Positions 1 to 40,716 of a stretch of DNA of 40,716 bases are shown piece by piece; position 1 is the stretch's first letter; every line of letters starts with the position of its first letter. This stretch comes from an uncultured bacterium (lineage in GTDB: Bacteria; Bacillota_I; Bacilli_A; Erysipelotrichales; Erysipelotrichaceae): the NCBI GenBank assembly GCA_903847945.1, contig CAINEY010000048.1, positions 1-40,716 on the forward strand, given 5' to 3'. The notes under the pieces are model-generated. The model worked only from the letters and a program-made list of their open reading frames with translations, made no database searches and was not told the origin of the DNA. The translations under genes and the position numbers were made by a program.

Positions 1-162
1 CACGATGCTTTCGGCTTTGATGTTGGCTTCGTCAAGAATCAGTTTCGCTTTTTGTTGATCTCTATTTAAACCCAACTTTGAGAGCACAACCATCAGGATG
101 TATCCCAAAGTAATACCAAGTATACCCGCTAGAAGAACCGGAACGATAAGATCAGATGGCAT
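1..162 (-). CDS. rny: Ribonuclease Y, N-terminal part (cut by window edge)
   Basis: Only the first 54 codons lie in the window. RNase Y is the membrane-anchored endoribonuclease that initiates mRNA turnover in Bacillota. The visible part begins MPSDLIVPVLLAGILGI, one hydrophobic anchor helix, followed by a charged stretch (LNRDQQKAKLILDEAN) that looks like the start of the usual coiled coil. The catalytic KH and HD domains would lie outside. The start is set by GGAGG 8 nt upstream. Position right after recA matches the recA-rny order of Bacillus. The gene has its own promoter and is separated from recA by a terminator. Confidence 0.85.
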   Translation of the reverse strand, partial: MPSDLIVPVLLAGILGITLGYILMVVLSKLGLNRDQQKAKLILDEANIKAESIV

Positions 163-199
163 CTTATGGTCCTCCAGTTAGAGTTTTTACTCTAGTTCA

Positions 200-228
200 A
201 TAATACATAAAAATCGACACATTAACAA
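200..228 (-). promoter_or_regulatory. Promoter of rny
   Basis: On the minus strand a -35 TTGTTA (223-228), a 17-nt spacer and a -10 TATTAT (200-205) precede rny. The predicted start near 193 puts a 6-bp hairpin (179-194) at the very 5' end of the mRNA. Confidence 0.7.
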
Positions 229-240
229 GGCAATGCCAAT

Positions 241-266
241 AAAAAGCTCCTAGGCAGGAGCTTTTT
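241..266 (-). terminator. Terminator after recA
   Basis: A perfect 11-bp inverted repeat (241-251 and 256-266) with a 4-nt loop, A-rich on one side and T-rich on the other, so it could act on either strand. The recA stop codon (250-252) sits at the edge of the loop, so the last recA codons form one arm. It separates the recA transcript from rny. Confidence 0.85.
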
Positions 267-1260
267 CGTCTTTCTTAGGCATCAGTTTAGCTTTAAGTTC
301 ACCCATTATCGTCTCCGTGATGACTGGATTGGCCTCCAGATAGGCCTTGACAGCTTCTTTGCCTTGGCCGATCTTCTCGCCTTTGTAACTCATCCAGGAT
401 CCGCTCTTCTGAATGATTTCATTCTCGACCGAGAGATCAATGAGTTCACCGATGCGGGAGATGCCTTGCCCATACATAATATCGATGAGAGCGATCTTAA
501 ACGGCGGAGCCACTTTGTTTTTGACGACTTTGACCGTGACTTTGTTGCCGATCTGATCGGTTCCGTTTTTAATGGCTTCCCCTTTACGCACATCCAAGCG
601 GATCGAAGCGTAGAATTTCAACGCTTTACCGCCGGTAGTCGTCTCCGGATTGCCAAACATGACCCCGATCTTTTCACGCAGCTGATTGATGAAAATAGCG
701 GTGCAGTCACTGCGGTTCATGACCCCTGCCAGTTTACGCATGGCTTTAGACATCAAGCGCGCTTGTAGACCCACGTGGGCATCCGACATTTCCCCGTCCA
801 GTTCCGCTTGCGGAACCAGGGCAGCGACCGAGTCGATGACCACCAGATCAATGGCCCCACTTTTGATCAACATTTCCGTGATTTCCAGGGCCTGCTCGCC
901 ACTGTCGGGTTGCGATAAGACCAGTTCATCAATGTTGACACCCAGCGCTTTGGCATAACGCGGGTCGATGGCATTTTCAGCATCGATGAATGCTGCACGT
1001 CCACCCTTCTTCTGCACTTCAGCGATGGCGTGCAAGGCCAACGTCGTCTTCCCGCTGGATTCCGGACCGTAGATCTCAATGATCCGGCCTTTGGGATACC
1101 CGCCGACTCCCAACGCAAAATCGATACTGATGGATCCGGAACTGATTGCATCCACGTCCACATTGGCGCGATCTCCCAGTTTCATGACGGAGCCTTTTCC
1201 GTATTGCTTCTCGATTTGTTTGATGGTCTCTTCCAACATCAGATTCTTTTTATCGTCCAT
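250..1260 (-). CDS. recA: Recombinase RecA
   Basis: RecA forms ATP-dependent filaments on single-stranded DNA, pairs homologous strands and triggers self-cleavage of LexA-type repressors. The 336-residue product is full length. It shows the Walker A motif GPESSGKT (residues 65-72), the FVFID-like Walker B segment as [10 protein letters not shown], and the L2 region [17 protein letters not shown]. The C-terminal acidic tail is short (KKDEKAPA). AGGAGGAG lies 3 nt before the ATG. It follows cinA by 28 nt, probably as the last gene of the rodZ-pgsA-cinA-recA transcript. I saw no Bacillus-type LexA box (GAAC-N4-GTTC) immediately upstream. Confidence 0.98.
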
Positions 1261-1288
1261 AACTCCTCCTCTATGGGTGTATGCGCGT

Positions 1289-1753
1289 TCAGCCGACTTC
1301 CCTAAGGGCTTCCCCTAAAATTAAAGCGACGACTTCAACCGCGTGATGACGTAAGGCATTGCGCTCCAAGTGATCGATCCGTGAGATTTCAATCAAGCGC
1401 TCTCCCAGTGCGATGCAGGCATACCACTGCCCTACTGCTTGACCTTCCAGTGCGGTGGGTCCGGCATTTCCGGTCAACGCTACACACACATCACTGTGAA
1501 AACGAAGCCGGCCTTGGATCGCCAAGGCTTTGGCGCAATCGGCACTAATCGTTCCGACCGACTGCAGCCAAATCGGATCGAGATCCAACCAGTCGGATTT
1601 AACCGACTCATTGTAGGCGGTCAAGGTTCCCCGATAGACCTCAGAAACCCCGGGGATATCACATAAACGGGCCCCAAACAGACCGCCTGTAAAACTCTCC
1701 ACGGAACTGATCGTCAAGCGGCGATGTTTTAACAACTCAACCAGGTCGTTCAT
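1289..1753 (-). CDS. cinA: CinA C-terminal domain protein (nicotinamide-nucleotide amidase, PncC type)
   Basis: A stand-alone CinA C-terminal domain of 154 residues. This family (PncC) deamidates nicotinamide mononucleotide to nicotinate mononucleotide, which recycles NAD by-products. Visible signatures are [15 protein letters not shown] near the N-terminus, [12 protein letters not shown], and ALTGNAGPT near residue 100. The N-terminal MocF-like domain of full CinA is absent, so a competence role is not implied. I chose the internal ATG at 1753 because it overlaps the pgsA stop as TGATG, indicating translational coupling. A longer frame would extend 27 codons into pgsA. Its place between pgsA and recA matches Bacillus. 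Confidence 0.88.
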
Positions 1754-2346
1754 CAGATGGATTCGAGCAGAATGTGGCTCAACTGACGGAAATACGCGAT
1801 GCCGCTGAGCACGGAAATGACAACTGAGAACCATAGCATGAAGGTCGATACCGGCAGATTGTAGAGTTCAAACGGTAAGTTCGAAACCAGAATCAGGATG
1901 ATGGTGATCATCTGGACCACGGTTTTCAGTTTGCCCAGATAACCGGCTGCCATGACTTTCCCCTTTTCGGCTGCCAACATGCGTAAACCATCGACCAGAA
2001 TATCCCGCCAGATCATGATCATCACCGCCAACACAGGCACTAATCCCTGCATGACAAAGAGAATGAACAGTGTATTGACCAGCAGTTTATCGGCCAGCGG
2101 ATCCATAAACTTACCAAACGTCGAGACCAAATGATTCTTGCGGGCCAAATACCCATCCAAGAAATCGGTAAAGCTGGCAATCACGAAAATTAAGAGTTGG
2201 ATCAAATGGATCCCGGGGATTTTGACAAACCCGATCAGAATCGATCCGAACGAAATTCCGTATTGACTAAACGGAAAAATCGCAAAGAAAACAATTAACG
2301 GAACAAACAAGATCCGTAGTAATGTGAGCCGGTTGGGAAGATTCAT
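1753..2346 (-). CDS. pgsA: CDP-diacylglycerol-glycerol-3-phosphate 3-phosphatidyltransferase
   Basis: Makes phosphatidylglycerol phosphate from CDP-diacylglycerol and glycerol 3-phosphate, the committed step to phosphatidylglycerol and cardiolipin. The 197-residue membrane protein has several hydrophobic helices and the complete CDP-alcohol phosphotransferase signature D64-G65-x2-A68-R69-x8-G78-x3-D82-x3-D86. Length is normal for the family. Its start overlaps the rodZ stop by four bases (ATGA) and its stop overlaps the cinA start, so these genes form one coupled operon. Confidence 0.95.
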   Translation of the reverse strand: MNLPNRLTLLRILFVPLIVFFAIFPFSQYGISFGSILIGFVKIPGIHLIQLLIFVIASFTDFLDGYLARKNHLVSTFGKFMDPLADKLLVNTLFILFVMQGLVPVLAVMIMIWRDILVDGLRMLAAEKGKVMAAGYLGKLKTVVQMITIILILVSNLPFELYNLPVSTFMLWFSVVISVLSGIAYFRQLSHILLESI

Positions 2347-3278
2347 GGGTTACTCTCCACAAAACGGAAATAGAACGAACTGTTGGGCCGTTCTTCCAAC
2401 AGTTGAGGATCCATCTCGATCACGGACCCGTTGATGCGCAGGATCTGCGACTTCAAGTTTCCGATATAGATCTCGATCATCCGGTCGAGTTGAGCTGTTA
2501 CGATCAGCGTGTAGACCTCACCGCGCACATAGTCACGCCGAGGTGGATTGACCGTCGATATCCCATCCACTTTGGATGAGACCCACGAAGCTGCCGCTTT
2601 GATCTCTACTTCAATGGTGACAGTATCCCCTTCGGTATACCCAGTCACATCATAATTGGTCAATTGGCCGTTTTTATCGACTTGAGACGTTTTGGTTACG
2701 GTAAACACCACCGGTTCGTCCGGATCATCCGGATCATCCACCGGATCCGTCTCGTGATCGATCGGATCGGGGACAACGATGACTTGCTGATTGTCTTGGG
2801 GTTGCGTCAGCAACGGCAAGACCGTCTGAAAGAAAATAAACAACAGCGCTAATACGACGACAAGCCCGATAACGATCATCGAAATAAAAGCTAAATCGGA
2901 ACGCATCGGTTTTTGAAGGCGTTTCTTAACTACGGGAGTTTTCTTTGGAAGACGGGCATTGGCTCCTGTAGCGACCCGTTGATGCAACTCGCGCATTTCC
3001 TGCGTTTTAACCAGTTGCGCCGTCTCCGTGTACTGATCCACCGAGGCATTATACATGTCTTTATAATCGTCGAAATTCAAATGCAAGGCATTGAAATAAT
3101 ACCGTACATAGAATTTCAGGTAGGTAATCTCGTCTTTAAAATAGGCGATATTATCGTCTTCGATGGCTTGAAGTTTGAGGAGCGGAACTTTGGTTTTCTC
3201 GCTCATTTGCGACAGCGAGAAACCCAATTCTTCCCTGCGCGCTTTGAGCAGGCTTCCGATGGTGCTTGGCATCGTCAT
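2343..3278 (-). CDS. rodZ: RodZ-like cell-shape protein (HTH domain, one membrane helix)
   Basis: RodZ links the MreB cytoskeleton to the membrane and the wall elongation machinery. The N-terminal ~90 residues form a Cro/C1-type helix-turn-helix (IGSLLKARREELGFSLSQM). A basic stretch and one strongly hydrophobic helix (ISMIVIGLVVVLALLFIFF) follow near residue 140. Then comes an Asp/Pro-rich linker (DPVDDPDDPDEP) and a beta-rich extracellular domain. Synteny with pgsA matches ymfM of Bacillus. The first in-frame ATG (3290) overlaps the TATAAT of the promoter and cannot be in the transcript. I therefore use 3278; 3272 is also possible. Neither has a Shine-Dalgarno, suggesting a very short leader. 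Confidence 0.87.
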   Translation of the reverse strand: MTMPSTIGSLLKARREELGFSLSQMSEKTKVPLLKLQAIEDDNIAYFKDEITYLKFYVRYYFNALHLNFDDYKDMYNASVDQYTETAQLVKTQEMRELHQRVATGANARLPKKTPVVKKRLQKPMRSDLAFISMIVIGLVVVLALLFIFFQTVLPLLTQPQDNQQVIVVPDPIDHETDPVDDPDDPDEPVVFTVTKTSQVDKNGQLTNYDVTGYTEGDTVTIEVEIKAAASWVSSKVDGISTVNPPRRDYVRGEVYTLIVTAQLDRMIEIYIGNLKSQILRINGSVIEMDPQLLEERPNSSFYFRFVESNP

Positions 3279-3288
3279 ATCTTGAATC

Positions 3289-3319
3289 ATTATAGCAAAA
3301 AATCACTTTGGCGTGTGAA
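3289..3319 (-). promoter_or_regulatory. Extended -10 promoter of the rodZ-pgsA-cinA-recA operon
   Basis: The minus strand carries TGCTATAAT (3289-3297), a consensus extended -10 element. A TTCACA at 3314-3319 is 19 nt upstream and is at best a poor -35. The -10 lies only 10 nt before the ATG at 3278. Confidence 0.7.
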
Positions 3320-3342
3320 AAAAGGAACCCGAAGGTTCCTTT
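3318..3342 (-). terminator. Terminator of rnpB
   Basis: On the minus strand a 9-bp stem AAAGGAACC/GGTTCCTTT closed by a TTCG tetraloop and followed by six T. It directly follows the 3' strand of the RNase P RNA P1 helix and lies upstream of the rodZ promoter. Confidence 0.9.
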
Positions 3343-3347
3343 GATCC

Positions 3348-3688
3348 ATAACACCGTGTAAGCCATGTTCTGTCCCGTTGCCGGGGGCAATCATTTATCT
3401 CCGTTGCCGGCCTGATTTCGCTTCATTTCGCGATTTCAAGTTCCTCTACCAAATTTGAGTTTCTCGCTTAAGGGGTTTACCGCGTTCCACGCCGACCGTT
3501 TCCAGTCCGCCTTCGTCACTGTGGCACGTTATGGGCGTACTCCATGGATTGCTCTTTAGGAGCTTGCTCCGCCGTCAGTTGCCTGCCTGGATTTATTGTT
3601 TCATCCAGCATAATCACTACCGGCATCTCAGCCGGTGCGAGCATGGACTTTCCTCTGGGTTACAAGCCCAGCGATTGCCTGGTGTTAC
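3348..3688 (-). ncRNA. rnpB: RNase P RNA (bacterial type B)
   Basis: The catalytic RNA that matures tRNA 5' ends. Conserved blocks are readable on the minus strand: AGAGGAAAGTCCATGCTC near the 5' end, GTGCCACAGTGACGAA, GTGGAACGCGGTAAACCCCT, GGTAGAGGAAC, and ACAGAACATGGCTTAC near the 3' end. The two ends pair as an 8-bp P1 helix: GTAACACC at 3681-3688 with GGTGTTAT at 3348-3355. Length (~341 nt) is slightly short of the ~400 nt of Bacillus, mainly in the variable helices. The 5' strand of P1 overlaps the gpsB stop codon, so the RNA is probably processed from a gpsB transcript or started inside gpsB. Exact ends are inferred. Confidence 0.93.
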
Positions 3689-3996
3689 TTCTTGTAGACT
3701 TCCTGTTCCAGTTTGGCCAAACGTTTCAGCACATCCACGTGCTGAGCCCCGTTGGCATCCCCGGCGGCATCCAAACGTCCCTGCAACTCCAGAATCTTGT
3801 TCTGAAGCGCGCTGTTGGAACGCTGGAGTTGATCGATAAGAGACATGGCTTGCGTCAACTGGGCCTGATACAATTGATAGTCCGTAATGATGTCGTCTAG
3901 GAATGAATCGACTTCCAGCACGGAATACCCTTTGAACTCCACATTGAATTCCTTCTTGTAGATGGTTTCCGCACTCAGCTTCGGTTGATGGGCCAT
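3685..3996 (-). CDS. gpsB: Cell-division/elongation regulator GpsB (DivIVA family)
   Basis: GpsB is a small cytoplasmic coiled-coil protein that binds PBP N-terminal tails and shuttles them between septal and lateral wall synthesis. The 103-residue product starts with the DivIVA-type membrane/PBP-binding head (KKEFNVEFKGYSVLEVDSFLDDI). A coiled coil (LIDQLQRSNSALQNKILELQ) and a second short helical C-terminal part follow. That layout and length fit GpsB rather than full DivIVA. GAGGTAA precedes the ATG. It diverges from recU-ponA, and ponA encodes its expected partner. Confidence 0.92.
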   Translation of the reverse strand: MAHQPKLSAETIYKKEFNVEFKGYSVLEVDSFLDDIITDYQLYQAQLTQAMSLIDQLQRSNSALQNKILELQGRLDAAGDANGAQHVDVLKRLAKLEQEVYKK

Positions 3997-4014
3997 ATCG
4001 TTACCTCACACATA

Positions 4015-4043
4015 ATTAAACCAAATTTCCTCCCTATAATCAA
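4015..4043 (-). promoter_or_regulatory. Promoter of gpsB(-rnpB)
   Basis: Minus strand -35 TTGATT (4038-4043), 17-nt spacer, -10 TTTAAT (4015-4020). It lies 18 nt before gpsB and diverges from the recU promoter. Confidence 0.7.
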
Positions 4044-4066
4044 CCCGAAAGGTCAGTTCTCTTTTT

Positions 4067-4095
4067 AGGACACCTTGACCCATTTAGGGTATAAT
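4067..4095 (+). promoter_or_regulatory. Promoter of recU-ponA
   Basis: Plus strand -35 AGGACA (4067-4072), 17-nt spacer, consensus -10 TATAAT (4090-4095). The predicted start near 4102 leaves a leader of only about 11 nt before recU, with no Shine-Dalgarno. Confidence 0.65.
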
Positions 4096-4112
4096 TAGAC
4101 CGTGATGAACGT

Positions 4113-4685
4113 ATGATCGGCTACCCTACCCAAAAGAAACCGGTAAAAACCACACTACCGGTCAATCCCGGCAAACGGGGACAGATCCTCGAAGCGGACT
4201 TGAATCAGACCAACCAGGTCTATTTGGACCGTGATCGGGCCGTCATCCATAAGAAACCGACGCCCATCACGCTGGTGAACGTGGATTACCCTTCCCGATC
4301 CAAAGCCAAGATCACCGAAGCCTACTTCAAAACCCCGTCGACCACCGACTACAACGGCGTCTATAAGGGAAAGGCTATTGATTTTGAAGCCAAGGAAACG
4401 GCCAATGCCACATCCTTCAGCTTGTCCAACGTGCACCCGCATCAGATCGAGCATCTGCGTCAGGTGTTCAAGCATGGCGCCATCGCCTTCCTGATCCTCC
4501 GCTTTTCCGCCAAACAGGAAACCTATCTGATTCCGGCTGATGTACTCTTAACGTTTATCAACGCTTCGACCCGCAAGTCACTGCCTTATGCGTGGGTCGT
4601 CGCCAACGCGCATCTCATTCCCTACAACTATCTCGTGCCGGTGGATTACCTGAGCACCCTCGATTCCCTCTACTTCAAGGAGTAA
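4113..4685 (+). CDS. recU: Holliday junction resolvase RecU
   Basis: RecU cuts four-way junctions during recombination and chromosome segregation in Bacillota. The 190-residue protein contains the conserved core TDYNGVYKGKAIDFEAKET (about residues 78-96), which includes the acidic/lysine nuclease residues D79, D90, E92 and K94, followed by HPHQIEHLRQV. The N-terminal AVIHKKPTPITLV block is also typical. Length is close to Bacillus RecU. The recU-ponA order is conserved in Bacillus. Its last codons carry the AAGGAG that serves ponA. Confidence 0.95.
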   Translation: MIGYPTQKKPVKTTLPVNPGKRGQILEADLNQTNQVYLDRDRAVIHKKPTPITLVNVDYPSRSKAKITEAYFKTPSTTDYNGVYKGKAIDFEAKETANATSFSLSNVHPHQIEHLRQVFKHGAIAFLILRFSAKQETYLIPADVLLTFINASTRKSLPYAWVVANAHLIPYNYLVPVDYLSTLDSLYFKE

Positions 4686-4688
4686 GTC

Positions 4689-7643
4689 ATGACCAAAACT
4701 CAAACCCGCAAGAAACCCAGAATCAGTACGATCTTCTATTCGTTCGTACTGGTGTTCTTGGCCCTCACGATTGTGATCGCCGCCTGGGGAGTCAATCACA
4801 TCACGACCGTCATCGCCAATGCCCCGCAATTGGATCCGGCCGACTTTGAAAGCAAACAGAGTTCAAAAATCTACGACAAAGACGGTGTTTTGATCGCCGA
4901 TATCGGGTTACAGATCCGCGAGAACATCACGTATGACATGTTGCCGCAGTCGACGATCGATGCCTTCCTGGCCATCGAAGACTCCCGTTTCTTTGAACAC
5001 AACGGATTCGATATCCCCCGTTTCATCAAAGCCATCCTCGAAAACCTCAAAACCATGAGCTTCTCGCAGGGGGGTTCGACCTTTACGATGCAGTTGGTCA
5101 AAAACACCTACTTCGCATCGGAAGAATCTGAGGCTGCCGACTCCGGCTGGGATGGCATCAACCGAAAGATCGGCGAGATTTACCTCGCCTTGGAAACCGA
5201 GAAGATCGTCACCAAAGAACGCATCCTCGAGCTCTACCTCAACCAAGTCAATTACGGTGTCCCCGGCAATAAACGCGGAATCCAAACCGCCGCACAGTAC
5301 TATTTCGGAAAGAGCGTCAGTGAGCTCAGCCTGGTTGAATCGGCCATGCTGGCGGGAATCATCAATGGTCCCAACCTGTACAGTCCGATGAAGAACCTCG
5401 ACCTGAGCATCGAACGTACGCACACGGTGCTCGACTTGATGCGTTATCACGGTTACATCACCGATGAAGAGCTCGAGTTGGCCAAATCCGTTCAGATCGA
5501 GAACCTCATCGTGGGTTCCTTGTCTGAAGTCGGTTCCCCCTATCAATCCTACATCGACGTCGTCATCAATGAAGTCATTGCGTTAACCGGGCAAAATCCG
5601 GTCGATGTCCCGATGACGATTTATACGTACATGGATCGCCAGGCACAAGATGCCGTTGAAAACATCCAAAGCGGAACGACCATGAACTGGATCGATGAAT
5701 ACATCCAAATGGCCAGTGTCACCATCGACAACAAAACCGGTCAGATCATTGCTATCGGGGGAGGTCGCAACTATAACGGTGAGCGCCTCTTCAACCGCGT
5801 CACGGACATGTTCCGTCAACCCGGTTCGACGGTCAAATCATTCTTATCCTATGCCCTAGCCTTTGAATACTTAGGTTGGTCGACCAAACACATGGTCAGT
5901 GACGAGCCCTACAGCTATTCTGAAGTCAATCCGGACATGTTTGTGCAAAACCATAACGGCATCTACAAAGGCGATGTCATGCTGGAAGATGCCATTGGGG
6001 ACTCCCTCAACATCCCGGCGATTCTGACCCTGCGTCAAGTGACCAGCATGATCGGCAGCGCTTCGGTCGTCAGTTACCTCAACAGCTTGGGATTCACTGA
6101 AATCAAGCTGGGCACCGGTACGATGGCGTTTGACCTGGGATTTGCCATCGGCGGATCCTTGTTCAAGGTCTCACCTTACCAAATGGCCGGTGCTTACGGA
6201 ATGCTGTTCAACGATGGCAAATACATCAAACCCCATACGGTCAGCCGTATCGAATACTTGGACGGCAGTGCACCATTTGTCAGCAGTTACTCCGAAACTC
6301 AGTTGCTCAGTGAAGAATCCGCCTTCTTGGTTCAAAAACTGCTCCAAAACATCGTCACCACGGGTTACTTTACGACCAATAAACTGGTTCAACGGACCGC
6401 CTATCAAACGTTCCAGAAAACCGGGACCTCCGACTGGGGCAAAGAAGGCTTGGTCTATGGCATTCCAGAAAATGCAGCCAAAGACATCTGGTCAATCACC
6501 TCAACATCTCAACATTCCATTGTCACCTGGGTCGGTTATGACTCCGCCAGTGCAGAACATCGATCGTACATCGACGCCAAAGTCGCCAACCAGTGGTACG
6601 TCGGAAAGATCCCCTCGCAGATCCTGGATGCGCTATACCTGAATCGTTCGAAGCCACTCGACATTGTCAAACCGGCCAACGTGACGGCGCTGACTCATGT
6701 GCTTGGCGTGTATCCCTATGTGGCTCCTTTACCTGACATGAATCCGAATTTGGTCGTTACCGGCTTTATCAATAAAAAGTTCGCTTCGATCCCGCTGATT
6801 TCCGTTCCGGCTGTCGAAAATCCGGTCGATATGACCGTTGTCGCCAGCAATAACGGGGCTCAGAAGAATCTTTCCATCACCCTGACCGACTATCCGGATC
6901 CCTTAGCGTTGACTCCGGCTTTGCCCACCCGTGAAATGTCTTTGACCGTCGGCGATAAAACTGTCACCGCCATTGGACAACGTCTCTTTGACATCAGTTG
7001 GGTCTTCGGTCCGGTGAAATACTTCAGTCGCATCGTCGTCGATGGCGTAACGGTGGATACGCTCATGAGCGATACGCCGACCATGTCCGTCGACTTAACG
7101 GTCAATCCTTCGAGCACTTTGGTGGTATGCGGGTACTATGCCTACGAAACAGCAACGACCAAGAGTGTTGAGGTCTGCAAGACCGTTGACTTGAAAGCTT
7201 TAGATATCCAAGCCCCCAATACCTTGGTGGGTGCCGATACCAATACCCTTCTGGAATGGTTCAGTTCCAACGGATTGACCAACTACAGCATCTCCTATAC
7301 GATGCCTGAAACCTTCGATCCCAACAAACTCGACACTATTGCCAGCATCACCAACCTGACTGCCGGTCAAACCTACACCTACGATGAACTGGCTGCCTTG
7401 GATATTCAGATCGTGGTCTACGACAAAGTCATCGATTTGTACGCGACCTTCGTCAATAAATCGTACGCGACCCCGACCTGGTACAATTATGCCCAGTACG
7501 CCCAACCGGCTGCCGGAGCCGTCGTGACTCGGGTCGATGTCAACTACGCCACCATCACCCCAAGTACCGGCGTTTATATGCTATCGCAACTGCACGATCT
7601 CATCGATCAGGCCCAAACCCGCGTCAAACTGTTTACAAGCTAA
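4689..7643 (+). CDS. ponA: Class A penicillin-binding protein (transglycosylase/transpeptidase, PBP1A type)
   Basis: Bifunctional enzyme that polymerises lipid II into glycan strands and cross-links them outside the cell. The 984-residue protein has a short cytoplasmic tail and a membrane helix (about 12-34). The GT51 domain shows EDSRFFEHNGFD (catalytic E97) and QGGSTFTMQLVKN (127-139). The transpeptidase has S380-T-V-K383, S439-L-N441 and K577-T-G579. The last ~330 residues are an unusually long extracellular extension with beta-rich segments, a PASTA-like stretch (NTLVGADTNTLLEWFSSNGL) and two cysteines that could pair. AAGGAG lies 8 nt before the ATG, in the recU 3' end. Likely partner of GpsB. 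Confidence 0.95.
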   Translation: MTKTQTRKKPRISTIFYSFVLVFLALTIVIAAWGVNHITTVIANAPQLDPADFESKQSSKIYDKDGVLIADIGLQIRENITYDMLPQSTIDAFLAIEDSRFFEHNGFDIPRFIKAILENLKTMSFSQGGSTFTMQLVKNTYFASEESEAADSGWDGINRKIGEIYLALETEKIVTKERILELYLNQVNYGVPGNKRGIQTAAQYYFGKSVSELSLVESAMLAGIINGPNLYSPMKNLDLSIERTHTVLDLMRYHGYITDEELELAKSVQIENLIVGSLSEVGSPYQSYIDVVINEVIALTGQNPVDVPMTIYTYMDRQAQDAVENIQSGTTMNWIDEYIQMASVTIDNKTGQIIAIGGGRNYNGERLFNRVTDMFRQPGSTVKSFLSYALAFEYLGWSTKHMVSDEPYSYSEVNPDMFVQNHNGIYKGDVMLEDAIGDSLNIPAILTLRQVTSMIGSASVVSYLNSLGFTEIKLGTGTMAFDLGFAIGGSLFKVSPYQMAGAYGMLFNDGKYIKPHTVSRIEYLDGSAPFVSSYSETQLLSEESAFLVQKLLQNIVTTGYFTTNKLVQRTAYQTFQKTGTSDWGKEGLVYGIPENAAKDIWSITSTSQHSIVTWVGYDSASAEHRSYIDAKVANQWYVGKIPSQILDALYLNRSKPLDIVKPANVTALTHVLGVYPYVAPLPDMNPNLVVTGFINKKFASIPLISVPAVENPVDMTVVASNNGAQKNLSITLTDYPDPLALTPALPTREMSLTVGDKTVTAIGQRLFDISWVFGPVKYFSRIVVDGVTVDTLMSDTPTMSVDLTVNPSSTLVVCGYYAYETATTKSVEVCKTVDLKALDIQAPNTLVGADTNTLLEWFSSNGLTNYSISYTMPETFDPNKLDTIASITNLTAGQTYTYDELAALDIQIVVYDKVIDLYATFVNKSYATPTWYNYAQYAQPAAGAVVTRVDVNYATITPSTGVYMLSQLHDLIDQAQTRVKLFTS

Positions 7644-8338
7644 AGAGAGCTAATCGCTCTCTTTTTTTGAATCGGTTGTTGCTTCTGATGATATCGACAG
7701 CTGGATGATAAGGGGCATTCCAGGCAAGCCGGCCGTTTAGCGGTGCAATGGTAACGTCCAAAGAACAAGATGGCGTGATGGGCGTCACTCCAGCGGTCTT
7801 GCGGAATCTTACGTTTAAGCTTATGTTCTGCTTTTACGGGGTCATCGCTTAAGGCGACGATACCTAAACGTTGGGTGACCCTTAACACATGCGTATCGAC
7901 GGCTAATCCCGGTTGATGAAAGGCCACGGCGACGATGACATTGGCGGTCTTTCTTCCGATACCCGGCAATTTTACCAAGGTATCAAAGTCATCAGGGAGC
8001 TCCCCGTGATACTCTTCTACCAACACCTGGGATAAGCCCAACAGGCTTTTAGCTTTGTTTCGATAGAGACCGATGGATCGTAAATGGTACTCAAGATCAC
8101 TCAATTCGGCAGTAGCCATCGTGGCTGCATCCGGATAAACCCTAAAGAGATCCGGAGTAACTTTATTTACGGCAACATCGGTCGTTTGTGCCGACAAAAT
8201 CACAGCTACGGCCAGTTGAAACGGCGTTTTAAAATTCAATTCACACCCGGCGTTGGGAAACATCTTTTCCGCAACACTCAACAGGGTCTCAACGGGTGTT
8301 GCGTTGGCCTTCATGAAGTTGCTGAAGTGTGGTTCCAT
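7640..8338 (-). CDS. nth: Endonuclease III
   Basis: Bifunctional DNA glycosylase/AP lyase that removes oxidised pyrimidines. The helix-hairpin-helix LPGIGRKTANVIV contains the catalytic lysine K130. The catalytic aspartate is D148 (AVDTHV). The iron-sulphur cluster loop is complete: C198-x6-C205-x2-C208-x5-C214. The 232-residue length is normal. The start is uncertain: 8338 has AAGG directly abutting the ATG, while an internal ATG at 8314 has no ribosome site. Either way the gene overlaps the end of dnaD. The stop overlaps the convergent ponA stop. Confidence 0.95.
   Translation of the reverse strand: MEPHFSNFMKANATPVETLLSVAEKMFPNAGCELNFKTPFQLAVAVILSAQTTDVAVNKVTPDLFRVYPDAATMATAELSDLEYHLRSIGLYRNKAKSLLGLSQVLVEEYHGELPDDFDTLVKLPGIGRKTANVIVAVAFHQPGLAVDTHVLRVTQRLGIVALSDDPVKAEHKLKRKIPQDRWSDAHHAILFFGRYHCTAKRPACLECPLSSSCRYHQKQQPIQKKRAISSL
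7642..7668 (+). terminator. Terminator of recU-ponA
   Basis: A 9-bp stem AAAGAGAGC/GCTCTCTTT (7642-7650, 7656-7664) and a run of seven T (7662-7668). It begins inside the ponA stop codon and lies entirely within the 3' coding end of nth. Confidence 0.85.
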
Positions 8339-8828
8339 CCTTAAGCCATGTCGAAAGGATGCGATCGATGTAAGCGAAGTTCAATTTATTGTAGATCAAG
8401 GCTTCACGTAGCGCCAAAACGACGAAGTCATCGTTCATCCGTTGACGCCAATCCGTCAATTTATCGATCTCATGCGAACTCAACGGGCGGCCGAATTCAC
8501 GTTCAAAAACACTCAAGAGATCGGTCGTGATCAAAGGGACTTTCTTCTCTTCGAACAATGCGTTCAAGTTGTAGGCAACCCGAGTACCACTGACATCGAT
8601 CGAGAGGTATCCCTTTTTGCACAATGAAGCAATCACTTTATCGGTCTTCTCGGGTTTCATGCCGCATTGAGCTGCCAGATCCTCTAGGATGATGTTACGG
8701 CCCAGTTTATTCAGATGCAGAAGTTGCAAAGCAATCAACGCTTCCTCGGCATTTAGACCCAATTCCTGCACATGGTCCAATAACCAGATTCGAACATCCA
8801 CATGCGGTGCTTCATACCATTTACTCAT
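8289..8828 (-). CDS. dnaD: DnaD-family primosomal protein
   Basis: DnaD helps load the replicative helicase during initiation and restart in Bacillota. The 179-residue product has an N-terminal winged-helix domain (ILEDLAAQCGMKPEKTDKVI) and a C-terminal DnaD/DnaB2 domain (FEREFGRPLSSHEIDKLTDW, then ALIYNKLNFAYIDRILSTW). It is shorter than Bacillus DnaD (~232 aa). The order YpmB-like, dnaD, nth, with ponA-recU next door, repeats the Bacillus neighbourhood, here with ponA-recU inverted into a convergent position. Its start overlaps the upstream gene by 8 nt. Confidence 0.9.
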   Translation of the reverse strand: MSKWYEAPHVDVRIWLLDHVQELGLNAEEALIALQLLHLNKLGRNIILEDLAAQCGMKPEKTDKVIASLCKKGYLSIDVSGTRVAYNLNALFEEKKVPLITTDLLSVFEREFGRPLSSHEIDKLTDWRQRMNDDFVVLALREALIYNKLNFAYIDRILSTWLKDGTTLQQLHEGQRNTR

Positions 8829-9294
8829 ACCTTAAGTCCACCTTCCATAGTTCTATACGTGTTATCGGATCAACAAGGATTTCCATCTCAGGACTGTGGA
8901 TGCGTAGCACCGTCTGTCCTTGATAATAACTCAAACTCGTCTCGACGGCTTCGCCATAGGTGGAGTTAGCCCACGCTTTGGCATCATCGAAATCAAATGC
9001 ATCGACAGGGCTATCCCCCAGCACGGTTCCCCCTTCAGCCACGTGAACGTAGCGTAGAGTCTCCTTACGGCAGCGAAGTGTCAAGATTCGAATCACGCGG
9101 GTCGAATCATCCAACACCAGGCAACTCGTGTACCCCAACTCTTCTTCGACCTCATTCTTCCATCGTTGAGTGTCCTGATCAGCAAAGAGCACAACCGCAC
9201 TGACTTGATACACCAGGGTTGTAATGACAATCAACACAATGGTGCCTAAAAGCACCCCACTGATCAGCATGTTTTTCAGTGCCGAGTTTTTCAT
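8821..9294 (-). CDS. YpmB-like membrane-anchored protein (DUF5590/PepSY-like)
   Basis: 157 residues with an N-terminal signal anchor (MLISGVLLGTIVLIVITTLVY) and an extracellular domain of two similar halves rich in aromatic residues. Position directly before dnaD is that of ypmB in Bacillus, and the length agrees. The function of YpmB is not known. The ATG follows the -10 hexamer by only 6 nt, so the transcript probably begins at the start codon itself. The AGAGG just before the ATG is too close to act as a normal ribosome site. Confidence 0.7.
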   Translation of the reverse strand: MKNSALKNMLISGVLLGTIVLIVITTLVYQVSAVVLFADQDTQRWKNEVEEELGYTSCLVLDDSTRVIRILTLRCRKETLRYVHVAEGGTVLGDSPVDAFDFDDAKAWANSTYGEAVETSLSYYQGQTVLRIHSPEMEILVDPITRIELWKVDLRYE

Positions 9295-9300
9295 GCCTCT

Positions 9301-9309
9301 ATCTTATCA
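9301..9309 (-). promoter_or_regulatory. Extended -10 promoter of the ypmB-like/dnaD/nth unit
   Basis: Minus strand TGATAAGAT (extended TGA, -10 TAAGAT at 9301-9306). I see no convincing -35. Six nt separate it from the ATG at 9294, the spacing expected between -10 and transcription start. Confidence 0.6.
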
Positions 9310-9356
9310 AAACCACAAGGGCTCGCCTACCCTTTTTCAACAAAGCCCTAAGACTG

Positions 9357-9365
9357 TGCTAAAAT
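9357..9365 (+). promoter_or_regulatory. Extended -10 promoter of the 9373 gene
   Basis: Plus strand TGCTAAAAT within CTGTGCTAAAAT, with a weak -35 candidate TCAACA (9337-9342, 17-nt spacer). The ATG at 9373 begins 7 nt after the -10. The same 12-mer stands before tmcAL. Confidence 0.65.
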
Positions 9366-9372
9366 AATGGGG

Positions 9373-9876
9373 ATGAAAAAGCTTCGCCTGACCCGAGTGA
9401 TTCCCTTGATCGCTGCGGTGATCTTGATCCTGATAGCCTATTTGATCTTTGCTTCCCGGCGTCAAACCCTGAGCTATTTTGAGTATTTTGCGGAAGAACA
9501 GGTTCCATACAAGGATCTGATCGACGTGTTGGATGAAACACCTCGCGCTTTTTTCTTCTGTACGCAAGACAATGCCGATTGCCGTTATATCGACACGAAA
9601 ATGATTCGCGTCTTGATCGATGACGCCAACACGACCCGATTCGATCACATCACGCTGGTTGATACCGCGACCATGAATCCGGCGATCCTCCCAAGCGTCA
9701 CCAAAGCTACGTTGGGGTTTGCGCACGTTCCGGCCTTCGCGATCCTCTCATATCGAAACGACAAAATCATCGTCCATGCCGTCCTGGAATGGACCACTGA
9801 GACCCCCTTCACCAGTCTTAACCTCAAGGACTGGATGAAAGAGAATGATCTCTGGCTCAACGAATACACCAATTAA
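9373..9876 (+). CDS. Membrane-anchored protein, thioredoxin-fold-like, unknown function
   Basis: 167 residues from the ATG at 9373. An N-terminal signal anchor (VIPLIAAVILILIAYLIFA) is followed by an extracellular domain. That domain shows a thioredoxin-like pattern by eye: a beta strand leading into a cysteine pair (FFFCTQDNADCRYID, C-x6-C), a helix, a strand (HITLVDT), and HVPAFAILSYRNDKII, where the VP could be the cis-proline of that fold. The C-x6-C spacing is not the redox CxxC, so redox activity is doubtful. I do not recognise a named family. An ATG at 9367 is also in frame, but the promoter position favours 9373. Confidence 0.6.
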   Translation: MKKLRLTRVIPLIAAVILILIAYLIFASRRQTLSYFEYFAEEQVPYKDLIDVLDETPRAFFFCTQDNADCRYIDTKMIRVLIDDANTTRFDHITLVDTATMNPAILPSVTKATLGFAHVPAFAILSYRNDKIIVHAVLEWTTETPFTSLNLKDWMKENDLWLNEYTN

Positions 9877-9896
9877 AAACGCCATCGGCGTTTTTT
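9875..9896. terminator. Bidirectional terminator between the 9373 gene and mtnN
   Basis: A 9-bp stem AAAAACGCC/GGCGTTTTT with a 3-nt loop, flanked by A on one side and T on the other. It ends the plus gene and lies across the last codon of mtnN, so it can serve both convergent units. Confidence 0.88.
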
Positions 9897-10581
9897 AGTT
9901 CATCAAACTGACTAATTGTTCACACAATTGGGCGCTGCGTTCACTGGCTTTGTGCAAATAGGCATCAAAGGTCATTTCATTGTGCGGATGAATGACCAGA
10001 TCTGAAATCGATCGAATCACCAAGAACGGGATCTGCAGTTTTGAAGCGACATGGGCCAGCGCTGCCCCTTCCATTTCCACCGCCAACGCCTCTGGATAAT
10101 GGGCTAAAATCTCCGCAACCTGAGCTTCGGTGGAAATAAACTGCTGACCGGAAACCAGCGGGCCAATGTGTAAACGTTCAACACCGTTCAAATCGGACAA
10201 TAGCTTCAATAAGCAAGGATCAGCTTTGAACACCATCCGATTTTCAGGGCTAAAGCTTCGAGGATTCCCAAAGACACTGATGTCGAAATCGTGATACGTC
10301 AGTTGATCGGCCGCAATCAGGTCCAAGACCTTAAGATCGGGATGAAGTCCACCGGCTGTCCCCACATTGAGAATCGTCGTTAAGGGGTAGTGTTGAGACG
10401 CCAGCGTCAAGGCCATGGCCGCATTCACCAGCCCGATACCGCTCTCAAACAACACGACGTCTTGACGGCTCAACTTTCCTTTCAGATAGGTATGTTTGTC
10501 AATGATCTCGGTCGTAATCTCCGACATGCGTTGCTCTATGGCTTTCACTTCTTCACGCATCGCTCCGATAATCGCTATCAT
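9895..10581 (-). CDS. mtnN: 5'-methylthioadenosine/S-adenosylhomocysteine nucleosidase
   Basis: Hydrolyses methylthioadenosine and S-adenosylhomocysteine to adenine plus the thio-sugar, removing products that inhibit methyltransferases. The 228-residue protein starts MIAIIGAMREEV and carries GTAGGL, VEMEGAALAHVA and RSISD, the active-site blocks of the family. I start at 10581, where ATG overlaps the upstream methyltransferase stop as ATGA, with AAAGGGG just before. A longer frame adds six codons. It ends the parE-to-mtnN run and has a terminator at its 3' end. Confidence 0.94.
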   Translation of the reverse strand: MIAIIGAMREEVKAIEQRMSEITTEIIDKHTYLKGKLSRQDVVLFESGIGLVNAAMALTLASQHYPLTTILNVGTAGGLHPDLKVLDLIAADQLTYHDFDISVFGNPRSFSPENRMVFKADPCLLKLLSDLNGVERLHIGPLVSGQQFISTEAQVAEILAHYPEALAVEMEGAALAHVASKLQIPFLVIRSISDLVIHPHNEMTFDAYLHKASERSAQLCEQLVSLMN

Positions 10582-11276
10582 GATTTCCCCTTTCGGCACG
10601 CCAGGAAGTACTTCTCGGCCTGCGGATTAACTCCTTCACTGAAATCCGAACTGACTACAACAGACCAAGAGAAGCGTTTCAGCCAACGTTTCAATTGTTC
10701 GAGTGAATACACCCGTTGAACAATTTGAAGGCGCTGCGGGACACCTGAGGGTCCATAGAAGACCAATTGATGATCGAGCCTGTGATTGGGTTGGGTTTGG
10801 ATCGTCCATTGGTAGGCTGTGGATCCCAAATACCCCTCTTCGATAAACTCCGTTTCAAACTCAGCCAATCGGGCTTCCGTATGAGCATCCAACAGAAACA
10901 CGCCCCCCGGTTTCAAATGATCCCACACGCTTTGAAACATCCGTTGAACTTCCGCTTCATCCAAAAGGTAATTCAGACTGTCCCCAAAACACACGATAAC
11001 ATCGTAGACCCCTAAGCCTGACAGATCGATCATCGAACGCACATGCGTCAGACACTGCGGATTACGTTCATGAAAGCGTCGGATCATGGCTTTATCGACA
11101 TCCAGCCCTTCTACCGTAAAATGAGGTGTCAATCGTTGAGCCAAGGCTCCCGTCCCACAGGCCAATTCCAACAATGTTCCCGATCGGGCCTGTTTCAACA
11201 CATAGTCCGCATATTCCTGAGTCGCTTCTGGGTCTCCGATCAGTTCATCCAACAGATCCGCCAGTTCAACGGCCAT
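10578..11276 (-). CDS. SAM-dependent methyltransferase, YqeM-like
   Basis: A class I methyltransferase of 232 residues. The SAM-binding motif I is LLELACGTGALAQRL. An acidic residue ends the next strand (VEGLDVDKAM) and GGVFLLDAHT matches the post-motif region. The place between rsfS and mtnN is that of yqeM in Bacillus. The substrate is unknown. Having an SAH nucleosidase immediately downstream makes biochemical sense. The start at 11276 overlaps rsfS by 11 nt and has GGTGG upstream. The frame runs 28 codons further up, but those codons lie inside rsfS. Confidence 0.85.
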   Translation of the reverse strand: MAVELADLLDELIGDPEATQEYADYVLKQARSGTLLELACGTGALAQRLTPHFTVEGLDVDKAMIRRFHERNPQCLTHVRSMIDLSGLGVYDVIVCFGDSLNYLLDEAEVQRMFQSVWDHLKPGGVFLLDAHTEARLAEFETEFIEEGYLGSTAYQWTIQTQPNHRLDHQLVFYGPSGVPQRLQIVQRVYSLEQLKRWLKRFSWSVVVSSDFSEGVNPQAEKYFLACRKGKS

Positions 11277-11604
11277 GTGTTTCCACCCGCTTATCGGCCC
11301 ACAGACTGTCGACTCCGTAGTATTGGCGTGTTTCCGGCAAAAACAGATGTACTGCCACACTCATTACATCCAATAAAATCCACCCGCTCTCCGGTGTTCC
11401 TTCCACGTGATGGATTGCGATCCCGGCTCGTTCATACCCTTCGAGGAGGTAGCCGCACAACGCATCGATCAAGCGAACGTTTCCGGCGGTCGCCACCACC
11501 ACATTGGGGTGAATAAAGGTTCCGTCGCTGAAATCAAACCGATCGATCGAAACAGCTTTCTTATCATCCAGAATGCTCAGCGTCAGTTCAGTCGCGTGAT
11601 CCAT
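11266..11604 (-). CDS. rsfS: Ribosomal silencing factor RsfS
   Basis: RsfS binds ribosomal protein L14 and blocks joining of the ribosomal subunits when nutrients are short. The 112-residue product has the family features: an N-terminal helix (ELTLSILDDKKA), GTFIHPNVVVATAGN, and GWILLDVMSVAVHLFLPETRQYY. AAGGAG lies 5 nt before the ATG at 11604, which decides this start over a longer frame. It overlaps the end of the nadD:yqeK gene by 17 nt. Confidence 0.93.
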   Translation of the reverse strand: MDHATELTLSILDDKKAVSIDRFDFSDGTFIHPNVVVATAGNVRLIDALCGYLLEGYERAGIAIHHVEGTPESGWILLDVMSVAVHLFLPETRQYYGVDSLWADKRVETHGR

Positions 11605-12619
11605 GAGACTCCTTCGATAAATAGGTAAGTTGAGCGTGACGAACGGCTTGGGCTGCGGCACGAAGATCTTTTCGAGCCAAATTCAACACCGCCGAGGCAT
11701 CATACCCTCGGGACGGTTCGCATTTATCCGCTATGTACAAAATCTGAGTTAATGGGTGTCCGCTTGCGCCATCGACGTGATGACCGATCGCATGCAAAAT
11801 CGCGGAGTCTCGGACTTGAAGAACCCGTCGGGCATACGCCACGGCGGTTTTCTGATGCAGGATCGGTTCCGGTTGATCCGCATAGTCCGGATCACAGAAA
11901 CTCAGCCAAGCCTTTTGTTTCGAGGTTGGCCACACTTTGGTCAGATCATGCAAGAGCGCCGCAATCTTCGCTTGATTGGGATCCATCCCATGGTGCAAAG
12001 CCAAATCAATGGCTACACTGACCACCCCGGCAATGTGAACGAATCGTTTCGATCCAACGGAAGCTTTTAGGATGGATTCCAGGTACTCCCCACGTTGAGA
12101 AGCAACCCTTATCACGGCTTCCGGGGCAACCTGAACCTGTCCTTCCCGATACCGCGTGCTCGAGAAAGCTGATATGCCGGGCACGATCAACCGCTCCATT
12201 CCCATAGGAATCTGATCCTGGGGATCTCGAGGAACGACAATAAAAGGCACCAAGGCTTTGAGGCGTTCGCTGTCTTTCCAACGGTCAAACTGGTTGGCTT
12301 GATCACTGCCGATGATCCAGCTGAACTGTACCTTCGGATACCGTTGAATCAGCGCTAAAACCGTCGTTATTGTGTAATTGGGTTGCGGAAGGTCGTCTTC
12401 GATCGGACAGACTCTCAGTTTTCGATAAGGCTTTACCATCGCTTCAAGCATCGCACAGCGTCGCTCAAAAGCGACCGGTGCTTCGTCCTTTAGCGGTGCC
12501 TGACCCGATGGAATAAACCATACCTCATCAAAGTCTCTTTCCCGAAGCGCGCTCAACGCGATCGCTAAATGTCCCTTGTGAGGAGGATTGAAACTGCCCC
12601 CGAAACAAGCGATCCGCAT
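11588..12619 (-). CDS. Fused nicotinate-nucleotide adenylyltransferase (NadD) and YqeK-type HD hydrolase
   Basis: The first ~185 residues are NadD, which adenylates nicotinate mononucleotide in NAD synthesis. They show GGSFNPPHKGHL (7-18, HxGH-type) and the SSTRYR signature (153-158). Residues ~190-343 are a YqeK-type HD domain, a family known to hydrolyse diadenosine tetraphosphate. Its metal ligands are visible: H195, H224-D225, H255, H280-H281 and D298 (YIADK). Bacillus has two separate genes here; in mycoplasmas the two are fused as seen here. The start overlaps the yhbY stop as TGATG. Both halves keep their key residues, so both are probably active. Confidence 0.93.
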   Translation of the reverse strand: MRIACFGGSFNPPHKGHLAIALSALRERDFDEVWFIPSGQAPLKDEAPVAFERRCAMLEAMVKPYRKLRVCPIEDDLPQPNYTITTVLALIQRYPKVQFSWIIGSDQANQFDRWKDSERLKALVPFIVVPRDPQDQIPMGMERLIVPGISAFSSTRYREGQVQVAPEAVIRVASQRGEYLESILKASVGSKRFVHIAGVVSVAIDLALHHGMDPNQAKIAALLHDLTKVWPTSKQKAWLSFCDPDYADQPEPILHQKTAVAYARRVLQVRDSAILHAIGHHVDGASGHPLTQILYIADKCEPSRGYDASAVLNLARKDLRAAAQAVRHAQLTYLSKESHGSRD

Positions 12620-12906
12620 CAGGGCAGCTCAATGCGCCGTTTCTCCGACGCGCGGTAAAGCACAAACGTCCGACCGATTTGAGTCACGGCTTCGGCATGC
12701 GTCTGAGCCGTCAAATCCAGCATCAGTTCCCGCACATCCGTCGGACAACTCTTCAATACGCTGATCTTGACGAGTTCATGCGCTTCCAAGGCGGTTTTCG
12801 TGCTTTCCGCCACATTGAAAGTCAATCCGTCTTTTCCGATCAGGACCAAGGCCTTGAGCGGATTGGCAAGTCCCCGCAAATACGCTTTCTGTTTGGTTGT
12901 GAGCAT
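12619..12906 (-). CDS. yhbY: YhbY-family RNA-binding protein (CRM domain)
   Basis: A 95-residue single CRM domain, a fold associated with pre-50S ribosomal particles. It starts MLTTKQKAYLRGLANPLKA and contains the GKDGL loop (normally GxxG) followed by helix and strand segments as in E. coli YhbY. The start at 12906 overlaps the yqeH stop as TAATG with no clear Shine-Dalgarno, so translation probably depends on coupling. The neighbours YqeH and RsfS also act on the ribosome. Confidence 0.9.
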   Translation of the reverse strand: MLTTKQKAYLRGLANPLKALVLIGKDGLTFNVAESTKTALEAHELVKISVLKSCPTDVRELMLDLTAQTHAEAVTQIGRTFVLYRASEKRRIELP

Positions 12907-13937
12907 TAGAGTAACGCCTTTCTGAGTGATACCCACTCCGGTTGAGCGATCGTAACCGCTACAGCTTCAAATGAACCTTTCAGACTTAACCAACCCACCC
13001 CGGCGATCACCACATCCATCCCATCGACACCATCCGTTGCCAACACTGTTTCAGGCACGTTGGTGAGTTGAGGGACATGGGTCGAAATGTAGGCTTTCGC
13101 CCGGGGACCGCTGCGGTGGATCGGGCATTCATCCGATACATAAACGGTAACGCTCGAAGAGTCGGTAGCGATGATACGTAAGGCGGCCAGATCCCCCAGA
13201 ATGAAGGTCTGTTCGCCGGTGATCTGGTACGTCTGGGGTTTAAGTGGAGCCGTAATCGCATAACGGGCTGCTTCTTCGACACTGAGCCCCTCTAGGGCAT
13301 TTACGACGTGAAACCCTGGAGTATCGTAGAGCCGTTTCCCATCAAAGGGAATGGCTTGGATGGCCAAGGTGGTATGAGCATGTGAGGAAACGGTCAACTG
13401 TTGACTTCGGGTCAACGCGTTGATGAGCGAACTCTTCCCGGCATTCACCATCCCGGCAATGATGATATCACCTTCAGTTTCCACCAGGCGTTGCCGAAGA
13501 AAATCCACCGATTCCCGATCCCGTACCGAGACTGTGAAGGCATCCAAAACCCGTAACCGCCGCCCTTTGAGACTGCGCTGAACCAGGCGACTGATTTTCG
13601 ATACACTCAATGTCTTGGGTAAAAGATCCCGTTTAGTGAAGACCAACACGACTTCTTTATCGTGTAACGAATCGTCCAGTACATCCAGAAGTCGGGGATC
13701 AAAGTTGACGAGATCGATCAGTACCACCAGAGTTCCTTCGATCACGCGGATCTCACGCAAGACCTGGGTCAATTCAATGGCTGAATCCCGGACCAATCGG
13801 GTATCCCCATAGTGTTTCAATCGAAAACACCGTTGACACAACGACTGGTCTTCACGGGTGCGATACCCCGGTTGATCAGCCGAGCTCGATTGAAAGGGTG
13901 CTCCACACCCCGGACAACACGGTTTTACAGTTTCCAT
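12906..13937 (-). CDS. yqeH: Ribosome biogenesis GTPase YqeH (circularly permuted)
   Basis: YqeH is needed for assembly of the small ribosomal subunit. The N-terminal zinc finger is visible as C8-x2-C11 and C34-x2-C37. The GTPase motifs are in permuted order: G4 TKRD (101-104) comes before the P-loop GMVNAGKSS (162-170), followed by switch residues and DTPGFH (G3). A C-terminal domain of ~120 residues follows. Length 343 is close to Bacillus YqeH (366). GGAG precedes the ATG. It overlaps yqeG by 13 nt. Confidence 0.95.
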   Translation of the reverse strand: METVKPCCPGCGAPFQSSSADQPGYRTREDQSLCQRCFRLKHYGDTRLVRDSAIELTQVLREIRVIEGTLVVLIDLVNFDPRLLDVLDDSLHDKEVVLVFTKRDLLPKTLSVSKISRLVQRSLKGRRLRVLDAFTVSVRDRESVDFLRQRLVETEGDIIIAGMVNAGKSSLINALTRSQQLTVSSHAHTTLAIQAIPFDGKRLYDTPGFHVVNALEGLSVEEAARYAITAPLKPQTYQITGEQTFILGDLAALRIIATDSSSVTVYVSDECPIHRSGPRAKAYISTHVPQLTNVPETVLATDGVDGMDVVIAGVGWLSLKGSFEAVAVTIAQPEWVSLRKALL

Positions 13938-14386
13938 CGTTTCTCCACACGGCGCAAGAGCCGAGTCAACAGATGCGTATCTTCAGCAATCGGATCCAAG
14001 AGCACGACCGGGCACCTCAGTGCCTTCGCCAGCCATCCATCCGTCACCCATTGATCGCCCACGACGATCACATCACGCTCAGCGATGTGATGCTGCTTTA
14101 GCCATGGTTTGACCCACCAGGTCAAAGGTTTCATCGCCCGCATCAATATGGGTAAATTCAGCGTCTCTGACACCCGGCGCTGCCGATCGGTCAGATTGTT
14201 GGTGCATAACAAGATGCGAACATCCTGACTTAGTTGCCTTACGTGCGCAGCAACCCCCGAATCTATCTCGGCCCCCCGCGGAGCGAGAATCGTATTATCG
14301 ATATCCAAGAGCACTACCGGTTGAGGAGTCCCCAACATTGAAAGCACCTCGGCATTGACTTCCAGAATCGAATGACGTCGCATCAT
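13925..14386 (-). CDS. yqeG: HAD-superfamily phosphatase YqeG
   Basis: A 153-residue HAD subfamily IIIA phosphatase. Motif I is D28-I-D30-N-T, motif II is LCTNN and motif III is [10 protein letters not shown]. The physiological substrate of YqeG is not established; the family relative Gep4 dephosphorylates phosphatidylglycerophosphate. The start is either 14386 or the adjacent ATG 14383, both overlapping the parC stop. The gene order yqeG-yqeH follows Bacillus, but aroE, which lies between yqeH and yhbY there, is missing here. Confidence 0.9.
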
Positions 14387-16875
14387 TCCGGCAGATCGAA
14401 ATGGATGAATTCCACATCCGGATGCGATTCAGCGGGCTCTTCGACCGGTTCAGGTCGAGCCACAAAATCCACGATACGGATTTCATCGATCCCCGGAACC
14501 AAATCAAAGGTTTTCAAAGCGACCGGTTGACTAAACGTCGCTTCTTTATCCATCAGCGGAACCTCTTTACTGCTGATCCAGTTTTTTCGCATGTGCGTCA
14601 CCATCAACTCTTCCGTTGAAGACACACTGCGGATCGTCTCGATATGTTGGGGGTTACTCTTGACTTTCTTGGCGATCGGTTCCCCTTTCGCCGGTCGATT
14701 GAACGTTTTGACGTCGTTCAGGCGAACCCGTTTCATGGCTCCGCTTTCCGTTTTCACCAAGATTGCCGTTGCGTTGTCTTGTACGGCACACCCATAAGCC
14801 ATCTCATCCGAAACCAGATTCATCGCTCGAACGCCTCGGGCTTTGGTCGATAATGTTGAAACACTGTCGAAGGCATAACGCACAGTCCATCCGCCTTTCG
14901 AGCACAAGACCAGATCCTGACCGTAATACATCACAAACGCACTGACCAGTCGATCGTTCTTACCGATCAGCATCGCATCGTAGGTCTTGGTCGTACGGGT
15001 CACTTCGAATTCCTTGATCAGGGTCTTCTTGATGAAGCCTTCTTGACTGAGCGTTACGATGTAGGCTTCCGTTTCAAACGACTTGATCACAAACGCGGCA
15101 ATCACTTTCTCATGATCATCGCTTTTGACGTAATGGCTGAAATGATTGCCCAAATCTTTCCATTTGGCGTCTTCGATCGCATAGACCGGAATCAGCGCAT
15201 ACGAGGCCTGATCCGTGATCAATAACAATTGATCGTACGTTTCGGCTTCTTTGATGCCGATGAGCCGATCCCCTTCTTTGAGCACCGGATCGCTGCCTTC
15301 GGAGGCTTGGTAAGAACGCATGGAAACCCGTTTGACATACCCGTCCCGGCTTAAGGTCAGGGCAACCCGTTCATTGGGGATCATCTTGAGTTTATCGATG
15401 ACGATCTCTTCCACTTCATCCTCGATGAGGGTTTTACGTGGCATCGGAAAAGCTTCCCTTATCGCTTTGAGTTCTTTTACCAACACCGATTTCAGGATTT
15501 CAGAGGACCCCAGTACGCTCTTGAGGAACGCAATCTCTTGATACAGATCCGCCAGTTCATTCTTGATTTCCACGATGTCCGTGTTGGTCAAGCGGTACAA
15601 ACGCAAAGTGACAATGGCTTCGGCCTGGGCTTCACTGAACGCAAAGCGTTCGATCAGGCGCACTTTCGCATCTGCCTTGTCTTTGGAGGAACGGATGATC
15701 GCAATGACTTCATCCAACACGCTGATGGCTTTGATGAGCCCTTCCAAAACATGGGCTTTGGCATTCAATTCATCCAATTGGGCTTGGGAACGCTTGAGAA
15801 CGACGTCTTTTCTAAAGGCAATGAAATCATCCAGCATCCCGATCAATCCGCCCAGAACCGGCCGGTTCCGGATGATGGAGACCATGTTGGTGGTGTAATA
15901 GACTTGAAGATCCGTGTTCTTGTAGAGGTAGTTTAAGATCAGCTGAGCATCGGCTTCCTTCTTGATCTCGATGATGATGCGCAAACCCGTCCGATCGGAT
16001 TCATCCCGCACATCCGCGATCCCTTCGATGGCTTTATTGAGCCGGATCTCATCGATCTTCTTCACCAGATTCGACTTGACGACTTCATACGGAATCTCCG
16101 TGATCGTCAGAACTTTATTGTTGCGGTTCTCGCTCTGAATCACTTTGGCTCGAATGACAAAACGGCCTTTCCCGCTCGCAAAGGCTTCTTTGATGCCGGC
16201 TCGTCCCATAACGACCCCGCCCGTCGGAAAGTCAGGACCTTTGACGATGGCTTCCAGTTCCGTCAACGAACAGGTCGGGAAACTCAAACGGTGGATCGTC
16301 GCATCGATGATCTCCGTCAGATTGTGCGGAGGAATGTTGGTGGCATACCCGGCTGCGATGCCCATCGCCCCATTGACCAAGAGTTGAGGAACGCGAGCCG
16401 GCAAGACCGTCGGTTCCTGATCTGTATCATCAAAATTGGGAATGAATTTCACGGTGTGTTTCGACAAGTCAGCGAGCGAATACTCCGCAAACTTCGAAAG
16501 ACGGGCTTCAGTATACCGCATCGCCGCCGCCGGATCATCATCGATGGAGCCATTGTTGCCTTGCATATCGACTAGTCCGAGATTCATTTTCCACGGTTGA
16601 CTCAAGCGCACCATCGCTTCATAGACGGAACTGTCCCCATGCGGGTGATAGTTCCCGATGACTAACCCAACCGTCTTGGCGGACTTGCGGTAAGGCTTAT
16701 CCGAGGTATTCCCATCGGTATGCATGGCGTACAGGATTCTCCGCTGTACGGGCTTTAATCCATCCCGAACATCGGGTAACGCCCGATCCTGAATGATGTA
16801 TTTGGAGTAGCGCGAAAAGCGATCCTCCATGATCGACTCTAAGGAGTGCAGATCAACGAGTTTATCTTTATCCAT
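14383..16875 (-). CDS. parC: DNA topoisomerase IV subunit A
   Basis: The DNA-cleaving subunit of the type IIA enzyme that decatenates daughter chromosomes. The 830-residue product contains [15 protein letters not shown] and the quinolone-determining segment [14 protein letters not shown] with serines at 82-83. The catalytic tyrosine is Y121 ([10 protein letters not shown]), and C-terminal beta-propeller repeats follow. I call ParC rather than GyrA because the pair sits beside plsY, as parE-parC does in other Bacillota. AAGGAGG 7 nt before the ATG at 16875 decides the start, although the frame continues eight codons upstream. Confidence 0.93.
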
Positions 16876-18796
16876 TGAAGGCCTCCTTATCGAAATCATC
16901 GTCCAGGTTAAACTCCACGTGGTCTTCGATCCACGTTCTTCGGATGGTCGCGTTATCGCCCATCAGCGTATTGACCGTCCGTTGAGCCATGATCGCATCC
17001 CCCAACGACACTTGAATCAAGGCACGTTTGGTCGGATCCATCGTCGTTTCCCACAATTGATCGGCATTCATTTCACCCAAGCCTTTGTAGCGTTGGATCT
17101 CACACTTCCCGTTTTTGGCCATTAATGCCGCCAGCTCGTCATCATCGTAGGCATACAAAACGTTCTTGCCTTTGGAGAGTTTGTAGAGCGGGGGTTGAGC
17201 CAGGTAGACATGCCCCTTTTCGATGAGTGAACGCATGTAGCGATAAAAGAATGTCAGTAAAAGCACTTGAATGTGGGCACCGTCCGTATCGGCATCGGTC
17301 ATGATGATGATCTTGCCGTAGTTGATGTCATCCACTTCGAAATCCGCGCCGATCCCAGCTCCGATGGCGTGAATCAACGTGTTAAGTTCTTCATTCTTTT
17401 CAATATCCGCAATGCTTTTCTTCTCCGTATTCAACACCTTGCCGCGCAGCGGTAAAATGGCCTGATATTTGCTGTCCCGGCCTTGTTTGGCACTGCCGCC
17501 AGCCGAATCCCCTTCCACCAGAAAGAGCTCATTCTTACGGTAATCCCGCGATTGAGCCGGAGCCAGCTTCCCGGAAAGAATGCGCTCACTCTTCCCGTTC
17601 TGTTTACCTTTACGGGCATCTTCCCGTGCACGACGTGCCGCTTCACGGGCGACCGACGCTTTTTGGATCTTCTTAAGGATCGTCGCCGCAAACTCCCGGT
17701 GTTCTTCCAGGTAATACGTCATCTTCTCGATGACCAGGTTCTCTACGGCTGCTTTCGCATCCGGAGTTCCCAGCTTGCCTTTGGTTTGTCCTTCGAACTG
17801 CAAGAGATTCTCGGGAATGGAGACGGAAACGATGGTCGTACACCCTTCACGGACATCCGCACCTTCGAAGTTCTTGTCTTTGTCTTTGAGAATGCCCAGT
17901 TTACGCGCAAAGTCATTCATGACTTTCGTCAGTGCACTCTTGTAGCCGACTTCATGGGTTCCTCCGTCCGCCGTCCGCACCAGGTTGACAAACGAGTACG
18001 TGTTTTCCTGATAATCGTCAGTGTATTGAAGTGCCACCTGAACTCCGATCTCATTGACTTTACCACTCAAGGTAATGGCTTCACTGAGCACCGTCTTATC
18101 TTCATTCAAGTAATCCAAGAAGGCCCTTAAGCCGTCCTTGTAGTGATAGACTTCGGTCTTGTTGACCCGTTCATCGATCACCTTCATGGTGATGTCCCCT
18201 AAGAGGTAAGCACTCTCACGGGCTCGTTCCTGGATCAAATCGAGGTTATAGTCGATGTGCGGAAAGATAGCCTTATCGGCTTTAAAACGAACCGTAGAAC
18301 CGGTCTTGTTGGTTTTGCCCAGAGTCGTCAACGGCGAGATCTTCTTCCCTCCGTTTTTAAAGGTCATTTGATACAAGGCTCCGTCGTAGGCGACCGTTAC
18401 TTCCAGCCATTCGCTGAGCGCGTTGACGACGGATGCCCCGACCCCATGCAAACCGCCGGCCGTTTTATACCCGCCTTCGGACGAAAACTTCCCGCCGGCG
18501 TGCAGTTTCGTAAAAATGACTTCAAGGGTACTGACCCCGGAACTGTGTTTGCCGACCGGCATTCCGCGCCCTTCATCATCGACCCGGATCACATTATCCT
18601 TTTCGATGGTGATCGTGATCATCTTGCCATATCCGTTCAGAGCTTCATCGATCGCATTGTCCACGATTTCCCAGACCAAATGATGCAGCCCCCGCAAATC
18701 CGTGGAACCGATATACATCCCCGGCCGTTTGCGAACCGCTTCCAATCCTTCCAGGATCTGAATACTGGACTCGTCGTATTTCTTTTCTACCGCCAT
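16868..18796 (-). CDS. parE: DNA topoisomerase IV subunit B
   Basis: The ATPase subunit partner of ParC. The 642-residue protein has the GHKL ATP-binding motifs [10 protein letters not shown] and DEGRGMPVG, then [14 protein letters not shown]. It also has the Toprim motifs [16 protein letters not shown] and [15 protein letters not shown] 6 nt before the ATG at 18796 fixes the start; the frame runs 14 codons further but those cross the -10 region. The stop overlaps the parC start by 8 nt. It is the first gene of the long run down to mtnN. Confidence 0.94.
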
Positions 18797-18818
18797 GTCG
18801 ACTCCTTCATACCCCATT

Positions 18819-18847
18819 ATTATACACGATACATGCAACGCTTTGCA
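18819..18847 (-). promoter_or_regulatory. Promoter of parE-parC and following genes
   Basis: Minus strand consensus -10 TATAAT (18819-18824) with a weak -35 TGCAAA (18842-18847, 17-nt spacer). The -35 nearly abuts that of the divergent plsY promoter, so the two promoters may compete. Confidence 0.6.
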
Positions 18848-18848
18848 G

Positions 18849-18876
18849 TTGCCCTTTGAGTGGCGTTTGCTATAAT
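18849..18876 (+). promoter_or_regulatory. Promoter of plsY
   Basis: Plus strand -35 TTGCCC (18849-18854), 16-nt spacer, extended -10 TGCTATAAT (-10 at 18871-18876). Unlike several other genes here, plsY keeps a ~20-nt leader containing an AAGGG. Confidence 0.75.
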
Positions 18877-18901
18877 AGAGCCGAATTAGAAAGGGACCCC
18901 T

Positions 18902-19525
18902 ATGAACACTACTGTCTTCTTGGTCTACGCTATCGCGTACCTCTTTGGCTCCATCCCCTTTGCGCTGATCATCGGAAAAATCTTCTATAACACGGATATC
19001 CGGACCCAGGGATCCGGAAATCTGGGCGGCACGAATGCAGGACGGGTCCTGGGTAAAGCCGCCGGTGTCTCGGTCGCAGCCTTGGACATGCTCAAGGCGT
19101 TTTTCGTCATCCTCATTGCCAATCAGTTCTTACCCGATGATCCCGGTTATGTCGCCTTCGCAGGAGTGTTTGCGGCCATCGGACACTGTTACCCGATCTT
19201 CGCCCAGTTCCGCGGCGGAAAAGCCGTTTCAACAGCCTTTGGTTACCTGTTAGGCGTCTCGTTGTTTCTGGTAAACCCGCAACTGGTGTGGGTGTTGTTC
19301 TTCTTACCGATCGCCATCGGACTTACATCACTGAAGATCACCAAATACGTTTCCTTCTCGGCCATGTTGTCGGTCACTATGACAGTGATCCTGTCCTTCT
19401 TTGTCCAACCGAACCTAACAATCAGTTTAGCTCTCGTCATGATCGACATCCTGCTCATCTATCGTCACCGCTCCAACATCGAACGGTTGCGCAACGGTAC
19501 CGAACGTAAAGTCAAATGGATATAA
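18902..19525 (+). CDS. plsY: Acyl-phosphate:glycerol-3-phosphate acyltransferase
   Basis: PlsY transfers an acyl group from acyl phosphate to glycerol 3-phosphate, the first step of phospholipid synthesis in Gram-positive bacteria. The 207-residue polytopic membrane protein shows the three family motifs: GSIPFALIIGK, GSGNLGGTNAGRVLG and FRGGKAVSTAFG. Length and hydrophobicity are normal. It is transcribed alone, divergent from parE, an arrangement also seen in other Bacillota. Confidence 0.96.
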   Translation: MNTTVFLVYAIAYLFGSIPFALIIGKIFYNTDIRTQGSGNLGGTNAGRVLGKAAGVSVAALDMLKAFFVILIANQFLPDDPGYVAFAGVFAAIGHCYPIFAQFRGGKAVSTAFGYLLGVSLFLVNPQLVWVLFFLPIAIGLTSLKITKYVSFSAMLSVTMTVILSFFVQPNLTISLALVMIDILLIYRHRSNIERLRNGTERKVKWI

Positions 19526-19549
19526 AAGAGGTTCTGTCGAACCTCTTTT
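19524..19549. terminator. Bidirectional terminator between plsY and yneF
   Basis: An 11-bp perfect stem AAAAGAGGTTC/GAACCTCTTTT with a TGTC loop (19535-19538). It starts in the plsY stop codon and ends at the yneF stop codon, so it can terminate both convergent genes. Confidence 0.9.
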
Positions 19550-19758
19550 TATTTGTACTGCTCCATGGATTTCATGATTTGCTTGATCTGCGCTTCAGAG
19601 GGTTTACGTCCCATCTGCATGTACATGGCGCGGATCATCTTCTCATTGATGGGCGGGTTTTCTTTCAATTGCTTGAGGAAGCTCTTGCGGGTGAAATAGA
19701 ACCCCAGGGCACCGCCTACGGCACCACCGACAACAAACCAAAGAATTGACTCTAACAT
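19549..19758 (-). CDS. yneF: YneF-family small membrane protein (UPF0154)
   Basis: 69 residues: one N-terminal membrane helix with glycine-rich packing (WFVVGGAVGGALGFYF), then a cytoplasmic helix with the family signature NPPINEKMIRAMYMQMGRKPSEAQIKQIMK. The family is widespread in Bacillota and Mollicutes; its function is unknown. GGACGGTGA lies before the ATG. It has its own promoter. Confidence 0.9.
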   Translation of the reverse strand: MLESILWFVVGGAVGGALGFYFTRKSFLKQLKENPPINEKMIRAMYMQMGRKPSEAQIKQIMKSMEQYK

Positions 19759-19778
19759 GTTTTCACCGTCCTGCGTTT

Positions 19779-19807
19779 ATTCTACCCAAAACAGGTCTTA
19801 AATACAA
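19779..19807 (-). promoter_or_regulatory. Promoter of yneF
   Basis: Minus strand -35 TTGTAT (19802-19807), 17-nt spacer, -10 TAGAAT (19779-19784), just after the terminator of the small unit upstream. Confidence 0.65.
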
Positions 19808-19813
19808 GAACAA

Positions 19814-19843
19814 CAAAAAGAAAGCATCGCTGCTTTCTTTTTG
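19814..19843 (-). terminator. Terminator of the orphan small transcription unit
   Basis: A perfect 13-bp stem (19814-19826 and 19831-19843) with a 4-nt loop. The T-rich arm follows on either strand, so it is potentially bidirectional. No gene other than the predicted small unit reads into it on the minus strand. Confidence 0.75.
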
Positions 19844-19915
19844 TGCACGTTTGAAATGCGTTGGAAGCATCCGCTCTGGCACGAAACGGACACAGAAGGT
19901 TTTCACCTCGTTTCC
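19815..19915 (-). ncRNA. Candidate small RNA of unknown family
   Basis: A ~100-nt region framed by a promoter (19922-19949) and a strong terminator (19814-19843). Its 5' half can fold: GAAACG pairs with CGTTTC around an inner AGGT-GAAA-ACCT tetraloop hairpin, and ATGC/GCAT follow. It does not contain the SRP RNA, tmRNA or tRNA signatures I know. A 47-codon frame (19763-19906) with a GGTGG site also crosses it, so it could instead be a leader for a small peptide. Confidence 0.4.
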
Positions 19916-19921
19916 ACCGCT

Positions 19922-19949
19922 ATTCTATCAAATCCTGCACACGAAACAA
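19922..19949 (-). promoter_or_regulatory. Promoter of the orphan small transcription unit
   Basis: Minus strand -35 TTGTTT (19944-19949), 16-nt spacer ending in TGA, -10 TAGAAT (19922-19927), so an extended -10. Predicted start near 19915. Confidence 0.55.
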
Positions 19950-20020
19950 AGCATTTTAGTCTTTCGTATACTATATTGAGTATCTATCGATACTAAACAC
20001 GCTTTCCGTGTTTTACCGAG

Positions 20021-20052
20021 ATAAAAATAAAAACCCGCAACGGGTTTTTATT
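20021..20052 (-). terminator. Terminator of the 6S-like RNA
   Basis: A 12-bp perfect stem with core ACCCG/CGGGT and loop of 3 nt (arms 20026-20037 and 20041-20052), followed on the minus strand by further T-rich sequence. Confidence 0.9.
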
Positions 20053-20207
20053 AAATGTCCCAAAAGGTTGAATGTTTTCCCTGTAAGTACAGGTGGGTAG
20101 ACGGTGACGGACTTTTGGATTCTCGGCTAGCCAAGCATTCACACCATCCGGCAACGCGTGCTTTGCCCTTATCACATCATGTCGGAAATAAATTGTTCCT
20201 TTTGGGC
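20022..20207 (-). ncRNA. Probable 6S RNA (including its terminator)
   Basis: 6S RNA mimics an open promoter and sequesters the housekeeping RNA polymerase. The region between aspS and yneF has its own consensus extended -10 and terminator and no credible frame. The 5' end (CCCAAAAGG) pairs perfectly with the 3' end (CCTTTTGGG). TTTCC/GGAAA continues the closing stem, and an apical stem GATGGTG/CACCGTC leaves a large internal bubble, the 6S architecture. Position just downstream of aspS is where bsrA (6S-1) lies in Bacillus. At ~150-185 nt it is slightly short. Assignment rests on context and hand folding only. Confidence 0.6.
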
Positions 20208-20213
20208 ACCTTC

Positions 20214-20222
20214 ATTATAGCA
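20214..20222 (-). promoter_or_regulatory. Extended -10 promoter of the 6S-like RNA
   Basis: Minus strand TGTGCTATAAT, with -10 at 20214-20219 and the TGC extension at 20220-20222. It begins right after the aspS stop; no good -35 is seen. Confidence 0.75.
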
Positions 20223-20224
20223 CA

Positions 20225-21964
20225 CTATTTGATTTGCAAGTGCAATTCATCAGTCTGCTTGGCATCCACCGGAGTCGGCGCATCGGTCAGCGGACAACGG
20301 GCCGAAGCGTTCTTCGGGAACGCGATCACATCACGGATCGAGTCAGATTGGGTGAGGACCATCGCGAAACGGTCAAGCCCGAAGGCAATCCCCCCATGCG
20401 GCGGCGTACCGTATTTGAAGGCATCGATGAAGAACCCGAAGCGTTGGGCAATCTGTTCTTTGGTGAACCCGATCACTTCAAACATTGCTTGCTGGACGGA
20501 CTGATCGTAGATGCGCATCGAGCCGCCGGCTACTTCAAATCCGTTGAGCACCAAGTCATACGCACAGGCAAAGACTTTTCCGGGATCTGTTCTTAAGAGA
20601 TGGACGTGTTCCGCCTTGGGACGGGTAAACGGATGGTGACGGGCGACGAAACGCTGATTGTCTTCATCGTACTCAAAGAGCGGGAAATCGACGACCCACA
20701 GGAAGTTGAACACCTCCGAATCCGCCAATTTAAACTGGTCACGCAATGCTAAACGAACTGCTCCCAAGGCATTGCAGGCCTTCTCAAAACGATCCGCTGT
20801 CATTAGGACCAAATCCTGATCCTTCAGTGAAAGTGCGTTTATAAGCCCTGAGATCTCTTCAGGTGTGAAGAATTTGACAGCACTGCCTTCCAAGGTGGCA
20901 TTGACGACTTTGAGGACGACTAGGCCTTTGGCGCCGTTCTTCTTGGCCACTTCCGTCAACGCATCGGTTTCCTTGCGGCTCATCGCTGCGCCATTGGGGA
21001 ACACCAAGGCTTTGATCAGGCCATCAGAATACGATAACGCATTTTGAAAGACCGCGAAGGCACTGGATTTAAAGATCGACGAGACATCCTGAAGCTTCAG
21101 ATCGAATCGGGTATCCGGTTTATCGCTTCCGTAGAAATGCATGGCATCATGGAAACTGAGGGTCTTAAACGGTAAAGTCACCTCACGGTGCAAGACCTTG
21201 GTCATCACTTCCGACACCATGGCTTCGATCAGCGCTCGGAATTCTTCCTCGCTTAAGAAGGACGCTTCGATGTCGACTTGGGTAAAGTCGAGCTGACGAT
21301 CGGCACGCAAGTCTTCATCGCGGAAGCAACGGGCGACTTGATAGTAGCGTTCAAATCCGGCCACCATCAGGAGTTGTTTGAAGATTTGCGGAGATTGGGC
21401 CAAGGCATAGAACTGACCCGGATGAACGCGGGAAGGCACCAAATACTCCCGGGATCCTTCCGGGGTCGACTTGGTCAGCATCGGCGTTTCGACATCGATG
21501 AATCCATGATCATCGAGGAAGTTGCGCATCGTGCGCACGATCTTAGCCCGCTGCATCAGACGTTGTTGCATGATCGGACGGCGCAGGTCCAGATAGCGGT
21601 ACTTCATGCGCGTGTCTTCCAACGCATCTGTGTCGTCTTGGATGAGCAGCGGGGTCTGTTCGGCGGTGTTGACGATGGTCACCGACGAAGCGATGACTTC
21701 GATCTGTCCGGTGGAGAGCTTGGGGTTGGGGTCTTTGCGTAAGGCTACTTCCCCTTCCACATTCAGCAGGTACTCGCTGCGGACGTCTTTGACCGATTCG
21801 GCCAAGTGTTCGTTAATTACGATCTGCGTGATGCCTTCGCGGTCACGCAGGTCGATGAACACCAATGCGCCGAAATTGCGGCGTTTGGCGACCCAGCCGG
21901 TCAAACGAACGGTTTGACCGACATGGCTTTCATTGAGGGCATTGTTGTGGTGGGTTTTAAACAT
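20225..21964 (-). CDS. aspS: Aspartyl-tRNA synthetase
   Basis: Class II synthetase charging tRNA with aspartate. The 579-residue protein begins with an OB-fold anticodon domain (VRLTGWVAKRRNFGALVFIDLRD). The catalytic core shows FRDEDLRADRQLDFTQVDIE (motif 2), the bacterial insertion domain, and GGIAFGLDRFAMVL (motif 3). Length is typical of bacterial AspRS. AAGGAG lies 6 nt before the ATG at 21964, which overlaps the hisS stop by 8 nt; a longer frame of nine codons is less likely. Co-transcribed with hisS behind a T-box. Whether it also charges tRNA-Asn cannot be told from this window. Confidence 0.96.
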   Translation of the reverse strand: MFKTHHNNALNESHVGQTVRLTGWVAKRRNFGALVFIDLRDREGITQIVINEHLAESVKDVRSEYLLNVEGEVALRKDPNPKLSTGQIEVIASSVTIVNTAEQTPLLIQDDTDALEDTRMKYRYLDLRRPIMQQRLMQRAKIVRTMRNFLDDHGFIDVETPMLTKSTPEGSREYLVPSRVHPGQFYALAQSPQIFKQLLMVAGFERYYQVARCFRDEDLRADRQLDFTQVDIEASFLSEEEFRALIEAMVSEVMTKVLHREVTLPFKTLSFHDAMHFYGSDKPDTRFDLKLQDVSSIFKSSAFAVFQNALSYSDGLIKALVFPNGAAMSRKETDALTEVAKKNGAKGLVVLKVVNATLEGSAVKFFTPEEISGLINALSLKDQDLVLMTADRFEKACNALGAVRLALRDQFKLADSEVFNFLWVVDFPLFEYDEDNQRFVARHHPFTRPKAEHVHLLRTDPGKVFACAYDLVLNGFEVAGGSMRIYDQSVQQAMFEVIGFTKEQIAQRFGFFIDAFKYGTPPHGGIAFGLDRFAMVLTQSDSIRDVIAFPKNASARCPLTDAPTPVDAKQTDELHLQIK

Positions 21965-23279
21965 GGGATTCTCCTTGATGGTCATGGTCACAGTGCTCGT
22001 CGTGGTCCGGATCGAGCCAATGCGCCAATTGATGGAAGATGTCGTCGATGGCGATGGTGACCTGTTCTTGGGTCGCCACGTGTTTCATCACGACTTGATT
22101 GTTTTTGAGTTCGTTTTCGCCCAATAAAATCACGACCTGTGCTTTTTTGCGATCAGCGCTCTTGAATTGGGACTTGAAGGATTTCTGGTAGACGTCGTAA
22201 TGGGTGATAAACCCGTTCATGCGCAGTTCATTGGTCAATTGGAAGGCCAAACTGGAGGCTGAGGGGTCCAACGTCAGGATGTAGACATCGCTCTGTTGGG
22301 GTTCCAGAAGGTCGATGCCTTCGGCCTCAAGAGCCACTAGCAAACGTTCGATCCCCATCCCAAAGCCGATCCCCGACAAGGCCGGTCCGCCCAAATCGCT
22401 GACCAGGTTATCGTATCGTCCGCCCCCAAACACCGTGGATTGGGAACCCATGGAGGCATTGACCGAAACCACTTCAAAGACGGTGTGCGTGTAATAATCC
22501 AAACCCCGCACCAGCTTATCCGCGATTTCGACCTCGATGCCGGTATCCTTCAAAAAATTCAGTACACTTTCGAAGTAGGCTTTCGATTCGTCATTCAGGT
22601 AATCGCGAAGTTTCGGCGCATTGATCATGGCCGGATCGTCCTGATCGACCTTACAGTCGAGGATCCGAAGCGGGTTCTGTTCGTAACGGCGCTGACAATC
22701 GGCGCAGAAGTGCGCGATGGGTTCATTAAAGTGCTCCTTGAGGGCTTTCTGATAGGCTGCGCGGCTCTCGCTGTCTCCCAACGTATTGATTAACACTTTG
22801 AGGTCTTTAAGTCCCAACGTCGTGACCAGTTGCATCCCAAACAGGATGACTTCCGCATCGATGGCGGGGGTTTTATCCCCCAAGATCTCCACCCCGAACT
22901 GATGATGGATCCGCATGCGGCCTTTTTGGGGCCGTTCGTAACGGAAGCACGGCGTCACATAATAATACTTCGCCGGCAGATCCGGACTCGTATAGAGCTT
23001 GTTTTCGACGAAGGATCGAATGAGTCCAGCCGTGCCTTCCGGCTTAAGGGTCAACGACCGGTCCCCGCGATCGGTAAAGGTGTACATTTCCTTGTTGACG
23101 ACATCGCTGGAATCATTCTCCCGTTTGAACACTTCGGTGTGTTCAAACTCTGGAGTCCGGATCTCGTCATACCCGAACACTTGCGTCATTTGTCGAATCA
23201 ACGCCTCGATGGCGTGCCACTTGCGGAGTTCATCCCCGAAGAGGTCTTGTGTTCCTCGCGGAACCTGATAATTGGACAT
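21957..23279 (-). CDS. hisS: Histidyl-tRNA synthetase with a His/Asp-rich C-terminal tail
   Basis: Class II synthetase charging tRNA with histidine. The 440-residue product has motif 1, the motif 2 segment FRYERPQKGRMRIHHQFGVE, and the histidine-binding loop LVRGLDYYTHTVFEV. GIGFGMGIERLL is motif 3, and an anticodon-binding domain follows. After that domain, the last ~18 residues (DPDHDEHCDHDHQGESHV) are unusually rich in histidine and acid, not a normal part of the enzyme. That tail is encoded over the aspS ribosome site. AAGGAGGG precedes the ATG. Confidence 0.96.
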   Translation of the reverse strand: MSNYQVPRGTQDLFGDELRKWHAIEALIRQMTQVFGYDEIRTPEFEHTEVFKRENDSSDVVNKEMYTFTDRGDRSLTLKPEGTAGLIRSFVENKLYTSPDLPAKYYYVTPCFRYERPQKGRMRIHHQFGVEILGDKTPAIDAEVILFGMQLVTTLGLKDLKVLINTLGDSESRAAYQKALKEHFNEPIAHFCADCQRRYEQNPLRILDCKVDQDDPAMINAPKLRDYLNDESKAYFESVLNFLKDTGIEVEIADKLVRGLDYYTHTVFEVVSVNASMGSQSTVFGGGRYDNLVSDLGGPALSGIGFGMGIERLLVALEAEGIDLLEPQQSDVYILTLDPSASSLAFQLTNELRMNGFITHYDVYQKSFKSQFKSADRKKAQVVILLGENELKNNQVVMKHVATQEQVTIAIDDIFHQLAHWLDPDHDEHCDHDHQGESHV

Positions 23280-23282
23280 ACA

Positions 23283-23510
23283 GCCCTCCTTTTAAACAAA
23301 AAAACGTCCTCGAAGGACGTTTGAATCAACGCGGTACCACCTTACTTCACATCGCTGTGCGCTTATCCGGTAACGACGGAATACGGTTCTTCCTACTGCA
23401 GTTTCAGAAGAACTCCTCACGGGTGTCGTTGTCAGGCTTGCATTGCGGACCTCTCACCACGTCGTCCTTCGCTCTCAATGCGCAACTGCCATTTCCCGAT
23501 CATCGGAATC
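23283..23510 (-). promoter_or_regulatory. T-box riboswitch leader of hisS-aspS
   Basis: T-box leaders read the charging state of a tRNA and switch between terminator and antiterminator. The T-box core AAGGTGGTACCGCG is at 23330-23343, followed by a terminator. Upstream, a long stem I is visible: GCATTG/CAATGC with an AGAGCGA bulge and a GGAC/GTCC apical stem. The specifier region after it reads AACGACACCC, containing GAC (Asp, 23425-23427) and CAC (His, 23423-23425). It begins at the promoter just after the rel stop. Confidence 0.92.
23298..23322 (-). terminator. T-box terminator hairpin
   Basis: Stem AAACGTCCT/AGGACGTTT (23302-23310, 23314-23322) followed by seven T on the minus strand, immediately after the T-box core. 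It should form when the tRNA is charged. Confidence 0.88.
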
Positions 23511-23516
23511 GACTCA

Positions 23517-23545
23517 AGTTTAGCACACGCCCCTTCAAGATTCAA
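23517..23545 (-). promoter_or_regulatory. Promoter of hisS-aspS
   Basis: Minus strand -35 TTGAAT (23540-23545), 17-nt spacer, extended -10 TGCTAAACT (-10 at 23517-23522). It starts 3 nt after the rel stop codon. Confidence 0.75.
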
Positions 23546-23547
23546 GT

Positions 23548-25740
23548 TTATTTGATTTGACGCTCGACGCTGACGACACTGTCGACCTTGCGCAGGTTCG
23601 CCAATAGAGTCCGCAAATGCTCAGCATCCGTCACCACAACGGTCATGGTCGTAATGGCGGTGATCTTATCGTCGAGTACGCTGGAATTGATGGCGTTCAT
23701 CCCGGCTTTATTCTGCGAAATGACCGTCACCAGATCAGAAACCAAGAAGGAACGGTCATTGGCAGTGATCAGCAGTTTAACTTCATACTTGCTTTCTTTG
23801 AGTTCGGTATCCCATTCGACATGGATCAGGCGTTTTGCTTCATTTTTGATGTTGGGGCAATCCGACCGATGCACTTTGACCCCTTGCCCTTTGGAAATAA
23901 ACCCGACGATCTCATCCCCCGGAACCGGTGAACAACATCCAGCCAGGCTGATCATCATCGAATCGACACCGGCAACGCGGATCCCGGAACGAGAGAATCC
24001 CTTTTTCGGTGCAGGTCTAAAAAGCTTGTCGAAATTCAGGGTATCCAACAATGAGCGCTTGGTCGTCAGTTTTTCCATCACAGCCGCCAGTGACAGTGAT
24101 TTTACGGCGATCGCATAAAACAGGTCGTTCTCATTTGAGACCGCAAACTGATTGAGTACACTCTCTAAACGTTTGGAGTTCAGGTAATCCTTCTCATCGA
24201 GTCCGCGGTTTTTGAGTTCCGCGATGAAGAGCTGACGTCCCTTCTCGACGCTGTCGGCCCGGTCTTCCTGTTCTTTGTGCTGCAGGAAGTTCTTGATCTT
24301 GGTTCGGGCATGACTCGTCTTGACGATCTTCAGCCAGTCTTCGGAAGGCCCGTTGGATTGTTTGGAGGTCTTGATCTGGACGACATCCCCGGTTTTTAAC
24401 ACGGTGTTTAACGGTACCATGGTGTTGTTGACGATGGCGCCGACGGTACTGTGACCGACTTCGGTGTGAATGCGGTAGGCAAAATCCAAAGGCGTGGCGC
24501 CGTTGGGTAAGTCAATGACCCGGCCCTTGGGTGACATCACGTAGACATTGGCTTCAAACACGTCATGCGTCAAGATGTCCATGTATTCGCCGGCCGATTC
24601 GGAATCGTCCGTCAGCATGCTTAAATCCTTGAACCAGCCCAGTTTATCTTCGATTTCTTTCTGTTCCTGGTGTTGCGACCGTTTGATGCCTTCTTTGTAG
24701 CGCCAGTGAGCGGCAACCCCTTGTTCAGCGATCTCGTCCATCTGCTGTGTCCGAATCTGGACTTCGAAGATGGATCCTTCATTGCCGACGATGGTCGTAT
24801 GCAAGGACTGATACATGTTCATCTTCGGCATCGCGATGTAGTCTTTTAAACGTCCCGGAATGGGTCGGTACTTCGCGTGGATATGCCCCAAGATCTCATA
24901 ACAGTTGAGTTCGGTTAGGGTGATGATGCGGATAGCGTGCAGATCGAGGATCTCTTCAAACCGTTTGCCTTTGGTCGTCATCTTTTTGTAGATCGAATAG
25001 AGATGCTTGGATCGTCCGAAGATGCGGTATTGGATGCCTTGCTGAGTCAGGATCTCCCCGATTTCCTGGATCATCAGCGCAACTTGAGCATCGCGTTCGG
25101 CTTTGCGCTGATCGACCATCCGGGCAATTTCGCGGTACTTCTCCGGATACAGGTAATAGAAACTCAGATCTTCGAGTTCGTTTTTGATTTCGCTGATCCC
25201 CAAGCGATGCGCGATCGGAGCATACACTTCCAAGGTTTCCGAAGCAATCTTCTTTTGTTTCTCCGGAGTCATGTAGCGCAGGGTGCGCATGTTGTGCAAG
25301 CGGTCGACCAATTTGATGAGGATGACGCGGATGTCTTTGGCCATCGCGATAAAGATCTTGCGGTGATTGACAGCCAGGTATTCCTTCTCGTCTTTGAACT
25401 CGATGTTACCGATCTTGGTGACTGATTCCACCAGGGTCGTGATTTCTTCGTCGAAGGCTTTGACCATCTCGGCCCGCGGAACCCCGCAGTCTTCCAAGAC
25501 ATCGTGCAATAAACCGGCGGCGATGGTTTTAGGGCCTACCCGAAGTGAACTAAGAATCAGGGCCACTTGGATCAGGTGGTTGATGTAGGGTTCCCCGCTC
25601 TTGCGGACTTGTCCTTGGTGTTTTTCACGCGCGTACATCAAAGCCCGCTCAATCATAACGATGTGATCGGGGTTGGTGATGTAGGTGTTGAGACTCTTAA
25701 GGAGTTCCTCAACGGCTTGGCGGTCATAGCTTTCACTCAT
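23548..25740 (-). CDS. relA: Bifunctional (p)ppGpp synthetase/hydrolase Rel
   Basis: Long RSH protein controlling the stringent response on the ribosome. The 730 residues show, in order, the HD hydrolase (AAGLLHDVLEDCG), the synthetase domain (FGRSKHLYSIYKKM, YQSLHTTIVG), a TGS domain (MSPKGRVIDLPNGATPLDFA), the conserved cysteine region (LAGCCSPVPGDEIVGF) and a C-terminal ACT domain. Length is normal. The ATG has no Shine-Dalgarno and stands 5 to 6 nt behind the T-run of a terminator hairpin after apt. Its expression may therefore depend on readthrough or an undetected start. Confidence 0.96.
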   Translation of the reverse strand: MSESYDRQAVEELLKSLNTYITNPDHIVMIERALMYAREKHQGQVRKSGEPYINHLIQVALILSSLRVGPKTIAAGLLHDVLEDCGVPRAEMVKAFDEEITTLVESVTKIGNIEFKDEKEYLAVNHRKIFIAMAKDIRVILIKLVDRLHNMRTLRYMTPEKQKKIASETLEVYAPIAHRLGISEIKNELEDLSFYYLYPEKYREIARMVDQRKAERDAQVALMIQEIGEILTQQGIQYRIFGRSKHLYSIYKKMTTKGKRFEEILDLHAIRIITLTELNCYEILGHIHAKYRPIPGRLKDYIAMPKMNMYQSLHTTIVGNEGSIFEVQIRTQQMDEIAEQGVAAHWRYKEGIKRSQHQEQKEIEDKLGWFKDLSMLTDDSESAGEYMDILTHDVFEANVYVMSPKGRVIDLPNGATPLDFAYRIHTEVGHSTVGAIVNNTMVPLNTVLKTGDVVQIKTSKQSNGPSEDWLKIVKTSHARTKIKNFLQHKEQEDRADSVEKGRQLFIAELKNRGLDEKDYLNSKRLESVLNQFAVSNENDLFYAIAVKSLSLAAVMEKLTTKRSLLDTLNFDKLFRPAPKKGFSRSGIRVAGVDSMMISLAGCCSPVPGDEIVGFISKGQGVKVHRSDCPNIKNEAKRLIHVEWDTELKESKYEVKLLITANDRSFLVSDLVTVISQNKAGMNAINSSVLDDKITAITTMTVVVTDAEHLRTLLANLRKVDSVVSVERQIK

Positions 25741-25745
25741 GGTTA

Positions 25746-25769
25746 TAAAAACGGAGAGTTCCCTCTCCG
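25746..25769 (-). terminator. Terminator or attenuator between apt and rel
   Basis: Stem CGGAGAG/CTCTCCG with a GGAA tetraloop (arms 25763-25769 and 25752-25758) followed by five T. It lies between the apt stop and the rel start codon. Confidence 0.8.
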
Positions 25770-25771
25770 AT

Positions 25772-26287
25772 TTATTCGTAATTCATCAGCGCAAAGACGT
25801 TGTATTCCTTCAAGACACTGCGACCGTTGAGCGCTCCCAGTTCAATCAGGAAGGCACAGCCGACGACTTCCCCGCCGAGTTGTTCGACAAGTTTGATCGT
25901 GGCTTCAACGGTTCCGCCGGTGGCCAACAGGTCATCGACGATAAGCACTTTTTGACCCGGACGGATGGCGTCTTTGTGCACGTGCAATTCGTTTTTACCG
26001 TATTCGAGGGCATACGAGTAACTGACGGTTTCACGCGGAAGTTTACCGGGTTTGCGGACCGGTACGAAGCCGATCTTTAAGGCATAGGCCACGGGGCAAC
26101 CGAAAATAAAGCCACGCGATTCGGGACCCACGATGACTTCCGCTCCGACGTGTTGGGCGAATTCGACGATCTTTTTAGAGGCTTCGTAAAACGCATTCCC
26201 ATCGGCCATTAAGGGGGTAATGTCCCGGAAGAGAATACCGTCGATCGGGAAATTCGGGATGTCTGCAATGTACTGTTTGAAATCCAT
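25772..26287 (-). CDS. apt: Adenine phosphoribosyltransferase
   Basis: Salvages adenine with PRPP to AMP. The 171-residue product has the PRPP-binding motif [13 protein letters not shown] and the family blocks [18 protein letters not shown] and [16 protein letters not shown] lies before the ATG at 26287, preferred over a frame six codons longer that runs into the leader. It has its own promoter after recJ. Adenine released by MtnN, also in this window, is a plausible substrate source. Confidence 0.95.
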
Positions 26288-26307
26288 AGGGGTCCTCACA
26301 CTCAACC

Positions 26308-26335
26308 ATTATAACAAAATCCGTTGGCTTGACAA
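26308..26335 (-). promoter_or_regulatory. Promoter of apt
   Basis: Minus strand -35 TTGTCA (26330-26335), 16-nt spacer ending in TGT, consensus -10 TATAAT (26308-26313). It starts 2 nt after the recJ stop. Confidence 0.8.
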
Positions 26336-26337
26336 GC

Positions 26338-27906
26338 CTAAGCGACATCATCCGCCATCAGGGTAAAGCGGGTACTTCCCTTAAACGTACTCAAGCTCAA
26401 GCGACCGGTTGCCCTTAACGTTGCCCTAGTCGAAGCATCGGCCGGAATCGAACGAAAACTCAACACATCCACCCCAAGATCACCGACTCGGCATTCCCAT
26501 TTAACGCCGTTTTTAAGCGTTTGGAAGCGAATCACCTGAGCGTTCAGAATCTCTATCGATGGTAACTCAAAGCCTTGCCCAAAGGGCCGGTAAGCCATCA
26601 GATCCTGAAAGCGTTCAAGGGTAAAAAGTTCCGGATCGAAGCGAAGCGTTGTGCGTTCAGAGCCCCCAAACGTCTTCCCGTCAGTCGAAGCATATAAAGC
26701 AGATTTAAACGCCTCATACTGTTCAGCGGCAATCTCGATGCCTGCGGCCAACGCATGGCCCCCGTAACGCTGCACGTTGGGCAAAGCCGATTGAAGGATT
26801 TCCCTAAGGTCGGTCCCCAACGGGGACCGACAGGACCCCTTATAATAACCCTCGCGATGAGCAAGAACGATCACCGGCTTCCCGGTCTGAGCCACCAGTT
26901 GTCCGGCGGTGATCCCGACAATGCCTTCATGGAATTCCGGATCGTCGATGACAATCACGGCATGCGAATCGTCCAGTGCAGATCGGGTTTTCGCCATCAT
27001 GGCACTGTTGACGGCTTTTCGTTTGAGGTTGATCTCAGCGATCGAAGCCGCCATAAGTTGAAGCTTGATCGAATCGCTGGTCAACAGGTAGTTCACCAAT
27101 TGATTGACGGAGAATGCTTCGTTCATACGGCCAACGGCATTGATTTTGGGGATGATTTGAAATGAGAGGGTCGTTTCATCCATACTTTCAAAACGTTCCA
27201 TTAGCGCGATCAAGGCCGGATAGCGGTTCGCATTCAGTTTAGCCAGTCCTTCACGCACCAGCCAACGGTTGGCTCCCCACAAATCCACCACATCGGCAAT
27301 CGTCGCGACGGCTGCCAGACTCAACAGATAACCATCATCCCGAAAACGTGTACTCAGTTGATACGCCAGAGCACTGCCGCAACTGTCCCGATACGGTTCT
27401 TCCAACAGACTGGGATGTATCAATAACTCACACTGAGGGATCTGCGTCATCTCATGATGATCCAGGATGTAGGCTTTGGCTTGACCTTGGGCGATTTTCT
27501 CCAGAGCTGCATGAGCACTGACTCCGTTATCCACCAAGATAAAGCGGGTGTATCCTTTCTCCAAAGCAGCCTCAACGGTTGATACGGACAACCCGTACCC
27601 ATCCTCAAAACGATGCGGAATATAATACCCTACTGAAGCACCGGCATCTCTTAACGTCTTCACCAAGATGGCCGTTGCACAGATCCCGTCGGCATCGTAA
27701 TCCCCGCATACGATGATTTTTTCTTGGTTGGCGATGGCATCTCGAAGCTGGGATGCGAGAACGTCAAAAGTCTCAAAGGTGCTGGCCCTAAAGGCAATCG
27801 GATTCAATAACTCGTTGAGCTGCTCATCACTGAGCTGGTTATGAAACGCCACTTGGGCTAAGAGAGGATTTTCAAGTCGGGTTTGATAATGGGAGAGTTC
27901 AATCAT
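26338..27906 (-). CDS. recJ: Single-strand DNA exonuclease RecJ (DHH family)
   Basis: RecJ degrades single-stranded DNA 5' to 3' in recombination and repair. Motifs seen are VCGDYDADGICATA, FILVDNGVSA, ILDHHEM (DHH), and GGHALAAGIEI in the DHHA1 domain, then an OB-like C-terminal region. At 522 residues it is much shorter than Bacillus RecJ (~786) and lacks the extra C-terminal domain. A nanoRNase-type DHH protein is less likely given the RecJ-like order and the apt-rel neighbours. The ATG has no Shine-Dalgarno and lies 11 nt after a possible -10 (TATGAT). Confidence 0.9.
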   Translation of the reverse strand: MIELSHYQTRLENPLLAQVAFHNQLSDEQLNELLNPIAFRASTFETFDVLASQLRDAIANQEKIIVCGDYDADGICATAILVKTLRDAGASVGYYIPHRFEDGYGLSVSTVEAALEKGYTRFILVDNGVSAHAALEKIAQGQAKAYILDHHEMTQIPQCELLIHPSLLEEPYRDSCGSALAYQLSTRFRDDGYLLSLAAVATIADVVDLWGANRWLVREGLAKLNANRYPALIALMERFESMDETTLSFQIIPKINAVGRMNEAFSVNQLVNYLLTSDSIKLQLMAASIAEINLKRKAVNSAMMAKTRSALDDSHAVIVIDDPEFHEGIVGITAGQLVAQTGKPVIVLAHREGYYKGSCRSPLGTDLREILQSALPNVQRYGGHALAAGIEIAAEQYEAFKSALYASTDGKTFGGSERTTLRFDPELFTLERFQDLMAYRPFGQGFELPSIEILNAQVIRFQTLKNGVKWECRVGDLGVDVLSFRSIPADASTRATLRATGRLSLSTFKGSTRFTLMADDVA

Positions 27907-27917
27907 GCGTAAAGTGT

Positions 27918-27923
27918 ATCATA
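27918..27923 (-). promoter_or_regulatory. Possible -10 element of recJ
   Basis: TATGAT on the minus strand, 11 nt before the recJ ATG and directly after the secDF terminator. No -35 is visible. It would give a 4 to 5 nt leader. Confidence 0.35.
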
Positions 27924-27950
27924 AAAAAAGGATCGCATTGCGATCCTTAA
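27924..27950 (-). terminator. Terminator of the comN-secDF unit
   Basis: Stem AAGGATCGC/GCGATCCTT with a 3-nt loop followed by seven T on the minus strand, overlapping the end of secDF. Confidence 0.88.
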
Positions 27951-30223
27951 TCATTAATCCCGATGACCGTCAACTCATCCAGGTCTTCTTTTTTACGGAC
28001 TTTGTGGACGATTTCTTTTTTCGGACGACGACGCATACGGATGAAGAGCCATAACTGGGCCGCGATGAAGATCGACGAGTAGGCTCCGGAGATCAACCCG
28101 ATGAACATGGCGAAATTGAAGGTGAAGATCGCTCCGGATCCCAGCGACAACAGGAACACGATCGGGATGATCGTCGTGGTGGTGTTCCACAAGCTACGGA
28201 GTGCCACGGCAGCCAAGGATTCATTGACGATCTTGGCATAATCATCTTTCGTGTAGTGCGGTTTATTGAGGGTGTTGAGGGTCTCACGAATACGGTCAAA
28301 GATAACGATCGTATCATCGACAGAGTACCCGATGATCGCTAAGATGACCGCGACCAATTCCGTGGTGACCTCCAGACGGAAGATGGCGAAGACCGCCAAG
28401 ACCATCAGGATGTCATGGACCAAGGCAACAACGGTCGCAAAACCGTAGTCCCATTCGAATCGAATGGTCACGAACACCAGCATCAAGATCCAGGCAATCA
28501 CGGATGCAAACATCGCATTGCGAACCAGCTCGGCTCCAATGATCGGCGTGACGACACTCTCATTGATTTCCTGACCGTACTTGGTGATCATCGCCTCATT
28601 GATGTCCGAGAGTGTTTCCCGAGAGAGGGCTTCGGTCGTAGTAATGTAGGCGACTTTATCGCCGGAAAGCTGAATATTGAAATTGTCGAGTCCAAAGGTT
28701 TCAAAATCGGCAATCAGCGTCGCTTCATCCAACGCGACATCGGAGTTGACCGTGATCTTGGTTCCTGACGCAAAGTCGATCCCAAAATTCATCGCCCCTT
28801 TTCCGCTGAAGAGATTGAAACCGGTACTCAGTAAGCCTAAAGTAATCACAAGGACACTCACCGCAATAAAACGCGGAGCGATTTTAACAAAATCGACATT
28901 CTTGAACGGGCCGAAATAGCGTTGTTCTTCTTTCTTAGCCACATCCGGAATATGTTTCAGATTGACATTGAACCAAGTCTTCTTCTCATCGAGGATCCCC
29001 GAGTTGACTAAGAGACCCAACAGGAATTTGACGAAGAACACGTTGATCAGCAACGTGACGATAATGGTCACCATCAGCATGGTCGCAAAGCCTTTGACGG
29101 CACCCGTCCCAAACAGATACATGATGACCGCGGCAATGAAGGTCGTAGCTTGGGAATCAAAGATGGTCCGCCAGGCTAAGGTATGCCCTTCATCAAAAGC
29201 TTTCTTGACCGTACGGCCCAAATAGAGTTCATCTTTGATGCGCTCAAAGGTGAGGATATTGGCATCGACCGTCATCCCAACCCCCAAGACCAAGGCTGCA
29301 ATCCCCGGCAATGTAAACACACCGCCGATGGAGTTATACACCAAAATAACAACAAACACATAGAGACCCAGCATCAGGGCGGATAAGATCCCCGGCAACC
29401 GGTAAACAAAGATCATAAACAAGGCCACACCGATGACCCCGATGATGCCGGCGAAAGCAGTCGTCGAGAAGGCACTCAACCCGAACTCGGCACTGACTTC
29501 ATTGGAGTAGACTTCGGTGAGTTTAACGGGCAATGACCCGGAGTTGATCAAGTTGGCCAACGAACGGGCTTCGGCTTCAGTAAAGTTGCCTTTGATGACC
29601 GCATCACCGCTGATCGCATCGTTAACGGACGCAGCAGAAATGAACTTCGGATCGGCTTTGTCCTTTTCAGCTTCGTAAGAGTCGGTAGCGGCATCAAAAT
29701 CAAGCCAGGTCACCATTGTGTTGTCGGTCATCTTGGAGACTTTGTCAGTGATCTCTTCGAATTTGTCTTTGTCTTTGATCTTAAGACTGACCACGACGAC
29801 GCCGTTCTCGTAAGCTAGTGAGGCTCCCCCTTCTTCAAGAATGGAGGCATCGGCGAGCAAGTTGTCGTCGGTATCACGGAAGGTCAGGTTAGCGGTCGTT
29901 GAAATGAGTGCCCGCGCTTCTTCCTGATTGGCGACTCCCGCCAATTGAACACGGATCCGGTTCTCGCCTTCAACGATGATGTCGGGTTCATTGACCCCGA
30001 TGATGTCGATGCGCTTACGGATGCTGGCAACCACTGCCGTCACATCCGGCAAGGTTCCGCCTTCTTTAAGTGGACTGATTTCGTAGACGATCTCGAAACC
30101 GCCTTGCAGGTCAAGCCCCAAGGTCATGTTGTCACTGATGTCTTTTCCGTAGGCCAGTAGCATTGCCAATAGGGCAACGACGGTCAGGGCGAATACACCC
30201 AGACGGATTGGTTTTTTCTTCAT
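27947..30223 (-). CDS. secDF: Fused protein-export membrane protein SecDF
   Basis: Uses the proton gradient to pull secreted proteins out after SecYEG translocation. The 758-residue protein fuses SecD (starting after one membrane helix, GLDLQGGFEIVYEI, then the P1 domain and five helices) to SecF (MNFGIDFASGTKI, then its own periplasmic-type domain and helices). The conserved membrane segment GMTVDANILTFERI (D4 motif) and GYSVDDTIVIFDRIRET are both present. SecDF fusion is usual in Bacillus. GGAGGAG precedes the ATG, which overlaps the upstream stop as ATGA. Confidence 0.95.
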   Translation of the reverse strand: MKKKPIRLGVFALTVVALLAMLLAYGKDISDNMTLGLDLQGGFEIVYEISPLKEGGTLPDVTAVVASIRKRIDIIGVNEPDIIVEGENRIRVQLAGVANQEEARALISTTANLTFRDTDDNLLADASILEEGGASLAYENGVVVVSLKIKDKDKFEEITDKVSKMTDNTMVTWLDFDAATDSYEAEKDKADPKFISAASVNDAISGDAVIKGNFTEAEARSLANLINSGSLPVKLTEVYSNEVSAEFGLSAFSTTAFAGIIGVIGVALFMIFVYRLPGILSALMLGLYVFVVILVYNSIGGVFTLPGIAALVLGVGMTVDANILTFERIKDELYLGRTVKKAFDEGHTLAWRTIFDSQATTFIAAVIMYLFGTGAVKGFATMLMVTIIVTLLINVFFVKFLLGLLVNSGILDEKKTWFNVNLKHIPDVAKKEEQRYFGPFKNVDFVKIAPRFIAVSVLVITLGLLSTGFNLFSGKGAMNFGIDFASGTKITVNSDVALDEATLIADFETFGLDNFNIQLSGDKVAYITTTEALSRETLSDINEAMITKYGQEINESVVTPIIGAELVRNAMFASVIAWILMLVFVTIRFEWDYGFATVVALVHDILMVLAVFAIFRLEVTTELVAVILAIIGYSVDDTIVIFDRIRETLNTLNKPHYTKDDYAKIVNESLAAVALRSLWNTTTTIIPIVFLLSLGSGAIFTFNFAMFIGLISGAYSSIFIAAQLWLFIRMRRRPKKEIVHKVRKKEDLDELTVIGIND

Positions 30224-30507
30224 GCTTCTCCTCCAAGCAAGACCGAATAATCGGATAAGTGCTGTTTACGGCTGTCCAGGACGGCTTTTCGGGCCAGAAA
30301 GGCCACGATGCTGTCCGGAGTAATGCTGAGAATGTCGTCGATGATTTGACTGAGGTGTTGCGGCAATCCATCGGACCACTTCACGTGCCAAAGCGCCGCT
30401 TCCAATTCGGCGGCACTCAAGGATGGCAACCATTGACTCTGGAGCTGATTGAGCCGTAGGCTCAAGGTCAGCAGGATTTGTTGATCGTGTAGAGGTTCTT
30501 GTCGCAT
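30220..30507 (-). CDS. ComN-like post-transcriptional regulator family protein
   Basis: A 95-residue helical protein. The segment LEAALWHVKWSDGLP and IIDDILSITPDSIVAFL match the pattern of the ComN family (L..LW..KW....P..L...V.DILSLS). ComN lies next to secDF in Bacillus, where it controls comE mRNA; the same role here is not shown because no competence genes are visible. The start at 30507 has GGAG 5 nt upstream; a longer frame crosses the promoter. Confidence 0.7.
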   Translation of the reverse strand: MRQEPLHDQQILLTLSLRLNQLQSQWLPSLSAAELEAALWHVKWSDGLPQHLSQIIDDILSITPDSIVAFLARKAVLDSRKQHLSDYSVLLGGEA

Positions 30508-30529
30508 ACGTGCTCCGTGTCGCTGTCTT

Positions 30530-30558
30530 ATTATAAGCCATACCCGGAGTGTTGAAAA
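30530..30558 (-). promoter_or_regulatory. Promoter of comN-secDF
   Basis: Minus strand -35 TTTTCA (30553-30558), 17-nt spacer, consensus -10 TATAAT (30530-30535), 22 nt before the start codon. Confidence 0.65.
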
Positions 30559-30569
30559 GTAAAATCGAT

Positions 30570-31868
30570 TCAACTCGGCAGGCACATCACCATTTGTTTG
30601 AAGAGTCGACCCCGCTCTTCATAGTTCTTGAACTGATCATAACTGGCACAGGCCGGTGAAAGCAGCACCACATCCCCGCTTTGAGCCAAAGCGAAGGCTG
30701 TATTCAAGGCTTCTTCCATCGTTTCGACGATTAGGGCTTTATCGACCAAGGATGCCAGCTGATGTTTGGTTTCTCCATAAACAATCAATGTCTTGATGCG
30801 GGAGGTCAAGGGCTTAAGGGCATCAAATCCGGTCTTTTTATCGTAACCACCGGCTAACAGGATGACCGGTTTCTCGAAAGCATTCAAAGCCACAACGGTG
30901 GCTTCGGCATTGGTGCCTTTGGAATCGTTGTAATAACGCACGCCCTTGAGTTCACGAACGAACTCGATGCGGTGTTCGACCCCTTTGAAAGCTTGGATCC
31001 CGGTTTTGATCTGTGCCGGTGTAACCCCGAGTTTAAATGCCATAGCTGCAGCAGACATCGCATTTTGAACGTTGTGACGTCCCACGATTTGCAGATCACT
31101 CAAGTCGAATAAAGGTTCGCCAAAGCACGTCACCGATCCCTTTTCGATGCAGACATCCGCTTTCTTATCCAAGGAGAAGGTCACGACTCTGCACGGAACA
31201 TTCGTGGCTCGTTTGACGATTTCAGGATCATCCAGATTCAACAAAAACCAGTCATCCTCACTTTGATTGCGGTAGACCAGCATCTTGGCCTGATAATAGG
31301 CATCCAAGGATTCAAACACATCCAAATGATCGGGAGTGAGGTTCAAGATAACACTGACTTGGGGATGCAGTGTCGGGGTTCCTAAAAGCTGAAACGCCGC
31401 CATCTCCAACGCTAAGGTCAGTTTTTCGCGCGGATGAACAAGTGCAATCTCACTCAGTGCATTGCCGATGTTGCCGTAAGCGCCATTGTGCGGATGCAAG
31501 ACCTTCAATAATTCGCCCAGTAATGCCGTCGTGGTCGTCTTTCCGTTGGTTCCGGTAATCGCACCATAACGGTAACTCACACCCCAAGAGGCATATTCCA
31601 TTTCATTGATGACCGGGATCGATCGTTCGACAAATCCTTTGACAAACGGTAAGGTATGCTTGATTCCCGGGTTCTTGATAACTAAATCGAATCCTTCATC
31701 CCAAAGGGATTCCGGATGACTGCCGGTGATCACAATGATTTTCGTTTGAAGATCCTCAGGGACTTGGACACTGCCCCCGTCATTCAGCGTGACCTCATGA
31801 CCGTCACGGATCGCTAAGCGTGCAACCGCCAAACCGCTGCGGGCGGCTCCCAGCACCAGGATCTTCAT
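30570..31868 (-). CDS. murD: UDP-N-acetylmuramoylalanine-D-glutamate ligase
   Basis: Adds D-glutamate to UDP-MurNAc-L-Ala in the cytoplasmic steps of peptidoglycan synthesis. The 432-residue protein shows the N-terminal Rossmann segment (ILVLGAARSGLAVARLA), the ATP loop AITGTNGKTTTT, NLTPDHLDVF, and YNDSKGTNAEAT of the C-terminal ligase domain. The usual ELSSFQL is EMAAFQL here, a conservative variation. The start overlaps the mraY stop as ATGA. Downstream comes the comN promoter, not ftsW or murG as in the standard dcw cluster. I see no clear terminator after it. Confidence 0.95.
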   Translation of the reverse strand: MKILVLGAARSGLAVARLAIRDGHEVTLNDGGSVQVPEDLQTKIIVITGSHPESLWDEGFDLVIKNPGIKHTLPFVKGFVERSIPVINEMEYASWGVSYRYGAITGTNGKTTTTALLGELLKVLHPHNGAYGNIGNALSEIALVHPREKLTLALEMAAFQLLGTPTLHPQVSVILNLTPDHLDVFESLDAYYQAKMLVYRNQSEDDWFLLNLDDPEIVKRATNVPCRVVTFSLDKKADVCIEKGSVTCFGEPLFDLSDLQIVGRHNVQNAMSAAAMAFKLGVTPAQIKTGIQAFKGVEHRIEFVRELKGVRYYNDSKGTNAEATVVALNAFEKPVILLAGGYDKKTGFDALKPLTSRIKTLIVYGETKHQLASLVDKALIVETMEEALNTAFALAQSGDVVLLSPACASYDQFKNYEERGRLFKQMVMCLPS

Positions 31869-32809
31869 GCAATCCACAGCCCTAGGACTAAGCCCAAAAG
31901 TCCAACGGCCCAAAAGAGCGCCACGACCTGTTTTTCTTTCCAACCCGATAAGGTGAAACTGTAGTGGATCGGGGTGTACCGGAAGATCCTGCGTTTGAAA
32001 AGCTTGACCGAACCAATCTGAAGGATCACACACAACGTTTCAATGACAAAGACGATTCCGATGATGACCAGCAGTGCTTCCTGCTTCATCACCATCGCGA
32101 TGACTGCCAAAAGCGCTCCAAGCGCCAACGAGCCGGTATCTCCCATGATGATCTTGGCAGGATAGACATTGTAGACCAGATAAGCACTTAGCGAACCCAA
32201 AACCATCAGCATGAAATGGCCCAGGATGAGATTGACATCGTGATTGATCAGCCAGAAGCCGAAGATCGCAATCCACACGGTCCCCCCAGCCAAGCCATCC
32301 ATCCCATCTGTGAGATTGACGGCGTTGCTGGCTCCGGTAAACATGAAGAACACCAAGCCCACATAGATCCACCCTAAATCCAACATCGCATCGATCACCG
32401 GGATCAACACGCTGCTGTCCGCAAACGAACGGTAGATAAGGTAAACCACCACGGCCAAAACCAACTGAGCCAGAAACTTATGCGAGGGTTTCAATCCGGC
32501 ATTGTCTTTTTTGATAACGATAATATAATCATCCAGAAATCCGATGAGCCCGTAGCCGGCATACGTCAGATAAACAACTGCCAGCCGCAAATCGAGAAAG
32601 GAGGCCGGATGGACCAAAAACGCGGCCACTAACGGAATCGCGATAAACAGGATCCCGCCCATCGTCGGGGTCTTCTTCTTTTGTTTGAATTGTTCAAGGG
32701 AGTACGTGCTGACGCTTTGATGTTGATTCAACGCATCCATGCGACGAATAAAGGGCGGATAAGCCGCCAGGGTTACCAAGAAAGTAACGATAAAAATAAG
32801 GGCGTTCAT
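31865..32809 (-). CDS. mraY: Phospho-N-acetylmuramoyl-pentapeptide transferase
   Basis: Makes lipid I by moving phospho-MurNAc-pentapeptide to undecaprenyl phosphate. The 314-residue polytopic protein has the family motifs KKKTPTMGG, FLDDYI, NAVNLTDGMDGLAGG and MGDTGSLALGA with the catalytic aspartates. I use the ATG at 32809, which begins a signal-like helix; a longer frame runs into ftsI. This ATG is the 3-nt loop of a 12-bp inverted repeat and lies 9 nt after a consensus extended -10, so the leader is only 2 to 3 nt and there is no Shine-Dalgarno. Confidence 0.95.
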   Translation of the reverse strand: MNALIFIVTFLVTLAAYPPFIRRMDALNQHQSVSTYSLEQFKQKKKTPTMGGILFIAIPLVAAFLVHPASFLDLRLAVVYLTYAGYGLIGFLDDYIIVIKKDNAGLKPSHKFLAQLVLAVVVYLIYRSFADSSVLIPVIDAMLDLGWIYVGLVFFMFTGASNAVNLTDGMDGLAGGTVWIAIFGFWLINHDVNLILGHFMLMVLGSLSAYLVYNVYPAKIIMGDTGSLALGALLAVIAMVMKQEALLVIIGIVFVIETLCVILQIGSVKLFKRRIFRYTPIHYSFTLSGWKEKQVVALFWAVGLLGLVLGLWIA

Positions 32810-32821
32810 AACGCCCTTATT
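32795..32821 (-). terminator. Terminator-like hairpin with the mraY start codon as its loop
   Basis: Arms 32795-32806 and 32810-32821 are a perfect 12-bp inverted repeat with the CAT complement of ATG (32807-32809) as loop. The 3' arm on the minus strand ends in CTTATT and continues TTTATC, a T-rich tract. It could terminate transcripts coming from ftsI. Confidence 0.7.
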
Positions 32822-32827
32822 ATAGCA
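32819..32827 (-). promoter_or_regulatory. Extended -10 promoter of mraY-murD
   Basis: Minus strand AGTGCTATAAT with -10 TATAAT (32819-32824) and TGC extension. The predicted transcription start (~32812) falls inside the 5' arm of the hairpin that carries the start codon. Confidence 0.7.
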
Positions 32828-32832
32828 CTGCC

Positions 32833-34986
32833 TTAGGGGGTGAGGGTGACCAAAATGACCCCGTCGGGATTCACCAAAGTCCCCGGCAAAACTGATTGTG
32901 AGCTCACCAAGCCGCTGCCGTCGATGATGAACTGGGCCTTGATCAACGAGAAGAAGGTCAATGCATCTTTCTTGCTCCACCCGCTCATGTCCGGCATCAC
33001 CACATCCTGCGTGGAGGTCAACAGGAACAAACGTTGATTCGATAACACGGAGGTCCCGCCTTGCGGAACCTGTTGGATGACGCTGTTTCCGGATCCGATC
33101 ACCACGACGGGATTCGGTAAGGTCCCCAGTTGCGCCAATGCATAGGACAGACTGTGATTGATGACGCGAGGAATCGGAGCGGTCGTCAACTGGTCTTCAC
33201 CACCATTCGTGGGATTGAGTTTGTGCAAGACGATTGCATTCAGCGTTGCCTTGACAGTTTCGCGGTAGAGTTGAGTGGTTTCCGGGGTCATGAAACCTTG
33301 AACTGCGACATAGACCAGGTACTGGGGATCTTCATAAGGTAGACCTAAGACGATGGAGTAGATGAACTCTTCTTCCGAGTAATCCCCGTCCACATACACT
33401 TGGGCGGTCCCCGTTTTTCCGATGATGTTGGCTGAAGGAATGGTGAACTTGGAGACACCGCCCAAGGGGGTCAGTGCCGCACTGCGCATGAGTTCGATCA
33501 TGGCCTGCGAGGTAGCCTCTGAAATTGGTTGTCCGACCACGGTCGGCGAGAATTGCTCCAAAACTTCCTGGGTCTGTGAATCGACGATGCGATCGATGAC
33601 GTAGGGTTTCATCATTTGTCCCCCGTTCATGATCGCCGTGTACGCTTGAACCAGTTGCAGCATATTCACCGATAAACCCTGCCCAAACGACACATGCAAC
33701 AGATCCGTGAGTGAACTGATGTTGCTGGTCGCTAAGCTTTCCGGAACGATATCAGTATTGACCGTTTCAAAGAAATGGAACTTGCTCAGGTATTTCTTGA
33801 ACAATTCGGGATCCAAATGGTCACTGAGGATCGAGGCAACCCCAACGTTAGCGGAGACCGCATACCCGAAATCGAACGTGATCTCCCCCCAATTGGTGTT
33901 GTTGACGTTACGGATGACCGCCAGTGATCCGGCACGGGATGGCAAACGCTGGATCTTGCCGTCTTTAATGGCGTAGTAAAACGGCGCAGAGTTGAAGGTC
34001 TCAGTGACATCCAACGCCCCTTCTTCAAGGGCTGCTGCGTACGTAAACGTCTTCATCGTTGAACCCGGCTCATACAAGAGCTGGCTGGCGTAGTTCAAAA
34101 AGGTTGTTGGATTGGCTAAGTTCAAGTCAAAACTCTCGGTTTGAGCCAATCCAAGGATCTTTCCGGTTTTGACTTCTACGATCGTTCCCCATGCCATTTT
34201 GGCTTGAGTCACGCTTTGGGCTTGATTGATGGACAGTTGAAGCTGGTCCTGTAAGGGTTTCTCGAGCGTTAAGACGACCGATTCCCCGTTCTGAGCCGGA
34301 GTAATGCGTTCCGGTGAGCCCGGTAACACATACCCTTGGCTATCCACGGTGGCGATCCGAAATCCGTTGAGTCCTTTGAGCCGATCGTTGAGCGAGGCTT
34401 CCAAGCCCATCCGTCCGACGGCATCCTTCTCCGGGGTCTGATCGTCATCGTTGACGTAACCCAAGAGGTGCGAGGCAAAACTGCCTTGCGGGTAGATGCG
34501 GCTCAGGGTTTCCGTAAAGCCCAGACCAGGGAGATCTAACGTTTCGATCGCTTGTCGGGTGGCGATCGTCAAATCGCTGCCCTTGGGCCCAAACTCAGTC
34601 TGGTAGTCGGCCTGTTCCAAGCGTTCCAGGATATACGCTTCGGTTAGTCCTAAAATCGGCGCTAAGGCCGATGCGGTCGTCTCATAATCGGAAACATAGG
34701 CTTGTTGACCATCCATCGAGGGCCGATTGGGATCGACAATGGCATACAGGGTATAACTGCGCACATCCTCGGCCAAAATGGTCATATTCGCATCGTAGAG
34801 GGTTCCCCTTCGGGCAAACACTACACTGCGCTGCAAATTGACTTCCTGGCTGTAAGCATCCAGATCGGTTTGACTTTGAAGATGGACGCCCAAGATGCTG
34901 ACACTGAAAAGATTCGCGACCACCAAGGCCGCGATCAATCCAAAAACCGCCACGGAAAGGCTCATCATGACGGTACTTCGACGCAT
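32833..34986 (-). CDS. ftsI: Class B penicillin-binding protein (FtsI/PBP2B type) with PASTA domains
   Basis: Transpeptidase that cross-links septal peptidoglycan. The 717-residue protein has one N-terminal membrane helix, the FARRGTLYDAN segment of the dimerisation domain, and the active-site motifs S309-T-M-K312, S378-A-N380 and K524-T-G526. From about residue 590 there are two PASTA-like repeats (PRVINHSLSYALAQLG and VVMPDMSGWSKKDALTFF). This resembles PBP2x and SpoVD. One nucleotide separates it from ftsL, whose last codons carry AAGGA for it. Confidence 0.95.
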   Translation of the reverse strand: MRRSTVMMSLSVAVFGLIAALVVANLFSVSILGVHLQSQTDLDAYSQEVNLQRSVVFARRGTLYDANMTILAEDVRSYTLYAIVDPNRPSMDGQQAYVSDYETTASALAPILGLTEAYILERLEQADYQTEFGPKGSDLTIATRQAIETLDLPGLGFTETLSRIYPQGSFASHLLGYVNDDDQTPEKDAVGRMGLEASLNDRLKGLNGFRIATVDSQGYVLPGSPERITPAQNGESVVLTLEKPLQDQLQLSINQAQSVTQAKMAWGTIVEVKTGKILGLAQTESFDLNLANPTTFLNYASQLLYEPGSTMKTFTYAAALEEGALDVTETFNSAPFYYAIKDGKIQRLPSRAGSLAVIRNVNNTNWGEITFDFGYAVSANVGVASILSDHLDPELFKKYLSKFHFFETVNTDIVPESLATSNISSLTDLLHVSFGQGLSVNMLQLVQAYTAIMNGGQMMKPYVIDRIVDSQTQEVLEQFSPTVVGQPISEATSQAMIELMRSAALTPLGGVSKFTIPSANIIGKTGTAQVYVDGDYSEEEFIYSIVLGLPYEDPQYLVYVAVQGFMTPETTQLYRETVKATLNAIVLHKLNPTNGGEDQLTTAPIPRVINHSLSYALAQLGTLPNPVVVIGSGNSVIQQVPQGGTSVLSNQRLFLLTSTQDVVMPDMSGWSKKDALTFFSLIKAQFIIDGSGLVSSQSVLPGTLVNPDGVILVTLTP

Positions 34987-34987
34987 G

Positions 34988-35290
34988 TTAATCGTCCTTG
35001 GACAACTGAATGACGTTATCGTTATTGATGGTCAAGCCGGCAGCCTTGGCAATGGCCATGACCCGGTTGAAATCACTCAGGGATTGCACTTCTTTGGTCA
35101 GGGCTTTGTTGGAGTCCTGCAGCAGCGCCACTTCCTGCGACGTGTTCTGCACTTCGACACTTAAGGAAACGTTGTATGAACGTAAGAAGAAAGCGGTCGC
35201 CAGGTAAGCCACCAGACACAACGCAAAAAACAGACCGGTCCAGGCCATGAGTTTCGGTTTGCGGCGTGTGGTAACAAGACGAGCGTTCAT
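34988..35290 (-). CDS. ftsL: Cell division protein FtsL
   Basis: A 100-residue bitopic protein: basic cytoplasmic start (MNARLVTTRRKPK), one membrane helix (WTGLFFALCLVAYLATAFFL), and an extracellular coiled coil (VEVQNTSQEVALLQDSNKAL). Sequence conservation in FtsL is low, so the call relies on this topology and on its place between rsmH and ftsI. The start at 35290 overlaps the rsmH stop as TGATG. Confidence 0.88.
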   Translation of the reverse strand: MNARLVTTRRKPKLMAWTGLFFALCLVAYLATAFFLRSYNVSLSVEVQNTSQEVALLQDSNKALTKEVQSLSDFNRVMAIAKAAGLTINNDNVIQLSKDD

Positions 35291-36213
35291 CAACGGATCC
35301 TTTCTAAGATGCGGCAATGCGCCGAGTGAGCCCGCGGGTTATCGCGCAACTCGTCGGCTGAAGCGGCTTTGGCTTTGGTTTTGATCATCCGATACGGGGC
35401 TGATGCCACGTTGGTGATCGGGAGTTTGGCGGGAACATGCGGATCCGACAACTCCATGAAGCGGTGTTTGACGGCTTTGTCTTCCAACGAATGGAAGGTC
35501 AGCACGACAAGTCGTCCACCGGGCTTAAGAACGGAGACAGCTTGGTCCAAGACTTCCTCCAAGACCTCGAGTTCACGGTTGACTTCGATGCGGAGGGCTT
35601 GGAAGGTTTGTTTAGCCGGATGCCCTTTCTGAGAGAGCACTTTGGCGGGTAAAGCGGATTTGATGACCTCGACCAGTTGGAGGGTGGTCTCGATCGGTTG
35701 TTTCGCTCGGTAACTTTCAATCGCCCGGGCGATATTCTTCGCAAAGGGTTCTTCCCCGTATCGTTGCAGGATCTTCATCAGCTCCGCAAACGGATAGGTA
35801 TTGACGACGGTATAGGCATCCAACGACTGACGGCGATCCATGCGCATATCTAGCCGGGCGTCATAGCGGTAACTGAAGCCGCGCTCCGGATCATCAAACT
35901 GCGGAGAGGAGACCCCCAGATCCAAGAGGATCCCATGGACTTCAGAGATGCCCAGTTGAGTCAGTGTGGCTTTCAAGGTGTTGAAGTTGGCGTGAATGAC
36001 GTTTAAGCGATTGGCGTAAGCTGTTAATCGGGCACTGGCTTCACGAATGGCTTGTTCATCCTGATCGAAGGCAATCAAACGTCCCGATGTCAGCGCTTTG
36101 AGGATCCCTTCAGCGTGACCACCACGTCCCAGGGTCCCGTCCACATAGATCCCGGTTGGATCTATGGACAGCCCTTCCAGCACTTCAGTGTAGAGGACCG
36201 GAATGTGCGTCAT
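35290..36213 (-). CDS. rsmH: 16S rRNA (cytosine1402-N4)-methyltransferase
   Basis: RsmH (MraW) methylates C1402 in the decoding centre of 16S rRNA. The 307-residue product starts MTHIPVLYTEVLEGL and contains the SAM motif YVDGTLGRGGHAEGIL, then ILLDLGVSSPQFDDPERGFSY and PGGRLVVLTFHSLEDKAVKH. Length is normal. The start overlaps the mraZ stop as ATGA; an upstream extension of 25 codons lies inside mraZ. Confidence 0.97.
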   Translation of the reverse strand: MTHIPVLYTEVLEGLSIDPTGIYVDGTLGRGGHAEGILKALTSGRLIAFDQDEQAIREASARLTAYANRLNVIHANFNTLKATLTQLGISEVHGILLDLGVSSPQFDDPERGFSYRYDARLDMRMDRRQSLDAYTVVNTYPFAELMKILQRYGEEPFAKNIARAIESYRAKQPIETTLQLVEVIKSALPAKVLSQKGHPAKQTFQALRIEVNRELEVLEEVLDQAVSVLKPGGRLVVLTFHSLEDKAVKHRFMELSDPHVPAKLPITNVASAPYRMIKTKAKAASADELRDNPRAHSAHCRILERIR

Positions 36214-36647
36214 CCTTTGAAGTACTCGGTCAGCGTTTCGGCGACCGCCTCGAAGGACGAACTGGCTTCGGCTGCATAGGCTTCCCAACGGGCTTTCGCC
36301 CAGATTTCCACATGAGAAGCGACCCCGACGATGACAACTTCCTTTTCGATCCCGGCATCCTCCATGAGGGGTTGCGGGATCAGGATGCGTCCGGTCGTAT
36401 CGACTTCCACTTCAGCGGCCTTGGCGGTCACCATGTGGATGTACATGCGGGATTCGCGTTTGGTCGTGGGCAATTTCTGGAGTTCAGCCAGAATGGCTTC
36501 CCAGCGGTCATTGGTGTAGACATAGATGCATCCATCAAGACCCTTGGTCAGAATCATCGACGATCCCAACGCATCACGAAAGCGAGCGGGCATGATGATG
36601 CGCCCTTTGCTGTCGGTGTTGTGTCGGTATTCGCCCATGAACGCCAT
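36210..36647 (-). CDS. mraZ: Transcriptional regulator MraZ
   Basis: MraZ is a ring-forming DNA-binding protein that controls its own division/cell-wall operon. The 145-residue protein holds two SpoVT/AbrB-like repeats: GEYRHNTDSKGRIIMPARFR and VDTTGRILIPQPLMEDAGI. The ATG at 36647 has GGGAG 7 nt upstream; a GTG eight codons earlier would lie in the operator. Four GTGG repeats at 10-bp spacing directly upstream are the expected MraZ site, so autoregulation is likely. Confidence 0.95.
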   Translation of the reverse strand: MAFMGEYRHNTDSKGRIIMPARFRDALGSSMILTKGLDGCIYVYTNDRWEAILAELQKLPTTKRESRMYIHMVTAKAAEVEVDTTGRILIPQPLMEDAGIEKEVVIVGVASHVEIWAKARWEAYAAEASSSFEAVAETLTEYFKG

Positions 36648-36657
36648 GTTGCTTCTC

Positions 36658-36691
36658 CCACTTTTTCCCACAAACTGCCACTATCTACCAC
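36658..36691 (-). promoter_or_regulatory. MraZ operator (four GTGG repeats, 10-bp period)
   Basis: On the minus strand GTGG occurs at 36688-36691, 36678-36681, 36668-36671 and 36658-36661, each exactly 10 bp apart. MraZ is known to bind such helical-phase repeats (TGGGN in E. coli, AAAGTG-type in mycoplasmas). The array runs from about the transcription start to the ribosome site. Confidence 0.88.
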
Positions 36692-36692
36692 C

Positions 36693-36698
36693 ATTATA
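36693..36698 (-). promoter_or_regulatory. -10 element of the mraZ-rsmH-ftsL-ftsI operon
   Basis: Consensus TATAAT on the minus strand, two bases upstream of the first GTGG repeat. The -35 region (36716-36721) is poor, consistent with a regulated promoter. Confidence 0.7.
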
Positions 36699-36709
36699 CC
36701 CTTCTTGTG

Positions 36710-36755
36710 CAAAAAGAAAAGGGATTTATGCATTTTTTCTTTGCACAAATCCCTT
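36710..36755 (-). terminator. Terminator of the esterase gene
   Basis: Arms AAGGGATTT and AAATCCCTT (36747-36755 and 36719-36727) with a 19-nt loop, followed by CTTTTCTTTTT-type T-rich sequence on the minus strand. A second, interlocking inverted repeat shares this region. Confidence 0.6.
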
Positions 36756-36764
36756 GTTTATAAC

Positions 36765-37526
36765 TTAAGGTTGGATCAGCCAGCGCAGGACATCCGCGAT
36801 ACGCACGGCCCAAGCACTCTCATGATGGATTCCACCCGGAATTACTTCGGTTCTCAGCGCTTTAGAACGCTTGTGAGCCACGGCTTCGACGATCCGGTGA
36901 TGGGTTTTGACATAGCGACGATTGTGCACCGGCTCCGAAGACTCGGTGTCTCCGGTATCCAGATACATCCGGGGTAAGATCCCGTCAAAGGCTTCGATGC
37001 GTTTCATCAAGGGTTTCTCCGCAAACCACCAGGCGTTTGAGAGCCCGAAGATCCCGCTTAAGCGATCCGGATAGGCCAAGGCTGCACACAGGCTAATGAA
37101 TCCCCCCATGGAGGATCCCCCCATATAGACTCCCGTTGTCGGATACTTGCGGGTGTAGTATGGAACGACTTCCTCCATCACGTACTTGAGATAGAGATCC
37201 CCTTTCCCCCCGGCAATTCGTGGAAGTCCCAGCTTGAGCAAAGTTTTAGTCCCTTTGAACGGACTGTATTCATCCATACGCCCGGCACCGTCTTCACAGT
37301 TGTTGATCCCGATCACCCGCATCTTGGGCACTCCCGCTTGTGTCATAGCTTCATACACGCGCCAGGATTGCCCGTAACCGGCGGTCTTGTCATCAAAGAG
37401 ATTCTGTCCGTCATGCAGAATGAGTAAAGGACCCGGTTCTTCCGGGCTCAAGGTACTGCACACATAGAAACTGACTTTACGGTTCAGTGTGGTACTGAAC
37501 CGTGTGCTTTTCCGATAGGGTTTCAT
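36765..37526 (-). CDS. Alpha/beta-hydrolase, putative esterase (esterase D-like)
   Basis: A 253-residue cytoplasmic hydrolase of the putative esterase family. ILHDGQNLFDD is the family oxyanion-side motif, GGSSMGG holds the nucleophile S139, DTGDTE (near 193) supplies the acid and the GGIHHESAW histidine completes the triad. The substrate is unknown; relatives cut acyl esters of sugars or siderophores. It stands between rpmF and mraZ and is not part of the dcw operon. The ATG has no Shine-Dalgarno and follows the T-run of the rpmF terminator by a few bases. Confidence 0.85.
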   Translation of the reverse strand: MKPYRKSTRFSTTLNRKVSFYVCSTLSPEEPGPLLILHDGQNLFDDKTAGYGQSWRVYEAMTQAGVPKMRVIGINNCEDGAGRMDEYSPFKGTKTLLKLGLPRIAGGKGDLYLKYVMEEVVPYYTRKYPTTGVYMGGSSMGGFISLCAALAYPDRLSGIFGLSNAWWFAEKPLMKRIEAFDGILPRMYLDTGDTESSEPVHNRRYVKTHHRIVEAVAHKRSKALRTEVIPGGIHHESAWAVRIADVLRWLIQP

Positions 37527-37529
37527 GAA

Positions 37530-37554
37530 TAAAAAAAAGCGAAAAATCGCTTAT
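37530..37554 (-). terminator. Terminator of yceD-rpmF
   Basis: Stem AAGCGA/TCGCTT with a TTTT loop followed by eight T on the minus strand, starting in the rpmF stop codon. Confidence 0.85.
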
Positions 37555-37715
37555 TTGCTGGTGCTTTCATAATGTCCGCATGCACAGACATGATGAGGCT
37601 GTTTGAATTCACCGCAACTTGGGCATTTGACCAAGCTCGGTACCGCCAGCTTGTAGTGAGTTCTCCGTTTCGCTTTTCTTGTTTTCGATATGCGCCGTTG
37701 AGGAACAATCGCCAT
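37551..37715 (-). CDS. rpmF: 50S ribosomal protein L32
   Basis: A 54-residue protein starting [18 protein letters not shown], the standard L32 N-terminus, followed by a zinc-ribbon-like part. The first cysteine pair is normal (C31-x2-C34). The second is C44-x1-C46 (HVCACGHY), one residue shorter than the usual C-x2-C. GGAGG lies 8 nt before the ATG, inside the end of yceD. yceD-rpmF is a conserved pair across bacteria. Confidence 0.95.
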
Positions 37716-37718
37716 GGT

Positions 37719-38231
37719 TTACACCTCCTCCTCGTTGATTTTAAAATCCTTCAGTTTGGCTAAGCGCGGATCCGGCTCGGAAGCCTTGGATTTCGCATAG
37801 TCGTCTTCGCTGAGAATCTCCCAGCCATCCCCTTTGGGATACGTCGTTAGCCCGGGTTTGGTGACCGCCAACGGTTTCTCCAGCCAGATTGCACTGAGTA
37901 TGGACTCACGCAGATCCAAGCCGTCCTTGGTGATCAGCTTCACATCGGGGTCGTCATCCGGGTCAAACGCATACGTAACATCCATCTCCGCGGTAAACGG
38001 AACAGCCACATCCTCTAGCGTGATCGAACACGGGAGGATCATGGTGCCGGTGATGCTCGCTTCGATAATGAAGCGGTCACTGCTGCGCTCATAAAACACG
38101 AGTCCTTCGACATGGACCTCCTCCAAACGGCGGATGCCCATGACCTCGGGAATGACCTCGAAGACGATGTCATCGCTGAAGCGCGTTTCCTGCGTCTTCA
38201 GCACATGTAATTCATGCTTGGACCAATTCAT
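37719..38231 (-). CDS. YceD family protein (DUF177)
   Basis: A 170-residue protein of the family almost always encoded next to rpmF. Members are linked to 23S rRNA accumulation and large-subunit assembly, but the mechanism is not settled. Recognisable parts are IIEASITGTMILPCSITLEDVA and the acidic DPDDDPDVKLITKDGLDLRESI, with DPRLAKLKDF at the C-terminus. The bacterial CxxC pair is reduced to one cysteine (LPCSIT). AGGAG precedes the ATG at 38231, chosen over a 20-codon longer frame that crosses the promoter. Confidence 0.9.
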   Translation of the reverse strand: MNWSKHELHVLKTQETRFSDDIVFEVIPEVMGIRRLEEVHVEGLVFYERSSDRFIIEASITGTMILPCSITLEDVAVPFTAEMDVTYAFDPDDDPDVKLITKDGLDLRESILSAIWLEKPLAVTKPGLTTYPKGDGWEILSEDDYAKSKASEPDPRLAKLKDFKINEEEV

Positions 38232-38258
38232 CGCAACTCCTGACATGACAACGTTGAT

Positions 38259-38287
38259 ATTATAAAGAATACCCGGGGTAATGTCAA
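38259..38287 (-). promoter_or_regulatory. Consensus promoter of yceD-rpmF
   Basis: Perfect -35 TTGACA (38282-38287), 17-nt spacer and perfect -10 TATAAT (38259-38264), the best match to the housekeeping consensus in the window. This suits a ribosomal protein gene. Confidence 0.92.
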
Positions 38288-38322
38288 ACACTTAATCCGT
38301 CGGGTGATTAACCCCAACAACT

Positions 38323-38332
38323 GTGCTAAAAT
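38323..38332 (+). promoter_or_regulatory. Extended -10 promoter of tmcAL
   Basis: TGTGCTAAAAT with -10 at 38327-38332 and ATG beginning 6 nt later. The 12-mer CTGTGCTAAAAT is identical to that before the 9373 gene. No good -35. Confidence 0.7.
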
Positions 38333-38338
38333 CATCGT

Positions 38339-39475
38339 ATGACGATTCTTGGACTCATCGTGGAATACAACCCCTTTCATCACGGCCATCGCCATCATCT
38401 CGATGAAGCCATCAAACTGACCCAACCGGATTTGATCGTGGCAGTCATGTCGGGGCACTTCGTCCAGCGCGGTGAACCCGCCTGCTTGGACAAGTGGACA
38501 AGAACCCAAGAAGCCCTCGATCAAAGCATCGACCTCGTGATCGAGTTGCCTTTTGCGTTGACCGTCCAGAGTGCATCGACTTTCGCCTCCAGTGCCGTCT
38601 ATCTTTTAAGTCAAGCCGGCGTTACCGATCTGGTGTTTGGCTCCGAGTCGAACGATCTGGAAACCTTAAAACTGATGGCTGAACTCCCGATCAACGTCGA
38701 TGCGATCAAGGAATCCCTGAAACAAGGGCACGGTTTCCCCAAAGCCTACGGCGCTGCCATGGGTGCCTATCCGCCCAATGACATCCTGGGGATTGCTTAC
38801 CTTAAGGCCTTGGCTTCGACCCCGATCACACCCCACACGATCCAACGCACCAACGCCTATCACTCCACTGACCTTGATCACCCGATCGTCAGTGCCACCG
38901 CCATCCGCCAAGCATTAGCCAAAGGTCTATCCATCGATAAAGCGACCCCGATGGCTCACGCGTTGATCGAAGCCCAAACCCGAGATTTTGCCCGATATTA
39001 TCCACTGATTCGAACACTTTTATTAACGCTTCCGAAAACAACTTTGGAAGCACTCTTCCTAATGGATGAAGGGCTGGAAAATCACCTGGTCAAACTGGCA
39101 GAACAGTATACCGATTTTGAACCGTTCATGTACCATGCGGTAACCCGCCGTTACACCAAAGCCCGCATCCAGCGGACCCTCACCCATTTGATGGCGCACA
39201 CCACGAAAACCGAATTAAAAAAACTTCCGCCGCTTCAAACCCTACGCGTCTTAGGGTTCAGTGCCAAAGGCCAACGTCATCTGCGCACTTTACGCGACAA
39301 CGGGATCCGAATCGCAACCCGCTTCAACCAGGTGCCCATCCCCTATCGCCGACTCGAACTGAAAGCGACAGCGGCTTATGGCCATGTTTTGAGCGCCGAA
39401 GCTCGACAAGCGTTGTTGGAACGGGAAATCAAAGGCCCCATTCTACCGGAGCCTATTGAACCTACTGATAATTGA
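38339..39475 (+). CDS. tmcAL: tRNA(Met) cytidine acetate ligase TmcAL
   Basis: Uses ATP and acetate to form N4-acetylcytidine at the wobble position of elongator tRNA-Met. The 378-residue protein (former YlbM) begins with the nucleotidyltransferase signature GLIVEYNPFHHGHRHHL, followed by VAVMSGHFVQRGEPA, DLVIELPF and GSES, all family hallmarks. Proximity to yceD-rpmF matches Bacillus ylbM-ylbN-rpmF. The ATG coincides with the predicted transcription start, so the mRNA should be leaderless. It converges on the acetyltransferase gene with a 14-nt overlap. Confidence 0.95.
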   Translation: MTILGLIVEYNPFHHGHRHHLDEAIKLTQPDLIVAVMSGHFVQRGEPACLDKWTRTQEALDQSIDLVIELPFALTVQSASTFASSAVYLLSQAGVTDLVFGSESNDLETLKLMAELPINVDAIKESLKQGHGFPKAYGAAMGAYPPNDILGIAYLKALASTPITPHTIQRTNAYHSTDLDHPIVSATAIRQALAKGLSIDKATPMAHALIEAQTRDFARYYPLIRTLLLTLPKTTLEALFLMDEGLENHLVKLAEQYTDFEPFMYHAVTRRYTKARIQRTLTHLMAHTTKTELKKLPPLQTLRVLGFSAKGQRHLRTLRDNGIRIATRFNQVPIPYRRLELKATAAYGHVLSAEARQALLEREIKGPILPEPIEPTDN

Positions 39476-40547
39476 GATTGGAAGGATAGACCCAAGGGAT
39501 CGGTACGATCCCTTTTAGTTTGACCAAAACAGGATGATCTACCCCTAAGGCCGATGGCCAAGGACCAAACAGGAGTTGTTGAGCCTGTCGAGCCGTAGTG
39601 GTGTAGCCAGAGCCACTAAACATAAAGGTGATGTTATCCCCGTCCTGAGTTACGGATAGGTGAGCCATACTTGGATCGCGTCGAATCAACAAAGGTTTGA
39701 GTTTGGTGAGGAGCTGTTCAAAATCCAGCACCTTTAATGTGGATTCCATCGGTTCTTCAACGACAGGCCAGCCTTTGTTTTGGAGAATGGGCACCAAGGG
39801 ATCATTGTGGATGAGTTCCACGATGACCCGCGAAACACCAAGTTCTCGAGTCAAGGCATCCGCTAATGCCGGTAAGACACTTGGATCGCCCCCAAACTCA
39901 CGGATCCACGCTCCGGGTTTATTGGGGCGACGTGTGACGACCGCATAAGCGATCGGTGATTGATGATCCAGAACGGTACAGATGTTGGTGTTCATCCAAT
40001 TGCTTGGAACGGAGGTCGCTTCGATCAGTTCCTGAATTTGCTTGAGTGACCGTTCAAAACGATAGGGATTTTGATCATACATGACTTTTAAAGCCGGAAT
40101 ATGAGCCGTTTCTACGGGAACCATCGTGATGGGTTGTGCAACGCTGGGGACTTCAAAGGTCAACACCGAGGAGAGGCGTTCAGCACCGTAACGCAGGTAG
40201 AGATCGATCGATCCAGAGATAACCACGACGTCCACTTTCGCTTGGCGCATGGTTTTCTCGGCAGCATCCAACAATTTACTAGCGATGCCTTGATGACGGT
40301 AATCCAGATGCGTCGCCACGGCTCCGATGGATGCCACGGAAAAAGCATTACCCTCGATCACTACCGTTTCGGTCCAATAATTCAATGCTCCGATAACTTT
40401 CTCATCATCAAGTGCCACAAACCGATGAGCAAGGTTGCCTTCACTGAGTAACCAGGGATAACGGTGGCGCATCCGGGGATGAAAAACCGTCTCGATGAGA
40501 TCGATCTGGGCTAAATGCGTTTGAGGGGTACAGGTCGTAATAATCAT
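39462..40547 (-). CDS. GNAT acetyltransferase with C-terminal SCP2-like domain (Eis-like)
   Basis: A 361-residue protein. The N-terminal GNAT domain has an acetyl-CoA loop in YRHQGIASKLLDAAE and preceding strands SVASIGAVATH. A second degenerate GNAT-like middle part and a C-terminal segment (LSVTQDGDNITFMFSGSG) resembling a sterol-carrier fold suggest the Eis/YukF layout. The substrate is unknown; Eis members acetylate amines, some on aminoglycosides, which cannot be inferred here. The ATG at 40547 has AGGAAA upstream; a frame 37 codons longer lies over the upstream terminator. Confidence 0.8.
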   Translation of the reverse strand: MIITTCTPQTHLAQIDLIETVFHPRMRHRYPWLLSEGNLAHRFVALDDEKVIGALNYWTETVVIEGNAFSVASIGAVATHLDYRHQGIASKLLDAAEKTMRQAKVDVVVISGSIDLYLRYGAERLSSVLTFEVPSVAQPITMVPVETAHIPALKVMYDQNPYRFERSLKQIQELIEATSVPSNWMNTNICTVLDHQSPIAYAVVTRRPNKPGAWIREFGGDPSVLPALADALTRELGVSRVIVELIHNDPLVPILQNKGWPVVEEPMESTLKVLDFEQLLTKLKPLLIRRDPSMAHLSVTQDGDNITFMFSGSGYTTTARQAQQLLFGPWPSALGVDHPVLVKLKGIVPIPWVYPSNLNYQ

Positions 40548-40555
40548 TTGTTTCC

Positions 40556-40584
40556 TAAAAGAAAAAGGTCGGTCAAACCTTTTT
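40556..40584 (-). terminator. Terminator after the cytidylyltransferase gene
   Basis: Stem AAAAAGGT/ACCTTTTT with a 7-nt loop containing the stop codon of the upstream gene, then CTTTT. It lies only ~10 nt before the GNAT gene start. Confidence 0.78.
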
Positions 40585-40716
40585 GTGGGATTGTTCAAGA
40601 TCCGCTTTGATCTTGGTGGTAGAAATGCCTTCGGTACGCGGAAGGTAGACGACTTCACACAGATCGCTCAAATGATCGAACTTGCCTTTCCAATCGTCGC
40701 CGATCACGAAAACATC
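40573..40716 (-). CDS. tagD: Glycerol-3-phosphate cytidylyltransferase, C-terminal part (cut by window edge)
   Basis: The last 47 codons of a TagD/TarD-type enzyme, which makes CDP-glycerol for teichoic acid synthesis. VIGDDWKGKFDHL and CEVVYLPRTEGISTTKIK match the conserved C-terminal blocks; the latter is the RTEGISTT signature. The HxGH active site lies outside the window. Its presence supports a Gram-positive wall with glycerol-phosphate polymers. Confidence 0.9.
   Translation of the reverse strand, partial: DVFVIGDDWKGKFDHLSDLCEVVYLPRTEGISTTKIKADLEQSHKKV

Follow-up and report, generated by a model that had tools for sequence, protein, structure and literature searches.

A perfect inverted repeat looped on the mraY start codon suggests fusion of a terminator with a nearly leaderless promoter in an uncultured Erysipelotrichaceae bacterium

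The window analysed here, that is, the whole stretch of 40,716 nucleotides, corresponds to contig C48 in an assembly of 1.53 Mb (63 contigs, 79% complete), and its closest named relatives, based on MraY, are mainly Erysipelotrichaceae. The minus strand carries mraZ, rsmH, ftsL, ftsI, mraY and murD in this order, with secDF further on. The product of mraY (31865–32809, minus strand; 314 aa) matches Pfam PF00953 and MraY_sig1, and ftsI (32833–34986, minus strand) encodes a PBP with a PASTA domain. The ftsI stop codon, TAA at 32835–32833, is 23 nt before the mraY ATG, and the minus strand across the junction reads ...TAA GGCAG TGCTATAAT AAGGGCGTT ATG AACGCCCTTATTTTTATC. The murE and murF genes are missing from the cluster between ftsI and mraY (window 30220-36671), and a small ORF with no assigned function (30220-30585) lies between murD and secDF.

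Four MraZ-type boxes (GTGGT, GTGGC, GTGGG and GTGGG) with a 10-nt period are located at 36657–36691 on the minus strand, between the mraZ -10 and mraZ. We take these GTGGN repeats to match the MraZ box, and transcription of mraZ-rsmH-ftsL-ftsI is probably under MraZ, in agreement with the earlier note on this DNA, which had described the upstream genes as MraZ-controlled. The region upstream of mraZ (window 36657-36780, minus strand) also contains an inverted repeat, TTGTGCAAAGAAAA...TTTTCTTTTTGCACAA, which abuts the -10 GGGTATAAT and is followed by the four boxes; it resembles a terminator-then-promoter module.

The start of mraY lies at the centre of a perfect 12-bp inverted repeat, AATAAGGGCGTT-ATG-AACGCCCTTATT, which occupies 27 bases including the loop (minus strand, 32821–32795). 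The 5' arm AATAAGGGCGTT (32810–32821) covers the last three bases of the -10 and includes both an AAGGG that resembles an SD and the predicted start of transcription; the 3-nt loop (32807–32809) is the ATG itself; and the 3' arm AACGCCCTTATT (32795–32806) corresponds to mraY codons 2–5. The arms are fully complementary, just as the earlier note had reported. The start codon is secure, because three congeners (G001, G002 and G003) share the Met-Asn start at an equal distance from the -10.

The repeat is built like an intrinsic terminator. Its stem has a G+C-rich core of 7 bp, GGGCGTT/AACGCCC, lengthened to 12 bp around the loop of 3, and past the core runs a T-rich tail, TTATTTTTATC (32789–32799, minus strand), with 7 T in 8 positions after the core (TTATTTTT), though interrupted. 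The T-richness claimed earlier for the 3' arm is borne out in composition, but the tract UUAUUUUUAUC is imperfect, being interrupted at UUAUUUUU, and the terminator score (d = 5.8) is only median, ranking 106th of 213 terminator-like hairpins in the sampled stretches of the genome. Such a tail is adequate, not strong, and some of its T-richness belongs to codons of the first membrane helix. A 45-nt RNA folds into the single hairpin at -15.9 kcal/mol (z = -4.25), and none of 200 shuffles is equally stable, while in a 61-nt context z is just -2.49. Comparison with Rfam gave nothing close to a gathering score for a known structured RNA.

Overlapping the upstream arm by three bases is an extended -10, TGCTATAAT (32819–32827, minus strand), with no recognisable -35; this overlap had also been pointed out before. 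The promoter is conserved in the three congeners (67–71% MraY identity), where TGCTATAAT or TGATATAAT stands exactly 9 nt ahead of the mraY ATG. The pattern TGNTATAAT-N9-ATG is exact in all three, none of them has an SD sequence between the -10 and the ATG, and TATAAT-N9-ATG in the window's genome (G000) and the congeners places a -10 directly before the start codon, as in a (nearly) leaderless gene. From the -10 spacing, transcription is predicted to start 7 nt after the -10, at 32812 (a G), which would leave a leader of 3 nt, GUU-AUG. By the same +7 rule the predicted 5' end is RUU-AUG in all four genomes, with G in the window and A in the congeners. The earlier proposals of a start at ~32812 and of a nearly leaderless mraY are consistent with these predictions. 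The four remaining congeners keep the extended -10 at 21–23 nt from the ATG and have an SD-like sequence. Among other family members in which ftsI lies upstream, most show a -10-like site 17–41 nt ahead of the mraY start codon, generally together with an SD.

Leaderless genes seem common in the genus, because the distance from the -10 box to the ATG shows an extra peak at 6–8 nt in G000 (25 cases in 557 kb) and also in G001, G003 and G006 (fewer cases in smaller samples). The 6–8-nt class of G000 obeys the +7 rule too; it is absent in the family member G022 (0 cases in 100 kb) and slight in G026 (2 cases in 100 kb). Across the genus such TATAAT-like boxes of leaderless type (in G000 for example L115:4237-, L152:9508+ and L160:12266-) are in excess, beside an SD-led class at 16–27 nt. 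In a 2011 survey, leaderless genes of Firmicutes were found mainly in Lactobacillales and Mycoplasma (PMC3160421), and genes of this kind have a TANNNT box ~12 bp upstream of their start (PMC3160421, PMC12340547). The mraY gene resembles them in its extended -10 beside the ATG and in a predicted own transcript without a usable SD, and it differs in that its 9-nt spacing predicts a leader of 3 nt rather than zero and in that a hairpin is added.

Background rates for G000 were obtained from ~557 kb of sampled stretches. Perfect stems of at least 12 bp (loops of 3–8) occur 27 times in this sequence versus ~0.7 times per dinucleotide shuffle, a ~40-fold enrichment, and in nearly all of the 27 a G+C core is flanked by an A-run upstream and a T-run downstream, the intrinsic-terminator form that the mraY hairpin shares. 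Promoter-proximal ATGs were defined as those that open a frame of at least 100 codons with a -10-like box no more than 40 nt away. The stem containing the ATG measures 12 bp for mraY but does not exceed 6 bp for any other of these starts (161 in the 557 kb of G000); the largest in five other genomes (337 starts) is 7 bp, so that the mraY hairpin has no equal among the 498 starts of the six genomes. When the -10, the ATG and the codons after it are fixed, a random 9-nt spacer yields a stem of at least 12 bp with P ~3e-6 and one of at least 9 bp with P ~8e-5. Because an entire window was scanned, such estimates should perhaps be multiplied by a few dozen, and chance alone is still unlikely to be the source of the hairpin.

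Other starts embedded in terminators were searched for automatically, and eight of the ten candidates listed were inspected. Most were clear wrong start calls, the real start lying downstream of an ordinary terminator (for example L109, L136 and L162); the L108 frame appeared to be non-coding, and L145 had a core of only 5 bp. The automatic list missed mraY because its reading frame continues far upstream without a stop. When a second scan was based on -10-like sites, mraY was the sole remaining case. No start codon overlapping a terminator was found in the literature titles or abstracts searched.

The two halves of the element appear to differ in age: the promoter half is old, as judged from its distribution, and the hairpin half is private to G000. 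The earlier note had proposed, as a check, to look for conservation of the repeat around the ATG in related genomes. Such conservation is not seen: the three congeners keep the promoter and its spacing, without the hairpin. Their spacer is ATTTTCATT, with a longest stem at the mraY start of 5 bp, and no hairpin around the mraY ATG was found in congeners or family loci. The hairpin has been seen in one MAG, and a DNA search of eight genomes of the genus with the 161-bp region matched the window alone. Sampled stretches of G000 and G001, two genomes of one genus, have G+C contents of 48.6% and 38.6%, respectively.

The ftsI-mraY border was surveyed in 46 family and order loci with ftsI just upstream of mraY. 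In several (L039/L060/L061/L063, L074/L086, L024/L026 and L105) a stem of at least 8 bp with a T-rich tail is located at the ftsI stop codon, with the mraY promoter after it, and weaker terminators occupy the same place in L033, L044 and L106. These borders resemble the window in that they set ftsI apart from an mraY promoter of the extended -10 type. However, their hairpin spans or adjoins the ftsI stop and precedes the -10, whereas that of the window follows the -10 and lies over the mraY ATG; elsewhere in G000, too, terminators precede a promoter rather than overlie it. Compact modules running from terminator to -10 to start codon were noticed at L152 (~9480-9508, plus), L162 (~7190-7235, plus), L136 (~2542, minus) and L138 (~5882, minus). 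A transcript boundary between ftsI and mraY thus appears to recur, because several other lineages have an ordinary terminator at the ftsI stop. It is not universal, and insulation is apparently not a lasting need of this lineage, since G001, G002 and G003, the closest congeners, have neither the hairpin nor any other ftsI-mraY terminator.

We hypothesize that the element unites an intrinsic terminator specific to this lineage with a nearly leaderless promoter, a fusion that would insulate mraY from MraZ-controlled readthrough; we lean towards this reading, if only slightly. The conserved extended -10 would start mraY transcripts ~3 nt before the ATG, so that the mRNA would be nearly leaderless, and in the G000 lineage the spacer and first codons would have become a perfect inverted repeat shaped as an intrinsic terminator. 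Polymerase arriving from mraZ-rsmH-ftsL-ftsI would transcribe the whole hairpin and be let go at the U-rich tail (~32796–32789). In any readthrough RNA that escaped, the SD-like AAGGG would be paired and the AUG held in the 3-nt loop, so masking of the start codon is possible as a second layer beside termination. Polymerase starting at the mraY promoter would leave untranscribed 9 of the 12 bases that make up the 5' arm and therefore yield a translatable mRNA with no hairpin. In folding calculations RNA begun at 32812, itself a predicted start, does not form the hairpin, as anticipated by the earlier note, in which these transcripts were said to lose most of the 5' arm. The mraY RNA would escape only because its transcription start falls within that arm. 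As a consequence mraY, and probably murD, would be insulated from MraZ control. The cluster has the gene order of MraZ-controlled mraZ-rsmH-ftsL-ftsI clusters and MraZ-type boxes before mraZ, and differs from them in that mraY would have its own promoter and a private barrier. Because readthrough RNA is predicted to fold and own-promoter RNA is not, and the upstream genes are probably under MraZ, the terminator-promoter fusion is favoured.

The hairpin might instead act on translation only: without any termination, it would mask AAGGG and the start codon in readthrough RNA, and promoter-borne mRNA alone would be translated. The position of AAGGG wholly inside the 5' arm and of the AUG in the 3-nt loop, the stem stability of -15.9 kcal/mol, the imperfect U-tract and the median terminator score all fit such a lock. 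We nevertheless regard it as decidedly unlikely, given that the hairpin has the A-run/T-run form of G000 terminators and that ribosomes finishing ftsI could melt it, because this gene ends only 23 nt upstream. The palindrome could also function as DNA, binding a dimeric regulator of mraY. A perfect palindrome lying across a -10 and a transcription start is a classic arrangement for an operator, and the mraY repeat overlaps both the -10 and the predicted start site. Against this stand the terminator-like 3-nt loop and T tail, the absence of the palindrome from congeners that retain the promoter, and its single copy: with up to 3 mismatches allowed over the 18 arm bases, no second site, including at a regulator gene, was found in the 1.53-Mb assembly (79% complete), and there is therefore no visible regulon or autoregulated regulator gene. 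An operator is accordingly very unlikely.

The palindrome may, alternatively, have little regulatory effect, having arisen by drift or by template-switch repair in the course of DNA synthesis that copied the coding start into the spacer. Such an origin would accord with the lack of conservation of the hairpin, with T-rich codons that encode a membrane helix and with a 3' arm that partly resembles the congeners' codons; the spacer would moreover have changed anyway, because G+C is 49% in this genome versus 39% in G001. This explanation is unlikely, in view of the ~3e-6 chance of a stem of at least 12 bp and the uniqueness of the hairpin among the 498 starts, and a mutational origin is in any case compatible with a present effect.

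A more ambitious form of the fusion is a self-exempting barrier, in which the 33-bp element would serve as promoter, as terminator of all incoming RNA and as a start-codon lock, a triple role that would follow from the transcription start lying between the terminator arms. This is tentative, and we would sooner doubt it than accept it. The closest parallel is in IS10 and IS50, where readthrough transcripts fold over the transposase start and pIN transcripts do not. By analogy, at mraY the promoter start is predicted to lie inside the inverted repeat, only transcripts from outside would contain both arms, and the start region would be masked in them. In contrast to these elements, mraY is a housekeeping gene in its native cluster, its ATG is itself the loop, and the hairpin has an intrinsic-terminator tail and a predicted own transcript that is nearly leaderless. 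No mobile element with a transposase gene was found at the locus, whose genes are mraZ, rsmH, ftsL, ftsI, mraY, murD and secDF.

Terminators, extended -10 promoters and leaderless initiation are each known; what is unusual is their fusion with the ATG as the loop. If the self-exempting barrier is real, it would be a cellular counterpart of IS10 readthrough protection, enabled by nearly leaderless initiation, which would let a promoter, a terminator and a translational lock share one short element. The element would then be a minimal between-gene insulator of ~33 bp, and different lineages of one family would have different means of separating mraY control from the MraZ cluster.
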